This document shows, one piece after another, positions 1 through 64,000 of a stretch of 64,000 nucleotides of DNA (its first letter is position 1; each line of letters begins with the position of its first letter). The position numbers and the translations under genes were made by a program. A model generated the notes under the pieces. The model saw only the letters and a program-made list of their open reading frames with translations, was not told where the DNA came from and searched no databases. The stretch spans positions 124,001 through 188,000 of the forward strand of contig DAHXKG010000002.1 in NCBI GenBank assembly GCA_027366525.1. The letters run 5' to 3'. This DNA comes from a candidate division FCPU426 bacterium. Lineage in GTDB: Bacteria > Oederibacteriota > Muellerivitia > Muellerivitales > DAHXKG01.

Positions 1-1
1 A

Positions 2-3000
2 CCAACATTAGCCGGGGGGAGTACAGCAACTCCGACAGCAACTCCCACAGGCACTTGGGCCACATCGACGCCGACCGATACGCCTACGATTTCACTTACC
101 CCGATCCCTGCAGCGGAAGTTTTAACGCAAAATCCAACGCCGATTGCTACCGCATTGACTACTTCCTTCATTGATCAGACTGCAACGTCTTTGAATGCCG
201 CAGCGGTTTATTATCTAGTACAAGCAGTTGATAGTCAGGGTAATTTGGGAGCAACCCCGCTCTGGTCCACGATTCCTGCCTTACCAGAAAATTTAGCTCC
301 TGCAATCCCAAATCTGTCGACGACGATTGCAAGCCAATATGGATATGGAGTTAACTTATTTTGGCCGAGTCCGTTGTCTAGTGAAGGCGTGGAATACTAT
401 CAAATTTATCGAAATGCAACTCCAATTGCGACCTTAGTGCCAACGCCATCCGTGCCCACCCAAAATTATATGGATAGTCAAGTTCCATTTGCGCCAGGCC
501 CGGGTATCAATGTCAACTATCAAATAGAAGCAGTTAATGTGTATGGATCAACAACATCCAATTTGGCTTCAACGAGTATTTATCAAGCTTCAATGTACGG
601 CAATATTCAAGTTACACCGAATGCCACTACACAAGCAGTCACCATTAGCTGGAGTTCAGCTCAACCGGGGTCGTATGGTTTAGCAGGATACCAGATTTAT
701 AAAAGTCAAAATGGATTGCCAGTTCTTACAGAAACACCCATTGTTTCAGGAAGTCCTACGGCCACGGCGACGGTTACGCCCATTGCCACACTAGCAATTC
801 CTCCAACCAGCACGCCCAGTGCGAGTCCGGTTTATGTTGATTATCCAGTCACGGATGCCAATGGGTGGACATATTGGGTTCAACCGTACGATAGCTTAGG
901 GCTAGGCGGAGTGATGGCATATGCTACTCCGGTGTCGTTAAATTTAGCTCCAACTCCAGTGGCCACCGTGGTTGCATCAGGTCCGATAGGTAATAATGAA
1001 ATGAGTGTTTCATGGACGTGGAATAATCCAGGATTTTATTCCACTCCAGCTCCAAGTGCCTATGTAATTTATCGTAATTTGGTCAACACGCCAACGCCTC
1101 AGGCGATTGCAACAGTTGTTTATCCACAAAATACATATCTCGATGACGTGACTCAAGCCATGGCAGGTACACCCGTGGCTTATCAAGTAGCTGTGGTGGA
1201 TGCACTGGGGAATACCTCAAATTTATCAAGTCTTTCAAATGAAGTTTTTGCTCAGGCCTTGCAGGTTCCATCGGCACCCGAAAGTATTCAAATCAGTCAA
1301 TCAAATTCAAATTTAATTTTTTCATGGTTATTAAATCCATCGTCCGATGAAGTCGATACATATCAGGTTTTTGGATCGGCTTGGGCTACCATGACAATTA
1401 CTCCAACTCCCTTAGCCACCATTATTCCATCATCCTCAATGCAATTTATCCAAGCGAATGTCACGCCGGATACGATTACTCCAGAATATTTATTAGCCCA
1501 CAATAGTCAAGGCTTTAGTACTCCGGCGACTCTCGCGGGTATTTTATTAAATCCGTATCAGGTAAGCGCTAGTATTGCTACACCGACTCCCGAAGTGAAT
1601 GTTTCGTGGACAATTCAGATCACACCGATTGCTACACCTCCCATTACCAGTTTTGAAATATTGAGATCAACAACGAGTGGAGCCAATTTTGTTCCGATTG
1701 CTACCGTTCCTGTTTCTGAAAACAGTTTTATAGATACGACTGCTCAGGCGGGTGTTTCTAATTATTATCGCGTGATTGCCCAAAGCGCTTTTGCCGGAAC
1801 TACTTTCTTGGCCACCAGTGCAATATATCCTACCATAACGCCCATTCCTGAAGCTGCAATGCTGACTTGGCCGACTGTTCCACAGGGATTGACTGCCAAT
1901 GCGGGGGAAACTGAAACGACGCTTTCATGGTTACCCGATTTAAGTGGAAATCAAGTTCAGGATTATCAAATCTATCAGGACGGAAGTCCGACGCCGATTG
2001 TAACGGTTCTTCCATCTCCAACTTTTTCAATTGCAATCAATGCAACGCCGGGTGTTTTATCAAGTTACCAAATTCAAGCTCAAAACAGCTCCGGCGAAAG
2101 TGGATTTTCTGGAGCAGTAACTGTTTTACCCAATCCCGCAATGACTCCAACGATTGGGTATACGCCGCCACCTTCAGCTACCCCCGCGGCTAATAATTTA
2201 ATTTGGATTTCTGGATTAAATTACAATGGATCCATTAATGGCTACAATATTTACCAGTCAACCGATGCTGGATTTTCATATGAGATTGAAAGCGCATCTG
2301 TTTCAGAACCAACTTCATTTTTATCAGTAGGGAGCACCTCAGGTTATGTTAATTACTATCAAATTGTAGCGGCGGATACCGGGATGGAAGCAGCCCATAA
2401 TTCAAGTCCGGTCGTATCAATTGATTCTTGGCCGAATGCACCTCAATCTTTTACCGTTACAGGAGGCAGTGCGTCAGTCACACTCCAATGGAGTTTGCCT
2501 TATGGAAATGTTCCTATTACCAACTATGAAGTTTACCGGAGTACGTATGCAGGCCAATTACTTTCATCACTAACACCCACTCCTGTTTCAAATCCAGTGT
2601 ATATTGATTCTGCAGTTAATACTTCAACGGCTTATTATTATCAAGTCGTGGCCCAAGATTTAGCAGGCATTGGAACGCCTTCGCCTGAACAGGGATTTAT
2701 TCCAGGCAATGCTCCTCAATTGGAAATTACACCACTTCCCAATGGGAATCAATTGGTATGGACAGCACTTGCATCGCCGACACCAACGAGTGGGATTTTT
2801 TCTGGATACGCCATATATCGACTGCAACAGCCAACCCCCAATTTTTATCCACTAGGATCAATAATTGAGGGGATGGGTAATACATCCTATACGGATACAT
2901 CAACGTCAGATGGACAAACTTATGTTTATGAAGTTGCCGGCAGTTCTTCGACAGGAGTTTTGGGACCCTTTTCAAATGCAGTCACTCAATTGGTCTATCC

Positions 3001-3898
3001 GCAGTCGGTTTCTGGGTTAACGCCTATTTCAGGAAATCAAATTGTTCAACTCGAATGGAATTATCCAGGTTCCCAAACATTAACGTATGATATTCAGCGA
3101 AAACTTGGGACTGATACGAGCGGTGCATTTCAAACAATTGCAACCGGCATAACCGGCACAAGTTATTTAGATACTTCCGTTGAAAATAAGACTTTTTATG
3201 AATATCAAGTAATTACGGTGGATCCCAATGGATTAACAGCTACCAGTCAAGCAGTTATTGCATTACCGGCAGAACCGCCTATTGTTTCAAATCCATTTGT
3301 TTCGGCAACGTCAGGGTCGAATGGAGTTTCACTGGTCTGGCAACCTGCAAATCAATCAGGACAATTTGATCCGGAAATCATGTATCCATTGGGAGGATAT
3401 TATATTCTTCGATCAACCGATGGTGGCGCGACCTATCAATTAGTTGGGACAGTCTCGGCAACGCAAACATCCTTTTTAGATACCAGTGCAAATCTTTTAG
3501 GCAATTCCGACTATACGTATTTAATCCAAGCATTTGATAATCCACCTAATAATGAGGGTGTAGTCCATGTAACCTCATATAATGTAGTTACGGCATATCC
3601 ATTTCAAGCACAAACCGCTTTAAACTTAAATGCCATTCGTCCCTTTGGAAGTCCAAATGCTCAAGCTGTTGGAATTCGATTTATTGTGACGGATCCCGGC
3701 AGAGTCGTAATGCGAGTCTATACGCTATCAGGTGTTTTTATTAAACAATTGATCAATCAAAATTATGGAACTGGTATTCATTGGATACAATGGAATGGGA
3801 CCAATCAATCGGGGCAACTAGTGGCTTCAGGAGTTTATTTAATTATGACCCAAATGGCAAATTATCAATCGATTAATAAAATTGCCGTAATTAAATGA
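2..3898 (+). CDS. Giant secreted fibronectin type III repeat protein with C-terminal FlgD-like Ig domain (5' end outside window)
   Basis: The frame is open from the first complete codon at base 2, so the gene starts upstream of the window. A TTG at 155 is not a credible start. About 1,298 residues are visible. They form at least eleven beta-sandwich modules, each marked by a YQIYRN-like strand (YQIYKS, YVIYRN, FEILRS, YEVYRS, YAIYRL, YYILRS) and a later Y-Y-[QR]-V strand, as in fibronectin type III domains. Thr/Pro-rich loops such as TPTPQAIATV and SPTPIVTVLP are inserted at about the same place in most modules. The last 90 or so residues (VVMRVYTLSG, WNGTNQSGQ, ASGVYL) match the FlgD-like Ig fold found at the C-terminus of many exported proteins. 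It is likely a cell-surface or secreted adhesin or scaffold. No catalytic domain is visible, and the ligand is unknown. Confidence 0.85.
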   Translation, partial: PTLAGGSTATPTATPTGTWATSTPTDTPTISLTPIPAAEVLTQNPTPIATALTTSFIDQTATSLNAAAVYYLVQAVDSQGNLGATPLWSTIPALPENLAPAIPNLSTTIASQYGYGVNLFWPSPLSSEGVEYYQIYRNATPIATLVPTPSVPTQNYMDSQVPFAPGPGINVNYQIEAVNVYGSTTSNLASTSIYQASMYGNIQVTPNATTQAVTISWSSAQPGSYGLAGYQIYKSQNGLPVLTETPIVSGSPTATATVTPIATLAIPPTSTPSASPVYVDYPVTDANGWTYWVQPYDSLGLGGVMAYATPVSLNLAPTPVATVVASGPIGNNEMSVSWTWNNPGFYSTPAPSAYVIYRNLVNTPTPQAIATVVYPQNTYLDDVTQAMAGTPVAYQVAVVDALGNTSNLSSLSNEVFAQALQVPSAPESIQISQSNSNLIFSWLLNPSSDEVDTYQVFGSAWATMTITPTPLATIIPSSSMQFIQANVTPDTITPEYLLAHNSQGFSTPATLAGILLNPYQVSASIATPTPEVNVSWTIQITPIATPPITSFEILRSTTSGANFVPIATVPVSENSFIDTTAQAGVSNYYRVIAQSAFAGTTFLATSAIYPTITPIPEAAMLTWPTVPQGLTANAGETETTLSWLPDLSGNQVQDYQIYQDGSPTPIVTVLPSPTFSIAINATPGVLSSYQIQAQNSSGESGFSGAVTVLPNPAMTPTIGYTPPPSATPAANNLIWISGLNYNGSINGYNIYQSTDAGFSYEIESASVSEPTSFLSVGSTSGYVNYYQIVAADTGMEAAHNSSPVVSIDSWPNAPQSFTVTGGSASVTLQWSLPYGNVPITNYEVYRSTYAGQLLSSLTPTPVSNPVYIDSAVNTSTAYYYQVVAQDLAGIGTPSPEQGFIPGNAPQLEITPLPNGNQLVWTALASPTPTSGIFSGYAIYRLQQPTPNFYPLGSIIEGMGNTSYTDTSTSDGQTYVYEVAGSSSTGVLGPFSNAVTQLVYPQSVSGLTPISGNQIVQLEWNYPGSQTLTYDIQRKLGTDTSGAFQTIATGITGTSYLDTSVENKTFYEYQVITVDPNGLTATSQAVIALPAEPPIVSNPFVSATSGSNGVSLVWQPANQSGQFDPEIMYPLGGYYILRSTDGGATYQLVGTVSATQTSFLDTSANLLGNSDYTYLIQAFDNPPNNEGVVHVTSYNVVTAYPFQAQTALNLNAIRPFGSPNAQAVGIRFIVTDPGRVVMRVYTLSGVFIKQLINQNYGTGIHWIQWNGTNQSGQLVASGVYLIMTQMANYQSINKIAVIK

Positions 3899-3981
3899 GG
3901 ACAATCATTAAACTGAAAAAATTTTTTAGTGTTTAAATTTTTCTTTAGTGATTATGATCACAAGGAAAGTGTTCAAAGAAC

Positions 3982-4010
3982 TTGACCGCTTCAAAATCCT
4001 ATGATACTTT
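3982..4010 (+). promoter_or_regulatory. Possible sigma-70 promoter for the glycolytic operon
   Basis: TTGACC at 3982-3987 is followed after 17 bases by TACTTT at 4005-4010. The leader to the gap start is about 70 bases. The -35 is good but the -10 is weak. The gap ribosome-binding site is a run of five G at about 4075-4079. Confidence 0.35.
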
Positions 4011-4065
4011 GATTTCAATTTTTAGATTGTTCTTGCGCTATTATTTTTTAAAAAATGAAAACTAA

Positions 4066-5091
<1,026 letters not shown>

Positions 5092-5113
5092 TTTTTTTGA
5101 ATTAACTTTAGGG

Positions 5114-5137
5114 AACCAAATACAATTTGGTTTTTCT
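5114..5137 (+). terminator. Weak intrinsic terminator or attenuator between gap and pgk
   Basis: AACCAAAT (5114-5121) and ATTTGGTT (5125-5132) form an 8-bp hairpin with a 3-base loop, followed by a T-rich tract. The stem is AT-rich, so partial termination is more likely than full. Confidence 0.55.
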
Positions 5138-5158
5138 TTGGGAAATTTGAGGTGGGAT

Positions 5159-6361
5159 ATGAATTATCAAAAAATGACGGTAGAGGATATTGACCTTTCT
5201 GGGAAACGTGTCTTAATGCGGGTGGATTTTAATGTTCCTCAGGATGAAAACCAAGCAATTACCGATGATACCCGAATACGGGAATCGCTCAAAACAATTC
5301 AATATTTAATGGGGAAGTCCGCTAAAACAATTCTGGTTTCACACTTAGGCCGCCCTAAAGGTGTTACGGAAAAATTGACATTGCATCCCATTGCCATTCG
5401 ATTGTCCGCCTTATTGAATTGTCCGGTCAAATTTATCCGAAACCCCTTTGAAACGAATAATGAATTATCGCAAATGAAGCCGGGAGAAGTGGCATTGCTG
5501 GAAAATATTCGTTTTTATCCGGAAGAAGAAAAAAATGATTTGGAATTTTCAAAAAAATTAGCCAAGTTGGCGGATATTTATGTTAATGATGCATTTGGAA
5601 CTGCCCACCGAGCCCATGCATCTACGGAAGGGGTAACGCATCATCTGCCCTATTCCTTGGCAGGGTTTTTAATGATGAAAGAAATTCATTATCTTGGGAA
5701 AACGCTGGAAAATCCAGAACGCCCATTTTTGGCAATTATTGGAGGATCCAAAATTTCAAGCAAAATAGGGGTCATCCAAAATCTAATGAAAAGGGTTGAT
5801 TTTTTAATTATTGGAGGTGGGATGTCATATACTTTTTTAAAAGCCCAAAAGTGTGAAATCGGTAAATCGTTAGTTGAACTCGATCAAATCCCATTGGCCA
5901 AAGAGTTAATGATTCAAGCACTTCAAACAGATGTGCCTTTGTTATTGCCCTTGGATCATGTTATTGCTGATCAATTAACGGAAAATGCGAAGACTCGAAT
6001 TGTTCCTCAATCAGGTATTTTACCGGAATGGGAAGGGGTGGATATTGGGCCCAATACCATTGAAAAGTTTTTAAATTTTATTCGAATGGCTAAAACTATT
6101 TTCTGGAATGGACCCGTTGGTATTTTTGAAATGAAGCCATTTTCCCAAGGTACTTTGGCGATGGCTCGAGGACTATCGGAAGCTTCAAAAAATGGCGCCA
6201 TCACAATTGTTGGTGGAGGGGACTCTGTTGCAGCAGTAACGCAAATGGGTTTGGCCAATCACATGAGCCATATTTCAACTGGAGGCGGAGCTTCCTTAGA
6301 ATTCATGGAAGGAAAAGAACTTCCCGGTATTGTTGCATTAAGCAATAAATCCAAAAATTAA
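5159..6361 (+). CDS. pgk: Phosphoglycerate kinase
   Basis: This kinase transfers phosphate from 1,3-bisphosphoglycerate to ADP in the ATP-forming step of lower glycolysis. The ATG at 5159 follows AGGTGGG closely and gives 400 residues, the usual length; an in-frame TTG at 5138 would add seven unlikely residues. Family motifs are present: RVDFNVPQ near the N-terminus, the substrate-binding SHLGRPKG, DAFGTAHRAHAS, ENIRFYPEEE, the nucleotide-site GGSKISSKI, and the C-terminal GGGDSVAA. It lies between gap and tpiA, with 20 bases to tpiA, so the two are surely co-transcribed. Confidence 0.97.
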   Translation: MNYQKMTVEDIDLSGKRVLMRVDFNVPQDENQAITDDTRIRESLKTIQYLMGKSAKTILVSHLGRPKGVTEKLTLHPIAIRLSALLNCPVKFIRNPFETNNELSQMKPGEVALLENIRFYPEEEKNDLEFSKKLAKLADIYVNDAFGTAHRAHASTEGVTHHLPYSLAGFLMMKEIHYLGKTLENPERPFLAIIGGSKISSKIGVIQNLMKRVDFLIIGGGMSYTFLKAQKCEIGKSLVELDQIPLAKELMIQALQTDVPLLLPLDHVIADQLTENAKTRIVPQSGILPEWEGVDIGPNTIEKFLNFIRMAKTIFWNGPVGIFEMKPFSQGTLAMARGLSEASKNGAITIVGGGDSVAAVTQMGLANHMSHISTGGGASLEFMEGKELPGIVALSNKSKN

Positions 6362-6381
6362 TCAATTGACGGAGAGTTATT

Positions 6382-7140
6382 TTGAGAGTGCCGATTATCG
6401 CTGGAAATTGGAAAATGTATAAAACGCCTAAGGAAACTCGACAATTCATCGAACAATTTCAATCTCAAGTAAAAAACATTCAACATAAAGAAGTCATTAT
6501 TTGCCCTCCCTTTATTTCAATTCCAGCAGCCGTTGAAACGCTTGGTCAATCGATGATTCAAGTTGGAGCCCAAGATGCTCATTTTTGTAATGACGGTGCT
6601 TATACCGGAAATATAAGTCCAGTGATGTTAAGAGAAATAGGCGTTCGATATGTAATTATTGGTCACTCGGAAAGGCGCCAAGAAGGTGAAAACGATGAAA
6701 TTATTAATCGAAAAATTAAAAATGTTCTCAATAATGGTTTGAAAGTGATTTTTTGTGTTGGGGAAACATTAATTCAACGGGAAAAAAATGCGACGGAATC
6801 TGTTTTGCAAGTTCAACTCATGCAAGGGTTACAAGGCATTGCAGTTGGGGATCTCAGTCGAATAATAATTGCGTATGAGCCAGTTTGGGCCATCGGAACT
6901 GGTAAAACCGCGACTCCAAGCCAAGCGAACGATGTCCATCAATTTATTCGCCAAATCATTGGCCATAAATATTCAGCTCTTCAATCAGAAGAAATTCGAA
7001 TACAATATGGTGGAAGTGTTAAACCAGAAAATATTCAGCTTTTGATGAAACAACCAGATATTGATGGCGTGTTGGTGGGAGGCGCAAGTTTACAAGTTGA
7101 TTCTTTTCTCAAGATTATCCACTATGATCAAACTGAATGA
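6382..7140 (+). CDS. tpiA: Triosephosphate isomerase
   Basis: This TIM-barrel enzyme interconverts dihydroxyacetone phosphate and glyceraldehyde 3-phosphate. The 252 residues keep all the active-site residues: Asn9 and Lys11 in AGNWKMYK, His95 in IIGHSERR, Glu166 in AYEPVWAIGTGKTA, and the phosphate-binding YGGSVKPEN and GVLVGGASL near the end. The start is a TTG at 6382, chosen because GGAGAG at 6371-6376 sits five bases before it; the next option, GTG at 6388, loses only two residues. It follows pgk by 20 bases and precedes secG by 71. Confidence 0.96.
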   Translation: MRVPIIAGNWKMYKTPKETRQFIEQFQSQVKNIQHKEVIICPPFISIPAAVETLGQSMIQVGAQDAHFCNDGAYTGNISPVMLREIGVRYVIIGHSERRQEGENDEIINRKIKNVLNNGLKVIFCVGETLIQREKNATESVLQVQLMQGLQGIAVGDLSRIIIAYEPVWAIGTGKTATPSQANDVHQFIRQIIGHKYSALQSEEIRIQYGGSVKPENIQLLMKQPDIDGVLVGGASLQVDSFLKIIHYDQTE

Positions 7141-7211
7141 TTTTTAAAAAATCCCTTTTATAAAAAACGTTTTTAGTTTAAAATAGTGCTATTACGGAAT
7201 GAAGGATAGGT

Positions 7212-7556
7212 ATGGAAACTATTTTAAATATTTTTTATATTTTAGTGGCGTTGCTTTTAATTGGAATTATTTTAATTCAACAACCCAAAAGTGGTGGGGC
7301 AAGCTTGTTTATGGGAACCGGTCAAAGCTTATTAGGAACTAGTGCGCGGTCTTTTTGGACAAAATTCACGACAGTATTAGCAGTGTTTTTTATGATTGTT
7401 TGTTTAATTTTAGATGTTCTTCCTCAAGGAGTCAGTAACCAAAGCTCGGTTACGGGAATTATTCAACACGAACAACGCGAAAAAGCTTTAGCGGCTCAAA
7501 AATCAGTTCAATCACTTCCAATCCAAACTAAAAATAAAGGACCTGTTTCGCACTGA
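7212..7556 (+). CDS. secG: Protein translocase subunit SecG
   Basis: SecG is a small inner-membrane subunit of the SecYEG protein-export channel. The 114 residues have two hydrophobic segments, at about 5-22 and 52-72, joined by the typical SecG loop PKSGGASLFMG with QSLLGTSARSF. The polar C-terminal tail of about 40 residues is poorly conserved in the family. It follows tpiA, a very common arrangement (gap-pgk-tpiA-secG) in many phyla. An ATG at 7212 with AAGGATAGG just upstream supports the start. Confidence 0.93.
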   Translation: METILNIFYILVALLLIGIILIQQPKSGGASLFMGTGQSLLGTSARSFWTKFTTVLAVFFMIVCLILDVLPQGVSNQSSVTGIIQHEQREKALAAQKSVQSLPIQTKNKGPVSH

Positions 7557-7584
7557 AAGGGTTTTTTAAGTAGCTATCCTTGAT

Positions 7585-7598
7585 TTAAGACGTCTTAA
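7585..7598. promoter_or_regulatory. Candidate LacI-family operator
   Basis: TTAAGACGTCTTAA is a perfect 14-base palindrome with a central CG, the usual layout of LacI/PurR/CcpA-type operators. It lies 18 bases before the start of a LacI-family gene, so autoregulation is the simplest reading. Confidence 0.5.
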
Positions 7599-7616
7599 TC
7601 GTTAAAGAGGATATAT

Positions 7617-8663
7617 ATGCGATCATCAACAAGATCAACCTTAAAGGAAATAGCGAAATATTGCGGCGTATCTCATACGACCGTTTCAATGGTGATTAAT
7701 AATAGTGAGCGAATTTCAAAAGAAACTCGCCAAAAAGTTTTAGACGCCATTCAAAAATTCAACTATCGTCCTAATTTAGTCGCAAGAAGCCTAGTTACCT
7801 CACGTACGAACAATATTGGAATATTTGGAACTATGTTTGATTCACCATACTATAATGAAATTATTCGTGGAATTGAAATGGAATCCCGCAATGGTCGTAT
7901 GGATTTAAAAATCTACAATTGCAATGGGAGCTTGGATGAGTTTAATGAAATTTATGACCGTATTTTAGGTGAACGACGAATTGATGTTGTGATTGCTTTA
8001 TCCGTTCCAATGGAACGAAAAGTCATGGAACAATTTGAAGCAGAACACCTTCCAGTCATTATTCTAGAACCCATATTAGATTTGGGAAATTTGATAGACA
8101 CCATTCCTACCATTCATGTTGAGGGGGAATTCGGTCTTTATCAAGCGACGAAATATTTAATTTCGTTAGGTCATCGTCAAATTGGACTTGTAAATGGTCC
8201 ATCGTACATGCAGTTTTGTCAAGAACGGCTTCAAGGATATCAACGAGCCTTAAAGGAAGCCAAAATGAATTTTTCTGAAAAAAATATATTTTTTTCAGAA
8301 TTAAAACCGGACCCCTTTACCATGGAAGCTGGATTTAAAGCAACGCAGCTTTTACTGGCCCAAAATCCTGAATTAACCGCCATTTGCTGTATTTCAGATA
8401 CGATGGCGATTGGAGTTGTTAAGGCCATTCGTAAAGAGGGCAAAGAAATTCCACGGGATATCTCGGTTATTGGTTTTGATGATACCTATGTTGCTCGGTT
8501 GTCCGATCCTGCACTGACAACATTACATCAACCGCTTTTGGAAATTGGAAAATTAGCAGTTCAACTAGCGTACAAGACCATCCAACAGGCCAAAATGGAA
8601 AAACATCAATATCAATTTAAACCCGAATTGATTATTCGTGAATCAACAGCACCACCTCGATAA
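7617..8663 (+). CDS. LacI-family transcriptional regulator
   Basis: The 348-residue protein has an N-terminal helix-turn-helix of LacI type (TLKEIAKYCGVSHTTVSMVI, about 8-27) and the hinge helix RPNLVARSLVT. A periplasmic-binding-protein-like effector domain follows (IGIFGTM, ISLGHRQIGLVNG, ISVIGFDD, LTTLHQPLLEIGKLA). Members bind palindromic operators and release them, or bind, in response to a sugar or nucleoside. The effector cannot be read from the sequence. A palindrome with central CG lies just upstream. No transport or sugar-utilisation gene is adjacent: lnt follows and secG precedes. It may act on distant genes, or on the glycoside hydrolase at 12620 together with the second LacI protein at 11538. 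Confidence 0.93.
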   Translation: MRSSTRSTLKEIAKYCGVSHTTVSMVINNSERISKETRQKVLDAIQKFNYRPNLVARSLVTSRTNNIGIFGTMFDSPYYNEIIRGIEMESRNGRMDLKIYNCNGSLDEFNEIYDRILGERRIDVVIALSVPMERKVMEQFEAEHLPVIILEPILDLGNLIDTIPTIHVEGEFGLYQATKYLISLGHRQIGLVNGPSYMQFCQERLQGYQRALKEAKMNFSEKNIFFSELKPDPFTMEAGFKATQLLLAQNPELTAICCISDTMAIGVVKAIRKEGKEIPRDISVIGFDDTYVARLSDPALTTLHQPLLEIGKLAVQLAYKTIQQAKMEKHQYQFKPELIIRESTAPPR

Positions 8664-8696
8664 AATCGAAAATTTCTCACCACTAGGTTATTGATT

Positions 8697-10247
8697 ATGG
8701 TCTTATATCCATCAATGTTTAAAAAAATGTGTGGTTGTTTTTTAAGTGCATTTTTAGTCATTTTAACATTTCCAAATTTTTGGGACCATTCACTTTATCC
8801 CTGGGGGTTTTTTTTAGCTTGGATTGCAGTGATTCCATTTTTTTGGGCACTTAACAACGCAAACTCTATTTTCGAAGGCGGGTTATATGGATTTTTATTT
8901 GGAGTAGTCCAATTTCTAGGAATTTTGTATTGGATTTTAGTCATTAAAGAGTTACATCCCTTCCAAACAACCGCGTGGATTCTTTTAGCATTAATTTTAA
9001 GTTTTTATTTTGTTTTTTGGTCAGGACTATATTCATTTTTAAAAATTCGGAAAAAACACCCGCTATTGTGGGCACCATTTGGGTGGGTAGCGATCGAGTA
9101 TTTGCGAACCCAAGTCCCCAAACTAGGATTTCCTTGGGGGCAAATCGGTTATTCTCAAGCTTCTATTCCCAGCTTGCTGCATTTGACAACATATACTGGG
9201 ATTTATGGAATCACGTTTATTATTATTGGATTTAACGCAATTCTATTCAATGATCTTCAAACATTTTGGAGGAAACAAAAGGAGTCTCTCTCTTTATTGT
9301 CTAAATTGAATTTTTTTAAAAATTCATTGGTGGGATTGATTGGGATTGGAATGATTTATTTGTGGGGAAGGACAGCTATACAACAAACGTCAACAGTTCG
9401 TGTCGGCAAAGTGGCAGTTTTACAGCCAGATATTAATCAATATGCGAAGGATACCCCTTCATTTGAAGCCCATATCTTAAAAGATCTGCAACAATTAACA
9501 AATCGTGCCAAACGTAAAAATCCACAATTAATAGTTTGGCCGGAAAGTATTCTTCCCGAATATCTTTTATGGAATAAAGTTGAACTAAATCAAGTCGTAT
9601 CGTTAATTCGTAATTCAAAAATCCCGACATTGGTGGGTTGCTTAGATGCCCGAAGACAAGGAATGCATTTTTTAAGTTTTAATTCTGCGATAGGATTTAC
9701 TGGGCAAGGGAGGGTTCAAGGGGTGTATCATAAAATTCATTTAGTACCCTATGGAGAATATATCCCATTTAAGCATTTTCTATCATTTTTAGGTCCCGTG
9801 GTGACGCATTTTGGAAGTTTTGATTCGGGCAATCATTTTTCAGTTTTTAAAGCTCGCGGTTTTACATATACACCGATTATTTGTTTCGAATCAGCCTTTC
9901 CGGCTTTAACACGTCAAGCAGTTCTGCAAGGCGCCCAAGCTATTGTTAATATTAGCGATGATTCTTGGTATGGAAAAACAGCGGCCGCGTATCAAAATGC
10001 CTTGATTGCCGTCGTTCGTTCTGCGGAAGATGGTAAACCCCTTTTGCGTGCTGCCAATAGTGGGATTTGCATGGTCACCAATCCATTTGGAAAAATATTG
10101 GTGTGGTCTCCATTATGGAAATTTGGATTTTGGACTGCTCCAGTTATTATTGAACATCAACCTACTTATTATTTAAAGCATGGGGATCAATTTGCGTGGA
10201 GTTGTTGTTTTGTGGCGATTGGAGGAATTATTAGTGCCTTATGGTAA
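8697..10247 (+). CDS. lnt: Apolipoprotein N-acyltransferase
   Basis: Lnt adds the third acyl chain to the N-terminal Cys of lipoproteins in the inner membrane, the last step of lipoprotein maturation in diderms. From the ATG at 8697 (AGG nine bases upstream; a TTG at 8691 is less likely) it has 516 residues. About 220 residues of membrane helices precede a nitrilase-like (CN hydrolase) domain. The Glu-Lys-Cys triad is visible: Glu283 in VWPES, Lys346 in YHKIHLVPYGEY, Cys396 in IICFES. Its presence fits the several lipoproteins in this window. Confidence 0.93.
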   Translation: MVLYPSMFKKMCGCFLSAFLVILTFPNFWDHSLYPWGFFLAWIAVIPFFWALNNANSIFEGGLYGFLFGVVQFLGILYWILVIKELHPFQTTAWILLALILSFYFVFWSGLYSFLKIRKKHPLLWAPFGWVAIEYLRTQVPKLGFPWGQIGYSQASIPSLLHLTTYTGIYGITFIIIGFNAILFNDLQTFWRKQKESLSLLSKLNFFKNSLVGLIGIGMIYLWGRTAIQQTSTVRVGKVAVLQPDINQYAKDTPSFEAHILKDLQQLTNRAKRKNPQLIVWPESILPEYLLWNKVELNQVVSLIRNSKIPTLVGCLDARRQGMHFLSFNSAIGFTGQGRVQGVYHKIHLVPYGEYIPFKHFLSFLGPVVTHFGSFDSGNHFSVFKARGFTYTPIICFESAFPALTRQAVLQGAQAIVNISDDSWYGKTAAAYQNALIAVVRSAEDGKPLLRAANSGICMVTNPFGKILVWSPLWKFGFWTAPVIIEHQPTYYLKHGDQFAWSCCFVAIGGIISALW

Positions 10248-10260
10248 ACTTAAACTCGAT

Positions 10261-10656
10261 ATGAATAGTAAAAACAGAAAAAAAATCCAAACACGACAGT
10301 CAAAAAAAAATTTAATAAAAATTTCAGTCATGCCGCATTTGCAAAATTATCAAACTCAAAAAATCCAGTTGAAAATTGGGAAACAATTGCAGGAACTATT
10401 TTTTTTCAAGGTTGGAAATCAATACTATGGATATCTGAATTTATGCCGCCATTGGAATATACCACTGGACTATGAAGATAATGATTTCTTTTCTGACAAT
10501 AAGCAATTTATTGTTTGTAAAAACCATGGTGCACTTTTTGATCCACAAACCGGACAATGCTTGTCTGGACCGTGTGAAGGAAAATCGCTTTATCAAATTC
10601 AATTGATTAATAAAAACAAAAGCATTTATGCCCAAATCCCTCAAAAATTAATTTGA
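10261..10656 (+). CDS. Small stand-alone Rieske-type [2Fe-2S] protein
   Basis: From the ATG at 10261 the protein has 131 residues. An upstream in-frame ATG at 10180 would overlap lnt by 68 bases and is less likely. A Rieske cluster motif is clear: Cys-Arg-His (CRH), 21 residues, then Cys-Lys-Asn-His (CKNH), followed by GALFDPQTGQCLSGPC, the usual continuation in ferredoxin-type Rieske proteins such as the NirD/BphF class. A basic, Lys/Arg-rich N-terminal segment of about 30 residues precedes it, and there is no signal peptide. It probably carries electrons in the cytosol. No partner reductase or oxygenase is adjacent, so the partner is unknown. It starts 13 bases after lnt. Confidence 0.8.
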   Translation: MNSKNRKKIQTRQSKKNLIKISVMPHLQNYQTQKIQLKIGKQLQELFFFKVGNQYYGYLNLCRHWNIPLDYEDNDFFSDNKQFIVCKNHGALFDPQTGQCLSGPCEGKSLYQIQLINKNKSIYAQIPQKLI

Positions 10657-10705
10657 AAGGTATGCCACTTTAATGACTTGCCACCGGTTCAAGTGGAAAT
10701 ACTAA

Positions 10706-10781
10706 TGGCGACCCCAACGGGAGTCGAACCCGTGTTGCCGGGATGAAAACCCGGCGTCCTAGGCCTCTAGACGATGGGGTC
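10706..10781 (-). tRNA. tRNA-Glu (anticodon TTC)
   Basis: Read on the minus strand, the 76-base sequence starts GACCCCATCGTCTAG and folds as a cloverleaf. The acceptor is GACCCC/GGGGTC. The anticodon stem CCGGG/CCCGG encloses TTTTCAT, giving anticodon TTC, and the T-arm holds GGTTCGACTC. The 3' CCA is encoded. The layout closely follows bacterial tRNA-Glu. It is transcribed against all neighbouring genes, from its own promoter. Confidence 0.95.
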
Positions 10782-10794
10782 GTTAAAGACAAAA

Positions 10795-10823
10795 ATTGTA
10801 GTAGCCCTTTAGATAGAAGTCAA
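10795..10823 (-). promoter_or_regulatory. Sigma-70 promoter of tRNA-Glu
   Basis: On the minus strand TTGACT (10818-10823) and TACAAT (10795-10800) are spaced by 17 bases. The expected start is about seven bases before the mature tRNA 5' end. Confidence 0.75.
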
Positions 10824-10862
10824 GTAACTTTAGAAAACGAGCGTCAGATCTTAATATATACT

Positions 10863-10891
10863 TTGACAGAATTTTATTTTCTTAATATGAT
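10863..10891 (+). promoter_or_regulatory. Sigma-70 promoter of the cyclophilin gene
   Basis: TTGACA (10863-10868) and TATGAT (10886-10891) are separated by exactly 17 bases, 32 bases before the ATG at 10923. It lies back-to-back with the tRNA-Glu promoter. Confidence 0.75.
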
Positions 10892-10922
10892 TTAAGTTAA
10901 AATCTAATTTTAGAAGGTAGTT

Positions 10923-11465
10923 ATGAACTTAAAATTTATTTTGCTGATTATGATCATAGCAGGCTTGATTCCATTAAAACTATTAGCTCAAAATACAAAA
11001 AAAACCGTTCCCGCTCAAATGAAAAATTTTCGCGTTGAATTTGAAACAACCAAAGGGAATTTTGAGGTTGAATTGTTCTCTAATGTTCCCATTACAACTC
11101 AAAATTTTGTTCATCTAGTTTCGAAAGGTTTTTACAATGGACTGATCTTTCAGCGCTATGTCCCAGGATTTGTAATTCAGGGTGGAGATCCGACGGGGAC
11201 TGGCATGGGGGGATCTGGACATACCATTCCGCTTGAAATTACAGCTCATAAAAATGTGAAAGGGGCTTTAGGTATGGCACGCACGAGCAACCCCGATTCA
11301 GCTTCTAGCCAATTTTACATTTGTTTGGCAAATGCCCCATTTTTGAATGGTCACTATGCCGTATTTGGAAAAGTGATTCATGGAATGCGCGTGGTTATGA
11401 AATTACGGAAGGACGATAAAATGTTAAAGGTTTTTTTGATCTCCTCCTCTCGAGATCATGACTAG
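10923..11465 (+). CDS. Exported cyclophilin-type peptidyl-prolyl cis-trans isomerase
   Basis: This enzyme speeds cis-trans isomerisation of Xaa-Pro bonds during protein folding. The first 23 or so residues (hydrophobic core LLIMIIAGLIPLKLL, then AQ) form a signal peptide, so it should act in the periplasm. The cyclophilin core follows: FETTKGNFEVELF, the active-site FQRYVPGFVIQGGDPTGTGMGG, GALGMAR, SSQFYICLANAPFLNGHYAVFGKV. Length (180 residues) is typical of the compact bacterial PpiA/B group. It has its own good promoter and a possible hairpin after the stop. Confidence 0.93.
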   Translation: MNLKFILLIMIIAGLIPLKLLAQNTKKTVPAQMKNFRVEFETTKGNFEVELFSNVPITTQNFVHLVSKGFYNGLIFQRYVPGFVIQGGDPTGTGMGGSGHTIPLEITAHKNVKGALGMARTSNPDSASSQFYICLANAPFLNGHYAVFGKVIHGMRVVMKLRKDDKMLKVFLISSSRDHD

Positions 11466-11480
11466 TATTGAAGAACGACG

Positions 11481-11504
11481 ATCTAATAAATAAAATAATT
11501 AGAT
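11481..11504 (+). terminator. Weak hairpin after the cyclophilin gene (terminator or operator)
   Basis: ATCTAAT (11481-11487) and ATTAGAT (11498-11504) can pair around a 10-base loop, followed at some distance by TATTTTTA. The stem is AT-only apart from one pair. It also lies 34 bases before a LacI-family gene, so it could be a regulator site instead. Confidence 0.3.
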
Positions 11505-11537
11505 TAGTTCTATTTTTAATAGTTATGGAGATATGGA

Positions 11538-12581
11538 ATGGCGGTCACGATCAAAGATATTGCTGAAAAAGCAGAAGTTTCAGTAGCGACGGTTTCGAGA
11601 GTTATTAACCAAAAAGATATTCATAAAGTTGGGAAAAAAACTCAGGAACGCGTGAACCAAATTTTGAAAGAAATGGGTTATTATCCTAACGCAATGGCGC
11701 GTGGACTGAAAACGCAAAAAACCCAAAATATCAGCGTCGTTTTTTTCTGGTATGATCGTCCATTATTTACAGACTATTCTTTAATGCGCGTTTTAGATGG
11801 TATTGCTAATTTTTTAAATGAAAAAAAATACAATATATTAATGAATACCTTCGATCGAGAAATGGGAACTCAGGCCTCTGTTTATGCGAGTTTTGTCAAT
11901 AATGGTTTATCGGATGGAATTTTAGCAATTGCCCCGCCTGTTGATTCTCAATTTTTCAAGGATTTAAAACAGGGACGTCTTCCATATGTCTTGGTCAATT
12001 ACCAGGTCAATGACCCCGAGGTCTGTTTTGTGGACTGTTTAAACACACAAGGAATTTTTGATGTTATGGAGCATCTGTTTCAACTAGGGCATCATCGGTT
12101 TGCTTTTATTGGTGGCGATATCCATTTTTCAAAAAATACACTTGATCGATTTAATGCATTTAAGTATATGTTGAAAAAGAAAAACTCTGCGTTAAAAGAT
12201 GAATATGTTTATTTGGGAAATTGGACGGAGGAAACCGGCGCGCATGGCGTTAAAAAACTTTGGTCTCTTAAAACTAAACCGACGGCGATTGTTACTTCAA
12301 ATGATATTATTGCTCTGGGCGCCATTAAACAACTTCGATCAATGGGGGTTCAGATTCCTCAAGAAGTGGCCATTACTGGTTTTGATGATATTCCTACCGT
12401 GGGATTTAGTGACCCTGCACTAACGACAGTACATCATCCTTTGTATGATATTGGTTATGAAGCTGCACGTATGTTGTGGAATAAAATAGGGAAAACACCT
12501 TTAGACTATTCCCACCGTTTTTTCCCGACTCGATTAATTATTCGAGAAAGTTGTGGGTATTATTTAAAAACCAAAAATTAG
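11538..12581 (+). CDS. LacI-family transcriptional regulator, probably of the downstream glycoside hydrolase
   Basis: The 347 residues start with a LacI helix-turn-helix (TIKDIAEKAEVSVATVSRVI, about 4-23) and hinge (YYPNAMARGLKTQKT). An effector-binding domain follows with the family marks HRFAFIGGD, VAITGFDDIP and LTTVHHPLYDIG. It sits 38 bases before a multi-domain glycoside hydrolase, so local control of that enzyme in response to a plant-type sugar is likely, though no effector can be named. No palindrome with central CG is seen just before either gene. It shares the overall plan of the LacI protein at 7617, but the two differ along most of their length. Confidence 0.92.
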   Translation: MAVTIKDIAEKAEVSVATVSRVINQKDIHKVGKKTQERVNQILKEMGYYPNAMARGLKTQKTQNISVVFFWYDRPLFTDYSLMRVLDGIANFLNEKKYNILMNTFDREMGTQASVYASFVNNGLSDGILAIAPPVDSQFFKDLKQGRLPYVLVNYQVNDPEVCFVDCLNTQGIFDVMEHLFQLGHHRFAFIGGDIHFSKNTLDRFNAFKYMLKKKNSALKDEYVYLGNWTEETGAHGVKKLWSLKTKPTAIVTSNDIIALGAIKQLRSMGVQIPQEVAITGFDDIPTVGFSDPALTTVHHPLYDIGYEAARMLWNKIGKTPLDYSHRFFPTRLIIRESCGYYLKTKN

Positions 12582-12619
12582 AAACTAATATGCTATTTTA
12601 GAAATCAAAGAGGCCAATT

Positions 12620-15493
12620 ATGAACAAATTGCAATATTGGGTTTATAGCTTAATGGTGATTATGCTTCCATCCTTGGGCAGAGCTGCCACAGCTCTACTA
12701 ATGAATTCGACAACGCCTCCGTCACTTAATGGTACACTCCAAGGCTGGCCTTTAAAACCCACTTTGGTTTTAAATAAAAAAGAATACTGCACTTTGGGTC
12801 GGTCATCTTGGAATAAATCAATTTTGAGTGCGACTGTTTATGTCACGTATGATCAAAAAAACTTATACATTGCCGCAAAAATTATGAGTAAAAATCCAGA
12901 ATTCAACTCACAAGATCGAGGTCAGATATATAATGGAGATGACTTGGAGCTTTATTTGGGAACCAATGATTCGAATCCTAAGCGTACAAGTTATCAGGCG
13001 ACAGATTATCAAATTGGTATTTCTCCTGGCAATCACGGCGAGAATAAGCAAGTCTACGATTTTACAGATAAAGTGATTGTTCCTCATGCACACGTAGCTA
13101 CTAGTTTAGTACCTCATGGATATGTTTTAGAAGCTTCAATTCCATTAGCCTATTTTTATAAATTACACGTTGGTCCCGGACAAAAAATTGGATTTGATGT
13201 AGGTCTGGATGATTGTGGGCCGACGGGAACCACCCGAAACTACCAATTAGTTTGGTCCAAGAGTAGTGACGGTTGGAAAAATCCATCGGTATGGGGTCAA
13301 GCCAAATTTGAAGGGAATATTGTTTTGGTTAATACTGCTTCCAAGGTAGGTGGAGCTCCGGTTGCCGATCTTAATCCGGCAGATGGGAAAAAAGGAGCGT
13401 CAACAACTGGAGTTTTATTGTGGGGATTTAATAATACATTGGGAGGCTTTTCGGGAAGTGTGGGCTTAGAACATTCGATTGTGAGTGAGGGCACTGGTGC
13501 CATGGTGGTAACTACAACGGGCTCAAGTGGCTGGAATCAAAATTTAGCAGTTTGTTCTCAAATTCCACATGCCAAAGAATGGGGGAAATTTAAAGCCATT
13601 TCGATGGATGTATTTTTACCTAAGGGTAGTTTAGCCAATGCAACATTTGGCCAAGTTTTTTTAGTGGTTCAAAGTCCAGCTAATTCATGGTATGAAGTAA
13701 AATTTCATCTTCAAGAAGGCTGGAATCATTTGAAAGCTCGCGTTGATCCTAAACAAATGACGGGGGGAGTCTATAAAGTATATTTGGTTGCAAATTCAGG
13801 GGGCCCTATTTCTGGAAATATGATTGTTGATAATATCAGGGGATATTTGCAAGGGGCTAAATCAGTTTTAAGCGGAGTAATTTCCAATACGAATGGCCTA
13901 CCATTAGCAAAAGCAATATTGACGGTTGATCATAAAGAAGTAGTAACAAATACTAATGGTGCTTTTTCTTTAGCATTACCAGCGGGTCATTATGTTATTG
14001 AAGTGTTTGATCATCAGTATCGAGTGGAACATCAAAAAATAAACGTCTTGGCCCATCAAACCAATACGCTCAAGGTTCAATTAAAACCGGATAACTATAA
14101 AACTCATTTAGCTGAAGCTGACATTTTTTTTAATAAAAAAATACGAACTATCAATCCACATTATATGTTTGGTATGAATATTGCCGCTTGGTATGATCCA
14201 TCATGGATGACCAATCCAACTGCATTAAAGCGGATTAAAGCCATTAGTTCCTATTTTAGAATTCCCGGTGGGGCATTTGGAAATGTGTGGGATTGGAAAA
14301 CGGGTAATGTTTTTAATAATAACGGAACGATTGGAACTCATTTTGCCTTCACATGGCCTAAAATGGCCAGTTTTATTAAAAGTATGGGACCGCATGCAGA
14401 GATACTTCTAATTGCCAATATTATGACTATGTCGGTTCATGATACGCTAGAATGGATCAAAAATATAAAAGAGCGTGGAATTAAATTACGATATGTCGAA
14501 TTGGGGAATGAACCAGATTATGCTCAAAGTTTAGAGCATAATGGGAAAAACGATTATTGGACTAGTATTAATAATTATTGTAAAGCTTATTTGAAATTTG
14601 CCAAAGCCATTCATGCCAAGTATCCGCATCTCCAGCTCATGGGACCAGTTTGCGCCCAAGTGAATGATCATCAGCAATTAGAAGGTGAACCATGGTTGGC
14701 AAAACCCAATTCACCCTGGTGGGTTTCGCAATTTTTAAAGAAATGTGCCCCATATGTCAATGTTGTATCAGTTCATAGTTATCCGTATTGGCCGAATGAT
14801 AGTGATCAAAATTTACTTTCAAAAATATCGCTATGGTCAAAATGGGTTCCCAAAATTCGTGCTGCAATTCAAAAATACAAACCCAATAGTGCAAATCACA
14901 TTCAAATTTCAGTTTCCGAGTGGAATTCGGGAGTTGAAAATCCAACGACAGCACGATTGGTTAATGGAGTTTTTTGTGCAGACTATTTAGCACAAATGAT
15001 GCTTTGGGGAGTCAATCAAACCTGTATCTGGGATTTGTTTACTCAAAAACCTGGATTAGGCGGGGGACATGGCGTCATGGACCCTAATAATAATCCCTAT
15101 GAACCCTTTGAACCTCGTGCGACTTATTGGGCACTAGATATGCTGCGAAATGATTTTGGAACAACGTTATATCAAGCAGTTAGCAATCAACCCAAACTTT
15201 CAGTTTATGCAAGTCAAAAAAATGGAATCAAATACTTATTAATTATTAATCAATCCCCTAATACTGTTTACAAAACAATCATTAATTTAGGACATCAATT
15301 TATTCATCAAAAATCGAAACTGGATTTTTATACTTTAGGAAGGAATCAATACCAATGGAGTGTGAGTTTGTATCGTCCTGTTTGGAATACTGGTCCTTTA
15401 CATCAAACGGGGAGTCATTTCATTCAAAGCCGTTTTGTTTATTCAGTTCAGCCCTATTCAATCACATGCATTAAAATAACTCCAATTTCATAA
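12620..15493 (+). CDS. Secreted multi-domain glycoside hydrolase of clan GH-A type (arabinofuranosidase/xylosidase-like)
   Basis: The 957 residues start with a signal peptide (to about 22). At about 30-230 is a CBM9/DOMON-like sandwich (YVTYDQKNLYIAAKI, NGDDLELYLG, YVLEASIPL, IGFDVGLDD). At about 255-430 is a second carbohydrate-binding-like beta domain (GTGAMVV, DNIRGY). At about 435-505 is a carboxypeptidase-regulatory-like domain (SGVISNTNGLPLAKA, NGAFSLALPAG). From about 510 to the end is a TIM barrel resembling GH39/GH51: RIPGGAFGNVWDW, then YVELGNEPD with probable acid/base Glu631, and SVSEWNSG with probable nucleophile Glu767. It should cleave a plant hemicellulose-type glycan outside the cytoplasm. 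The exact family and substrate are uncertain. It follows its likely regulator by 38 bases. Confidence 0.85.
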   Translation: MNKLQYWVYSLMVIMLPSLGRAATALLMNSTTPPSLNGTLQGWPLKPTLVLNKKEYCTLGRSSWNKSILSATVYVTYDQKNLYIAAKIMSKNPEFNSQDRGQIYNGDDLELYLGTNDSNPKRTSYQATDYQIGISPGNHGENKQVYDFTDKVIVPHAHVATSLVPHGYVLEASIPLAYFYKLHVGPGQKIGFDVGLDDCGPTGTTRNYQLVWSKSSDGWKNPSVWGQAKFEGNIVLVNTASKVGGAPVADLNPADGKKGASTTGVLLWGFNNTLGGFSGSVGLEHSIVSEGTGAMVVTTTGSSGWNQNLAVCSQIPHAKEWGKFKAISMDVFLPKGSLANATFGQVFLVVQSPANSWYEVKFHLQEGWNHLKARVDPKQMTGGVYKVYLVANSGGPISGNMIVDNIRGYLQGAKSVLSGVISNTNGLPLAKAILTVDHKEVVTNTNGAFSLALPAGHYVIEVFDHQYRVEHQKINVLAHQTNTLKVQLKPDNYKTHLAEADIFFNKKIRTINPHYMFGMNIAAWYDPSWMTNPTALKRIKAISSYFRIPGGAFGNVWDWKTGNVFNNNGTIGTHFAFTWPKMASFIKSMGPHAEILLIANIMTMSVHDTLEWIKNIKERGIKLRYVELGNEPDYAQSLEHNGKNDYWTSINNYCKAYLKFAKAIHAKYPHLQLMGPVCAQVNDHQQLEGEPWLAKPNSPWWVSQFLKKCAPYVNVVSVHSYPYWPNDSDQNLLSKISLWSKWVPKIRAAIQKYKPNSANHIQISVSEWNSGVENPTTARLVNGVFCADYLAQMMLWGVNQTCIWDLFTQKPGLGGGHGVMDPNNNPYEPFEPRATYWALDMLRNDFGTTLYQAVSNQPKLSVYASQKNGIKYLLIINQSPNTVYKTIINLGHQFIHQKSKLDFYTLGRNQYQWSVSLYRPVWNTGPLHQTGSHFIQSRFVYSVQPYSITCIKITPIS

Positions 15494-15567
15494 AATGAGC
15501 ACACGTAAGCCATCAAGTGCTTCCATTAATAGTTATTGATTCATGAGATATAACATATTTTAAAAAC

Positions 15568-15590
15568 AACAATACGTGTAACGTATTGTT
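15568..15590. repeat. Perfect inverted repeat upstream of hppA
   Basis: AACAATACGT (15568-15577) and ACGTATTGTT (15581-15590) are perfect inverse copies around GTA, 37 bases before the hppA start. On the + strand no T-run follows, so an operator is more likely than a terminator for the glycoside hydrolase gene, which ends 75 bases upstream. Confidence 0.6.
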
Positions 15591-15627
15591 TCATGAAACT
15601 TAAATCAAAGGAGCGAGGGAGAGGTTC

Positions 15628-18063
15628 ATGTTTAAAAAAAATTATATGTTTTTTTTAATATTAGGATTATTACTTTCGTTGGTAGCTTTAAAACCCACCA
15701 ATGCGTGGGCTGGTGAAACAAATTTAAAACTTCCACGGTTAAGTTTGATTGATTTTCATGGTATTCCGGGAAATGTACTATTAATGAGTGGAATTCTCAT
15801 TTGCTTATTAGGCATTTTTTTTGGCTGGATGATGTATAAAAGATTGAAAAAACTGCCAGCTCATCAATCATTAAAAGATATTTCTGAAATTATTTATACA
15901 ACATGTAAAACATATCTTCTTCAACAAATGAAGTTTTTAACATTATTATGGATTTTAGTAGGGATTGTGATTTCAATTTATTTCGGTTTTTTAAAGCCAA
16001 TTGGATTTCATCAGGTATTAATTATCCTGCTTTTTTCTATATTGGGAATTGCAGGAAGTTTGGTTGTAGCCTGGTTCGGGATGCGCATTAATAATTTTGC
16101 AAATGCACGGTCTGCATTTGCGGCGCTGAAGGGTAAAGCCTATCCCGTTTACTCAATACCACTTCAAGCGGGGATTTCAGTGGGGACACTTTTAATTTCC
16201 ATTGAGCTGTTGATGATGCTAATTATTGTATTATTTATACCAGGATATTTAGCAGGCGTTTGCTTTGTTGGTTTTGCCATTGGGGAATCCTTAGGTGCTG
16301 CAGCACTTCGAATGGCAGGCGGAATTTTCACTAAAATTGCCGATATCGGATCAGATTTGATGAAAATTGTCTTTAATATTAAAGAAGACGATGCAAGAAA
16401 TCCAGGGGTAATTGCGGATTGTACGGGTGATAATGCTGGCGACTCAGTTGGACCTACGGCGGATGGATTTGAAACTTATGGCGTTACTCAAGTTGCATTA
16501 ATTACATTCATTCTTTTAGCAGTTTCAAACCCGTCAAATCAAGTAATTCTTTTGGTATGGATATTTTTAATGAGGATCTTAATGATAGTTACAGCAATCG
16601 TTTCTTATTGGATTAATTCAGGAATTACTTATTTTCAATATTCAAAAAAAGAAAAATTTAATTTTGAGGCCCCATTAACTCAATTAATTTGGATTACATC
16701 AATTATTTCAATCATTTCAACTTATGGAGCTTCATATTTTATTATCAAAAATCTTGGCGATGGAACACTTTGGTGGAAACTGGCCACAATTATTAGTTGT
16801 GGAACTTTGGCAGGGGCGATCATTCCAGAATTGGTTAAAGTTTTCACGTCAACAAGTTCTAAACATGTACAGGAAGTTGTTACTGCCGCTCGACAAGGTG
16901 GAGCTTCACTTAATATTTTATCAGGATTCGTTGCAGGAAACTTTTCTGGATTTTGGCTGGGAGTTAGCATTTTAATATTAATGGGAATCGGTGCATGGAT
17001 TTCTAGTTTTGGATTTTCAACGTTAATGGTTGCACCGGATGTTTTTGCTTTTGGTCTTGTAGCCTTTGGTTTTTTGGGTATGGGCCCCATAACCATTGCG
17101 GTTGATTCCTATGGACCGGTAACGGATACTTCACAATCCGTATTTGAATTATCAACAATTGATTCAATACCTGGAATTAAGCAAGACATTCAATCTCAGT
17201 TTAAATTTGAACCGCAATTTTCAAAAGCCAAAGAATATTTAGAAGAAAGTGATGGTACGGGAAATACATTTAAAGCATCTGCTAAGCCCGTATTGATTGG
17301 AACAGCAGTAGTTGGAGCGACAACATTGGTTTTTTCAATTTTAGTAATGCTTGCGGAAAAGGCCTCTTCAATCTCTGGTGCATTGAATCAAGGGCAATTG
17401 AATTTAATCGCCATTAATTTTTCTATTTTAAACCCTTTGTTTTTACTAGGGTTAATTATGGGAGGAGCAGTCATTTTTTGGTTTTCCGGCGCATCAGTTC
17501 AAGCAGTTACCACCGGTGCATATCGAACGGTTGAATTTATTAAGCAACACATTCATCTAGATTCTAGTGCGGCAAAGGCAAATATTGAAGATTCTAAACG
17601 GGTCGTTGCAATTTGCACACAATTTGCACAAAGGGGTATGATCAATATTTTCATTGGTATTTTTTCTTTTACATTAGCATTTGCTTTTTTTAATCCTGAC
17701 TTTTTTATCGGATATTTAATTTCTTTAGCCATCTTTGGTTTATATGAAGCAATATTCATGGCCAACGCTGGAGGGGCTTGGGATAATGCTAAAAAAATTA
17801 TTGAAACAGATTTAAAGGAAAAGGGGACACCGTTACATGCGGCATGTGTGGTGGGAGATACCGTAGGAGATCCATTTAAAGATACGGCATCAGTTTCGAT
17901 GAATCCTATTATAAAATTCACAACATTGTTTGGACTTTTGGCTACTGAACTTGCAGTCGTTTCTAGGGTGCAGGCCATTTCACCATATTTGACTATTTTC
18001 TTTCTATTAATCGCCTTGGTATTTGTGTGGAAAAGTTTTTTTGGAATGCGTATTCAGAATTAG
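15628..18063 (+). CDS. hppA: Membrane-bound ion-pumping pyrophosphatase, K+-independent type
   Basis: This enzyme couples hydrolysis of pyrophosphate to pumping of H+ (or Na+) across the membrane. The 811 residues are longer than the usual 660-770. The extra is an N-terminal signal-like helix and a loop (about 1-50) before the first conserved helix. The substrate site is intact but of a divergent type: EDDARNP at about 253-259, then GDNAGDSVGPTADGFE, where most members have GDNVGD followed by AGMGAD. A second Asp-rich motif near the end (GDTVGDPFKDT) is intact. Lys549 in GNTFKA occupies the position where K+-dependent members have Ala, which predicts K+ independence. Whether it pumps H+ or Na+ cannot be settled by eye. 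A strong terminator follows. Confidence 0.93.
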   Translation: MFKKNYMFFLILGLLLSLVALKPTNAWAGETNLKLPRLSLIDFHGIPGNVLLMSGILICLLGIFFGWMMYKRLKKLPAHQSLKDISEIIYTTCKTYLLQQMKFLTLLWILVGIVISIYFGFLKPIGFHQVLIILLFSILGIAGSLVVAWFGMRINNFANARSAFAALKGKAYPVYSIPLQAGISVGTLLISIELLMMLIIVLFIPGYLAGVCFVGFAIGESLGAAALRMAGGIFTKIADIGSDLMKIVFNIKEDDARNPGVIADCTGDNAGDSVGPTADGFETYGVTQVALITFILLAVSNPSNQVILLVWIFLMRILMIVTAIVSYWINSGITYFQYSKKEKFNFEAPLTQLIWITSIISIISTYGASYFIIKNLGDGTLWWKLATIISCGTLAGAIIPELVKVFTSTSSKHVQEVVTAARQGGASLNILSGFVAGNFSGFWLGVSILILMGIGAWISSFGFSTLMVAPDVFAFGLVAFGFLGMGPITIAVDSYGPVTDTSQSVFELSTIDSIPGIKQDIQSQFKFEPQFSKAKEYLEESDGTGNTFKASAKPVLIGTAVVGATTLVFSILVMLAEKASSISGALNQGQLNLIAINFSILNPLFLLGLIMGGAVIFWFSGASVQAVTTGAYRTVEFIKQHIHLDSSAAKANIEDSKRVVAICTQFAQRGMINIFIGIFSFTLAFAFFNPDFFIGYLISLAIFGLYEAIFMANAGGAWDNAKKIIETDLKEKGTPLHAACVVGDTVGDPFKDTASVSMNPIIKFTTLFGLLATELAVVSRVQAISPYLTIFFLLIALVFVWKSFFGMRIQN

Positions 18064-18153
18064 TATTGGATTTTAAAGTCGCTATTTATTTAAAATTGCA
18101 TTGAAGAAATTCATGAAATTAAAGTAGAGTTTTAAAAACACATAAATGAGGAT

Positions 18154-18190
18154 AAAAACCTTGAATAGGTTGCTATTCAAGGTTTTTTTA
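18154..18190 (+). terminator. Strong intrinsic terminator after hppA
   Basis: AAACCTTGAATAG (18156-18168) pairs perfectly with CTATTCAAGGTTT (18173-18185) around GTTG and runs into a tract of T. Confidence 0.9.
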
Positions 18191-18717
18191 TTGTTCAATT
18201 TGAATTAAATAATTTTATATATCTCCCCGTATCGATTATTCTATTAAAAATGATACAGCCTGATAAAGATAATTGGTAAATGTAGTGAAAGATCATGAAC
18301 CTACGATATGTCTACAGAATCTATCAACATGAATTTCGCAAATAATTTGTGTTTTGACAAGAACCACCCAAGCCCATGGCACGCAATGTATGAAGTAACA
18401 ATCAATAGAATTTAGCGTATCAATTGCAGTTCAGCTCGATATTGTGATCGAAAGGAAAAATGGATAGATAAGCCATGTTTTTATTTTTGTATTTTTAAAA
18501 GTAGTTTAAATTGTTTGCAGAGCATTTTGGATATAAATCGAAATTTAGGATCTAAAAAACTCTTTAAATTGCTACTTTTTATATTCTGAAATCGTTTTCA
18601 TTAATTAATTTATAAAATTTATCATATAATTTTCTTTGAAAATTATATAATTAATTAGTAAGTTATTTTTGAAATTTGCTTTAGCAGGAAATTAATAGAA
18701 TTTTTAGAGGTTGGTTA
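18191..18717. other. Gene-poor AT-rich spacer of about 530 bases
   Basis: No convincing gene is seen on either strand. A 35-codon open frame (18308-18415) has no clear ribosome-binding site and no recognisable product. Near the right end is a long AT-rich inverted repeat (listed separately). A GAGG ribosome-binding site at 18707-18710 serves the next gene. The promoter for that gene must lie here, but no good -35/-10 pair was found; TATAAT at 18625-18630 is inside the inverted repeat. Confidence 0.6.
18624..18648. repeat. 11-bp AT-rich inverted repeat upstream of the TPR gene
   Basis: ATATAATTTTC (18624-18634) and GAAAATTATAT (18638-18648) are perfect inverse copies around TTT, 69 bases before the next gene start. 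The left arm contains TATAAT, so a regulator bound here would cover a -10 box. Confidence 0.55.
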
Positions 18718-20886
18718 GTGAACGATAATAAAACTATTTTAATCAAAACAGCCTACTCTTATTATCAACAGGGTGATTGGGATCGGGCCATTACAGAATA
18801 TAATCGACTCTTGGAATTAGATCCATCCGATTTAAATGTTCACAATATTTTAGCAGATATTCATGCTAAGAAAAAAGAAATTTCCAAAGCCATTCAAAAA
18901 TATGAATTGGTTATACGAGGTTATGATCAAAAAATGCAGATTGATAAGGTTTTACAGGTGTATAAAAGAATGATTAAGCTGGTTCCTAACCCTTCAGAGT
19001 ATGAAAAAAATGTTCAATTCATGATTAAAAAATATATGGATCACGCGATGCAATTAGAAGCAGCGGAACCGGATCAAGCATTAGATATTTATCGATCCAT
19101 TTTAAAAGGTGATTCAGACTACTTTTATGCTTCAATCCGAATTGCCAAACTTTTGATAAAAAAAGATAAAAAATTAGAGGCAATTGAAATATTAACAAAT
19201 TTATCGGATTCACTGGATCCCAAAGAAAACAAAAAAATGCTTGTGGATATTTATCAACAAATTCTTGAACAAGATGGGTTTAATATTAATATCCGAAAAA
19301 AACTTATTGATATATTTTTAGAAACAAAAGATTGGGTTGAGGCTATTCAAAACCAAAAAGAATTAATTGAAATTTATATGAGTAAAAAAGAATTAGCTAA
19401 TGCTAAACAATTAGCGCTGAAATGTATCGAGATGGGTGATCAAGATTCATTCTATTATTTAGGGGTAATTTTCTATGAATTGAGTGATTTTCTGGAGAGT
19501 CAAAACTATTTTAAAAAATTTATTAATGTGCATCCCATGCATCTCGAAGCTTTAAAATATTTAGCACTGGTTTGTTTGCGATTAAATCAAAATGTAGAAG
19601 CTGTTCGAACATATGAAGCCATTATCAAAATTTACCAAAAAGAAAATCGACATAATGAAATAAAAGAAACTTGTCAAACGATCTTGGAACTCGATCCTAA
19701 AAATGAATTGGCTTTAAGTATGCATGTAACAAGTTCAGTTCCTTCAAGTTTTTCGAATGTTCAAAACAAACCAGAACCTGCTGCTCCAGTAGTACGCAAT
19801 GAGCATGTCGATCCGAAACAATTATTATCGGAAGCAACTCAATTAGTTCAACGTGGACTGTATGAACAGGCAGCAGATCTTTACCTGGAAATTTTAAAAC
19901 ATTGGCCCCAACAAAGCGAAGCGAAGGTTAAGCTTCAGCAGGTTTATGTTTTAATGGCAAACATTAATAACAACCAGGATGATAGTAACGTGAAAACTCA
20001 GGATCAGTTACGAAAAGAATTGGAAGAGGAATATCAAAGTAAATTTTATGAATATTTAAATGAACATACAAATAAGATCAAACTAGAGTATGAAGATATA
20101 TTAAAAAATCGGGAAAAAGAAATAGAACGAATAAAAACTGAACAAGAAAAAGAAAAAGCTGAGTTGCAAAAAAAGCTCAATGAACAAACTAAAAATTCAA
20201 TGGATTTTGAAGAATCTAAACAAAAACTAGAGCATGAGTTTGAAATTAAACAAAGGCTTTTAGATGATGAACGCAAACGAATTGAAAAAGAAAAACAAGG
20301 TTCACTGGATGAGTTAAAAAAAGAACTTGAAGGCACGAAATTCCAACTTGAACAAACAATGCAGCAACAGATTGAACAAGAAGTTCAACTTCGATTAAAA
20401 CATGAATTAAGCGAAGCCAATAGAAAAAAGGAAATTGAACTTCAAATTCAAAAATCCAATCGAAACGATCAAAAAACAATTGAATTATATTTGATGGATA
20501 AAAAAGAAAAAAAAGTCATTCAAGATCGAATTATGAATGAAATTTCTGCTGGTATGGAACGGTTACAAATGGAAAAAGAGAATTTTTATCGTCAAGACAA
20601 CCGCTCTACTCCCATAGCTGAAAATAGTTTAAATTTCATTCGTGAGAATACGAAGATCGAGGAGGCATTTGAACGAAAGTCAGAGGCGGAACCACGGATG
20701 AATGCAGCCGTTCATCAATCCTCGTCTGATCATTTTGTTCGACAAACGTTAGCCGATATTTATTCTAAACAAGGTATGTTTTTAGAAGCCGTTAAAATTT
20801 ATGAACAAATTTTAATAGATAACCCTAAGAATGATGAGGTGCGAGAAAAATTAAAAAAAATCCTTAAATTAAAAGGGATTTCTTAA
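18718..20886 (+). CDS. TPR and coiled-coil protein, probably cytosolic scaffold
   Basis: The 722-residue protein starts with GTG at 18718, supported by AGAGG at 18706-18710. Residues 1 to about 340 are tetratricopeptide repeats (YYQQGDWDRAITEYNRLLELDP, shown here in short as A..YNRLLELDPSD; ALKYLALVCLRLNQNVEAVRTY). A further repeat lies at about 375-410 (YEQAADLYLEILKHWP). About 425-620 is a highly charged coiled coil rich in Glu, Lys and Gln. The C-terminal 50 residues are one more TPR (QTLADIYSKQGMFLEAVKIYEQIL). No signal peptide, membrane helix or catalytic motif is present. Its function is unknown; a protein-protein scaffold is the most that can be said. It stands alone after a long spacer. 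Confidence 0.8.
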   Translation: MNDNKTILIKTAYSYYQQGDWDRAITEYNRLLELDPSDLNVHNILADIHAKKKEISKAIQKYELVIRGYDQKMQIDKVLQVYKRMIKLVPNPSEYEKNVQFMIKKYMDHAMQLEAAEPDQALDIYRSILKGDSDYFYASIRIAKLLIKKDKKLEAIEILTNLSDSLDPKENKKMLVDIYQQILEQDGFNINIRKKLIDIFLETKDWVEAIQNQKELIEIYMSKKELANAKQLALKCIEMGDQDSFYYLGVIFYELSDFLESQNYFKKFINVHPMHLEALKYLALVCLRLNQNVEAVRTYEAIIKIYQKENRHNEIKETCQTILELDPKNELALSMHVTSSVPSSFSNVQNKPEPAAPVVRNEHVDPKQLLSEATQLVQRGLYEQAADLYLEILKHWPQQSEAKVKLQQVYVLMANINNNQDDSNVKTQDQLRKELEEEYQSKFYEYLNEHTNKIKLEYEDILKNREKEIERIKTEQEKEKAELQKKLNEQTKNSMDFEESKQKLEHEFEIKQRLLDDERKRIEKEKQGSLDELKKELEGTKFQLEQTMQQQIEQEVQLRLKHELSEANRKKEIELQIQKSNRNDQKTIELYLMDKKEKKVIQDRIMNEISAGMERLQMEKENFYRQDNRSTPIAENSLNFIRENTKIEEAFERKSEAEPRMNAAVHQSSSDHFVRQTLADIYSKQGMFLEAVKIYEQILIDNPKNDEVREKLKKILKLKGIS

Positions 20887-20966
20887 ATATAATAATTGAA
20901 AAAAAAAAAGTTCCATGATATCGTTATTAGAAGTATTGCTGGTATTAACCACTGGAGGTATGTCTG

Positions 20967-22580
20967 ATGAAACGTCGATTGAGTTGGCTTATTATTCTGA
21001 TAATAATAAGCACGGGAGTTATTACAACAATAAACTGTACCAGAAAATTTTCTGCATCTCCAACGTCTCCCAGTTTACCAGCAGCCACTAATACGCCAAC
21101 CTCGCTTCCAGGAAGTCCTACGGCAACGCCTACCATTACTGCAACGGCAATGCCAACCGATACATCCACAACTGGTCCCACTGCCACGTTTACGTCAACT
21201 CCAACTGCAACGGCAACACTAGCACCAGATTATACTTTAATTGATGATTTCGCAAATACAGGTGGTGGAACAAGCGATTCAAGTCAGATTTATGTAATTA
21301 CAGATCAAAACAATGTGATTCGAAATGGTTATTGGTATGATGCCACGGATACTACTGCAGGGAGTTCTGCAGTTACTAATTTTTCTGCGTCGGGAGCAGG
21401 ATCACCGGATACATATGCCTTGGAGTGTTCAGGAACATTAGCGGCTCAAGGCAGCTATGCTGACTTTGGATTTAATTTTATTAACTCAACACCAGTGACC
21501 ACTTATGATGCAACGGTTGGAAGCAGATATACGGGAATCATGTTTTATGCTAAGGCTAAAACCGTTCCATGCGGTGGAGAACAGCCTTTGCTAGTTGACC
21601 TCGTGGATAATGCAACAGTGGCCAATCATTATGTTGCAGTTCCATTAACTACAAGTTGGCAAGCTGTCACCATTTTTTATAATCAAGCTCTTAATTCTGC
21701 AGGTTCATTGCCTGTTTCAACAAGCTTAGAACAGGTTACCTTTGATCCTCAAAATTTAGGAGAAGCAAGCTACGCATATGACTTTTTAGTAACAGACATT
21801 CAATTTGTTACAGCAACGCCACCTTCTCCAAGTGCAACACTGCCTGCAGCAAATGTTATTGATGATTTTGTTAATGGTAGCAATCAAATGGAATTTAATC
21901 CCGCTGGAGGATCTGGAACAGCGCCAGGTGTCGTTGGAACAGGTGGATATTGGTTTGATTATGATTCCTCAAATAGCATGTGTCCAGCCGATACAAAAGA
22001 TTCAGCTGGAAATGTAGATCCATTTTTCTTAATCACTCCAGGTAATCCAGTGGTGAGTCCATCGGGCATACCGAGTTTCTGTGCGGATATTAACAATATC
22101 GGGACTGGGAGTGCTGATACCTATGAAGGTATGGGGTTCGGTTTTTCTGCAACCAGTGGCGATTTTGTTAATTTATATAACTATACAAGCATTGTATATT
22201 ATGTAAAAAGTTCTGATAGCGTTAAGTATACATTTATGATGAATGATGATGTAACTGAACCATCTGGATGTTATGGAGCAAGCCTGAATCAGTTGCCTGG
22301 ACTTACTACTACTGGCACGTGGCAAGCAGTAACAGTGGTATTTAATCCCAATGCTGCAGGGTATCAGTTGGGTTCTGTTACTGGAACACCAGGAACTAAT
22401 GGATGTAGTGCCACTTCGAGTGGTAATTATAATGGTACTACTGGATTTACAAATCATACTCTAGATGTCGGACTGAGTGGATCTTCAGGTGTTCAACCGT
22501 ATGGTGTTGGGCAAGTGCAATTTCAACCTCAAGGTAATACCTATGATCTTGAAGTTTCGGACGTGTTCCTACTACCATAA
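20967..22580 (+). CDS. Lipoprotein with Thr/Pro linker and two related carbohydrate-binding-like domains
   Basis: The ATG at 20967 follows GGAGG by eight bases. The lipobox TINC gives a lipidated Cys24. Residues 25-90 are a low-complexity Thr/Pro/Ser/Ala linker (TATPTITATAMPTDT). Two beta-rich modules follow, about 92-285 and 298-537. Both open with the same strand (LIDDFAN and VIDDFVN), a GYWYD or GYWFD turn, a G(A/T)GS.DTY strand, a G(F/M)GF strand, and a late TSWQAVT or GTWQAVT strand. This pattern resembles the CBM11/CIA30-like galactose-binding-fold domains. It is probably an envelope-anchored glycan- or protein-binding lipoprotein. No enzyme domain is seen. A strong terminator follows. 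Confidence 0.8.
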   Translation: MKRRLSWLIILIIISTGVITTINCTRKFSASPTSPSLPAATNTPTSLPGSPTATPTITATAMPTDTSTTGPTATFTSTPTATATLAPDYTLIDDFANTGGGTSDSSQIYVITDQNNVIRNGYWYDATDTTAGSSAVTNFSASGAGSPDTYALECSGTLAAQGSYADFGFNFINSTPVTTYDATVGSRYTGIMFYAKAKTVPCGGEQPLLVDLVDNATVANHYVAVPLTTSWQAVTIFYNQALNSAGSLPVSTSLEQVTFDPQNLGEASYAYDFLVTDIQFVTATPPSPSATLPAANVIDDFVNGSNQMEFNPAGGSGTAPGVVGTGGYWFDYDSSNSMCPADTKDSAGNVDPFFLITPGNPVVSPSGIPSFCADINNIGTGSADTYEGMGFGFSATSGDFVNLYNYTSIVYYVKSSDSVKYTFMMNDDVTEPSGCYGASLNQLPGLTTTGTWQAVTVVFNPNAAGYQLGSVTGTPGTNGCSATSSGNYNGTTGFTNHTLDVGLSGSSGVQPYGVGQVQFQPQGNTYDLEVSDVFLLP

Positions 22581-22599
22581 GAGATATTTTAGAGCAATT

Positions 22600-22639
22600 C
22601 CAAGCTCATTTTTGAATCAAAAGTGAGCTTGGTTTTTTT
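22600..22639 (+). terminator. Strong intrinsic terminator
   Basis: A 14-bp stem, CCAAGCTCATTTTT (22600-22613) against AAAAGTGAGCTTGG (22619-22632) with one G-T pair, has a five-base loop and a T-run after it. It separates the lipoprotein gene from uvrB. Confidence 0.93.
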
Positions 22640-22668
22640 ATTTTCTTGAAGACCCTAGGTTTAAGTCG

Positions 22669-24657
22669 ATGAAAAAATTTGAATTAAAAGCACCATTTGA
22701 ACCCACGGGCGATCAACCACAAGCAATTAAAGAGTTAACAGAAAGTATTCAATCAGGAGTTTCAAAGCAAACCTTGGTTGGTGTTACTGGGTCTGGAAAA
22801 ACATTCACCATGGCTCAAGTAATTAATCAAATTCAACGTCCATGTCTCATTATTTCCCACAATAAGACATTAGCAGCTCAACTTTATAATGAGTTTAAAG
22901 AATTTTTTCCTAAGAATGCAGTTTCATATTTTGTTAGCTATTATGATTATTATCAACCTGAAGCTTATTTGCCGCATACCGATACTTATATTGAAAAAGA
23001 TGCGGCTATTAATGCAGAATTAGATCGACTTCGGTTGGAGTCGACAACCATGTTACAAGAACGTCAAGATGTTATTGTTGTGGCTTCGGTGTCATGTATA
23101 TATGGACTAGGATCTCCAGCTAACTATCAAGAAATGCATCTAGTTTTGCATGAACATGCTCAAATTAAACGGGAAGAGCTTTTAAAGCGGTTAGTTGAAA
23201 TGATTTACACACGTAATGATATTGATTTTTCAAGAGGAACATTTCGAGTTAAAGGTGGAGTCATTGAAATATTTCCTGCCTATGATGAAAATCCATTCCG
23301 AATTGAATTTTTGGGTGATGAAATTGAAAAAATAACAGAAATTGATTTTGTAACTGGCCGATCACTTAATCATCGAAAAATTTTACCTATCTATCCAGCA
23401 CGACATTATGTCATGAAACATGAAACGATGAAAATGGCTCTGGATTCTATTCGTGAGGAATTACGTCAAAGGCTTTCCGAACTTAAAAAGGCGAATAAGC
23501 TTGTTGAGGCTCAGCGTCTTGAACAGCGAACGTTATATGATTTGGAAATGATTGAAGAACTTGGGTATTGTCAAGGTATTGAAAATTATAGTCGCCATTT
23601 TGAAAATCGAAAACCGGGGACTCCTCCATATACGCTTTTTGATTATTTTCCAGAAAACTTTGTTGTTTTCATTGATGAATCTCATGTGACATTACCGCAA
23701 ATACGTGGTATGTACGAAGGTGACTATGCTCGTAAAAAGAATCTTGTTGAATTTGGATTTCGATTAAAATGTGCTTTTGATAACCGACCTCTCAGATATG
23801 AAGAATTTCAAAATAAAACAAATCAAGTTATTTATGTTTCAGCCACTCCATCGGCTGAAGAATTGAAATTATCGAACAAAAATATTGTAGAACAAATTAT
23901 TCGCCCAACCGGTTTAATGGATCCAGAAATTGAAATTCGACCTGCGATTTCTCAAGTTGATGACCTCGTTGGTGAAATTGAACTTCGTATAAAAAAAAAT
24001 CAACGCATACTGGTGACAACACTAACTAAAAAGATGGCAGAAGACCTAACAAACTATTTAAAACAAATGAATTTTAAAGTTGCTTATTTGCATTCTGATA
24101 TTGAAACGCTGGAGCGTGTTAAAGTAATTCAAAGTTTGCGCATGGGCTCCTTTGATATTTTAATTGGAGTTAATTTACTTCGCGAAGGTTTAGACTTGCC
24201 AGAAGTCAGCTTGGTGGCTATTTTGGATGCGGACAAAGAAGGTTTTTTGAGATCCGAAGTTGCTTTAATGCAAACAGCCGGACGGGCTGCTCGGCATGTT
24301 GAAGGTAAGGTAATTCTATACGCAGATCATCAGACACAATCAATTAAAAAAACAGTACAGGAAACAACTAGACGACGAAAAATTCAACTTGAATATAATC
24401 GAAAAAATAATATAACACCGCAAAGTATTAAAAAGCAAATTCATAAAGTTCTTTCAACAATATACGAGCTTGATTATCCACAAATTCCATCAGTGAAAGA
24501 TGAGGTCAATTTTATATTACCTGAAGACATCCCAAGACAAATCGTTAAATTAGAAAAAGAAATGCTGAGTTACGCAAAAAAGTATGAATATGAAAAAGCG
24601 GGTGAAATTCGTGACAAAATAAAATCTTTGCGTAATCAGTTAAGTAATTTTGGTTAA
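22669..24657 (+). CDS. uvrB: Excinuclease ABC subunit B
   Basis: UvrB verifies DNA damage delivered by UvrA and recruits UvrC in nucleotide excision repair. The 662 residues are full length. Walker A is GVTGSGKT at 38-45. The damage-probing beta-hairpin YYDYYQPEAYLPHTDTYIEK is intact, as is the helicase motif VFIDESHVT. Helicase motifs V and VI are clear (GVNLLREGLDLPEVSLV, QTAGRAARH). The C-terminal UVR domain (YEYEKAGEIRDKI, about 635-655) contacts UvrC. uvrC starts eight bases after the stop, so they form one operon. No uvrA is in the window. The leader after the upstream terminator is only about 30 bases. Confidence 0.98.
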   Translation: MKKFELKAPFEPTGDQPQAIKELTESIQSGVSKQTLVGVTGSGKTFTMAQVINQIQRPCLIISHNKTLAAQLYNEFKEFFPKNAVSYFVSYYDYYQPEAYLPHTDTYIEKDAAINAELDRLRLESTTMLQERQDVIVVASVSCIYGLGSPANYQEMHLVLHEHAQIKREELLKRLVEMIYTRNDIDFSRGTFRVKGGVIEIFPAYDENPFRIEFLGDEIEKITEIDFVTGRSLNHRKILPIYPARHYVMKHETMKMALDSIREELRQRLSELKKANKLVEAQRLEQRTLYDLEMIEELGYCQGIENYSRHFENRKPGTPPYTLFDYFPENFVVFIDESHVTLPQIRGMYEGDYARKKNLVEFGFRLKCAFDNRPLRYEEFQNKTNQVIYVSATPSAEELKLSNKNIVEQIIRPTGLMDPEIEIRPAISQVDDLVGEIELRIKKNQRILVTTLTKKMAEDLTNYLKQMNFKVAYLHSDIETLERVKVIQSLRMGSFDILIGVNLLREGLDLPEVSLVAILDADKEGFLRSEVALMQTAGRAARHVEGKVILYADHQTQSIKKTVQETTRRRKIQLEYNRKNNITPQSIKKQIHKVLSTIYELDYPQIPSVKDEVNFILPEDIPRQIVKLEKEMLSYAKKYEYEKAGEIRDKIKSLRNQLSNFG

Positions 24658-24665
24658 GGTTTTAA

Positions 24666-26486
24666 ATGAATACAAGTGAGTCTATTAATTTACTGAAACA
24701 AAAAGTATTCATGTTTCCAGATAGCCCTGGTGTGTACTTATTTAAAAGCCAAAATGGTACACCGCTTTATATCGGGAAGGCGATTTCTCTTAAAAAAAGA
24801 GTACTTTCATATTTTAATTCCCAAAAATCCGAAAATCCAAAAATTACATCATTGTTATCGCGAGTTTCCGATATTGAGTTTATTTTAACCAATAACGAAA
24901 ATGAAGCATTAATTCTTGAAAGTAATTTGATAAAAAAACATAAACCGCATTATAACATTGTACTTCGCGATGATAAAAGTTATCCGTATTTGAAACTAAC
25001 GGTTAATGAAAAATTTCCAAGAGTTTTAGTTAGCCGACATGTTTATTCGGATGGCGCTAAATATTATGGACCATTTCCAAATTTGAAAATTCGAGAAATT
25101 ATTAAATTAATCCACCGTTTTTTTAATATTCGTGATTGTAATCTGCCAATGGACAACAAATTAGAAAGGGCCTGTTTGAGCTATCAAATTAATCAATGTC
25201 CTGCTCCTTGTATTGGAATGATAACGGCTCGAGGTTATCATGCATTAGTTAGACGAGTAGAATGGTTTTTAGAAGGGAAGCATACAAGTTTAATTCAATA
25301 TTTAAAATTACAAATGGCGCATCGATCTACGAATCAAGAATATGAAGAAGCGGCCAAATTTAGAGATTTAATTCTAGTGATTCAAAAAATGCAAGTAGAA
25401 TATCCAGTGATTGTTAATGATTTAGTTGATTTAGATGTTATTGCATTTATTGCGGGATTAAATAAAGTATTGGTCTCACTTTTCCAAGTTAGACAAGGCA
25501 AACTGATTGACCATATTCAATTAAATATTGAAAATGAGCTTGATATTTTACTTCCAGAAGTTGTTCCGCGATTCTTAAATCAATTCTATATTCCTGGAAC
25601 GTTTAAACCTCAAAAAATTATTATTGCATCGAATGTAATGCATCCCTCTTTAAATCGCGAACTTTCAAGTGAATTAACGAATATTCCAATTGAAGTTCCA
25701 AAATGCGCGTGGGAAAGCGATATTCTTTTACTGGCTGAAAAAAATGCAATGATTGCACTGTCCGAACACACAAAGCAATTGGAAGTTCTTATTGAGTTGA
25801 AAAATTTATTGCATTTAAAGAAAATTCCACGAATGATTGCTTGTTTTGATATTTCAACACTGCAAGGAACTTTTACAGTTGGATCAGCTATTGTTTTTTT
25901 GGATGGTATTGCCTGTAAAAATAAATACAGAAAATTTAAAATTAAAACGTTAAAAGATCAAAATGATTATCAAGCACATCAAGAAATGATGAAACGTTAT
26001 TTGAATTTGTTGGAAAAAGATGGGGAAAATTTTCCGGATTTATTCTTGATTGACGGCGGGAAAGGTCAACTGCATGCAGTGGAGCCAATATTAAGACAAA
26101 TATTTAAAACTGATAGTCGATTAGCTGCCATAGCCAAAAGAGAAGAAGAGGTTTTCGTTCCATTTCAAAATGATCCAATTGATTTTAAGGAGCATATGAA
26201 GGCCCGATATTTGTTACAGCGTATTCGTGATGAATCACATCGATTTGCAGTTGGGTATCACCGTATATTAAGAGATAAACAAATGCTCGTTTCTTCTTTA
26301 AAACAAGTACCAGGAATTGGTCCTTCAAAAGTAAATGCTTTGTTTAAAACTTTTGAATCCTTTGATTCTATAAAAAATTCCAGTATTGAAGATATTCAAA
26401 AAGTTCCAGGATTTTCTACAGATTTAGCGACCAAGCTTTATAATAGTTTACACACTCAAAATCAAGCATTATCCAAGAAAATATAG
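24666..26486 (+). CDS. uvrC: Excinuclease ABC subunit C
   Basis: UvrC makes the 3' and 5' cuts around a DNA lesion. The 606 residues hold, in order, the GIY-YIG nuclease (SPGVYLF ... LYIGKA, about 20-40), a Cys cluster (CLSYQINQCPAPCIG), a UVR helix pair (YEEAAKFRDLI) that binds UvrB, an RNase H-like endonuclease domain (ACFDISTLQGTFTVGS, FLIDGGKGQL, IAKREEEVF), and C-terminal helix-hairpin-helix motifs (QVPGIGPSKVNALF, KVPGFSTDLA). All expected domains are present. It is coupled to uvrB, with an eight-base gap. Confidence 0.97.
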   Translation: MNTSESINLLKQKVFMFPDSPGVYLFKSQNGTPLYIGKAISLKKRVLSYFNSQKSENPKITSLLSRVSDIEFILTNNENEALILESNLIKKHKPHYNIVLRDDKSYPYLKLTVNEKFPRVLVSRHVYSDGAKYYGPFPNLKIREIIKLIHRFFNIRDCNLPMDNKLERACLSYQINQCPAPCIGMITARGYHALVRRVEWFLEGKHTSLIQYLKLQMAHRSTNQEYEEAAKFRDLILVIQKMQVEYPVIVNDLVDLDVIAFIAGLNKVLVSLFQVRQGKLIDHIQLNIENELDILLPEVVPRFLNQFYIPGTFKPQKIIIASNVMHPSLNRELSSELTNIPIEVPKCAWESDILLLAEKNAMIALSEHTKQLEVLIELKNLLHLKKIPRMIACFDISTLQGTFTVGSAIVFLDGIACKNKYRKFKIKTLKDQNDYQAHQEMMKRYLNLLEKDGENFPDLFLIDGGKGQLHAVEPILRQIFKTDSRLAAIAKREEEVFVPFQNDPIDFKEHMKARYLLQRIRDESHRFAVGYHRILRDKQMLVSSLKQVPGIGPSKVNALFKTFESFDSIKNSSIEDIQKVPGFSTDLATKLYNSLHTQNQALSKKI

Positions 26487-26793
26487 TTAAGTAAATCAAA
26501 TGTAAAAAAACAGTAATCAAACATTCCATTTTAAGTGTTTTCATTTCTACTGATGTGATTTCTTTGATCAAGCAAATAATTTTTTAGTTAGTTTATAATT
26601 TGGCTCTATAACCATTTATTTTAACGCGAAAAGTAGCGTGTAATACTAAGTGTGTAAACTAAAAATAGAAAAAGTTATTTTCTAATATAAGCATGGTCTC
26701 AAAATTAAGATATAGTGGCAATATTCCAACAAATTTGCATATAAAGTCAAAAATTTTACATTTTTTGAAATAAATGATATTATCGAATGAAAT
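26487..26793. other. AT-rich spacer before the two-component operon
   Basis: The 307 bases hold no supported gene. A TATAAT occurs in TTTATAATTT near 26596 but has no -35 partner at normal spacing. A 26-codon open frame near 26693 is not convincing. The promoter of the kinase operon must lie here. Confidence 0.5.
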
Positions 26794-28695
26794 ATGGAAA
26801 CACATGAAAATTTTGAACGTGGTAGCTACAAAAAGAACACCTTCCCCATTAAACGCAAAATCCTAATTGATCTGCTGAGTCGTATTTTATTTGCGGTTGC
26901 ATTGGCACTTTTTTTTTATGGAGTATTAACATATAAAGTTTCCAAAAGTACATTTGATCACCAGATGAATCAAAGACTTTTAACAATTGCTCGATTAACT
27001 CGATTAGATTTGAATAGTAATTGGATACCATACTTACGCTCACGTGGAAGTCTTTATCACTACTTTCAGAATGAATTAAAAAAACACTTAATTGCATCTG
27101 ATGCACAGAATATTTTAATTTTAAATCCAGAAAAACAAGTTTTAGTTGATGCGCTGGGACAATTTGAATTTAAAGAAACTTTTTTTTTATTAAATTTAGA
27201 TTTGACCGCATTTGAAGATGCTTTGAAAGGGAAAGCCACTACTTCTATTTTTTTCCAAGGTAAAAATCAAAAAATTTATAAAATTGCCTATGTTCCACTA
27301 TATTCAAAATCTAAAGCCCATCCCATTGCTGTTTTGGCGGTTAAAGCTAGTGATGAGTTTGTTTCAGGATTACGCCAATTTGCAAATATTTTATTTTTTT
27401 CTGGTTTGTTTTGTTTAGCTATTGCTGGAAGTATTATTTTTATACTAGGCCGGCGCCAGTTTTCTCCCATTAATGAAATGATGATTGCATCAAAAAAAAT
27501 TTCCGAAGGTGATTTTGATTACCGTATTAAGGTATTTTCAACAAATGAATTGGGTGCACTAGCTCATGCCATAAATGAGATGACTCAAAAATTACAGGCT
27601 CATAATGAGTATATTCTTGAAAGTATGTCAGATGGATTAATCGTTGTAAATTTAAAAAAACAGGTTACAACTTTTAATCGAGCTGCAGAAAATATTTTAA
27701 ACATTTCTAAAAATAATGTTTTGGGGTTGGATTTTCGCGATGCATTTAAAAATTATCATCATCTTTTAAATTCTATGGAGCAAGTAATTGATAATAAAAT
27801 ACAACTTCGAAATGCCGAAATTAGTATTTTAAGTATGCATAAGAAATATTTGAATCTTAGTAGTACAACTTTATTTGGAGAAGATTCTAGAGTTTTAGGT
27901 ACAGAATTTTTATTTACTGATCAAACTCAAATTAAGCAGCTTGAAAATGAAATAAAAGAAAATGAAAAAATGGCCACCATCGGAGAGTTGGCAGCTGGAA
28001 TCGCGCATGAAATCCGAAATCCCTTAGGGGCAATCAAAGGTTTTTCAGAAATATTGTATCGGAAAATTAAAAACAATGTTAAAGCGCAAGAAATTGTTCA
28101 CGATATTACGAAAGAGATAGAAATCCTTAATAAAATTGTAACCGATTTTTTAACTTTTTCAAAAACAACGGCTCTCGATATGCAAGAAACAAATTTAAGT
28201 GAAGTAATATCGGGTCTATTAACATTTATTCAAAAAGAAGCCAAAGATAAAAAAATTAAATTTTTATTTAAAAAGGACCCAGCTAATATTAAAAAAATCG
28301 ATGTTGAACAATTTAGGCGTGCTTTGTTTAATGTATTATTAAATGCAATTCAAGCTTCGCCAGAAAATGGACGAATTGAAATTTTGATTGAATATTGGAA
28401 CTTTGACATGCTAAATAAAACTCTAAAAATATTTGGTTATTCTGAACCTTTTTTTGAAAATCCGGTTGATTCTTGGGTCGCCATTTCAATTAAAGATGAA
28501 GGGTCAGGTATTAGCTCTGAAAATTTCAAAAAGATATTCAATCCATTTTTTACCACTCGTTCAGAGGGATTTGGGTTAGGATTATCCATTACAAAAAAGA
28601 TTTTAGAGGCTCATGGGGGATTGATTTTGGTTAACAATCGAGGACTATTTGATGGAGCTTCAGGTGCATGGGTATTAATGATCTTACCTAATTAA
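26794..28695 (+). CDS. Membrane sensor histidine kinase (HAMP-PAS-HisKA-HATPase)
   Basis: The 633-residue kinase should autophosphorylate on His405 and pass phosphate to the response regulator encoded next. It has a membrane helix at about 28-47, an extracytoplasmic sensor region to about 195 and a second helix at about 197-217. A HAMP domain follows (RQFSPINEMMIASKKISEGD), then a PAS domain at about 275-385 (SMSDGLIVVNLKKQVTTFNR). The HisKA H-box is AAGIAHEIRNPLGAIKG. The HATPase has an N-box LFNVLLNAIQASPENG, G1 DEGSGI, and G2 TTRSEGFGLGLSITKKI. This is the NtrB/AtoS-like class that pairs with sigma-54 activators. The signal sensed is unknown. Confidence 0.93.
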   Translation: METHENFERGSYKKNTFPIKRKILIDLLSRILFAVALALFFYGVLTYKVSKSTFDHQMNQRLLTIARLTRLDLNSNWIPYLRSRGSLYHYFQNELKKHLIASDAQNILILNPEKQVLVDALGQFEFKETFFLLNLDLTAFEDALKGKATTSIFFQGKNQKIYKIAYVPLYSKSKAHPIAVLAVKASDEFVSGLRQFANILFFSGLFCLAIAGSIIFILGRRQFSPINEMMIASKKISEGDFDYRIKVFSTNELGALAHAINEMTQKLQAHNEYILESMSDGLIVVNLKKQVTTFNRAAENILNISKNNVLGLDFRDAFKNYHHLLNSMEQVIDNKIQLRNAEISILSMHKKYLNLSSTTLFGEDSRVLGTEFLFTDQTQIKQLENEIKENEKMATIGELAAGIAHEIRNPLGAIKGFSEILYRKIKNNVKAQEIVHDITKEIEILNKIVTDFLTFSKTTALDMQETNLSEVISGLLTFIQKEAKDKKIKFLFKKDPANIKKIDVEQFRRALFNVLLNAIQASPENGRIEILIEYWNFDMLNKTLKIFGYSEPFFENPVDSWVAISIKDEGSGISSENFKKIFNPFFTTRSEGFGLGLSITKKILEAHGGLILVNNRGLFDGASGAWVLMILPN

Positions 28696-28716
28696 AAACA
28701 GCTAGGAGATAATTTG

Positions 28717-30096
28717 ATGAGCACCATTTTATTAGTTGATGACAAAGCAAGCATGCGTAAAGTATTACGTCAAACACTTGAAGATGATTCATGTTCAATT
28801 CTCGAAGCCGAAGATGGGGAAAAAGCATTGGAAATCATTAAAACCAAACACGTTGATGTGATTATTTCCGATATAAAAATGCCTAAATTAGATGGATTAA
28901 CACTTTTAAAAATGATTAAAGAAATTGATTCGGAAATTGTTGTTTTAATCATGACTGCGTACGGAACTATTGAAACTGCAGTCGATGCCATGAAATTAGG
29001 AGCCTATGATTACATAACCAAGCCTTTTTCCACTGAACAAGTTAAATTAACGGTTGAAAAAGCTATTGAACGTCAAAAATTAATTTATGAAAATAAGTAT
29101 CTGCGTGAAAAATTAAACGATCACTATAATTATAAACGAATTGTTGGAAATGGAAAAGTAATGCAACCAGTTTATGAATTGATTGATAAAGTTGCACCAA
29201 CCGATACATCGGTACTGATTCGAGGCGAATCGGGAACAGGTAAAGAATTAGTTGCTCATGCCATTCATTTTAATAGTCGACGAAAAGAAAAACCATTTAT
29301 TAAAGTAAATTGTGCAGTATTGGCTGAAGGTATTTTAGAAAGTGAGCTCTTTGGACATGAAAAAGGATCTTTTACAGGTGCTGCAGGTAAACGAATTGGA
29401 CGGTTTGAATTAGCCCATGGCGGTTCAATATTTTTAGATGAAATTGGAGATATTAGCCTCTCAACTCAAATTAAATTACTTCGTGTTCTTCAAGAAAAAG
29501 AGTTTGAAAGAGTAGGTGGAAATGAAATTATTCGTGCAGATGTTCGAATCATTGCGGCAACAAATAAAAATTTAGAAGAAGCAATTCGTAAAAATTTATT
29601 TCGAGAGGATTTATTTTTTAGACTTAATATTGTTCCGATTTATGTTCCTCCATTGAGGGAAAGAAAAGAAGATATTGAAAAATTATCATTGCATTTTTTA
29701 AATCGATACAGTTTAGAAGCAAATAAAAAAATTGAATCGATTGACCCTAAAACCATAGAACTATTAACTCGATATAATTGGCCTGGTAATGTACGTGAAC
29801 TAGAAAATGCAATTCAACGTGCGGTTGTTCTAGCAGATTCAAATATTATTTTTCCAGCCCATCTTCCCTTGGATATACAAACATTTCAAAGAGAAGAAAG
29901 CGCAAATATTTTAAAAGAGGATGCATCGCTAACCGAAAAAATAGAAAATTATGAAAAAGAACTTATTATGAGTGCAATGAAAAAAACTAATAATGTACAA
30001 ACTCGAGCATCAAAAATTTTAGGAATTAATAGAACGGCTTTAATTTATAAATTAAAGAAATATGGATTTATTACAGACGAGGACAATCAAAATTGA
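28717..30096 (+). CDS. NtrC-family sigma-54-dependent response regulator
   Basis: The ATG at 28717 follows AGGAG by eight bases (a TTG three bases earlier is unlikely), giving 459 residues. The receiver domain has the phospho-acceptor Asp52 in IISDIKMPKLDG. The AAA+ domain has Walker A GESGTGKE, the sigma-54-contact loop GSFTGA (GAFTGA in most members), Walker B GSIFLDEIGDI, and the arginine-finger region. The C-terminal Fis-type helix-turn-helix is ASKILGINRTALIYKLKK. It activates transcription by sigma-54 RNA polymerase. It lies 21 bases after its kinase. A -24/-12 type site is present 1.1 kb downstream, before the sigma-region-2-like gene. Confidence 0.95.
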   Translation: MSTILLVDDKASMRKVLRQTLEDDSCSILEAEDGEKALEIIKTKHVDVIISDIKMPKLDGLTLLKMIKEIDSEIVVLIMTAYGTIETAVDAMKLGAYDYITKPFSTEQVKLTVEKAIERQKLIYENKYLREKLNDHYNYKRIVGNGKVMQPVYELIDKVAPTDTSVLIRGESGTGKELVAHAIHFNSRRKEKPFIKVNCAVLAEGILESELFGHEKGSFTGAAGKRIGRFELAHGGSIFLDEIGDISLSTQIKLLRVLQEKEFERVGGNEIIRADVRIIAATNKNLEEAIRKNLFREDLFFRLNIVPIYVPPLRERKEDIEKLSLHFLNRYSLEANKKIESIDPKTIELLTRYNWPGNVRELENAIQRAVVLADSNIIFPAHLPLDIQTFQREESANILKEDASLTEKIENYEKELIMSAMKKTNNVQTRASKILGINRTALIYKLKKYGFITDEDNQN

Positions 30097-31058
30097 AATC
30101 GCTATATGGATTCTTAAGTGTTTTTTTGATTTTTATAACTACGACATATGTTTATGGTCAAAATGTTAGTAATTTAATTTATGAACCAACTTGGGGTACG
30201 TTTGATATTACTCAAATCAATAAAATTGTAGATAAATTTGAGATGGAAATTTCATATGAAAATAAGAAATTAAAATTGGAAGAAATTGAAAATACTAATT
30301 TAAATAGAAAATTAGTTCAGTTGGAAAATCAATCAGTTTATTTAGAAAAAAACAATAATTTTCTTTGGAAATCCAAGTTGAATAATACATTAGATCATCT
30401 TCAAAGCGCTTTGCAAAAAAAAGAATATTTATTTCAAAAAATAAAAAAATATAAAGAACATTTGATTGAAAAAATTCTTTCTTTAATTTCAATATGTAAT
30501 TTTAAATTAAAAATATTATTAAGGATTTATCAAAATAATAATCAATTGAATTTACATCACGTTATGGTTCAAATTAGGAATACTATACGGGAAAAAACAA
30601 AATTAAAAAATTCACTTTTGAAAATTAAAAATTATTTTTTAAATAATTATTTTATTTCAAATCCAAATGATTTGATTTTAAAGCTTCCTAAAGGTCAAAG
30701 AAACTCTGGTTTAATGTTGGCATTATTGCTGGATAAACAGAAAACGCTTAAAACTTGGATGAGTCGAGAAATTTTACTTGAAAATAAAATTCATTCAGAA
30801 ATTAGCCTCCAAAAACGCATTAAAAAATTTTTAATATTCATCAAAAAAAGCAATAAAAATTTCGAGAAAAATCAGTTAATCGATCAACTTAAAATACTTA
30901 AGTTGTTAAAGCAGAATCAAAACTGGGGCGAAAGAGATGAATTAAGTAAATTAGAAAAACAGTATCGAACGAATCACGGCTATTTACTTGAAATTCAAAG
31001 CTATATAAAAAAATTAGAAGCACAAATAGGTCACAAAAATGTTGCACCTGCTAATTAG
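30093..31058 (+). CDS. Exported coiled-coil protein of unknown function
   Basis: The start is a TTG at 30093 overlapping the stop of the response-regulator gene, supported by GAGGA nine bases upstream. The 321 residues begin with a signal peptide (to about 23, cleaved after VYG). The rest is very rich in Lys, Leu, Asn, Glu and Ile and mostly predicted coiled coil (for example KLKLEEIENTNLNRKLVQLE). No catalytic motif is seen. Coupling to the two-component genes suggests it works with the sensor, or is an envelope part controlled with it. It could be a periplasmic partner of the kinase sensor region. This is inference. Confidence 0.7.
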   Translation: MKSLYGFLSVFLIFITTTYVYGQNVSNLIYEPTWGTFDITQINKIVDKFEMEISYENKKLKLEEIENTNLNRKLVQLENQSVYLEKNNNFLWKSKLNNTLDHLQSALQKKEYLFQKIKKYKEHLIEKILSLISICNFKLKILLRIYQNNNQLNLHHVMVQIRNTIREKTKLKNSLLKIKNYFLNNYFISNPNDLILKLPKGQRNSGLMLALLLDKQKTLKTWMSREILLENKIHSEISLQKRIKKFLIFIKKSNKNFEKNQLIDQLKILKLLKQNQNWGERDELSKLEKQYRTNHGYLLEIQSYIKKLEAQIGHKNVAPAN

Positions 31059-31212
31059 CAAACTAATAAATAAAAAATTTTATAATTTAGTTTAACGATA
31101 CACTTTTTCTCACTTTTGTCAAATTGCAAACATTGAATTTTAACTTTTGTTTATAATTTGACGATTTATTCGTTTTTTTTTAAAAAAAATAATTTTTTTC
31201 CCACGTTTTTAA

Positions 31213-31230
31213 TTGGCATTAAAAATGCAT
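31213..31230 (+). promoter_or_regulatory. Candidate sigma-54 (-24/-12) promoter
   Basis: TTGGCAT at 31213-31219 and TGCAT at 31226-31230 place GG and GC with exactly ten bases between, as in the sigma-54 consensus TGGCAC-N5-TTGC. It lies 36 bases before the next gene start and 155 bases after an operon encoding a sigma-54 activator. The element is AT-rich and partly self-complementary, so chance is possible. Confidence 0.5.
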
Positions 31231-31265
31231 ATTACTGAAGAAGAGGTAGTGAAGGACATTTAACT

Positions 31266-31652
31266 ATGAACCTAAATAGCTTAGTATCCACGAATATACT
31301 GAATCTTAACGAACAGAAAATACTTCAGAATTATTATTATCTAGTTAAGAAAATAAAACCGTTGAAATCATCTGAAAAATACAAGTTAATTAGTCAAAAA
31401 AATTTAACGTTAAAATCAAAAAAAGTATTAATTGAAAATTACTTACCTATGGTACTAACTATAGTCTTAAAAAGGCACAGCAAGAATATTTTAAAAGAAA
31501 TTCAATGTGGAAACCAAGCACTTATACACTATATCCAAAGTAATCAATTTGAGCCCAAAGATGATTTTGATTATCAAATCAAATTTCAAATTGAAAAAGC
31601 ATTGAGATATCGGTTACAATTAAATCGTAAATTTGCATCAAAAACTTCTTAA
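31266..31652 (+). CDS. Small protein resembling sigma-70 region 2 alone
   Basis: The 128-residue protein has an ATG supported by AAGGA nine bases upstream. Residues from about 55 line up with sigma-70 region 2: LIENYLPMVLTIVLKRH (compare LVEANLRLVVSIAKKY), LKEIQCGNQALIHYI (compare LIQEGNIGLMRAV), then FEPKDDFDYQIKFQIEKALRY (compare FDP..GFRFSTYATWWIRQAL, quoted in part). The aromatic and basic DNA-melting residues of region 2.3 are mostly lost, and regions 3 and 4 are absent. It may bind core polymerase as an anti-sigma-like or decoy protein, or be a decayed sigma factor. Its stop is one base before the tmRNA 5' end, so both are probably on one transcript. Confidence 0.6.
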   Translation: MNLNSLVSTNILNLNEQKILQNYYYLVKKIKPLKSSEKYKLISQKNLTLKSKKVLIENYLPMVLTIVLKRHSKNILKEIQCGNQALIHYIQSNQFEPKDDFDYQIKFQIEKALRYRLQLNRKFASKTS

Positions 31653-31653
31653 C

Positions 31654-32000
31654 GGGGGTGACCGGTTTCGACTGGGAATTAAAATTTTTGGGAGCGTGTC
31701 GAGGCGCCATTGCTCGTTTTAAAACATGGCAACCGGTATAACTGCCGACAATCAGTTAGCTCTGGCCGCTTAAGATCGGTCAGCATTTTCCCATAGATGC
31801 CTATTATATGGTGAAAATGATCGCAATAGGCTGGCTTGTATCAGGCGTGCTCCACCATGAGCAGGCAAGATTAAAAGGGGCTGGTTCTTTGTTCTTGTGC
31901 TTAAAAAAAATAAAGAACGAGAATTTCTTTTAAGCTACACACGTAGAGCCTAAGATGGATAATTTCTAGGACGTGGGTTCGATTCCCACCACCTCCACCA
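31654..32000 (+). ncRNA. ssrA: Transfer-messenger RNA
   Basis: tmRNA rescues stalled ribosomes and tags the unfinished protein for proteolysis, together with SmpB (encoded at 43008). The 347-base gene begins GGGGGTGACCGGTTTCGAC and ends GGTTCGATTCCCACCACC with an encoded CCA. The 5' GGGGGTG pairs with CACCTCC of the acceptor end, allowing one G-T. The tag frame starts with the resume codon GCA at 31729 and reads ATGITADNQLALAA, with a TAA at 31771-31773. The LALAA ending is the normal ClpXP-type degron. No promoter is evident right before it; the gene upstream ends one base before the RNA. Confidence 0.96.
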
Positions 32001-32025
32001 AATTTACTTAACCTATAAAATATAT

Positions 32026-32364
32026 ATGTTAGTTATATTACTATTGATCATTTCTAATACCTTCATGACTTTTGCATGGTACGGTCATTTGAAGGAAAGA
32101 GAAAATCCAATTTTCAAGGCTATTCTTTCAAGTTGGTTGATTGCTCTCTTTGAATATTCTTTTCTAATTCCGGCTATCAGATTGGGTATAAATCAATTTT
32201 CAATCATTCAATTGCGAGTTATACAAGAATCGATAGCGTTAATCGTATTTTGCATATTTTCAATTACTTATTATAAGTTTAAATTTAAACTTAATCATTT
32301 CATAGGGCTAATCTTTATTTTATTAGCAGTCTTTTTTGTTTTTTGGAATTCAAAACGATTTTGA
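32026..32364 (+). CDS. DUF486 (DMT-superfamily) small membrane protein, copy 1
   Basis: The 112-residue protein has four hydrophobic segments and the family marks SNTFMTFAWYGHLK, SWLIALFEYSFLIPA.R and QLRVIQE. DUF486 proteins are compact relatives of drug/metabolite transporters with no firm function. It starts 26 bases after ssrA. A second DUF486 gene lies 2 kb further on (34328). No strong ribosome-binding site is seen. Confidence 0.85.
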   Translation: MLVILLLIISNTFMTFAWYGHLKERENPIFKAILSSWLIALFEYSFLIPAIRLGINQFSIIQLRVIQESIALIVFCIFSITYYKFKFKLNHFIGLIFILLAVFFVFWNSKRF

Positions 32365-32474
32365 ATTTCCGTTTTAAAGAAATGCAAAAATAGTAAGCAG
32401 CAGTGTCGATATACACAATAAAAAAGGGAATTATATACATTAGGTATTGAAACGAATTTAGGCTCAACTAAAAC

Positions 32475-32699
32475 TCAAATGTCACCTAATTCTCTAATTA
32501 AACCTTCAGCAACTGGAGTTAATTGTTCTTGTATGAATGGGGAAAAACTTCGTTTAATTTTTTCAGAATTGGCTTTTAATATTTTTTCTTTTAATTCTTT
32601 TATTTTATGGGACTGTAATATTCCAACATGTTTAAATCCATTTTTTGAATCTTTTATTTTTTGTAAGTGTTCACCGCTGGGTGTACTTACTGGTTGAAT
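32475..32699 (-). pseudogene. Orphan C-terminal protein fragment (minus strand)
   Basis: On the minus strand a frame is open from 32699 to a TGA at 32475. It encodes 74 residues with no ATG, GTG or TTG anywhere that could start it, and an in-frame stop lies directly upstream (32700-32702). The text (STPSGEHLQKIKDSKNG, HKIKELKEKILKANSEKI) reads as real, Lys-rich helical protein. It is therefore the tail of a gene whose 5' part is gone. The STPSGEH..KI.D...G pattern recalls tips of polymorphic toxins, but this is only a resemblance. It lies just downstream of the 128-residue minus-strand gene. Confidence 0.5.
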
Positions 32700-32706
32700 T
32701 CAGCAA

Positions 32707-33093
32707 TTAATTAATTGTATAAAAGTCCCATTCAATAGAATTTAGAATAATAACCGAATTATTTTCGTTTACCCAAATATGGCCTTTTTTTCTCCAATAA
32801 AAATTATGAAATATAGCTGCTGTATCTCCATAAGTCCCCTCAGTTGTTTTGTTTTTCCCAACACCTGAATATAATCGTATATATTCATTTTGTTTAACAT
32901 TTTTATCAGGTAACCAATAGACATATTCATTAGATGTATAAATTTTTGTTTTACCAAAATTATTACCAACCAAAATTAAAGTATTTCCCAAAAACCCATC
33001 TTGTTTACATTTGAACAAAATACGTTCTTTTTCTATATTTCCAGCATCTCTAACACTTATAAATTCAAGTAATAAATTAATATTATTTATCAT
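32707..33093 (-). CDS. Small protein resembling a lone lamin-tail-like (LTD) domain
   Basis: The 128 residues start at 33093 with ATG directly after a TAA of the gene fragment upstream (TAAATG). The second half follows the LTD pattern: LILVGNNFGKTKIYTSNE, then KQNEYIRLYSGVGKNK, FYWRKKGHIWVNENNS and VIILNSIEWDFY (in LTD domains: VRVYTG.G, then W.N.GDTA.L.d..G..VD.Y). LTD domains usually sit on secreted nucleases or surface proteins. Here there is no signal peptide and no enzyme. The reading of LTD is from memory of the motif and moderately sure. An immunity or decoy role next to a toxin-like fragment is speculation. Confidence 0.55.
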   Translation of the reverse strand: MINNINLLLEFISVRDAGNIEKERILFKCKQDGFLGNTLILVGNNFGKTKIYTSNEYVYWLPDKNVKQNEYIRLYSGVGKNKTTEGTYGDTAAIFHNFYWRKKGHIWVNENNSVIILNSIEWDFYTIN

Positions 33094-33300
33094 TTATTTT
33101 ACTTTCGGTTTAATAAAATAGGTGATTCCAGAGAGGAAAACAGATGCAAATCCACAAGCAATAGCAATACCAAAAACTACCCATGAGTGTATTGAAGTGG
33201 TTTTTGGCAATTCAATCCACGCAAATAAAACAGTGCTAATTAAAGTGAATCCTCCAGACATCAACAAAGCGGGAGAACCTAGTCGTTCACCACCACCACT
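33094..33300 (-). pseudogene. C-terminal fragment of a small two-helix membrane protein
   Basis: The minus-strand frame from 33300 to a TAA at 33094-33096 encodes 68 residues: a GGGERLGSPALL start, then two hydrophobic segments (LLMSGGFTLISTVLFAW and WVVFGIAIACGFASVFLSG) and a basic tail. A stop lies right upstream at 33301-33303. The frame runs into the junction with the G+C-rich segment, so its 5' end is probably lost, although a start at the internal ATG (55 residues) cannot be excluded. Its stop abuts the start of the LTD-like gene, so the two were one operon. Confidence 0.5.
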
Positions 33301-33416
33301 TCAAATCGCCGTGTGTCGAAGTCCTGGACCGAAAGAGAGATCAGAACCAAGTCCAACTCAAAGGCCTTGTTGAAGGTGATGATGACAAGGCTAATATCGG
33401 CTTTGGGGTTTTTCAT
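33279..33416 (-). pseudogene. Truncated N-terminus of a family 2 glycosyltransferase
   Basis: The minus-strand ATG at 33416 overlaps the stop of the PaiB gene (ATGA). The 45 residues give the classic GT2 opening ADISLVIITFNKAFELD ... RRFEVVVVND and then stop, exactly where GT2 enzymes continue with GS/DG.TD. The enzyme is about 200 or more residues short, so this is a broken gene. The break falls inside a GTG-repeat stretch (about 33281-33300) that also encodes GGGER of the membrane-protein fragment in another frame. Base composition is G+C-rich like paiB and unlike the DNA to the left. Confidence 0.7.
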
Positions 33417-34042
33417 CCCTTTTTCCTAGGATCAAAATTTTTGATCAAGTCGGCCAATTGGACGCTGCTGGCATCCCCTCTTTCGTTCAAGGCGCGGATC
33501 ACCTTGGCCTTATCCTCCGCGTTCCGATTCTGGCTGAGCTTGAACTGCGCTTGGATGTCCACCACCTTCAAGCGGAATGCGACGATGGTCCCCATTAACT
33601 TTTGGGAGAATTCCTCAGGAAGCTCGAATTTCCATTGGGTCCCATTGTATTTTTCGTAATGGTCGGTGGTTTGGGTCAAAAGGTCCTTGACCTGCCCTAA
33701 GTCGGGAATGAGCTCCGGATATCCATAGACATGGACCGAAATATGGTCCCAGGTCGGGACGGTCAACTTGCTTTCATACCAAGTGGGCGAAATATAACCG
33801 TGGGGTCCTGAAAAAATGACCATGATCTTCTGGTCAGGTGAAAAGGACTTCCACTGATCGTTATTTCGGGCCATGTGGCCGTAGAGGTAGTCCTGTCCCT
33901 GGACCGCCTTGAACAAAAGGGGGATATGGGTCGCGAGCAACTCCCCTTCCGAGTTGGAAACGACGATCCCAAAACCATATTTGTCCAAAACCTCCAGCAC
34001 CGTTGCTTTGTCCGTTTGTAAAAATGCGTTCGGGATGTACAT
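33413..34042 (-). CDS. PaiB-family FMN-binding protein (G+C-rich, foreign)
   Basis: The 209-residue protein is full length for the PaiB/Pai2 family, whose members have an FMN-binding split-barrel fold and are known as negative regulators in Bacillus. Motifs: MYIPNAFLQTD at the start, LLATHIPLL, YGHMARNN.QW, GPHGYISPTWYE and PTWDHISVHVYG. The ATG at 34042 follows AAAGAGG. Codons end mostly in G or C, and one line inside it (33481-33540) is 34/60 G+C, against about 20/60 in typical genes here. It is co-directional and overlapping with the truncated GT2 gene. Recent transfer, or an assembly join, is likely. Confidence 0.88.
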   Translation of the reverse strand: MYIPNAFLQTDKATVLEVLDKYGFGIVVSNSEGELLATHIPLLFKAVQGQDYLYGHMARNNDQWKSFSPDQKIMVIFSGPHGYISPTWYESKLTVPTWDHISVHVYGYPELIPDLGQVKDLLTQTTDHYEKYNGTQWKFELPEEFSQKLMGTIVAFRLKVVDIQAQFKLSQNRNAEDKAKVIRALNERGDASSVQLADLIKNFDPRKKG

Positions 34043-34077
34043 AAGGCCTCTTTTCTTTTCTTAGCATCAATGTGAAA

Positions 34078-34149
34078 TCAAAGCTTTTGGAAGACCAGGT
34101 CCTCCACAGCGGGTTCGAAAGGTATCTGGACGTTCCGGATTTTTCCCAT
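34078..34149 (-). other. Short G+C-rich open frame at the right end of the foreign segment
   Basis: A 23-codon minus-strand frame (MGKIRNVQIPFEPAVEDLVF and three more residues) lies 35 bases upstream of paiB. Its bases are G+C-rich up to the ATG, while the DNA beyond 34149 becomes extremely AT-rich. It may be the remaining end of a donor gene. No function can be given. From 34150 to 34327 there is only AT-rich sequence with no gene. Confidence 0.35.
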
Positions 34150-34327
34150 AAAAAAAGTATTATTTTAAAATTTTAACAATAAACAATAATTAAAGAATGA
34201 GTATTTGCAAATTTAATTTTAAGTACAAATTTATTTTTTAAAAATTAGGTATAGTTGATTTTTAAATAAATTTAACTTACAATCCGATTGAACTTAATTG
34301 AGATTTGGTGTTCAATAAAAACGCGAC

Positions 34328-34681
34328 ATGAGAACAATAATATTGCTTTTAATTTCCAATACATTTATGACGCTGGCATGGTATCTAAATTTGAGTTTTA
34401 AGGTACATTTTTTACCTTTAATTATACTTATGAGTTGGGGAATGGCATTTTTTGAATATTTATTTCAAGTTCCAGCAAATCGAATAGGAAGCTATCAATT
34501 TTCGCTTGTTCAACTAAAAACTATTCAAGAAATTATTACATTGTTTGTTTTTATTGTTTTTTCAATTTTTTATTTTAAAAATGCGATCGCTTGGAATGAT
34601 TTAGTGGCATTTGGTTGTGTCGTTGTTGCAGTTTATTTTATATTTAAAAATTCAGATGAAGTCCCTAAAACGCTTCATTAA
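34328..34681 (+). CDS. DUF486 (DMT-superfamily) small membrane protein, copy 2
   Basis: The 117 residues match copy 1 at 32026 along the whole length (LLISNTFMTLAWYLNL, SWGMAFFEYLFQVPA.R, QFSLVQLKTIQE), with four hydrophobic segments. The two genes are diverged paralogues, not a recent duplication. Together they flank the accessory patchwork at 32365-34150. It is followed after 45 bases by the efflux operon but need not belong to it. Confidence 0.85.
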   Translation: MRTIILLLISNTFMTLAWYLNLSFKVHFLPLIILMSWGMAFFEYLFQVPANRIGSYQFSLVQLKTIQEIITLFVFIVFSIFYFKNAIAWNDLVAFGCVVVAVYFIFKNSDEVPKTLH

Positions 34682-34726
34682 CTACACAAATTTTGAGTAG
34701 TTTTTATAATTAATTGAGGTGAGTTT

Positions 34727-36139
34727 TTGAAATTTCTATGGATACTTGCTTTATCTGTAATAATGAGCGGTTGCGTGGCATATCATTCCCAAATATTAAA
34801 CTTAACAAGTATGGCCAATAGCTTTGAAGCCCGAACACTGAAAAATAAAAAATTGTATATTTTTTTAGAAAAACATTCACCTTACCGATCAAATTTCAAG
34901 CATAAGTGGAATGTAAATCTACTTGCCTTAGTAGCTTTTTATTACCGTTCTGATCTTAAGGAGATAAAAGAAGAAATTCGTATTGAAAACCAAAAAATTA
35001 AAGCAGTGCCTGGAATTTTAAGCGCTTTTTCACTACAAGATATTCTCGGGCATTATCAACCGACTAATTTGTATCCCAATCCATGGTCGTTAAACACCGG
35101 AATTCAAATGAAATTAAACGTATGGGGAAATCAAAATGCGAAAAGCAAATTAATAATACGCAAATGGAAAATGCTTTGGATTCAACTGGAATACAAGCTT
35201 TGGAAAATTCGTGAATCCATATCCACTGATTTGTTAAAAACATTTTTTTATAAGAAAGAACTTCAAATTCTTAATCGTGAAAATAACATTTTTCATTTAA
35301 TCAATTTTGAAAGCCAAAATATGATTTTTGATAATCGTTATAGACTTTCAGAAAAGATCCAGCAAGAAAAATTTTTTATTAAAAATGAAGTGGTTCAAGA
35401 AAAATTACAGCTATGTGTAGATCAATTAGGTAAGGTTTTGGCTATTCCAGAATCAGAAATATTAAAGATGCATTTTAAATATAATCGTGATTATTCTAAA
35501 CCCTTAAATCCTGCAATACTTTTCCCATTTAAACAAATGCAAATGTATGCATTAACTCAACGATTTGACATTTTAGAAGCAGCTCAACAATTTAATGAAG
35601 TTCAAGATGAACTACAAATAGCAATTGATGAACAATATCCAGCTATTCATATTGCTCCTGGTTATCTTTGGGATGCGCAAGGTGATAAATGGCTTTTTGG
35701 CCTTGGGTTATCTTTACCATTTTTAAATCATGCACATTCTAGAATCATGGAAATGCAATTTAAAAGAAAGCAAACGGCTGAAAAATTAATGGCCTTGCAA
35801 GAAAAAATAATCAGCAATTTAAAAGAAACTTGGAACAGGTACCAATATGCATATCAAATTTGGAAAAAATCGAAAAATATATTTAATTTTGAAAAAAAAC
35901 GCTATCGAATTTTTCAGAAATTTAAAAAAGGTGGAAAGGCATTTCAACTTGCAAAACTTAATTATCAATTGAAATATTTTAAATATCAACTTTATGAAAA
36001 TCAAAAACTTTATGCCTTAAATCAAGCATTATTGAAGTTGGAAAGAGTTCTTCAAATTCCAATTTTTAAAAGTTCTAAATCGTTATGGAATAAAGAAGTG
36101 GAATCATTTATGGTGTCTTGGAGAACAAATGAGAATTAA
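34727..36139 (+). CDS. TolC-family outer-membrane efflux lipoprotein
   Basis: The TTG at 34727 follows GAGG by seven bases. The 470-residue protein has a lipoprotein signal (lipobox IMSGC, Cys16). The body is long helical hairpins typical of the outer membrane factor family. The clearest match is the second half: AIHIAPGYLWDAQGDKWLFGLGLSLPF, here split as APGYLWDAQ and GLGLSLPF, followed by a long Lys/Glu-rich helix. It should form the trimeric exit duct of the tripartite pump whose other parts follow. It overlaps the next gene by 11 bases. Confidence 0.85.
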   Translation: MKFLWILALSVIMSGCVAYHSQILNLTSMANSFEARTLKNKKLYIFLEKHSPYRSNFKHKWNVNLLALVAFYYRSDLKEIKEEIRIENQKIKAVPGILSAFSLQDILGHYQPTNLYPNPWSLNTGIQMKLNVWGNQNAKSKLIIRKWKMLWIQLEYKLWKIRESISTDLLKTFFYKKELQILNRENNIFHLINFESQNMIFDNRYRLSEKIQQEKFFIKNEVVQEKLQLCVDQLGKVLAIPESEILKMHFKYNRDYSKPLNPAILFPFKQMQMYALTQRFDILEAAQQFNEVQDELQIAIDEQYPAIHIAPGYLWDAQGDKWLFGLGLSLPFLNHAHSRIMEMQFKRKQTAEKLMALQEKIISNLKETWNRYQYAYQIWKKSKNIFNFEKKRYRIFQKFKKGGKAFQLAKLNYQLKYFKYQLYENQKLYALNQALLKLERVLQIPIFKSSKSLWNKEVESFMVSWRTNEN

Positions 36140-36947
36140 AAAGAAATACCATATTCTTATTTTGATTTTTCAAATATTTGCTTTGTTTATCATTTCAACA
36201 AATTTATTTGCCATGAATACCCAGGCCAATGGACATTTGATTTTTTTAAATAAAAAAATTCGTTCTTTGAATGGAATTCGCATTGGAATTCTTTATTCGA
36301 GATGGCGATATCAAAAACTCACTCTACTAGGGAAGAATCTATCGTGGGAATATGTTAAAGAATGGAAAAGTCAATATCAAAATGCTGAAGCACAATCAAC
36401 TTTTCAAAATCGCCTCGTACAGTTTGCTATTCATCATTGGGGAGATAAATTTTTCCACCAAATTATTAATGATTTTAAGCCATTAAATCAACTTCAAGTC
36501 CAAGGTAAAAAATTGATTCAATGTACAATTGATGATCGAAAAATGTTTGATAATTTCATGAAAAGCAAAAATATAAAAATTCAAAAGGGAGAGAATGTTT
36601 ATCTATTAAGGGCAATTTCAAGTTATCCATATATATTCTTTGAAATTAACCGATGGCCAAATCATCAAATTCCCAAAAACAAAATTAAAGTTACATTTCA
36701 ATATTCTAAAGAGTTTCAAATTCCTAATTCAGCAGTTATTTGGTGGAAAGGTAAGCCATGGGTATTTGTAGAGATGAAAAGGCATCTTTGGAAACGAGTA
36801 TCAATTTCAAATGCTCAATCAAGGAGAAAAAGTTTCTGGAGTTCTAATGCTATTTTTCATTTCCCGATAATCATTCAGGGTGCAGAACAATGTCTTTCTT
36901 TGGAATTGATTTCATTTCATCTAGAAACTGTAAAGACAGGAAGCTAA
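36129..36947 (+). CDS. Reduced adaptor-like periplasmic protein of the RND pump
   Basis: The 272 residues begin with a signal peptide (to about 28, LFA before the cut). The gene sits exactly where the membrane fusion protein of a tripartite pump is expected. Residues 198-215 (IPNSAVIWWKGKPWVFVE) match the C-terminal membrane-proximal strand of RND adaptors (usually VP.SAV...G..YVFV). However, the lipoyl domain and long helical hairpin are not recognisable, and the protein is shorter than the usual 350-420 residues. It is probably a divergent or trimmed adaptor. A non-adaptor accessory role is the alternative. Confidence 0.6.
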   Translation: MRIKKKYHILILIFQIFALFIISTNLFAMNTQANGHLIFLNKKIRSLNGIRIGILYSRWRYQKLTLLGKNLSWEYVKEWKSQYQNAEAQSTFQNRLVQFAIHHWGDKFFHQIINDFKPLNQLQVQGKKLIQCTIDDRKMFDNFMKSKNIKIQKGENVYLLRAISSYPYIFFEINRWPNHQIPKNKIKVTFQYSKEFQIPNSAVIWWKGKPWVFVEMKRHLWKRVSISNAQSRRKSFWSSNAIFHFPIIIQGAEQCLSLELISFHLETVKTGS

Positions 36948-36953
36948 TTTTAT

Positions 36954-39900
36954 ATGTTTAAGCGAATTGTTGGATTTTCAATAAAATTTCGAAAATTGAT
37001 TTTATTTATATCAGTACTATTTATAATTTATAGTGTATTTTTATTACCAAAATTAAAATACGATATTTTCCCAAATTTTGTTAAACCAAGTATTACAATT
37101 CAAACTTTGGCAAATGGATTTTCTCCTCAACAGGTTGAACTTTTAGTAACACAACCTATTGAAGATGTGTTACATGGTATTAATGGAGTACAAGTAATAC
37201 GCTCTAAATCTATTCAAGGCTTATCAATTGTAAAAGTTTTTTTTAAATCTAACAGTAATATTTATCTGGATCGTCAATTGGTTTCCGATCAATTGACCAT
37301 TGTTGAAAATTCACTTCCAAAGCAAGTTCAACCACCTGTTTTGAGCCCCTTAACTTCAACCGCAGGTGTGGTATTAACAATGGGTTTAACTTCGCAACGT
37401 CTTTCACTGACTAAGCTGAGAACATTTGCAGAGTGGGTTTTAAAACCGAGGTTATTAGCTATTCGTGGAGTTGCAAATGTAGCTATTTTTGGAGGTAAGA
37501 TTCGACAAATACAAATTCAATTAAATAATAATAAATTATTAAAATACAATTTATCAATGAATGAAATTGCAAACCAACTTTCCAATTCGTTGAAGATAAT
37601 GGGACTTGGATTTGTAGATTCAACAAATCAACGAATTAATTTTCAATATCAAGCTCCAATTCAACACGCTCATCAATTGCTAAAACTTTTAATTTTTAAA
37701 AAATTAATTTCAGGTTCTCCTTTATTGATTCCGTTACGAAAATTTTCAAAAATTAAATATTCATTTGCTCCAAGATTAAGTGCGGGCTTAGTTAACACAC
37801 ATCGTTCGGTTATAATTCAAGTTTTTTCGCAATACAAGACCAATACATTAACCGTATCAGGCCGTATTTCACGAACTTTAAAATCAATGCAGTCAACACT
37901 TCAAAAAACTGGTATTCAATTACATGCGAATTTATTTAAACCAGCAGATTTCATCAATATTGCTTTAAAAAACATGATTCATTCAATTATCATTGGTGGT
38001 TTGCTAGTAATCATTATTTTAGTGCTATTTCTTTATAACTTTAAGGCAGCAGTAATTTCTTGTGTTGCGATCCCTTTGTCCTTATTGAGTGCAGTCGTTT
38101 TTTTACATTATGTGGGATTAACAATCAATATAATGACGCTTGGTGGGTTAGTAGTAGCATTAGGTGAAGTAGTTGATGATGCAGTAATCGATGTTGAAAA
38201 TATTATAAAACGAATATCGGAGAACTCGAGATTAAATATTTCAGAACCATTTTGGAAGGTAGTAATTAATGCTTCTTTGGAAATACGGGGTGCCGTGATT
38301 TATGCGACTCTTGCAGTATTGGCAATATTTATTCCTGTACTAACAATGACGGGTTTGGCTGGACGACTGTTTAGACCACTTGCATTAACCTATCTTTTTG
38401 CAGTTTTTGCATCGCTTTTAGTGGCCCTTTTAATTACACCAGCCTTGTGTGTATTATTGTTCAAAAATTATAAAAATACTTCTCCAGGATCTCCAATTGC
38501 CGATTGGCTAAAAAAACGTTATTATCAGGTTCTTAAATGGACACAAGAGCATTATGCTTTTGTTTTAATTTCTTGTTTGCTTTTAATTGGGTCTCTTATT
38601 TTAGTGATTCCGCACCTCAAAACCAGTTTTTTACCTCATTCGGATGATCCTAATCAAATATTGCATGTTGCCATGGTTCCAGGAACATCGTTACAGGAGT
38701 CTACACGAGTTGGAAAAATTATTGAAAAAATGCTTTTAAAAATTCCTGGTGTTAAAGATGTGGGTGAGCGTATTGGAAGAACTACGGGTGCAGTTGATAT
38801 TTTTGGAACTAATCAAGCTGAAATTGATTTGCGACTTGTTCCGTCTGCAGGAAATAATGTTCGTCACATAAAGAAAGTAATCATAAAGAAAATGCAAAAA
38901 ATCAAAGGAGTAGTTTATTCAATTAATGGATTTTTAACAGAAAGAATTAATGAAACACTTTCAGCAGGCAGTGGAGCTCCTGTGATTATTCAGCTTTTTG
39001 GTCAACATTTGAAATTGCTAGATCGTAAAATTTTAAGACTCGCACAAATTGTTAAAAATACTCGAGGAGCTTCACAAGTTGAATTCCAATCAGTTCCACG
39101 AACACCAGAAATTGAAATTCAATTGAATTTAAACGCTTTATCACACTGGGGATTTCAACCTCAACAAGTTTTAGATCAAATTCATATTGCACTCGAAGGT
39201 AAAGTAATTGGGCAAGTTTATTCGGGAAATAGAACAACACAAGTAATTGTTATTTTAAATCCCAAAGATCGTGAAACTCCACAACAAATTGGGAAGATAT
39301 CAGTAAAAAGCTTGTTAGGTTACTATTATGTTCCACTTGCTAAGTTAGCAAAAATTAACTTTAAAAATGGCAGATTTGCAATTTATCATCAAAATGGACG
39401 TCGGATGGAATCATTGTCCTGTTATGTTAAAAACAGAAGTATTAATTCTTTTGAAAAATCATTGCGCGAGCGCATCAAAAAGAACCTTCATTTAAATTCA
39501 AGCATGTATATAAAATTTTTGGGAACAGCGGCAGCTCAAAATAAAGCTAAAACCGAATTAATAGTACATTCTATATTTATAGGGTTAATAGTTCTATTAA
39601 TACTCGGGATTGTTTTAAGGCATCCTCAAAATTTATTACTTATAATTGTAAATTTGCCCATGACTCTCATTGGCGGTTTTTGGGCTTCACTATTTTTAGG
39701 CGGATGGATAACCGTTGGATCAATGGTTGGATTTATTACGTTGTTTGGGATCACAGTTCGGAATTCTATTTTAATGATTACACACTATCAAAATCTTGTT
39801 TTGAATGAAAAAAAAGTTTGGTGTAAAGAAATCGCAATCCAAGGTGCCGTTGATAGATTAATTCCTATTTTAATGACGGCATGTATTACATCGGCGGGTT

Positions 39901-40070
39901 TACTTCCGTTGGCACTATCTCCTTATGCTCCGGGACATGAAATTGAAGGGCCGATGGCATTAATTATTTTAGGAGGATTGATTACCTCAACATTGCTTAA
40001 TTTGCTAGTTTTGCCGTCCTTGGCATGGAGATATGGAAAATTTGATATTGTCAGCCATGAAATTGAATGA
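36954..40070 (+). CDS. RND-family efflux pump, inner-membrane subunit
   Basis: The 1,038-residue protein has the full RND plan: an N-terminal helix, a large periplasmic loop, six helices, a second loop and six helices. The proton-relay pair Asp408/Asp409 is in helix 4 (GEVVDDAVIDVENI). The VDDAVIDVENI text is closer to the heavy-metal/CzcA-like branch than to AcrB. Other marks: FVKPSITIQT..NGFSPQQVE and GVALPL-type segments before the second helix bundle. It uses the proton gradient to drive export through the TolC-like protein. The substrate (metal ion or organic compound) cannot be decided from the sequence. It ends the three-gene operon. Confidence 0.9.
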   Translation: MFKRIVGFSIKFRKLILFISVLFIIYSVFLLPKLKYDIFPNFVKPSITIQTLANGFSPQQVELLVTQPIEDVLHGINGVQVIRSKSIQGLSIVKVFFKSNSNIYLDRQLVSDQLTIVENSLPKQVQPPVLSPLTSTAGVVLTMGLTSQRLSLTKLRTFAEWVLKPRLLAIRGVANVAIFGGKIRQIQIQLNNNKLLKYNLSMNEIANQLSNSLKIMGLGFVDSTNQRINFQYQAPIQHAHQLLKLLIFKKLISGSPLLIPLRKFSKIKYSFAPRLSAGLVNTHRSVIIQVFSQYKTNTLTVSGRISRTLKSMQSTLQKTGIQLHANLFKPADFINIALKNMIHSIIIGGLLVIIILVLFLYNFKAAVISCVAIPLSLLSAVVFLHYVGLTINIMTLGGLVVALGEVVDDAVIDVENIIKRISENSRLNISEPFWKVVINASLEIRGAVIYATLAVLAIFIPVLTMTGLAGRLFRPLALTYLFAVFASLLVALLITPALCVLLFKNYKNTSPGSPIADWLKKRYYQVLKWTQEHYAFVLISCLLLIGSLILVIPHLKTSFLPHSDDPNQILHVAMVPGTSLQESTRVGKIIEKMLLKIPGVKDVGERIGRTTGAVDIFGTNQAEIDLRLVPSAGNNVRHIKKVIIKKMQKIKGVVYSINGFLTERINETLSAGSGAPVIIQLFGQHLKLLDRKILRLAQIVKNTRGASQVEFQSVPRTPEIEIQLNLNALSHWGFQPQQVLDQIHIALEGKVIGQVYSGNRTTQVIVILNPKDRETPQQIGKISVKSLLGYYYVPLAKLAKINFKNGRFAIYHQNGRRMESLSCYVKNRSINSFEKSLRERIKKNLHLNSSMYIKFLGTAAAQNKAKTELIVHSIFIGLIVLLILGIVLRHPQNLLLIIVNLPMTLIGGFWASLFLGGWITVGSMVGFITLFGITVRNSILMITHYQNLVLNEKKVWCKEIAIQGAVDRLIPILMTACITSAGLLPLALSPYAPGHEIEGPMALIILGGLITSTLLNLLVLPSLAWRYGKFDIVSHEIE

Positions 40071-40078
40071 TTATATAT

Positions 40079-40107
40079 TTGACGGCTGAAAGTCTTATTG
40101 ATATCAT
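40079..40107 (+). promoter_or_regulatory. Sigma-70 promoter of the PAS-GGDEF-EAL gene
   Basis: TTGACG (40079-40084) and TATCAT (40102-40107) are separated by 17 bases, 37 bases before the start codon. Confidence 0.7.
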
Positions 40108-40144
40108 TATGTTAGTTTAACGAGAAACTCAAAAGGCGAGAGCA

Positions 40145-42958
40145 TTGGATGCATCTACTAGAGTAAATAAAACGTTTGAAACTAATCCACTCTATGTTGA
40201 TTCAAAACTAAAAGATTGTATTGTTATTGTAGATCCTTTGTCTATTTCTTTTGCAAGTAATGCTTTTTGTAAACTAACGGGATATTCAAAAGAATATCTT
40301 CAAACCATGACTTCTTTTTTTGATTTAGTTGCTTCCGAAGATCGTAAAAATTTCCAAGAGAGTTTTTTAAACAACTTCAAACAACGTAAATTTTTAAATT
40401 CTTATATTTCCAAAATTCAAAAATCAAGTGGTGAATTTATTCAAACAAGGATTCATCCTTATTATTTAGAAAGCGAACCTCATGCAAAAGTTTTAATGAT
40501 CATTCAAGAACAAATGGAAATGAATTCAGATATCCAGTCTGAAGTTTTTTCAAAAAGTCTTTTTCAAGATTATATTCATGCCATGATTATTTGTGAGAAA
40601 TCCAATGGGCATATTTTAGCTGCCAATCAACAAGCATTACACCTATATGATTTTCCAGCCAAAGAGTTTCTCAAAATGAATTTTGATGATTTGGAAATGA
40701 AAGAAAACAACTTAAATACGCTCGAATTAAATGATTCCGATATTCAAAATATTTTCGACGGTAAACTTGCGAAGCATCGAAAAAAAGATCAAACAAGTTT
40801 TGATGCCGAAGTTATGACGACTGAAATTGTTTTTCAAAATAATCGATGCTATCTTAGGATAATTCGAGATGTAACCAAGACAGCCAATCTGGTTAATTTC
40901 TTTTATGAAAATAATGAGAAATTAAAATTAATTTTTAATAATGGTGTTCACCAAATGACCTTGTTTGATAAGAATTATCGCGTGCTAGATATCAATGCAG
41001 TTGCTAAGAGAGAATTTTTAAAACTTTTCAAGCGAGAAATTAAAGTGGGCGATATTATTACTGAATTGCTTCCTCCGGCCTTTCAAGAAAATTTTTCAAA
41101 AAAAATTAAAAATGTTTTTCAAAAAAATACCATTATAGAGGAAAATTCATTCAAGGAAGGTAATGGGCAAGAAATTTGGTATGAAACCATGTTTTCACCT
41201 ATTATCAATAAAAGGGGAACGGTTACTGGATGCCTTTTAATTGCGTGGCCTACGACCAATAATAAAAAAACTGAAATTGAATTAAAAAAAACTGAGCAAA
41301 AATTTCGATCATTATTTGACTGTGTAAATGATTCGATCTTTGTATATGAAATATCGGCCAATGGCATTCCGGGCAATTTTATAGAAGTTAATCAAATTGC
41401 GTGTAACCGGTTGGGATATTCACGTGAAGAATTATTAAAGTTATCTGTTCAAGATTTGGACGATACGCAGTACTTAGATATAATGAAAAAAATATGGAAA
41501 GACATAGTAGTAAATAAGAAAAAAGTAACGATTGAAAAAAATTATATTAGCAAATCAGGAATGAAACTCCCCGTTGAAGTAACTTTGCATCTATTAGAGT
41601 GGGAAAATCAAAATATTATCTTTTCAGTGGCAAGAGATATTCAAGAAAGAAAGCGAACGGAAGAGACAATTCGTCGTCAAGCATATTATGATCCATTAAC
41701 AAATTTGCCTAATCGCATTTTATTTAAAGATCGTCTTGAACAGCTTATTTTGAATGCTGATCATGAAAATCAAAAAATAGCTATTGCAGTTTTAGATTTA
41801 GACCGCTTTAAGACAATTAATGAAACATTGGGACACGTCATTGGTGATAAATTATTAATTGGTGTGGCAGAGCGTTTAATTAATATTCTCTATTCTGGAG
41901 AAACAATTTCACGATTTGGTGGTGATGAATTTACCATCCTGTTCCCGTATATCACAAAATCTGAAGAAATTAATAAGTTTGCACAGAAAATTATTGATGC
42001 TTTAAAAGAACCTTTTTTTCTTGGATCTCAAGAATTGCATTTGACAACCAGTATTGGAATTACAATATACCCAAATGATGGGCAAGAAGCAGAAGTGCTG
42101 TTAAAAAATGCAGAAACTGCTATGTATCGTGCTAAAGAGCAAGGGCGAAATAATTATCAACTTTACAATTCATTAATGAATGCAACTGCATTTAAACAAT
42201 TACTAATGGAAAATAATTTAAGACGTGCATTAGAAAAAAAAGAATTTGTCGTTTATTATCAACCTCAATATGATTTAAAAACTCATAAGTTAACAGGAGC
42301 AGAAGCACTAATCCGATGGAAACATCCAGATCTAGGGATTATATTTCCAACCGAATTTATCTCTTTAGCAGAAGAAACAGGAATTATTATTGAAATTGGA
42401 GAATGGGTTATTGAAAATGTTTTTACGCAAGTTAAAACATGGGAATTGTCGCGTATAAAAAATTTCTGTGTTTATATTAATTTATCCGGCAGACAATTTT
42501 TACAACAAAATTTGTTTAATCGAATTGATGACATTTTAAGAAAAACGCAAGTGAATCCAAATTTACTCGGTTTGGAAATTACTGAAAGCGTTGCAATGAA
42601 AAATCCTGATTTAACATCACAAATTTTATCAAACTTTAAAAAAAAGGGGTTTCGACTTTCATTAGATGATTTTGGGACAGGCTATTCTTCCTTGAGTTAT
42701 TTAAAAAGTTTTCCACTCCATGTTATAAAAATTGATCAATCTTTTGTGAGGGACATTACATCGGATGCAAATGATGCAGCTATTGTATCGGCAGTTGTTG
42801 CATTAGCACATAGTTTAAATTTAAATGTAGTTGCCGAAGGAGTTGAAACTCAAGAACAGTTAGAATTTTTAACAACCAAAGGTTGTGATCAGGCGCAAGG
42901 ATATCTTTTAGGACATCCACTACCAATTGCTGAATTTGAAAAATTGCTTTTAAAATAA
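40145..42958 (+). CDS. Multi-PAS cyclic-di-GMP enzyme with GGDEF and EAL domains
   Basis: The 937-residue protein starts at a TTG. No membrane helix is evident, so it is cytosolic. About 1-510 hold four PAS-like modules (for example VIVDPLSISFASNAFCKLTGY and FIEVNQIACNRLGYSREEL). The GGDEF domain at about 520-680 has an intact GGDEF at 592-596, as needed for diguanylate cyclase activity; the RxxD inhibitory site that normally precedes it is replaced by YSGE. The EAL domain at about 690-937 keeps EAL (720-722), the metal ligands in INLSGRQF and ITES, DDFGTGYSS and EGVET, so phosphodiesterase activity is expected. It may switch between making and breaking c-di-GMP. Confidence 0.92.
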   Translation: MDASTRVNKTFETNPLYVDSKLKDCIVIVDPLSISFASNAFCKLTGYSKEYLQTMTSFFDLVASEDRKNFQESFLNNFKQRKFLNSYISKIQKSSGEFIQTRIHPYYLESEPHAKVLMIIQEQMEMNSDIQSEVFSKSLFQDYIHAMIICEKSNGHILAANQQALHLYDFPAKEFLKMNFDDLEMKENNLNTLELNDSDIQNIFDGKLAKHRKKDQTSFDAEVMTTEIVFQNNRCYLRIIRDVTKTANLVNFFYENNEKLKLIFNNGVHQMTLFDKNYRVLDINAVAKREFLKLFKREIKVGDIITELLPPAFQENFSKKIKNVFQKNTIIEENSFKEGNGQEIWYETMFSPIINKRGTVTGCLLIAWPTTNNKKTEIELKKTEQKFRSLFDCVNDSIFVYEISANGIPGNFIEVNQIACNRLGYSREELLKLSVQDLDDTQYLDIMKKIWKDIVVNKKKVTIEKNYISKSGMKLPVEVTLHLLEWENQNIIFSVARDIQERKRTEETIRRQAYYDPLTNLPNRILFKDRLEQLILNADHENQKIAIAVLDLDRFKTINETLGHVIGDKLLIGVAERLINILYSGETISRFGGDEFTILFPYITKSEEINKFAQKIIDALKEPFFLGSQELHLTTSIGITIYPNDGQEAEVLLKNAETAMYRAKEQGRNNYQLYNSLMNATAFKQLLMENNLRRALEKKEFVVYYQPQYDLKTHKLTGAEALIRWKHPDLGIIFPTEFISLAEETGIIIEIGEWVIENVFTQVKTWELSRIKNFCVYINLSGRQFLQQNLFNRIDDILRKTQVNPNLLGLEITESVAMKNPDLTSQILSNFKKKGFRLSLDDFGTGYSSLSYLKSFPLHVIKIDQSFVRDITSDANDAAIVSAVVALAHSLNLNVVAEGVETQEQLEFLTTKGCDQAQGYLLGHPLPIAEFEKLLLK

Positions 42959-42961
42959 AAT

Positions 42962-42996
42962 TCCATTTAAGAATTAATTATTTAGAAATGGATTTT
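42962..42996. terminator. Possible terminator between convergent genes
   Basis: TCCATTT (42962-42968) and AAATGGA (42986-42992) are inverse copies, followed by TTTT. The loop is long (17 bases), so the hairpin is weak. Confidence 0.4.
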
Positions 42997-43007
42997 CAAA
43001 TTTTTGA

Positions 43008-43466
43008 TTATTGATTTTTGAATTTAAGAGCGCGTTGTACGTATAAATTTGATTCTTTTTCCTTCAATTTTTCACGTTTATCACCGTGAGTCTTTCCCTT
43101 TGCAAGTGCAAGTTGAATCTTAACTCTTCCATTTTTAAAATATGCTTGAACCGGAATAAGCGTAAGCCCCTTTTCTTGAACTCGAGAGGTAAGATAGAAT
43201 ATTTCCTTTCGATTTAATAAAAGTTTTCGAATTCGCATCGGATCTAGATTATAACGATTTCCATGATCATAAGAGGAAATGTGCATTCCATAAAGATAAA
43301 CTTCTAGTTTTTCAATTCTGGCAAAACTGTCTTGCAAATTGGCTTGACCTTGACGAATCGATTTAATTTCACATCCAGAAAGTACAATTCCAGCTTCTAA
43401 TGATTCCAGAATGAAATAGTTATAATATGCTTTGCGATTTTGAATTGTTGGTGTTGTTTTGTTCAT
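43008..43466 (-). CDS. smpB: SsrA-binding protein
   Basis: SmpB binds the tRNA-like end of tmRNA and delivers it to stalled ribosomes. The 152 residues are full length, with NRKAYYNYFILE, EAGIVLSGCEIKSIRQGQANL, a GMHISSYDHGN stretch, LLLNRKEI, GLTLIPVQAYFKNGRVKIQLALAKGKTHGDKR and the basic C-terminal tail expected to occupy the decoding site. It is read on the minus strand, alone. Its partner ssrA is 11 kb away in this window. Confidence 0.97.
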   Translation of the reverse strand: MNKTTPTIQNRKAYYNYFILESLEAGIVLSGCEIKSIRQGQANLQDSFARIEKLEVYLYGMHISSYDHGNRYNLDPMRIRKLLLNRKEIFYLTSRVQEKGLTLIPVQAYFKNGRVKIQLALAKGKTHGDKREKLKEKESNLYVQRALKFKNQ

Positions 43467-43623
43467 GACTTTTCCACAATTTGATTTATTTTTTATTTTA
43501 TCATGATATTTTATTTTTTTTCTAGTTTATCTATTTAGGAAACTTAATTTAAAATGAATTTGTTTTTTTCCAATCAAGCGGAACTTCAACAATAAACGTT
43601 CTTAGGCCCAAATGTGAGTTTGC

Positions 43624-43652
43624 TTGACATAAAAAAATATATAAATTATACT
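43624..43652 (+). promoter_or_regulatory. Sigma-70 promoter of tRNA-Leu
   Basis: TTGACA (43624-43629) and TATACT (43647-43652) are spaced by 17 bases. The likely start is about 30 bases before the tRNA. Confidence 0.85.
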
Positions 43653-43688
43653 AATTTTTTGTATTGAGAGTCTGTCAAGTGTCTACTT

Positions 43689-43775
43689 GCGGAAGTGGCG
43701 AAATTGGCAGACGCACTAGATTCAGGTTCTAGCGAGGGCAACCTCGTGGGGGTTCAACTCCCCCCTTCCGCACCA
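43689..43775 (+). tRNA. tRNA-Leu (anticodon CAG)
   Basis: The 87-base sequence starts GCGGAAG and pairs with CTTCCGC at the acceptor end; CCA is encoded. The anticodon stem CTAGA/TCTAG encloses TTCAGGT, giving anticodon CAG. The long variable arm (GAGGGCAACCTC) marks the class II leucine type, and the T-arm has GGGGGTTCAACTCCCCC. The M16 peptidase gene follows 45 bases later, so the tRNA transcript may read into it. Confidence 0.96.
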
Positions 43776-43820
43776 CGGTTTCATATCATAATTTATCATT
43801 TAATTTATTTGGGGTTATCT

Positions 43821-46373
43821 TTGATTAAAAAGCAACCAATCTATTTTGAAAAATTAAATAACGGCTTAACTCTTTTAATTATGCATGATCCATCAGCATC
43901 CGTTGTTGCATTTAATATTTGGGTTAAAGCAGGATCAATCGATGAAAAAAAAGATGAGCGCGGAATGGCTCATCTTATTGAACACATGATTTTTAAAGGA
44001 ACTAAAAAACGAAAAGTTGGAGAAATTTCAAAACAAGTTGAAGCTGCGGGTGGGTATTTAAACGCATTTACCAGTTTTGAACACACGTGTTTTTATGTTG
44101 TTTTACCAGCAAATCAAATTTATACCGCAATTGACATTCAACTGGATGCATATTTAAATCCAACATTTGATCAAGTGGAACTGGACAAAGAAAAGGAAGT
44201 GGTATTTGAAGAAATGAGTATGCGGATGGATGATCCGTGGAGTCAGAGTTGGGAAATTTTATTTGATAAGGCTTTTAGGCGCAACCCATATCATTGGCCC
44301 GTAATTGGCGATAAAAAAATATTAAAAAAAATTCCACGAGAACGATTAATTCAATATTATAAAAAACATTATGTTCCTCAAAACACTGTAATTTCAATTG
44401 TTGGTCCAGTAGATTCATCTAAAGTAAGTTCCCATATCAAAAAGCACTTAAACAAAGTTTATAGACCAACTCCTCCAGATCGGAAGATCCTTTTTGACTC
44501 AATCCCTCAAAAATTAAAAGTGAAAACAATTGCGAGTGATGTAAATCAAATGTATGTTTCTTTGGGATTCCCGACTGTTCCAATAAGTCATGAAGATACA
44601 CCTGCACTTGAAATACTAACATCCATATTAAGTGATGGAGGATCTAGTCGATTAAATTTTTCAATTCGTGAACAGTCAAAATCTGCTGATGAAATCGGAT
44701 GTGAACTTTTTTGTGGAAATTATGGTGGACTTTTGGTGATTCAAGCATTAACTGATTTAACCCGATTAGAAAAATTATTGAAAGATATAATGATTGAAAT
44801 TCAAAAAATTCAAAAAAGCGGGATTGAACTTAAAGAACTTGAGAAATTTAAAACCCGATTGCGAGCTAGCAAAATTTTTGAAAAGCAAAGTGTAGATGGC
44901 CAAGCGAAATCTTTGGGCTTTTGGCAATTACAAGGGGATTATCAAAAGGAAAAAATATTTTTAGATCAATTAAACCAAGTGCAATGTAGCGATATTATTA
45001 ATGTTTGTAAAAAATACATTCATCCATCTATGGGAACATTAGTGATTTTACATCCCCAAAATACTTCCATTAATTCTAATCCACAATATTGGGAAAATCT
45101 TTTGAAAATAAATTTTGCTGAAGTTCAAAACAACTTGAAAAACTCACATGAAATTCAAACCATCAATTTAAAAAATCAAGTTTTATTAATTAAAAATAGA
45201 ATGGGAGTACCCGCGGTGTCGCTTGGTGTGTTTTTCCGAGGTGGATTTTCAGAAGAAGCGGAATCTGAATTTGGAATTACTGCACTAATGAGTAAAAGTA
45301 TTTTGAAAGGCACTAAAGATAAAAATTTTCATGTACTTTCAGAAGCAATTGAGAATCTTGGAGCCCATATCGATACTTTTGTCGAAAAAGACTATTGGGG
45401 TATGACATTAGATACGTTAACTGATCAATTTGAAGCGGCTTTTTCAATTTTTTCTGAAATTTTATTACTCCCGTCGTTTGCTCATGGTGAAATTCTTAAA
45501 GAACGACACTTGCAAGTATCATCCATAAATCGAATTTCAGATGATCCTGAAGAATATTCATTTCTTTTGTCGGATGCTCGAACGTTTTCTAAATCACAAT
45601 ATGCACATTCTCTTTTAGGAACTTCAAAAACAGTTTCCAAAATATCACCTAATTTGGTTAAAGAATGGTACTTGAAAAAATTTAAAAATCAAAACAAGCT
45701 TTGGGTGGTTGTGGGAGATATTGAGAAAAATAAAATTATTAAATTGATTGATGAGACGTTCAAAAATATGTCCATCAAAAAATATAATGAAAAAAATTCT
45801 TTTGACTTTAATACCAATATGGAATTAGTTCATAATGAAAAAATTAATAAACAGCAAGCAAATATTGTATTCGGATTTCAAGCCCCCAAATTTACATCAA
45901 AAGATTATTTCGCTTTTCGAATTTTAAATGCATTAATGAATGGGATGGGTGCTAAACTTTTTGTGGAACTTCGTGAAAAAAAGAGTTTAGCCTACAGTAC
46001 ATATGCGATACATGAAGCCCTGCGTGACGATGGAATTTATCAAATTTATATTGCATGTGCACTTGAAAAATTAAAGGAAGCTAAAGTTACCATTGGATCT
46101 GTAATAGATCAATTGCATAAGGGTAATATTTCTGAATCAGAACTGGCTCGTGCTAAAACATACGCTGGAGGACTTTATTTGATTGGACTTCAATCCAATC
46201 GATCTCAAATGTTAACCTATGCTCGCTATTACTTGACAGGTCTTGGAATTCAATATGTGGATGATTATGTTCAAAATATTAATAAAGTTACGTTACTAGA
46301 TATTAAAAAAATGGCAAAGAAATATTTAAATTTAGAGAAGGCAACTTGTATAACTTTAACGCCTAAAATGTGA
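43821..46373 (+). CDS. M16-family zinc metallopeptidase (two-domain, insulinase type)
   Basis: The start is the TTG at 43821, with TGGGGT just upstream; longer frames upstream only translate the tRNA. The 850 residues hold two M16 halves. The first has the inverted zinc motif His51-x-x-Glu54-His55 (HLIEH) and the downstream EKEVVFEEM with the third ligand. The second half (about 440-850; LGVFFRGGFSEE, SKSILKGTKD) lacks HxxEH, as usual for the chamber-forming half, and keeps the R/Y substrate motif (LREKKSLAYSTYAI). It degrades or trims peptides in the cytosol, or in the periplasm if exported by another route; no signal peptide is seen. It heads an operon running to argS. Confidence 0.9.
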   Translation: MIKKQPIYFEKLNNGLTLLIMHDPSASVVAFNIWVKAGSIDEKKDERGMAHLIEHMIFKGTKKRKVGEISKQVEAAGGYLNAFTSFEHTCFYVVLPANQIYTAIDIQLDAYLNPTFDQVELDKEKEVVFEEMSMRMDDPWSQSWEILFDKAFRRNPYHWPVIGDKKILKKIPRERLIQYYKKHYVPQNTVISIVGPVDSSKVSSHIKKHLNKVYRPTPPDRKILFDSIPQKLKVKTIASDVNQMYVSLGFPTVPISHEDTPALEILTSILSDGGSSRLNFSIREQSKSADEIGCELFCGNYGGLLVIQALTDLTRLEKLLKDIMIEIQKIQKSGIELKELEKFKTRLRASKIFEKQSVDGQAKSLGFWQLQGDYQKEKIFLDQLNQVQCSDIINVCKKYIHPSMGTLVILHPQNTSINSNPQYWENLLKINFAEVQNNLKNSHEIQTINLKNQVLLIKNRMGVPAVSLGVFFRGGFSEEAESEFGITALMSKSILKGTKDKNFHVLSEAIENLGAHIDTFVEKDYWGMTLDTLTDQFEAAFSIFSEILLLPSFAHGEILKERHLQVSSINRISDDPEEYSFLLSDARTFSKSQYAHSLLGTSKTVSKISPNLVKEWYLKKFKNQNKLWVVVGDIEKNKIIKLIDETFKNMSIKKYNEKNSFDFNTNMELVHNEKINKQQANIVFGFQAPKFTSKDYFAFRILNALMNGMGAKLFVELREKKSLAYSTYAIHEALRDDGIYQIYIACALEKLKEAKVTIGSVIDQLHKGNISESELARAKTYAGGLYLIGLQSNRSQMLTYARYYLTGLGIQYVDDYVQNINKVTLLDIKKMAKKYLNLEKATCITLTPKM

Positions 46374-46380
46374 GGGTCCA

Positions 46381-46680
46381 ATGACTTTTTTTTCAGATTT
46401 ACTTGTATCGATTGCGGATTTAATTGGTTGGATAACTGGACCATATATTTTATTAATCATCATCTATGCCGTTATTTCATGGGTACCTACGGACCCGACA
46501 CATCCGATTGTTAAAATATTACGAATTTTGGTTGAACCGTCTTTGAAACCAATTCGAAATATAATACCTCCAGATAAAACTGGAGGTATTGATTTATCTC
46601 CCATTTTTGCAGTTTTGGTTATTAAATTTTTAGCGGTTTTATTAACCAAATGGTTATATAGTATGGCTACAACAATTTAA
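46381..46680 (+). CDS. YggT-family membrane protein
   Basis: The 99 residues have two membrane helices (about 16-35 and 72-95) and the family texts YAVISWVPTDPTHPIVKIL, RILVEPSLKPIRNIIPP and GGIDLSPIFAVLVI. YggT proteins are of unclear role, often linked to cell division or osmotic stress. It lies seven bases after the M16 gene and seven before yqeK. Confidence 0.88.
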   Translation: MTFFSDLLVSIADLIGWITGPYILLIIIYAVISWVPTDPTHPIVKILRILVEPSLKPIRNIIPPDKTGGIDLSPIFAVLVIKFLAVLLTKWLYSMATTI

Positions 46681-46687
46681 GGTCGCC

Positions 46688-47263
46688 ATGAATATTTCTA
46701 CGATTGAAAAAATATCAAAATGGGTTAAAACCCAAGTCTCCCAAAAGAGATTTCAGCATATTTGTGGTGTTGTAAAAACAGCAGCAGTATTAGCTCATAA
46801 ATTCAGTGGAGATAAAAATGCAATATCCACAGCTGCATGGTTGCATGATTGTACGAAAGAATGGCCCAAAGCGAAAATGCTTGATGTTATTGATCAATCA
46901 AAATTTAAGTTAGATCCACTGGAAAAAAAAATTCCAGCTTTGTGGCATGCCCATGCATCGGCGGCGATAGCAATTAAAAAATGGGGAATTACTCAATCGG
47001 ACATTTTGGGTGCCATTCTCTCTCATACAATGGGAAATTCAAATATGAGTCTGACGGCAAAGATTATTTTCATTGCTGATTTCATTGAACCCAGTAGGGA
47101 TTTTCCAGGTGTTGAAAATATTAGAAAAATATCCAAAGTGGATCTGGAATCAGCAGTTAAATCGAAAATCATGATGACAATATCGTATCTTTTAAAAGAA
47201 AAAGGTCTGATTCACCCTCGATTGATATTAACTTGGAATTCACTTATAAGAGGATCAAAATGA
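46688..47263 (+). CDS. yqeK: YqeK-type HD-domain hydrolase, likely symmetrical Ap4A hydrolase
   Basis: The 191-residue protein has the HD-domain layout of YqeK: RFQHICGVVKTAAVLA, the metal motif AAWLHDCTKEWP, HAHASAAIAIKKWGI, HTMGNSNMS and FIADFIEPSRDFPGV. Firmicute members cleave diadenosine tetraphosphate symmetrically to two ADP. The stop overlaps the ATG of the next gene (ATGA). In many genomes yqeK is followed by rsfS; here rsfS is absent. Confidence 0.9.
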   Translation: MNISTIEKISKWVKTQVSQKRFQHICGVVKTAAVLAHKFSGDKNAISTAAWLHDCTKEWPKAKMLDVIDQSKFKLDPLEKKIPALWHAHASAAIAIKKWGITQSDILGAILSHTMGNSNMSLTAKIIFIADFIEPSRDFPGVENIRKISKVDLESAVKSKIMMTISYLLKEKGLIHPRLILTWNSLIRGSK

Positions 47264-48096
47264 AATTGAATTTCAAATTAATGGTTTTTTGTTTCATTGT
47301 TTTAGTATTAGCTTTTTTTTCGAATAAGTTTTTAAAAAAACAATATTTAAAAATAACTATTTTTGAGAAAACTTCCTACAATATACACGCATATAATTTA
47401 AAAATTCCCGTTATGAAATCATCTTTTCAGATTACTCCTTTAAAGATAAATTCCACTCTTTTAAAAACAATTAAAAAGAATTTAAATTCGAAAAATATAT
47501 CCGCTTTAGAACATATTGCGAAAAAAATAAATTCATCAAAACTGGTAATAGTGCTTTTTAAAAGAACCGAATTTACATCCAAGCTATTTATCCATGAAAA
47601 TGAAATCGATAATTTAACTTTTTTTGATAAACTTTATTTAAGATGTCATAACATTTTTATTTCGTTGAAGTATCCCAATTCCACAGTTGCAATTGTCCGC
47701 ACCGTCACAATTTATCCAAGTCCGACAATAACTCCCGTAATCATAACCTCTAAAATCATTCCAACTCCGATTGAGAGCACTCATTTCAACAGTTCAAATT
47801 TAAACGTAGAAATTTTAAATGGATGTGGTGCTCCAAAAATTGCCAATCAACTTGCTGGAGAACTTAAACGTTTTAAATATATCCATCTATTAAAAGTTGG
47901 AAATGCCAATAGCTTTCAGTACAATCACAGCATTATTGAAACAACACAAGGCATTTCGACTCGATTGATGAATCTGGCGGAACTTTTAAATATATCGCCG
48001 CGCTTTGTGTTAGCGACTAAATCAGTAAAAAACAAAAACATCATTATTATTATTCTTGGGAATGATTATCCCAAAATACTTGAAGGTGCACAATGA
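47260..48096 (+). CDS. Membrane-anchored LytR_C-domain protein without LCP catalytic domain
   Basis: The ATG at 47260 (AGAGG upstream, overlapping the yqeK stop) gives 278 residues; a TTG at 47233 is less likely. A membrane helix at about 3-22 is followed by a region of about 110 residues of no known family. A Thr/Pro linker follows (TIYPSPTITPVII), then a LytR_C domain at about 190-278 (VEILNGCGAPKIANQLAGEL, IIETTQ). LytR_C normally hangs at the end of LytR-CpsA-Psr cell-wall ligases, or stands alone after a membrane helix. With no LCP domain, it is likely an envelope protein that binds or organises wall polymers. Confidence 0.75.
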   Translation: MKLNFKLMVFCFIVLVLAFFSNKFLKKQYLKITIFEKTSYNIHAYNLKIPVMKSSFQITPLKINSTLLKTIKKNLNSKNISALEHIAKKINSSKLVIVLFKRTEFTSKLFIHENEIDNLTFFDKLYLRCHNIFISLKYPNSTVAIVRTVTIYPSPTITPVIITSKIIPTPIESTHFNSSNLNVEILNGCGAPKIANQLAGELKRFKYIHLLKVGNANSFQYNHSIIETTQGISTRLMNLAELLNISPRFVLATKSVKNKNIIIIILGNDYPKILEGAQ

Positions 48097-48470
48097 GTTC
48101 ACTTGACTTTGAAAAAGGGAAATTAAAACAAATTTTGCTTAATTCAGTACTTCGAACATTATTAATTTTTTGGCATTGTCTTGCTGGAGCAAATTTTCTA
48201 TTATCCGATTTGGCAACTTTATTGGATATCCCTCAGGATGTCTTGGAAACCAAACTGAAAATACTTGCCAATATGGGCTTAGTTGATATACAAATCGATT
48301 GTCGTGGAAAGAATAAAGTTACTTTTATAGTGGTGTCACATCCTGAATTAGATAATTTTTTTGATGATTTCTTAACCAACAGAAGAATTGAATATGATTC
48401 AATTCTTCAAAAAGTGATATCTTTTCAATATTTAACGTTATTTTCTTTGCCATTGAATACTCATGAATAA
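48093..48470 (+). CDS. Probable winged-helix protein
   Basis: The 125 residues overlap the neighbours at both ends (ATGA upstream, 8 bases into argS). The middle (LLSDLATLLDIPQDVLETKLKILANMGLVDI, in parts) fits a helix-turn-helix followed by a beta-wing (GKNKVTFIVVS), as in ArsR- or FeoC-like domains. The first 30 residues are a helix. There is no effector domain. It could be a local regulator or a protein-binding winged helix. Medium certainty on fold, none on role. Confidence 0.55.
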   Translation: MSSLDFEKGKLKQILLNSVLRTLLIFWHCLAGANFLLSDLATLLDIPQDVLETKLKILANMGLVDIQIDCRGKNKVTFIVVSHPELDNFFDDFLTNRRIEYDSILQKVISFQYLTLFSLPLNTHE

Positions 48471-50115
48471 TATTTTTCAAATTAAAAAAATTCTTAAAGA
48501 GGCGTTGAGTCAAGCCGCAAAATCCATAGAACCTTCTTTAGTTGATGTGGAAAATCAAATAGCTATTGAAATTCCGCGGGATGTAAACCATGGAGATTTT
48601 GCTTCTAATCTTCCACTCCTGTTATCAAAACAATTAAAAGAATCTCCCACTGCAATTGCTGCAAAAATTAAAAGTCATTTAACATTGCCCTTACTCCCAG
48701 ATACTCAAATCACTCCAATGGGCGGATTTATTAATTTTAAAATCTCAAATGAACTATTGGCGGAATCACTGTTTGTTGCATTAAAACTCAATCAAAATTA
48801 TGGAAAAACTGATCTCTTAAACGGAGAAAAGGTATTATTAGAATTTGTAAGTGCCAATCCAACAGGACCACTTAATGTAGTCAATGCCCGTGCTGCTGCA
48901 CTAGGGGATTGTCTTTCCAATCTTTTAGAAGCTGCGGGAGCCATAATAACAAAAGAATATTATATTAATGACGCGGGTGTTCAATCAAAGCTTTTTGCAG
49001 AATCTATTCGTTCAGCAATTCGTCGATCTCAAGGGATCAAGGCAGATGCCCCAGAGGGAGGATATCAAGGAAATTATATCGATGACTTAGCAAATGAAAT
49101 AATTCAATCGGAAGGTATAAAGGAATTTGATATTCAAGAACTAAGTAAAATTGGAATCGATATCATGGTAAAATGGCACAAACAGTCACTGGAAAAATAC
49201 GGTGTTTATTTTAATAGTTGGTTTAGTGAATATGAAGAACTGCATCGTACTGGTAAAATTGATCAAGTCATCTTATTGCTTAAACAGTTAAATTACACAT
49301 ATCAATTAGATGAAGCCTGTTGGTTTGAAGCTAAAAAATTTGGAGCAGAGAAAGATGAAGTTTTAATTAAAAAAGACACTAATCCATCTTATTTCGCTGC
49401 TGATATTGCATATCATGTTGATAAATTCAACCGAGGATACACAAAGTTAATTGATATTTGGGGTCCAGATCATCATGGACATATCAATAGACTAAAATTG
49501 GCGCTATTGGCCCTAAAACTACCAGTGGAAAATTTTAATGTTTTAATTGCACAGCAAGTTAATCTATTGAATTTAGGTCTTAAAATTAAGATGTCTAAAC
49601 GCGAGGGAAATTTTATAACGATGGATGAACTTTTAAATGAAGTGGGTAAAGATGCAGCCCGATTTTCATTTATCATGCGCGGATCCAATTCACATTTAGA
49701 TTTTGATATTGAACTAGTCAAAAAACAAACCATGGAAAACCCAGTGTATTATCTTCAATATGCTCATGCAAGAATTTGTAGTTTACTGAAAAAAGTTAAT
49801 GATAAAGATCTACCAAGGAAGTTTGAAAATTTTTTAATTCCACAAACAATTGAAGTTGAAGAGCGTAATTTACTTAAAGCAATCCTGGAATTTCCATATT
49901 GGATTTATGATGCAGCCATTTTTTATGAACCTCACCGACTTGTTAATTTCTTGCATAAAGTATCTGCCGAGTATCATTCATTTTATTCAAAATATCGAAT
50001 ATTAGATGCTTCATCTGAATCTATGAAGTTTCGCATTATATTATCGTCGGGAATTGAAATTATATTAAAAAATGGTCTGCATTTATTAGGCATTTCGGCT
50101 CCAGAACAAATGTAA
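48463..50115 (+). CDS. argS: Arginyl-tRNA synthetase with altered HIGH motif
   Basis: ArgRS charges tRNA-Arg. The 550 residues have the N-terminal Add1-like domain (about 1-110; DVNHGDFASNLP), the class I catalytic core (FVSANPTGP, YYINDAGVQSK, TNPSYFAADIAYHVDKF, WGPDHHGH) and the C-terminal anticodon-binding helical domain (YYLQYAHARICSL, LHLLGI). The KMSKS equivalent is KMSKR at 376-380, intact. The HIGH equivalent at 138-141 is Asn-Val-Val-Asn where most bacterial ArgRS have His-Val-Gly-His. The rest of the core is sound, and this is the only argS in the window. Confidence 0.95.
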   Translation: MNNIFQIKKILKEALSQAAKSIEPSLVDVENQIAIEIPRDVNHGDFASNLPLLLSKQLKESPTAIAAKIKSHLTLPLLPDTQITPMGGFINFKISNELLAESLFVALKLNQNYGKTDLLNGEKVLLEFVSANPTGPLNVVNARAAALGDCLSNLLEAAGAIITKEYYINDAGVQSKLFAESIRSAIRRSQGIKADAPEGGYQGNYIDDLANEIIQSEGIKEFDIQELSKIGIDIMVKWHKQSLEKYGVYFNSWFSEYEELHRTGKIDQVILLLKQLNYTYQLDEACWFEAKKFGAEKDEVLIKKDTNPSYFAADIAYHVDKFNRGYTKLIDIWGPDHHGHINRLKLALLALKLPVENFNVLIAQQVNLLNLGLKIKMSKREGNFITMDELLNEVGKDAARFSFIMRGSNSHLDFDIELVKKQTMENPVYYLQYAHARICSLLKKVNDKDLPRKFENFLIPQTIEVEERNLLKAILEFPYWIYDAAIFYEPHRLVNFLHKVSAEYHSFYSKYRILDASSESMKFRIILSSGIEIILKNGLHLLGISAPEQM

Positions 50116-50151
50116 GTAGACTAAATATTTTTAAAAATTTAGTTTCCTCGA

Positions 50152-50178
50152 TTGACATGACAATTTTTTTTGTATAAT
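50152..50178 (+). promoter_or_regulatory. Sigma-70 promoter of glyA
   Basis: A perfect TTGACA (50152-50157) and a perfect TATAAT (50173-50178) are spaced by 15 bases, shorter than the usual 17. The leader to glyA is about 40 bases; no glycine riboswitch fits in it. Confidence 0.65.
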
Positions 50179-50225
50179 GTAAGCCTTTTAATGAAGCCTA
50201 TATACTCAAAATAGGAATTATAAAA

Positions 50226-51524
50226 ATGATCAATTTTACAAAAAAAGATCCGGAAGTTTTTTCTGCATTAAATAATGAATTAAAAAGACAAAATGGAAAG
50301 TTAGAGTTAATCGCTTCGGAGAATTTTACAAGCTTGGCAGTTATGGCGGCCCAAGGTAGCGTTATGACGAATAAATACGCTGAGGGCTATCCAGGAAATC
50401 GATATTATGGTGGTTGTGAGTATGTTGATATTGTCGAAAACTTAGCTCGATCACGAGCATCACAATTATTCTTTAATGCCAAATATGTGAATGTTCAACC
50501 CCATTCGGGGAGTCAAGCTAATATGGCTGTTTATTTTACCTTTGTTAATCCCAATGACACTATTTTAGGCTTGGATTTAACACATGGAGGGCATTTAACT
50601 CATGGAAGCAAAGTTAATTTTTCTGGGAAAATGTACCAATTTTATGCATATCAGACCAACGAGAAAGATGGCAGAGTTGATCTAAATCAAGTTCAAGATT
50701 TTGCAAAGAAATATAGACCTAAAATGATTAGTATTGGAGCATCTGCATATTCGAGAGATTGGGATTATGAAGCATTTCGAAAAATTGCAGATAGTGTAGA
50801 TGCGTATTTGTGGGCAGATATTGCTCACACAGCTGGATTAATTGTAGCCGGTGAATTAAATAATCCAATGAAATACTGCCATGTAATATCAACCACTACT
50901 CATAAAACTTTAAGAGGACCACGCGGGGGAATGATTTTAATGGGTTCGGATTTTGAAAATAAATTCGGCATTACGGCACCAAAGAGTGGAAGAGTAAAAA
51001 CGATGGGTGAATTAATTGATAGCCAGATTATTCCAGGCATTCAGGGCGGACCTCTCATGCATGTAATTGCGGCAAAAGCAATTTCTTTTCAAGAAGCACT
51101 TCAACCGGAGTTTAAAATATATGCATCTCAAGTGAAAAAAAATGCTCGAGTTTTAGCTCAAGAATTAATGAATTTTGATTTTAAAATAGTTTCTGGTGGA
51201 ACGGATAATCATTTAATGCTTATTGATTTAAGAAACAGGGGATGTAATGGGAAAGAAGCACAATTAGCATTAGATGAAGCCAACATCACGGTTAATAAAA
51301 ACGCCATTCCATTTGATACAGAATCACCTTTATTGACAAGTGGAATTAGATTAGGAACCGCCGCGTTGACAACTCGTGGATTTAAAGAAGCGGAAATGAA
51401 ACAAATTGCTGGCTGGATCAGTGAAGTTCTCAATGATATTAAAAATGAACGAGTCAAAGAAAAAGTTCGATCAGAAATAAAAGAATTAACTAAAAAATTT
51501 ATTCTTTATCCAGAATTAATTTAA
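50226..51524 (+). CDS. glyA: Serine hydroxymethyltransferase
   Basis: GlyA is a PLP enzyme that interconverts serine and glycine while loading tetrahydrofolate with a one-carbon unit. The 432 residues are full length. Motifs: [52 protein letters not shown], the PLP lysine in [14 protein letters not shown], and [14 protein letters not shown]. Own promoter upstream; convergent with the minus-strand gene after it. Confidence 0.97.
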
Positions 51525-51544
51525 AATCAAAATTGATGTAGTGC

Positions 51545-51568
51545 ATTCAAAAATAATTTTTATTGAAT
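51545..51568. terminator. Weak bidirectional hairpin between convergent genes
   Basis: ATTCAA (51545-51550) and TTGAAT (51563-51568) pair, with A-rich and T-rich bases inside and around them. It could end both glyA and the minus-strand lipoprotein gene, but the stem is weak. Confidence 0.35.
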
Positions 51569-51602
51569 TATATTTTAAATTGATACAACAAATTAATGAT
51601 AA

Positions 51603-52532
51603 TTATTTAGTTGATTGACTTGGTCCCCAACTCGGTGAATTTCCTTCGTTGAATAAAAGACTAGGATGATGGCCATTAGAATTCATTCGATAAAGATTAA
51701 GTGTCAGGTGATTGGGAAGCGAAGAGCTATAGACAATAAAATGATCATCATTGACAAATACAGGAGAAAGAGAAGTATTGTTCTTTGTTAATGTAACAGC
51801 ATTTTGACCATTAGAATCTATCAAACAGATATTAGTCGACGTAGAATTAAATAAATTAAAGAGAATTTTCTTGCCATTGGATGAGAATGATGGATCGCCA
51901 ACATTAAACCGTGTATGATGAGTAATTTGAGTGAGATTTAATGTTGAAATATTTAGTTTCCATAAATTAAACATATTGGAATGATGTTTTGATATAAAAA
52001 TTAAAGATCGTCCACTAGGTGAAAATGCTGGAGAATATGCATCATAATCCAGAAGCAATGTTTCTGGATTATATCCGTTAGAATTCATGAGCCATAGATT
52101 TCCTGCCAATGAATATACAATCTGTTTGCTATTGGGAGACCATGCAGGCGCATCATTTAAGAGCAGATTTTGGGCTATCGAAGGCAATGCGTTAATTTGA
52201 TTGTTTGTCAATTGAACAGGATTGGTTCCATTTGATTGGATTTTCCATAAATTATACACGGAACTCTTAAAATTAGACCAATAAGCAACTTCGCTTCCAC
52301 TAGGTGAACACGCAGGGAACCATTCGATACTTTTCCCTGCTGTTAAAGGCGTTAAAGTATTTAAATTGAATTTGTACAGATGATCACTATGGATGAAAAA
52401 TATATTTCCACTAAATACAACAGGGGTTGGAATAGAAACAACTGCAGGTTTGGGAGGTGGTTGTTTTTTTTGACATCCCCAAATCCCTAAACCCAAGCCT
52501 AAGAGCAATATAGATAATAATTTTTTATTCAA
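51603..52532 (-). CDS. TolB-like beta-propeller lipoprotein
   Basis: The 309 residues start from a TTG and have a lipobox GIWGC with Cys20, then a Pro-rich linker. The rest is PD40/WD-like blades: CSPSGSEVAYWS, WSPNSKQIVYSLAGNLWLMNSNG, FSPSGRSLIFIS, FSSNGKKILFN. Such propellers bind proteins or peptidoglycan-linked partners in the periplasm, as TolB does. It is not TolB itself: it is shorter and no tol-pal genes are near. It follows a related gene by seven bases on the minus strand. Confidence 0.82.
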   Translation of the reverse strand: MNKKLLSILLLGLGLGIWGCQKKQPPPKPAVVSIPTPVVFSGNIFFIHSDHLYKFNLNTLTPLTAGKSIEWFPACSPSGSEVAYWSNFKSSVYNLWKIQSNGTNPVQLTNNQINALPSIAQNLLLNDAPAWSPNSKQIVYSLAGNLWLMNSNGYNPETLLLDYDAYSPAFSPSGRSLIFISKHHSNMFNLWKLNISTLNLTQITHHTRFNVGDPSFSSNGKKILFNLFNSTSTNICLIDSNGQNAVTLTKNNTSLSPVFVNDDHFIVYSSSLPNHLTLNLYRMNSNGHHPSLLFNEGNSPSWGPSQSTK

Positions 52533-52539
52533 AAGTGCC

Positions 52540-53694
52540 TCATTTTTTCGACCAAGTTAATGTCTCAATTCCAGAATAAGAAATACAATGCTTGTTACTT
52601 CCGTTTGAATTCATAATCCATAGGTTTCCATTATCAATATAAGCAATTTTTGAGCCATTTGGCGACCAAACAGCATTTTTAACTTCAGCCGAAGTTAAAA
52701 TTCGAAATAAGCTTGTTTTATTTCTAGAGAGAGTGACTAAGGCTAATTTCCATTTTGATAGAAACGATCGTTGTTGAACCACAAATAATAATTGATTACT
52801 ATTTCTAGGAGAAAATAAAAGAGATGGACCAAATTCGAATCTATACGGCAGATGAAAAACATATTGTGATTTAAAATTCTCAATTGAAAATTGCCTAATC
52901 GAATGGGCTGTTTCATAGGAAAAAATTTCTCCACTTGAATTCCAAGATACTACGCTGTTAGGCGAGCGAAACGCAATCACTAATTTACTTACTGCTTTTT
53001 TAAGATTAATTAAATATAAATTGTGGTCAACCGTACCATTCTCGTTCGTTTCACAAAGAATATATTTTGCAATCCATGGGTCCCATGAAACCAATACAAG
53101 TTTTTCAGTTGGTTTGGCTGTAAAAATACTTGACGAAGCAAGCGTTTGAATATTAATTATATAAATCTGATGATTATAAATATAGGCAATTTCATGACTT
53201 GATGGCGACCATGAAAAAACTGGAGTAGAGGAATGAACATTAAAATCAGAGTAAAAAGTTAGTTGCTTGATTTGAGAAGTCCCTTTTTTTAATAAAAAAA
53301 TGTTTGTTTGATGATTTTGCAAATGTAAAAATGCTAGATATTTTCCGTTGGGTGACCACTGAGGGGCCCAAGACTGTGTTTTCAAGGAAGTGTCTCTTAT
53401 AATTTCACGTCCGCTTAAATTTGTAGTATAGAGTACACGACAACCGTTTTCCTTAATAACATAGGCCAATAATTCTTCTGAGCTTAATTTCGATAATTTA
53501 AAGGACAACGAATGAACGGGTTCACTAACTGGAGTTGGAATTAACGGGCGAATAGGTGTGTTTTGAGGTATAACATTTAAAGAAATTGATGAAGTGGGTG
53601 GTTTCATCTTGTTGGCCATACAGTTGGTAACAATAAATAATAAAATCAATCCAGAAAAGTATACAAAAAGACTTTTTAAAGCCTTAAAAAACAT
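52540..53694 (-). CDS. Second TolB-like beta-propeller lipoprotein
   Basis: The start at 53694 (ATG with GAGG about nine bases upstream) gives 384 residues with a lipoprotein signal (IVTNC, Cys25); the frame is open 34 codons further upstream but that part is not protein-like for an exported protein. A Pro/Thr linker (NTPIRPLIPTPVSEPV) precedes propeller blades: WSPNGKYLAFLH, WSPSSHEIAYIY, WNSSGEIFSYE, FSPRNSNQLLFV, WSPNGSKIAYIDNGNLWIMN. It is related to the downstream gene, and the pair probably arose by duplication. Role unknown. Confidence 0.8.
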   Translation of the reverse strand: MFFKALKSLFVYFSGLILLFIVTNCMANKMKPPTSSISLNVIPQNTPIRPLIPTPVSEPVHSLSFKLSKLSSEELLAYVIKENGCRVLYTTNLSGREIIRDTSLKTQSWAPQWSPNGKYLAFLHLQNHQTNIFLLKKGTSQIKQLTFYSDFNVHSSTPVFSWSPSSHEIAYIYNHQIYIINIQTLASSSIFTAKPTEKLVLVSWDPWIAKYILCETNENGTVDHNLYLINLKKAVSKLVIAFRSPNSVVSWNSSGEIFSYETAHSIRQFSIENFKSQYVFHLPYRFEFGPSLLFSPRNSNQLLFVVQQRSFLSKWKLALVTLSRNKTSLFRILTSAEVKNAVWSPNGSKIAYIDNGNLWIMNSNGSNKHCISYSGIETLTWSKK

Positions 53695-53997
53695 GTAACC
53701 ATCCTCACTAGCATTAATGTAATAATGCAGTTTATGAGTTTTATCTTTAAATGTCAATCTTTTCAAGGTTTCAATCGTGGGATTTTTGAATCTCAATAAA
53801 TTATTTTAAAATGAATTTTTTGAAGTTTATATCAAAAGTGAATAATTTTTTAAGCAAAATTCAAAAAAATTTTAAAACCCAGAGCACATTTACTGAGATC
53901 TATTTTATAAAAGCATTGTTGCAGCTAGGAGGTTTTAAACTTGTTTTGAAATTTTAGAAATCTAAAAAAATTTATCGGTTTTATGTAATGAACTTCA

Positions 53998-54025
53998 TTG
54001 AAAAATAAACATATTATGTTATATT
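53998..54025 (+). promoter_or_regulatory. Likely sigma-70 promoter of the aromatic amino-acid operon
   Basis: TTGAAA (53998-54003) and TATATT (54020-54025) are spaced by 16 bases, 31 bases before the pheA start. The upstream 53797-53997 holds no gene. Confidence 0.55.
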
Positions 54026-54056
54026 TTAAAAGGAAGTTAACTCCATATAACTATTT

Positions 54057-55130
54057 ATGAAAAATAATCTATTAAAATTAAGAAAATCAATTGATCAATT
54101 AGATGGAAAAGTTGTTCAACTATTAAATAAACGAGCTCAGTATGTTCTCCAAATTAAACAGATAAAAAATAAGTTTAATGCTTCTTTTTATTCACCACAA
54201 CGAGAACAAGAAGTTTACAAAAATGTTTGTCTAAACAACAATGGGCCATTTTCAAATGAAATACTCAAAAATATTTTTAGAGAAGTTATGTCTGGATCGC
54301 TAGCTTTAGAGACAAAGCTAAAAATTGCATATTTTGGTCCGGAAGGCACCAACACTCATTTAGCGGCATTGAAAAAGTTTGGAACCGCATCTGTATATTT
54401 TCCGGTTCCTAGTATTAAAGATGTTTTTGTTGAAGTTGAAAAGGGACGAGCTGATTATGGTTTAGTGCCCGTGGAAAATTCGACCGAAGGAACGATTAAT
54501 CATACGTTGGACTTGCTAATTGATTCCGAATTAAAAATTTGTTCAGAAATTGCGATTCCTATTACACATAATTTGATGTCATCTTTAGGTGATTTAAATA
54601 AAATAAAAAAAATTTACAGTCATTATCAAGCAATTGCTCAATCCAGAATCTGGTTAGAAACGCATTTACCGAATGTATTAGTAGTTGAAGTGGCCAGCAC
54701 AGCTAAAGCCGCTCAATTAGCTCAAAAAGACAAAACCGTTGCAGCGATTGCGCCGGAAGTGGCGGCCAATGTTTATAATTTAAAAATTATTGCCCGAGGA
54801 ATTGAAGATTTAAATGATAATATTACAAGATTTTTAGTGATTGGAAAAAATTTTTCGAAAGCCACTGGGAACGATAAAACATCAATAATGATTTCAATAA
54901 AGGATAAAGTTGGAGCTTTACATAAAATATTAACTTATTTTCAAAACTACAAAGTTAATTTAACTAACATCGAATCTCGACCTTCTAGAAAAAAGGCATG
55001 GGATTATTTTTTCTTCATCGATTTTGTTGGACATGTTAATGATTCTAAAATAAAAAAAATTCTTTCCGACTTGGAAGAGTCGACAGCATTTATAAAAGTT
55101 TTGGGCTCATATCCTAAATGTGAATTGTGA
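54057..55130 (+). CDS. pheA: Bifunctional chorismate mutase / prephenate dehydratase (P-protein)
   Basis: This protein turns chorismate into prephenate and then phenylpyruvate, for phenylalanine. The 357 residues hold an AroQ-type mutase at 1-85 (LRKSIDQLDGKVVQLLNKRA), a dehydratase domain at about 90-270 (IAYFGPEGTNTHLA, VPVENSTEGTINHT, TRFLVIG), and a C-terminal ACT domain (KDKVGALHKIL, TNIESRPSRK) whose ESRP motif is the usual phenylalanine-binding site, so feedback inhibition is expected. It heads an operon with hisC, tyrA and aroA. Confidence 0.96.
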   Translation: MKNNLLKLRKSIDQLDGKVVQLLNKRAQYVLQIKQIKNKFNASFYSPQREQEVYKNVCLNNNGPFSNEILKNIFREVMSGSLALETKLKIAYFGPEGTNTHLAALKKFGTASVYFPVPSIKDVFVEVEKGRADYGLVPVENSTEGTINHTLDLLIDSELKICSEIAIPITHNLMSSLGDLNKIKKIYSHYQAIAQSRIWLETHLPNVLVVEVASTAKAAQLAQKDKTVAAIAPEVAANVYNLKIIARGIEDLNDNITRFLVIGKNFSKATGNDKTSIMISIKDKVGALHKILTYFQNYKVNLTNIESRPSRKKAWDYFFFIDFVGHVNDSKIKKILSDLEESTAFIKVLGSYPKCEL

Positions 55131-55131
55131 A

Positions 55132-56214
55132 ATGACCACACCTTTTGAAGTCCCACTTCGTTCTGAAATTTCAAGAATTGTTTCTTATATACCAGGAACT
55201 CAAATTAAGGATTTAAAAGAGAAGTTTAACTTTGAACACGTAATTAAATTAGCTTCCAACGAAAACCCATTAGGTTCATCCCCAAATGTTAAAAAAATTT
55301 TAAATAAATCTTTTTCTGATATTAGACTCTATCCCGATGGCGAAGCCAAGGCATTACGAACATCATTGTCCGATCAATTAAAAGTTAATGTAAATAATAT
55401 TATTGTTGGAAATGGATCCAATGAGCTAATTGTACTATTGGCTTTAATGATTTTGAAGCCTGGAGATCAAGTGGTTTTTGGTAGTCCGAGCTTTCCGGTT
55501 TATTCGATTGTTTCCAGTATGTTTGGATCAATCGCCAAACCTGTTGCTTTAACTAATTATACGTTTGACCTTGAAAAATTATTAGATAATATTACATCTA
55601 AAACTAAAATAGTTTTCATCTGTAATCCCAACAATCCAACTGGAACCATAGTTTCCGCAATAAAAATTGAAGAATTTTTGAAAAAAATTTCAAGTAAAAT
55701 TCTAGTTGTTCTTGATGAAGCCTATGTTGAATATGTGCAAGATCAAGCTTGTAAAGATACAATTCAATTATTACATCGATATTCTAATTTAGTTATACTT
55801 AGGACATTTTCCAAAGCATATGGTTTGGCTGGCTTGCGTGTAGGATATGGAATAGCCCATGTTGATTTAATATCGAATCTACAAAAAGTTCGTCAACCAT
55901 TTAATGTTAATTTTTTAGCTTTAAAAACAGCTGAAGTAGCGTTGAATGATCAAAAATTTTTGAAACAGGTAATTCATTTAAATACTCGAATGAGAACATT
56001 ACTGACGTCGCAGTTGTATAACATGGGGTTGTCGGTACCAAAATCGGAATCCAATTTTGTGTATATCGAAATCAAGGATGCTTATAAAATCTATGAAAAG
56101 TTGCTTAAAAAGGGAATTATTATACGCCCAATTCAGAAGAATTCGATCCGAGTGACGACAGGAACGGAAACCCAAACCATGAGCTTTTTAAATCAATTTA
56201 AAAAGATTATTTAA
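55132..56214 (+). CDS. hisC: HisC-type aminotransferase, probably for aromatic amino acids
   Basis: A PLP fold-type I aminotransferase. The ATG at 55132 lies one base after the pheA stop; a GTG at 55120 inside pheA is the alternative. The 360 residues contain KLASNENPLGSSP, NGSNELI, FICNPNNPTGTIV, DEAYVEYV and the PLP lysine in RTFSKAYGLAGLRVGYG. The family normally makes histidinol phosphate. Placed between pheA and tyrA with no his genes, it most likely transaminates phenylpyruvate, 4-hydroxyphenylpyruvate or prephenate, perhaps as well as serving histidine synthesis. Confidence 0.9.
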   Translation: MTTPFEVPLRSEISRIVSYIPGTQIKDLKEKFNFEHVIKLASNENPLGSSPNVKKILNKSFSDIRLYPDGEAKALRTSLSDQLKVNVNNIIVGNGSNELIVLLALMILKPGDQVVFGSPSFPVYSIVSSMFGSIAKPVALTNYTFDLEKLLDNITSKTKIVFICNPNNPTGTIVSAIKIEEFLKKISSKILVVLDEAYVEYVQDQACKDTIQLLHRYSNLVILRTFSKAYGLAGLRVGYGIAHVDLISNLQKVRQPFNVNFLALKTAEVALNDQKFLKQVIHLNTRMRTLLTSQLYNMGLSVPKSESNFVYIEIKDAYKIYEKLLKKGIIIRPIQKNSIRVTTGTETQTMSFLNQFKKII

Positions 56215-56222
56215 AAAATACT

Positions 56223-57113
56223 ATGAATCAAAAAATTTCTATTATTGGCACTGGATTATTAGGTATGTCCCTTGCTCTTGCCGTTACACAAAATTTTTCT
56301 GACAATAATAATTCTTTGTTTTTATGGGACCCCCATCTGGATTCGGTTTCTATAAAGCAACTAATTATGCGTGTACGTCAATTATCCAAAAATAAAAAAA
56401 TGAAAATGAAATGGATAACAAAATTTCCAGATGAAATTACCAATTCAAAATATGTTTTATTATGTTCTCCTGCAGCGACTATTGTTCCACTTTTAAAAAA
56501 AATTCAACCCCAATTTAATCAAAATATGATCGTCATGGATGTCGCGAGTGTGAAAAACCATATCGTCCAGCAAAGTGAGAAAAATACACTGTTTATTAAT
56601 CATTTTGTACCTTGTCATCCAATGACTGGGAAAGAAAAATCAGGGTTTCAATGGGCAGATAGCAATCTTTATAAGAATAAAACTATTTTTATTACACCCT
56701 TGAAAGGCACGCCAAATTCTTTAATTCAACAAACTGCGAACTTTTGGAAAAAATTAAAAGCCAACCCATTAATTATTGATCCACTGCAACACGATGCCAA
56801 AGTGGCATGGACAAGTCATTTACCGCATGTACTTGCTTGTCTTTTAGTTCAATTGGTAAAAGAAAACGTTGGCTCACCTCAAGAAATCAGAAAATTTATT
56901 GGTTCTGGGTTTTTGGATTTTACAAGAATTGCGTCGGGCAATCCACAAATTTGGAAAGATATTATTTCAATGAATTATAAAAACATTCAATTGACTATTC
57001 GTAAATATCGGGTAGAACTTATGAAATTAGAAAATAAATTAAATTATCCAACTAGTGATTCCTGGGAGAAATTTTTTCAAGTTTCAAAAAAACAGCGAGA
57101 AAAATTATTATGA
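56223..57113 (+). CDS. tyrA: Prephenate dehydrogenase
   Basis: TyrA oxidatively decarboxylates prephenate (or arogenate) for tyrosine. The 296 residues begin with the NAD(P)-binding ISIIGTGLLGMSLALAV. They continue with VLLCSPAATIVPLL, DVASVKNHIV, HFVPCHPMTGKEKSGF, and the helical domain HDAKVAWTSHLPHVLAC with SGFLDFTRIASGNPQIWKDI. No ACT domain is attached, so control by tyrosine is not obvious. It overlaps aroA by four bases (ATGA). Confidence 0.94.
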   Translation: MNQKISIIGTGLLGMSLALAVTQNFSDNNNSLFLWDPHLDSVSIKQLIMRVRQLSKNKKMKMKWITKFPDEITNSKYVLLCSPAATIVPLLKKIQPQFNQNMIVMDVASVKNHIVQQSEKNTLFINHFVPCHPMTGKEKSGFQWADSNLYKNKTIFITPLKGTPNSLIQQTANFWKKLKANPLIIDPLQHDAKVAWTSHLPHVLACLLVQLVKENVGSPQEIRKFIGSGFLDFTRIASGNPQIWKDIISMNYKNIQLTIRKYRVELMKLENKLNYPTSDSWEKFFQVSKKQREKLL

Positions 57114-58396
57114 AAAATATGCAAATATTTCACTGTCGTGGCCTAAATGGGGATATTGTTATTCCCGGTGATAAGTCAATATCGCATCGATCCGTTATTT
57201 TGGGCTCCTTGGCCATAGGCACAACTAAAATTTCAAATTTTTTAAATTCAGATGATTGTTTAACAACCATTGAAATTTTTAAAGCGCTTGGAGTTCGCAT
57301 TGAGCAAAAGAAAAACCAAATTAAAATTTATGGTGTTGGATTACATGGATTGAAAAAACCTCCAAAGATATTAAATGCTAAAAACTCAGGGACTACTGCT
57401 CGAATTTTAATGGGACTTTTAGCCTCACAATCCTTTAGTTGCACATTAACCGGAGACCACACGCTTAAACGAAGACCAATGGATCGAGTAGTTATTCCAT
57501 TGACTCAAATGGGAGCGGCATTTAAAAACAAGGAAAATCATTTACCCATTACAATTATCGGAAATAACTTAACTGGCATTAAATATCGACTGCCTATTGC
57601 TAGTGCACAAGTAAAAACAGCTCTCTTAATTGCAGGAATGTATGCCCAAGGAGAAACTCGAATTTATGAGCCGGAGCCATCTAGAGATCATTCGGAAAGA
57701 ATGTTTCAGTATTTTGGCATACCGCTCAAATCATCTAAGAAAATGTTAACCATAACTAAGTTAAAACAAAATTTTCGTGGAAAATCAATCTATGTTCCTG
57801 GTGATTTTTCATCTGCCGCTTTTTTTTTAGTAGCCGCTCTTATTGTCCCAAATTCTCATATACGATTGAAAAATGTTGGAATTAATCCAACGCGGATTGC
57901 ACTATTAGAGGTTTTGAAAAAAATGGGGGGCAATATCAACGTTTTTTTTCATAAATATTTTTTAAATAATGAACCAATGGCCGATATTGAAATCAAAAGT
58001 TCAGAATTAAAAGGTCTGCAAGTTTCCAACAAAGTAGTGCCGCGTATGATCGACGAGTTTCCGATTTTAGCAGTTGCGGCAACTCAAGCACATGGACGAA
58101 CCGTAATTAAAGGGGCGCAAGAACTTGCTGTAAAAGAGTCGAATCGTTTAAAAACTATGTTTGAAGGCCTTAAACGAATGGGAGCAAAAATTATTCTTAA
58201 ATCAGACGGCTGGATTATTGATGGACCATCAACTTTAAAGGGGCAAAAAGTTTTTGCCTATGGCGATCATCGCGTGGCAATGTCGTTAGCAATTGCAGGT
58301 TTAGTTGCTTCTAACAATACGATTATTTGTGATACTCAAAACATCGATACATCTTTTCCGAATTTTTTTAAAATTCTATCGGATATTCAAAAATGA
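57110..58396 (+). CDS. aroA: 3-phosphoshikimate 1-carboxyvinyltransferase (EPSP synthase)
   Basis: AroA joins shikimate 3-phosphate and phosphoenolpyruvate in the shikimate pathway. The 428 residues carry GDKSISHRSVILG, LNAKNSGTTARILMG, TLKRRPMDRV, SAQVKTALLIAGMYAQGET, EPSRDHSERMF, DFSSAAFFLVAA, VPRMIDEFPILAVAA and the C-terminal GDHRVAMSLAIAG. The LNAKNSGTT loop has Ala-Lys-Asn before SGTT, where class I enzymes mostly have Gly-Asn-Ala-Gly, so this is nearer to class II. It overlaps both neighbours by four bases. Confidence 0.96.
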   Translation: MKNMQIFHCRGLNGDIVIPGDKSISHRSVILGSLAIGTTKISNFLNSDDCLTTIEIFKALGVRIEQKKNQIKIYGVGLHGLKKPPKILNAKNSGTTARILMGLLASQSFSCTLTGDHTLKRRPMDRVVIPLTQMGAAFKNKENHLPITIIGNNLTGIKYRLPIASAQVKTALLIAGMYAQGETRIYEPEPSRDHSERMFQYFGIPLKSSKKMLTITKLKQNFRGKSIYVPGDFSSAAFFLVAALIVPNSHIRLKNVGINPTRIALLEVLKKMGGNINVFFHKYFLNNEPMADIEIKSSELKGLQVSNKVVPRMIDEFPILAVAATQAHGRTVIKGAQELAVKESNRLKTMFEGLKRMGAKIILKSDGWIIDGPSTLKGQKVFAYGDHRVAMSLAIAGLVASNNTIICDTQNIDTSFPNFFKILSDIQK

Positions 58397-59085
58397 ATTC
58401 AAATGGTATTATTATAGCGATTGATGGACCTGCCGGAGCTGGAAAAAGTTCTGTAGCAAAGCTTTTATCTGAAAAACTCGGATATCGATACATTGACACG
58501 GGGGCAATGTACCGATCCGTAGCTTTAGTGGCCTTACATCAGCAGGTCAATTTAACTGATGAAGGTGCATTGGGTGTCATCGCTAAAAATTTCAAGTTTG
58601 AATTTAAAAATTATTTAAATCAGCTTCAAGTTTGGGTGAATGACGAGGATGTGACTTCTAAAATTAGAACTCCTGAAGTTACGGCAGCATCATTTTATAG
58701 CGCAAATGCTTTATCCGTTCGAACTGCACTGGTAGAACTACAAAGGAAAATGGCATTGGAGTCATGCCAATTATTTGGGGGAGCTATATTAGAAGGTCGA
58801 GACACTGGGACTATTGTTTATCCTCAAGCTCAATATAAATTTTTTTTAAATGCGACCGTCGAAAAACGTGCGGAACGCCGGTTAAAAGACATGTTAAAAG
58901 CTGGCATGGCTGAAAAACTCGATGTAATAATTCAGCAAATTAAAGCGAGAGATGAAAAAGATTATCAACGTGAATATGGTGGATTGAAAAAAACTGAGGA
59001 TTATATTTTAATGGATCATACGATGTTGACCGTCGATGAATCCGCGCATGCGATTTATCAATATATTTTGGAACATCCTCGATAA
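58393..59085 (+). CDS. cmk: Cytidylate kinase
   Basis: Cmk phosphorylates CMP and dCMP. The 230 residues have the P-loop IDGPAGAGKSSVAK, the CMP-site YRYIDTGAMYRSVAL, the family insert around TSKIRTPEVT, LEGRDTGTIVYPQA, and ERRLKDM with the lid RDEKDYQREYGGLK. The order aroA-cmk-...-rpsA is kept in many bacteria, here with three genes inserted before rpsA. Start overlaps the aroA stop (ATGA). Confidence 0.96.
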   Translation: MNSNGIIIAIDGPAGAGKSSVAKLLSEKLGYRYIDTGAMYRSVALVALHQQVNLTDEGALGVIAKNFKFEFKNYLNQLQVWVNDEDVTSKIRTPEVTAASFYSANALSVRTALVELQRKMALESCQLFGGAILEGRDTGTIVYPQAQYKFFLNATVEKRAERRLKDMLKAGMAEKLDVIIQQIKARDEKDYQREYGGLKKTEDYILMDHTMLTVDESAHAIYQYILEHPR

Positions 59086-59109
59086 TACAATATTATTAGA
59101 AAACCGCTT

Positions 59110-59508
59110 ATGGAACGAAAATTAAAAACACAAGATGAATGGAAAAAAATTTTAACATTTGAAGCATATCAAATTTTAAGAGAAAAAAAGACAGAGCCTC
59201 CATTCTCCGGGAAATATTATGCGACAAATGACAACGGGATATATAAATGTGCAGGATGTGGGCTAGCGTTGTTTGACTCTAAAACTAAATTTGATTCTAA
59301 ATCTGGGTGGCCAAGTTTTTTTACACCAATTGATGCATCGCATGTACTTGAAAAAGATGATCGAACACTCAATATGAACCGAATTGAAGTTTTATGTGCG
59401 CAATGTGAAGGCCATTTAGGCCATGTATTTAATGATGGACCACGCCCAACATATTTGAGATATTGTATTAATTCATGTGCGTTAATCTTTGACCCAATAA
59501 AGCAATAA
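59110..59508 (+). CDS. msrB: Peptide-methionine (R)-S-oxide reductase
   Basis: MsrB repairs methionine R-sulfoxide. The 132 residues have both zinc CxxC pairs (CAGC and CAQC), the GWPSFF substrate loop, HLGHVFNDGPRPT, and the catalytic Cys in RYCINSCAL. A second Cys three residues after (NSC, usually NSA) is a minor oddity. No signal peptide, so cytosolic. It lies 24 bases after cmk inside the operon. Confidence 0.95.
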   Translation: MERKLKTQDEWKKILTFEAYQILREKKTEPPFSGKYYATNDNGIYKCAGCGLALFDSKTKFDSKSGWPSFFTPIDASHVLEKDDRTLNMNRIEVLCAQCEGHLGHVFNDGPRPTYLRYCINSCALIFDPIKQ

Positions 59509-59560
59509 TTATTTAAAATAAATTAAGTTTAGTAAATAAATTTTAAAGCAAGGAATTATC

Positions 59561-60664
59561 GTGACTGTTAAATACAAATTAGGGCAAATTGGAAAAATAT
59601 CATTGAAAAATCGAATACAAGATACTCATGTCTTGGAGTCTGAACGACTAATCACACCCCAAAAGGTCAAAATGAAATTCCCTGGAACTCGCAAAACATT
59701 TGAAACAGTTTTAACGGGACGCCAAGAATTAGAAAAAATTCTAAATTTTCAAGATACTCGTATTTTTATCATAGTAGGCCCTTGTTCTATTCACGATCCT
59801 AAATCAGCTTGGGAATACGCTAATCGATTAAAACGACTTGCATCTTTAGTTAAATCAACCATGTTAATTATTATGCGCGTGTATTTTGAAAAACCACGAA
59901 CAACTACTGGATGGAAGGGATTTATTAATGATCCAGATTTAAATGGTTCTTTTAACATCGAAAAAGGAATTTTATTCGCGAGAAACTTACTGGTTAAAAT
60001 TGCTGATCTCGGACTTCCGACTGCTACAGAAGCGCTGGATCCCATTATTCCTCAATATTTAGCTGATTTGATTACATGGTCAGCAATTGGAGCCAGAACC
60101 ACTGAATCACAAACTCATCGTGAACTTGCAAGCGGTCTTTCAATGCCGGTAGGCTTTAAAAACTCTACCGATGGTAGTGTTCAAACAGCATTAAATGCAG
60201 TTAAAGCCGCTCGAGTACCTCACCATTTTCTTGGTATCAATCAAAATGGGCAGACCGCAATTTTTAGAACCACCGGTAACCCATATGCACATATTGTTTT
60301 AAGAGGAGGAGAAAATCAACCTAATTATGATTCAAAATCGATTGAACATTGTGAGAACCTGTTAGAAAAAAATAACTTACCTAAAGCAATCGTCGTTGAT
60401 TGCAGTCATGCCAATTCAAATAAAAATTATAATCTCCAACCTAAAATATTTAAAGAACTTATAAATCAAATTAAATTGGGGAATCGCTCCATTGTTGGCG
60501 CAATGCTTGAAAGTCACTTGAACGACGGGAATCAACACTTTCCGCAGAAAATTTCCGAACTAAAATATGGCGTTTCAATTACGGATGCTTGTATTGGGTG
60601 GGATAAAACAGAAGAAATTATTTTAAGTGTGCATCAATCATTAAAAAAAATAAGAAAATTATGA
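59561..60664 (+). CDS. aroF: 3-deoxy-7-phosphoheptulonate synthase (DAHP synthase, AroF/G/H type)
   Basis: This enzyme makes the first shikimate-pathway intermediate from phosphoenolpyruvate and erythrose 4-phosphate. The 367 residues start with a GTG at 59561 (AAGGA upstream) and follow the long class I form: IIVGPCSIHDPKSAWEYA, MRVYFEKPRTTTGWKG, NDPDLNGSFNIEKG, PTATEALDPIIPQY, ARTTESQTHRELASGLS, VDCSHANSNK and SHLNDGNQ. An N-terminal extension typical of feedback-regulated members is present; which amino acid inhibits it cannot be told. It completes the pathway ends present in this operon. Overlaps plsC by four bases. Confidence 0.94.
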   Translation: MTVKYKLGQIGKISLKNRIQDTHVLESERLITPQKVKMKFPGTRKTFETVLTGRQELEKILNFQDTRIFIIVGPCSIHDPKSAWEYANRLKRLASLVKSTMLIIMRVYFEKPRTTTGWKGFINDPDLNGSFNIEKGILFARNLLVKIADLGLPTATEALDPIIPQYLADLITWSAIGARTTESQTHRELASGLSMPVGFKNSTDGSVQTALNAVKAARVPHHFLGINQNGQTAIFRTTGNPYAHIVLRGGENQPNYDSKSIEHCENLLEKNNLPKAIVVDCSHANSNKNYNLQPKIFKELINQIKLGNRSIVGAMLESHLNDGNQHFPQKISELKYGVSITDACIGWDKTEEIILSVHQSLKKIRKL

Positions 60665-61308
60665 AATTAAAGTCATTTGCATTACCGCGTTATACATTTT
60701 GGGCAGTAATAAAGCAATTTGTAAAAGTTTCCGCACAAGGCATTGAAAATATCCCTAAAGAGGACCCCTTTATCTTGGTTTCAAATCATGCCAGTTATTT
60801 AGATCCTTTAGTTTTAGGGTTTTCATGCGAACATCGGCACATTTCTTTTATGGCGAAAGCAGAACTTTTTAAAATTCCATTATTAAATTGGTTTATTCGA
60901 CATTATGGAGCCTTCCCAATCAAGCGTGGTTTAGTAGATCAATTTGCTATTCAAGAATTTAAAAATCAAATCTTTGTTAAAAGAAAACCCGTTTTAGTTT
61001 TTCCAGAAGGCACGAGAACTATTACCGGTGATTTACAGCCTGCTAAAAAGGGCATTGGGTATTTGATTTCCATGGTTAAAATTCCTGTAATACCTGCGTA
61101 TATTTCAGGAACATTTGAATGTTTACCAAAAGGGAAATGGATAATTAAACCTGGAAAGGTAATTGTAATATTTGGCTCTGAAATTGATTTAAAAGATTTA
61201 TTAATGCTAGAAATGAATCGTAATACGTATTTAAAAATTTCGAATCGAATTATGGACGAAATCAAAAAACTCAAAATTTTTTTAAATTCTAAAACGAGTA
61301 ACTTTTAA
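60661..61308 (+). CDS. plsC: 1-acyl-sn-glycerol-3-phosphate acyltransferase
   Basis: PlsC makes phosphatidic acid, the precursor of membrane phospholipids. The 215 residues have the acyltransferase blocks SNHASYLDPLVL (NHx4D catalytic pair), the GAFPIKRG block, FPEGTRTITGDLQPAKKGIGYL, and VIPAYISGTFE. The cmk-plsC-rpsA order is common in several phyla, which supports the call. The start overlaps the aroF stop. Confidence 0.92.
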   Translation: MKLKSFALPRYTFWAVIKQFVKVSAQGIENIPKEDPFILVSNHASYLDPLVLGFSCEHRHISFMAKAELFKIPLLNWFIRHYGAFPIKRGLVDQFAIQEFKNQIFVKRKPVLVFPEGTRTITGDLQPAKKGIGYLISMVKIPVIPAYISGTFECLPKGKWIIKPGKVIVIFGSEIDLKDLLMLEMNRNTYLKISNRIMDEIKKLKIFLNSKTSNF

Positions 61309-61536
61309 ACTATATCCACAATAACAATTGAGCCCGAATAACCTAAAACTTAAAGTTAAGTATTAAAATATTACTAGCTTTAGAAGTTTTGGAGATTTTA
61401 TTGAGTGCTATTTATTCTTGTTACAAAAAAGTATACAATATTTTATCATTTACTTTAAATTCTTTAAATATGAGCAATAATTTTTTTAACTAGTTTTGAA
61501 TATGTAAGTAATTTAAAAACCGAAAGAAGATACTGT

Positions 61537-63216
61537 ATGGATGAATTACCCGTAAAAACAGAATTAAGTATGGCCGATATTATGAATTATTCTCAAATGA
61601 TCCGTTCAGGTAAAATTATAAAAGGTACTGTTGTTCAAATTAATTCAGATTACGTGATTATTAATATTGGATATAAAACAGAAGGAACAATACCCACCAG
61701 TGAATTTTTAGATTTAGAGGGAAATATAACTATTCATGTCGGTGATGTAGTCAATGCTGTCGTTGAAAAAATTAGAAATGACCACGGTATGGTGAACCTT
61801 TCCATACAACGGTTAGAAAAAATCAATCGTATTCAACAACTCGAAAAAATTTTTCAATCAGAATCTTTTGTTAAAGGGAAAATAATTGAAAAAATAAAAG
61901 GTGGATTTAAAGTGGATTTGGGACTGATAACTGGTTTTTTGCCCATGAGCCAAATCACATTAATAAAAAATAAATTATTTCAGGAAAGTGATTGGATAAA
62001 TAAAATATTTTTTTTAAAAATTATTAAACTGGATTTTCAAAAACACAATATTGTTCTTTCACATCGCGCATTTTTAGAATATGAAAAAGAAGCTCTTCAA
62101 AATAAAATTCTTCAAACTTTAACACCCGGTTCCATTTGCTCTGGCGTGGTCAAAAATATAACCGATTATGGAATTTTTGTGGATCTTGGTGGCATTGATG
62201 GATTAATCCATCAAGAAGATATTGATTGGGATTCGAATTTTCCTAAAAACAAAACCACGGTTGGAGAAAAACTTCAGATTATGGTTTTAAATTTAGACTA
62301 TGAAAAAAAAAGAATTTCTCTAGGATTAAAGCAATTAATGCCCAATCCCTGGATTGAAATAAACCAAAAATATGCAATTGGACAGCAACTTGAAGTTGAA
62401 ATTATTAAGAAATCGAATAGTGGTATCTGGGTTCGAGTCGATGAATTAATTACCGGTTTTGTACCTAAAAGCGAATGTTCTTGGTTTAAAAAATTAAATG
62501 CAACTTTAGATTCATTTTTATTGAATACAAAAAAAAATGCGGAAATACTTGAAATCAGTCCTGAGAAAAGAAAAATATTATTGAGTTTTAAAAAAGTTGA
62601 AAAAGATCCTAAAGATTTAGTTAAAGAAATTTATCCCATAGGATCTATCGTGCTTGGAATAATTTCAAATATTCTTGATTTTGGTATTTTGGTGGAACTC
62701 AAAGACCCATTTGAAGGGATTATTTACAATACTGACCTTAGTTGGCACAAAAATTGGAAATTAATAAAAAATAATTTTAAAATCCATCAAGAAATTTCAA
62801 GTACAGTTTTAGATTGGGATAGTAAGAAGAAGATTATTCTTGGATTAAAGCAATCTGAGGAAGATCCGTGGACAAAAATAAGCGAAAAATATAAAGTTGG
62901 ACAAGTGATTACTGGTAATGTTATCAAACTCAATGAACATGGAGCTTTTATTGATTTGGATAATCAAGTTGAGGGTTTGCTTCACAAAAGCAAATTAAAA
63001 ACTTTAAATGCTTCGGATCCTCAAAATCAAGTGAAGGTTGGAGATATGCTTAACGTAATGATAACCAATATAGACATAAGCAAAAGAACAATTTCTTTTA
63101 GTTTACCAATTATAGAAAAAAAGCCGAAGGACTTTGACCCCATTCTTATAGAACGCAAAACAAATTCTTTTAAAAAAATGCTTGAAAAATTTTTAAAACA
63201 AACTGATCTTCAATGA
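61537..63216 (+). CDS. rpsA: 30S ribosomal protein S1 (six S1 domains)
   Basis: S1 helps the ribosome bind and unfold mRNA. The 559 residues contain six S1 OB-fold domains of about 70-80 residues. They begin at about 25 (GKIIKGTVVQINSDYVIINIG), 110 (FVKGKIIEKIKGGFKVDLG), 195 (GSICSGVVKNITDYGIFVDLG), 280 (GQQLEVEIIKKSNSGIWV), 370 (GSIVLGIISNILDFGILVEL) and 455 (GQVITGNVIKLNEHGAFIDL). Domain 3 is closest to consensus; domains 1 and 2, which bind the ribosome in proteobacteria, diverge as usual. The 228-base leader (61309-61536) holds no gene and no clear promoter or hairpin that I could support. Confidence 0.93.
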   Translation: MDELPVKTELSMADIMNYSQMIRSGKIIKGTVVQINSDYVIINIGYKTEGTIPTSEFLDLEGNITIHVGDVVNAVVEKIRNDHGMVNLSIQRLEKINRIQQLEKIFQSESFVKGKIIEKIKGGFKVDLGLITGFLPMSQITLIKNKLFQESDWINKIFFLKIIKLDFQKHNIVLSHRAFLEYEKEALQNKILQTLTPGSICSGVVKNITDYGIFVDLGGIDGLIHQEDIDWDSNFPKNKTTVGEKLQIMVLNLDYEKKRISLGLKQLMPNPWIEINQKYAIGQQLEVEIIKKSNSGIWVRVDELITGFVPKSECSWFKKLNATLDSFLLNTKKNAEILEISPEKRKILLSFKKVEKDPKDLVKEIYPIGSIVLGIISNILDFGILVELKDPFEGIIYNTDLSWHKNWKLIKNNFKIHQEISSTVLDWDSKKKIILGLKQSEEDPWTKISEKYKVGQVITGNVIKLNEHGAFIDLDNQVEGLLHKSKLKTLNASDPQNQVKVGDMLNVMITNIDISKRTISFSLPIIEKKPKDFDPILIERKTNSFKKMLEKFLKQTDLQ

Positions 63217-64000
63217 AAATATTTCAACGGCGTAATTTTTTTTTATTCATTATTGTTTGTAGCTTTTTTTCATTAGGCTTTAGATATAAATTACATACAA
63301 ACGTTTTTCCATCTTTAAAAAAACAAACCATTTTTCTTTTGAATGCACATGCATATCAACTCGCTTTAAATAACTTAAAAAGTCCAATTCCGAATAGCAA
63401 AGATCAAATTTCCAAACAAAGCTTTCTTGAATTACTAGGGGATGCTGAATTTAAAAATCAACATTATGAGACAGCACATTCGATTTATAAGAAATTATTA
63501 AGATGGTATCCAATTTCTTTAAAGTACAAAAGCATTCAATTGAAATCAATCATTTCACTTATTTATTTGAAATTTTATCAAAAAGCCTTAAATCAAATAA
63601 ACGAACTGCAGCTAAAATTTCATTCAGAAAAACTAAATCAAGTACTCATGTTATGGAAAGGTGAATGCTATTTTCAATTGGATAAAATTAATCATGCAAA
63701 AATTATATACAATAAAATTCTAAATTTGAATCCACACAATCAATATATAAATATGATTCAATATTTAAAAGCTTGGTGTAATTTTAAAGAAAAAAATTAT
63801 CACCTTGCGTTGCAAGAATTTAAAAAAGTTTTTAGAAAAACAAAAAATAAACATTTGAAAAAGCTTTCACTCTTTCAAATCGCCGAAACTTTATATTGGG
63901 AAACGCACTATAATCATTCGCTCAAAACATATCAGAAATTTAACAACTTATATCCAAATGACTTTCTCATACCTGCAACTTTGTACGGGGAAGGGTGGTG
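63213..64000 (+). CDS. Exported TPR protein (3' end outside window)
   Basis: The ATG at 63213 overlaps the rpsA stop (ATGA), and the frame is open to the window edge, with 262 codons visible. A hydrophobic N-terminal segment (FFLFIIVCSFFSLGF) may be a signal peptide or anchor. The rest fits tetratricopeptide repeats: FKNQHYETAHSIYKKLLRWYP, ALNQINELQLKF, LWKGECYFQLDKINHAKIIY and AETLYWETHYNHSLKTYQKF. The pattern resembles BamD/YbgF-like periplasmic TPR proteins. No function can be assigned from the visible part. Confidence 0.75.
   Translation, partial: MKIFQRRNFFLFIIVCSFFSLGFRYKLHTNVFPSLKKQTIFLLNAHAYQLALNNLKSPIPNSKDQISKQSFLELLGDAEFKNQHYETAHSIYKKLLRWYPISLKYKSIQLKSIISLIYLKFYQKALNQINELQLKFHSEKLNQVLMLWKGECYFQLDKINHAKIIYNKILNLNPHNQYINMIQYLKAWCNFKEKNYHLALQEFKKVFRKTKNKHLKKLSLFQIAETLYWETHYNHSLKTYQKFNNLYPNDFLIPATLYGEGW

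Follow-up and report, generated by a model that had tools for sequence, protein, structure and literature searches.

An RND efflux operon of candidate division FCPU426 whose adaptor relative has neither a lipoyl domain nor a complete helical hairpin

How do RND pumps join two membranes when the adaptors encoded beside them lack the domains that would reach the outer-membrane channel? The question is raised by an operon in a stretch of 64,000 nucleotides from a candidate division FCPU426 bacterium (the window, by which we mean the whole stretch analysed). Three open reading frames (ORFs) at 34727-40070 sit where an earlier, sequence-only reading had placed them, encoding an outer-membrane channel lipoprotein (OEP), a 272-residue protein and an RND pump. 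According to that reading, the middle gene encodes a signal peptide and a strand typical of periplasmic adaptors, its product may be the adaptor, and neither a lipoyl domain nor a helical hairpin is clear in it; a pump with such an adaptor, the reading continued, would have to be linked to its channel by a much shorter bridge.

The OEP gene (34727..36139, forward strand) has a TTG start and encodes a full-length channel of the OEP/TolC family, 470 residues long, which matches PF02321 at 1.7e-9 and has a lipobox recognised by eye (...VIMSGC). A profile of 34 ORFs in the OEP position, three of which are probably not OEPs, matches it with 193 bits over positions 13-462 of 473, revealing no extension; at the tip of the first repeat, nine residues are missing in the alignment and five extra residues stand just before. 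The ORF of the 272-residue protein (36129..36947, forward strand) starts within the OEP gene, with an overlap of 11 nucleotides, and a spacer of six nucleotides follows its stop codon before the pump gene (36954..40070, forward strand) starts. The pump has a normal length of 1038 residues and passes as an RND permease by PF00873 (ACR_tran; 3.9e-206, 687.4 bits, cut-off 28), while its 567.3 bits against TIGR00914, the CusA/CzcA heavy-metal RND permease, lie under the cut-off of 701.45. Its nearest solved structures are ZneA (3.7e-108) and CusA (8.3e-87). It is strongly divergent, with an end branch of 1.49 on the tree considered below, and it retains D408, D409 and E415, which are invariant across nine aligned pumps. 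A compensating extension was sought in the OEP and the pump and none was seen; as both are of normal length, nothing seen in them makes up for the lost reach of the adaptor.

The middle protein begins with a hydrophobic, signal-like segment (recognised by eye, about residues 1-28, and predicted as helix 4-25 in the structure described below) and carries the adaptor strand IPNSAVIWWKGKPWVFVE at residues 198-215, as the sequence-only reading had noticed. Nothing in Pfam or NCBIfam reaches its cut-off for this protein (best E-values 0.01 and 0.022), and TIGR01730 gives no match; among the ten members of our alignment A1, at E-values of 0.1 or better, TIGR01730 matches seven and TIGR00999 six, and in the same comparison the window protein matches neither. 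Searched as a single sequence, the protein recovered itself in one of 59 genomes and no relative in the 58 others, and on plasmids it gave one weak match (E = 0.03), so that a profile was needed to find its kin. A profile of 40 adaptors in the same operon position, with the window left out, matches the 272-residue ORF with 59.9 bits (E = 4e-18), together with ORFs of 140 residues in genome G001 (1.2e-22), 166 residues in genome G018 (2.4e-19) and 155 residues in Arthrobacter sp. ES3-54 (3.3e-14); the best ORF that is not an adaptor has an E-value of 0.21. At the level of sequence, a chance match of the protein to adaptors is excluded. Its gene also has the position of an adaptor gene, next to those of an OEP and an RND pump.

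Taken domain by domain, the protein reaches 45.1 bits (E = 3.6e-13; first of 579 in a ranking with shuffles) with the sub-profile of the membrane-proximal domain (MPD) and 11.7 bits (rank 1 of 385) with that of the barrel start (WG-barrel). The hairpin-tip sub-profile, at 1.8 bits and rank 3 of 561, is within noise, and neither the N-terminal nor the second barrel sub-profile gives the protein a standout score. Neither of two profiles for the lipoyl halves, LIP1 and LIP2, matches it. The bracket count, meaning the residues that fall between the profile columns flanking the hairpin, is 45; the most frequent class among the relatives has 88.

Structure prediction of the 272-residue protein alone (AlphaFold2, mean pLDDT 78) gave an adaptor-like fold, and not the unrelated one that the sequence-only reading had named as the case against an adaptor. 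In the model, the MPD strands occupy residues 35-54 and 194-264, and residues 201-260 of this domain are modelled at pLDDT 87-96. A single helix spans residues 74-104, preceded by a stretch with pLDDT below 50 (residues 59-76), and residues 126-192 form a probable beta-barrel (pLDDT about 69-81). The model contains no lipoyl-type strands between the N-terminal MPD strand and the barrel, and its helix may be what is left of a single hairpin arm. When compared with the PDB by VIA-align, it is closest to CusB (Z 10.7; 2.7 A over 95 residues) and ZneB (Z 9.7; 2.6 A over 87), followed by BesA (Z 7.7) and by MexA and AcrA (about 7), in a range below Z 8 where the tool warns of common arrangements. 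These adaptor matches cover mainly the MPD, a domain thus found by sub-profile and by superposition on CusB alike. With Foldseek, the best PDB match of the model was MexA at 2.5e-3, and none fell under 0.001. The modelled barrel also resembles F1-beta N-terminal barrels (Z about 5.8 over 62 residues, again in the range that the tool calls common), and the flagellar protein FlgT has been linked both to the F1-beta N-terminal barrel domain and to the adaptor barrel, in the accessible part of the source (PMC4446572). Judged from the model, the 272-residue protein probably keeps a beta-barrel.

Profile, synteny and the CusB/ZneB-like model together support the protein as a true relative of RND periplasmic adaptors, as had been suspected from the letters alone. 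They likewise support its lack of a lipoyl domain and of a complete helical hairpin, where a missing LIP match, a short bracket and one helix now stand behind what had been an impression.

Relatives of the pump are found on plasmids of Pseudomonadota (about 36-44% identity) and at at least 80 named genome loci (31-43%). TolC, adaptor or hypothetical protein, and pump are annotated in this order in six of nine plasmid regions, and the ORF directly before the pump in relatives is typically an adaptor of about 300-420 residues. These adaptors, annotated variously as adaptor subunit, hypothetical protein, multidrug transporter or metal transporter, end in a motif like vPasAvvWyqGqaWvYv...GAQlLLSEE. 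Most of them bear a hairpin and, like the window protein, have no lipoyl domain, as indicated by profiles and by the model of one of them, L047 (pLDDT 91), in which hairpin helices 93-131 and 138-183 stand directly on the barrel with no lipoyl strands. Foldseek matches this model to AcrA, TMexC, ZneB and MexA, and VIA-align to CusB (Z 11.4). At E < 0.05, the lipoyl profiles match none of the 47 lipoyl-less relatives (0/38 and 0/9) and none of five reduced adaptors. As seeds for LIP1 and LIP2 we took 12 and 13 fragments, and because several of them belong to hairpin-less adaptors of the window's phylum, detection leans towards such adaptors. Among 25 adaptors classed as lipoyl-bearing by length and reading, and not blind, LIP2 finds 23, LIP1 10 and both together 8 at this threshold; LIP1 being insensitive, the absence of the domain is read mainly from the second half, from length and from the L047 model.

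Bracket counts fall into a graded series. They are 139-156 in eight adaptors (L061, L067, L073, L078, L079, L084, L090 and L108), with lipoyl halves visible in all six that were inspected (L061, L067, L073, L078, L090 and L108), 86-88 in 37 of the 38 members of the largest lipoyl-less class (L059 counts 66, interrupted by unknown bases), 68-74 in nine other lipoyl-less adaptors, 45 in the window, and 0 in G001, G018 and Arthrobacter; L070 and loci at which no adaptor ORF was recovered were excluded from these groups. The 272-residue protein, which matches the profile over MPD and WG-barrel, belongs with the lipoyl-less family as delimited in this analysis, whose members mostly carry the hairpin directly on the barrel; it has also lost most of the hairpin, where the family counts about 88, or 68-74 in some. 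The lipoyl loss of the hairpin-bearing relatives, and a reduction found across the order, had not been seen in the sequence-only reading.

When 76 pumps are placed on a tree, the partners of four reduced adaptors fall in four places, and the starred branches force four changes. A single origin of the four was considered and rejected, as the tree needs four changes for four rows, but shuffled labels also average 4.0, and the window branch is long. Also set aside were apparent OEP-adaptor fusions in L053 and L115, whose joined ORFs contain a part that looks out of frame, and an adaptor-pump fusion in L040, which was not used because the C-terminus of its adaptor part seems to be out of frame. 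The glycine at the OEP tip is kept in 30 of 30 channels whose partner adaptor bears a hairpin or lipoyl domain, lost in the window and G001, and kept in G018 (Fisher p = 0.006, in a count that drops L037, annotated as an MFS gene, and L041 and L067, which by eye look out of frame). The alignment is therefore suggestive of a glycine loss that accompanies hairpin loss; strict co-loss fails at G018, where the adaptor is MPD-only and the tip motif is kept.

Reduction extends well beyond the window operon. The same genome has two more PF00873 pumps, one on contig C31 with a 295-residue adaptor without lipoyl and hairpin, and one on C27 with an OEP and no adaptor gene on either side. Across the order (genomes G000-G008), 21 upstream flanks from eight of the nine genomes, drawn from a larger number of pump matches of which many are fragments, comprise 12 with adaptors, seven without and two ambiguous (G001:C7 and G007:C144). 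Both lipoyl and hairpin are missing from 11 of the 12 adaptors: G000:C22, G000:C31, G001:C23 twice (140 and 223 residues), G001:C24, G002:C2, G003:C110, G005:C203 (cut at a contig end), G005:C157, G006:C66 and G007:C162. The smallest of these, the 140-residue form between OEP and pump in G001, has a TM segment and an MPD. The twelfth, G004:C6, has a lipoyl domain and a 46-residue gap. LIP2 matches at E < 0.01 in G001:C24a, G002:C2, G003:C110 and G005:C157 cover positions 36-56 of 58 only, past the lipoyl part, and these four were counted as lipoyl-less. The seven OEP-pump pairs without an intervening adaptor are G000:C27, inspected on both sides, and G001:C24, G002:C17, G003:C13, G004:C49, G005:C19 and G006:C159, inspected on the upstream flank; their pumps read as AcrB-like. 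Counted on upstream flanks, adaptors are reduced or absent at 18 of the 21 RND pumps examined in the order.

In the rest of the phylum, a link of 7-12 residues replaces the hairpin in 20 of 30 adaptors (49-68 residues in the other 10), compared with links of 7 and 11 residues in two of 16 adaptors from other phyla (56 or more in 14), a contrast (Fisher p = 6e-4) that may be inflated because the profile seeds include hairpin-less adaptors. These 46 are the adaptors in which both lipoyl halves match at E < 0.05, the gap being counted between the halves; G050_L212, whose half-matches overlap (gap -27), was dropped, and adaptors with one half only (e.g. G032_L019 and G035_L029) are not among the 30. 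From this we draw a broader proposal that we hold only tentatively and would not yet bet on: the order, and much of the phylum with the lipoyl domain kept, may carry out RND efflux without any channel-reaching adaptor part, pumps of separate ancestry having adaptors that are pump-proximal, MPD-only or gone, leaving the channel no option but to dock on the pump itself. If true, the irreducible job of an adaptor would be acting on the pump, not bridging.

For the window operon itself, we favour, with a probability of roughly 0.6, a reading in which the 272-residue protein is an adaptor relative cut to its pump-proximal part and serves as a collar of the pump, with the OEP docked in direct or near-direct contact with it. 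The adaptor would surround the porter domain of the pump, stabilising or activating it, and the OEP, if coupled, would sit on the pump apex with little or nothing between, because no part able to reach the OEP was found; we infer the coupling of OEP and pump from their shared operon alone. In the accessible part of the source, AcrA contacts its pump through its MP, barrel and lipoyl domains (PMC3807786). By analogy, the domains kept in the 272-residue protein would be among those that touch the pump, and since the lipoyl domain of AcrA touches it too, lipoyl loss would mean more than lost reach. Heavy metals or other small cations are suggested as candidate substrates by the relationship of the pump sequence to CusA and ZneA and by metal-type regulators beside some relatives, near which heavy-metal sensor kinases, ArsR/SmtB regulators and a 'metal transporter' annotation occur.

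The Arthrobacter homologue, MPD-only and beside a distantly related pump (32% identity), bears on this reading. To our knowledge, no outer-membrane channel is expected in this actinomycete, so the MPD may act without a TolC partner, in agreement with a role that it would play on the pump. The same homologue, and the seven OEP-pump pairs of the order without an adaptor between, would also suit an uncoupled arrangement in which the reduced adaptor activates or stabilises a pump that exports into the periplasm and the OEP is separate; we consider this unlikely, given that the OEP stays in the operon, its gene overlapping or nearly adjacent, in the window, G001 and G018. Decay of the adaptor, perhaps of the whole system, into a degenerating remnant in a small genome seems improbable to us: strong divergence, AT-rich sequence, the long pump branch (1.49) and the deletion at the OEP tip could be read in that way, the divergence also as relaxed constraint, but the three ORFs are intact and closely spaced, the conserved MPD core is kept (45.1 bits), the pump is full length with D408, D409 and E415 in place, and similar reduction is found beside other pumps of the same phylum.

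Hairpin and lipoyl functions might instead be supplied in trans, in a four-component system or by an adaptor shared with ABC or MFS operons. The genome does encode lipoyl adaptors at C27:153008 (245 residues) and C2:29714 (274 residues), with short hairpins by reading, and a secreted helical protein lies at 30093-31058 of the window. The two adaptors, however, each belong to an operon that has its own transporter (ABC or MFS) and OEP, which also speaks against the concern, raised from the sequence, that a normal adaptor elsewhere might be tied to the pump. The helical ORF is 3.7 kb off, past a tmRNA gene and others, and the best Pfam match that it has, to an unrelated family, stays under the cut-off. 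TIGR01730 otherwise matches the C31 adaptor and, on C33, a biotin carboxyl carrier protein, and PF13533 has one match in the genome, below cut-off; searches with these two profiles thus found no other adaptor linked to the window pump, in an assembly of 33 contigs and 97.5% completeness from which a partner could be missing. We regard supply in trans as a poor prospect, and the pump-proximal collar remains our preferred reading.

Hairpin-less adaptors are already known from BesABC of Borrelia burgdorferi. In the accessible part of its description, BesABC resembles the window in having a hairpin-less RND adaptor, BesA, in an OEP-adaptor-pump operon and a pump and OEP without extra domain; its authors consider the lipoyl domain key in stabilising the channel contact, drew direct contact between pump and channel as essential, and mention further hairpin-less adaptors for Treponema, Spirochaeta and, rarely, Legionella (PMC3807786). 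BesA keeps its lipoyl domain (PMC3807786). A BesA-type adaptor has this domain and a short loop in place of the hairpin, whereas the window protein has no lipoyl domain and so does not qualify as one. No adaptor without a lipoyl domain, or without both domains, is described in the accessible parts of PMC4446572, PMC8277102, PMC13328181, PMC4338810 and PMC11559062, and no lineage-wide adaptor loss was found in the literature searched, which was covered in part and had subscription papers mostly outside its scope. Whether pump and channel touch directly or are joined by adaptor hairpins only has long been debated, and the tip-to-tip model has been said to meet perhaps its biggest challenge in BesA-type assemblies, again in the accessible text (PMC4446572). 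In BesA, contact through the lipoyl domain was still conceivable, an option that adaptors without both domains remove. Beside a normal OEP and pump, such adaptors are natural deletion mutants that make the essential part of an adaptor directly testable, and they point to the MPD as the minimal unit, whose action on the pump can be studied alone.

The lipoyl-less adaptors of Pseudomonadota, Acidobacteriota and others share with the window protein its operon position, its MPD motif and the missing lipoyl domain; they keep the hairpin, with a commonest bracket count of 88, whereas the window protein has 45 and the G001, G018 and Arthrobacter forms have none. CusB and ZneB, its best structural matches, mainly over the MPD, carry lipoyl and helical domains, and the window pump is nearest their counterparts ZneA and CusA. 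The window adaptor, with neither a lipoyl domain nor a complete hairpin, is thus, as far as sequence and model indicate, adaptor-like by homology and yet fails two features usual in its family.

Upstream of the efflux operon, a forward-strand ORF at 30093-31058 encodes a 321-aa protein that appears by eye to be secreted and strongly helical; the ORF overlaps a response-regulator gene of the sigma54 type at that gene's end, and its family matches all fall below the cut-off. Two small membrane proteins that resemble each other are encoded on the same strand, one of 112 aa (32026-32364) directly after the tmRNA gene (31654-32000) and one of 117 aa (34328-34681) directly before the operon.

Elsewhere in the window's genome, on contig C27 (locus L136, 4320-8941), an RND pump is encoded with its own outer-membrane channel (OEP), and the pair has no adaptor gene nearby. 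Six further genomes of the order (G001-G006), read on the upstream flank, likewise have an OEP and a pump in this arrangement.

Among relatives, adaptors that lack the lipoyl domain and carry the hairpin directly on the barrel form a widespread family (loci L036, L044-L049 and others), whose annotations vary between adaptor, metal transporter, multidrug transporter and hypothetical protein. In the actinomycete Arthrobacter sp. ES3-54, an RND pump adjoins a 155-aa adaptor consisting of the membrane-proximal domain only (L107, 3532-3996). Outside the window's order, its phylum commonly has adaptors (L007, L009, L020, L022, L025, L030 and others) resembling BesA of Borrelia burgdorferi, in which the lipoyl domain is retained and a link of 7-12 residues replaces the hairpin.
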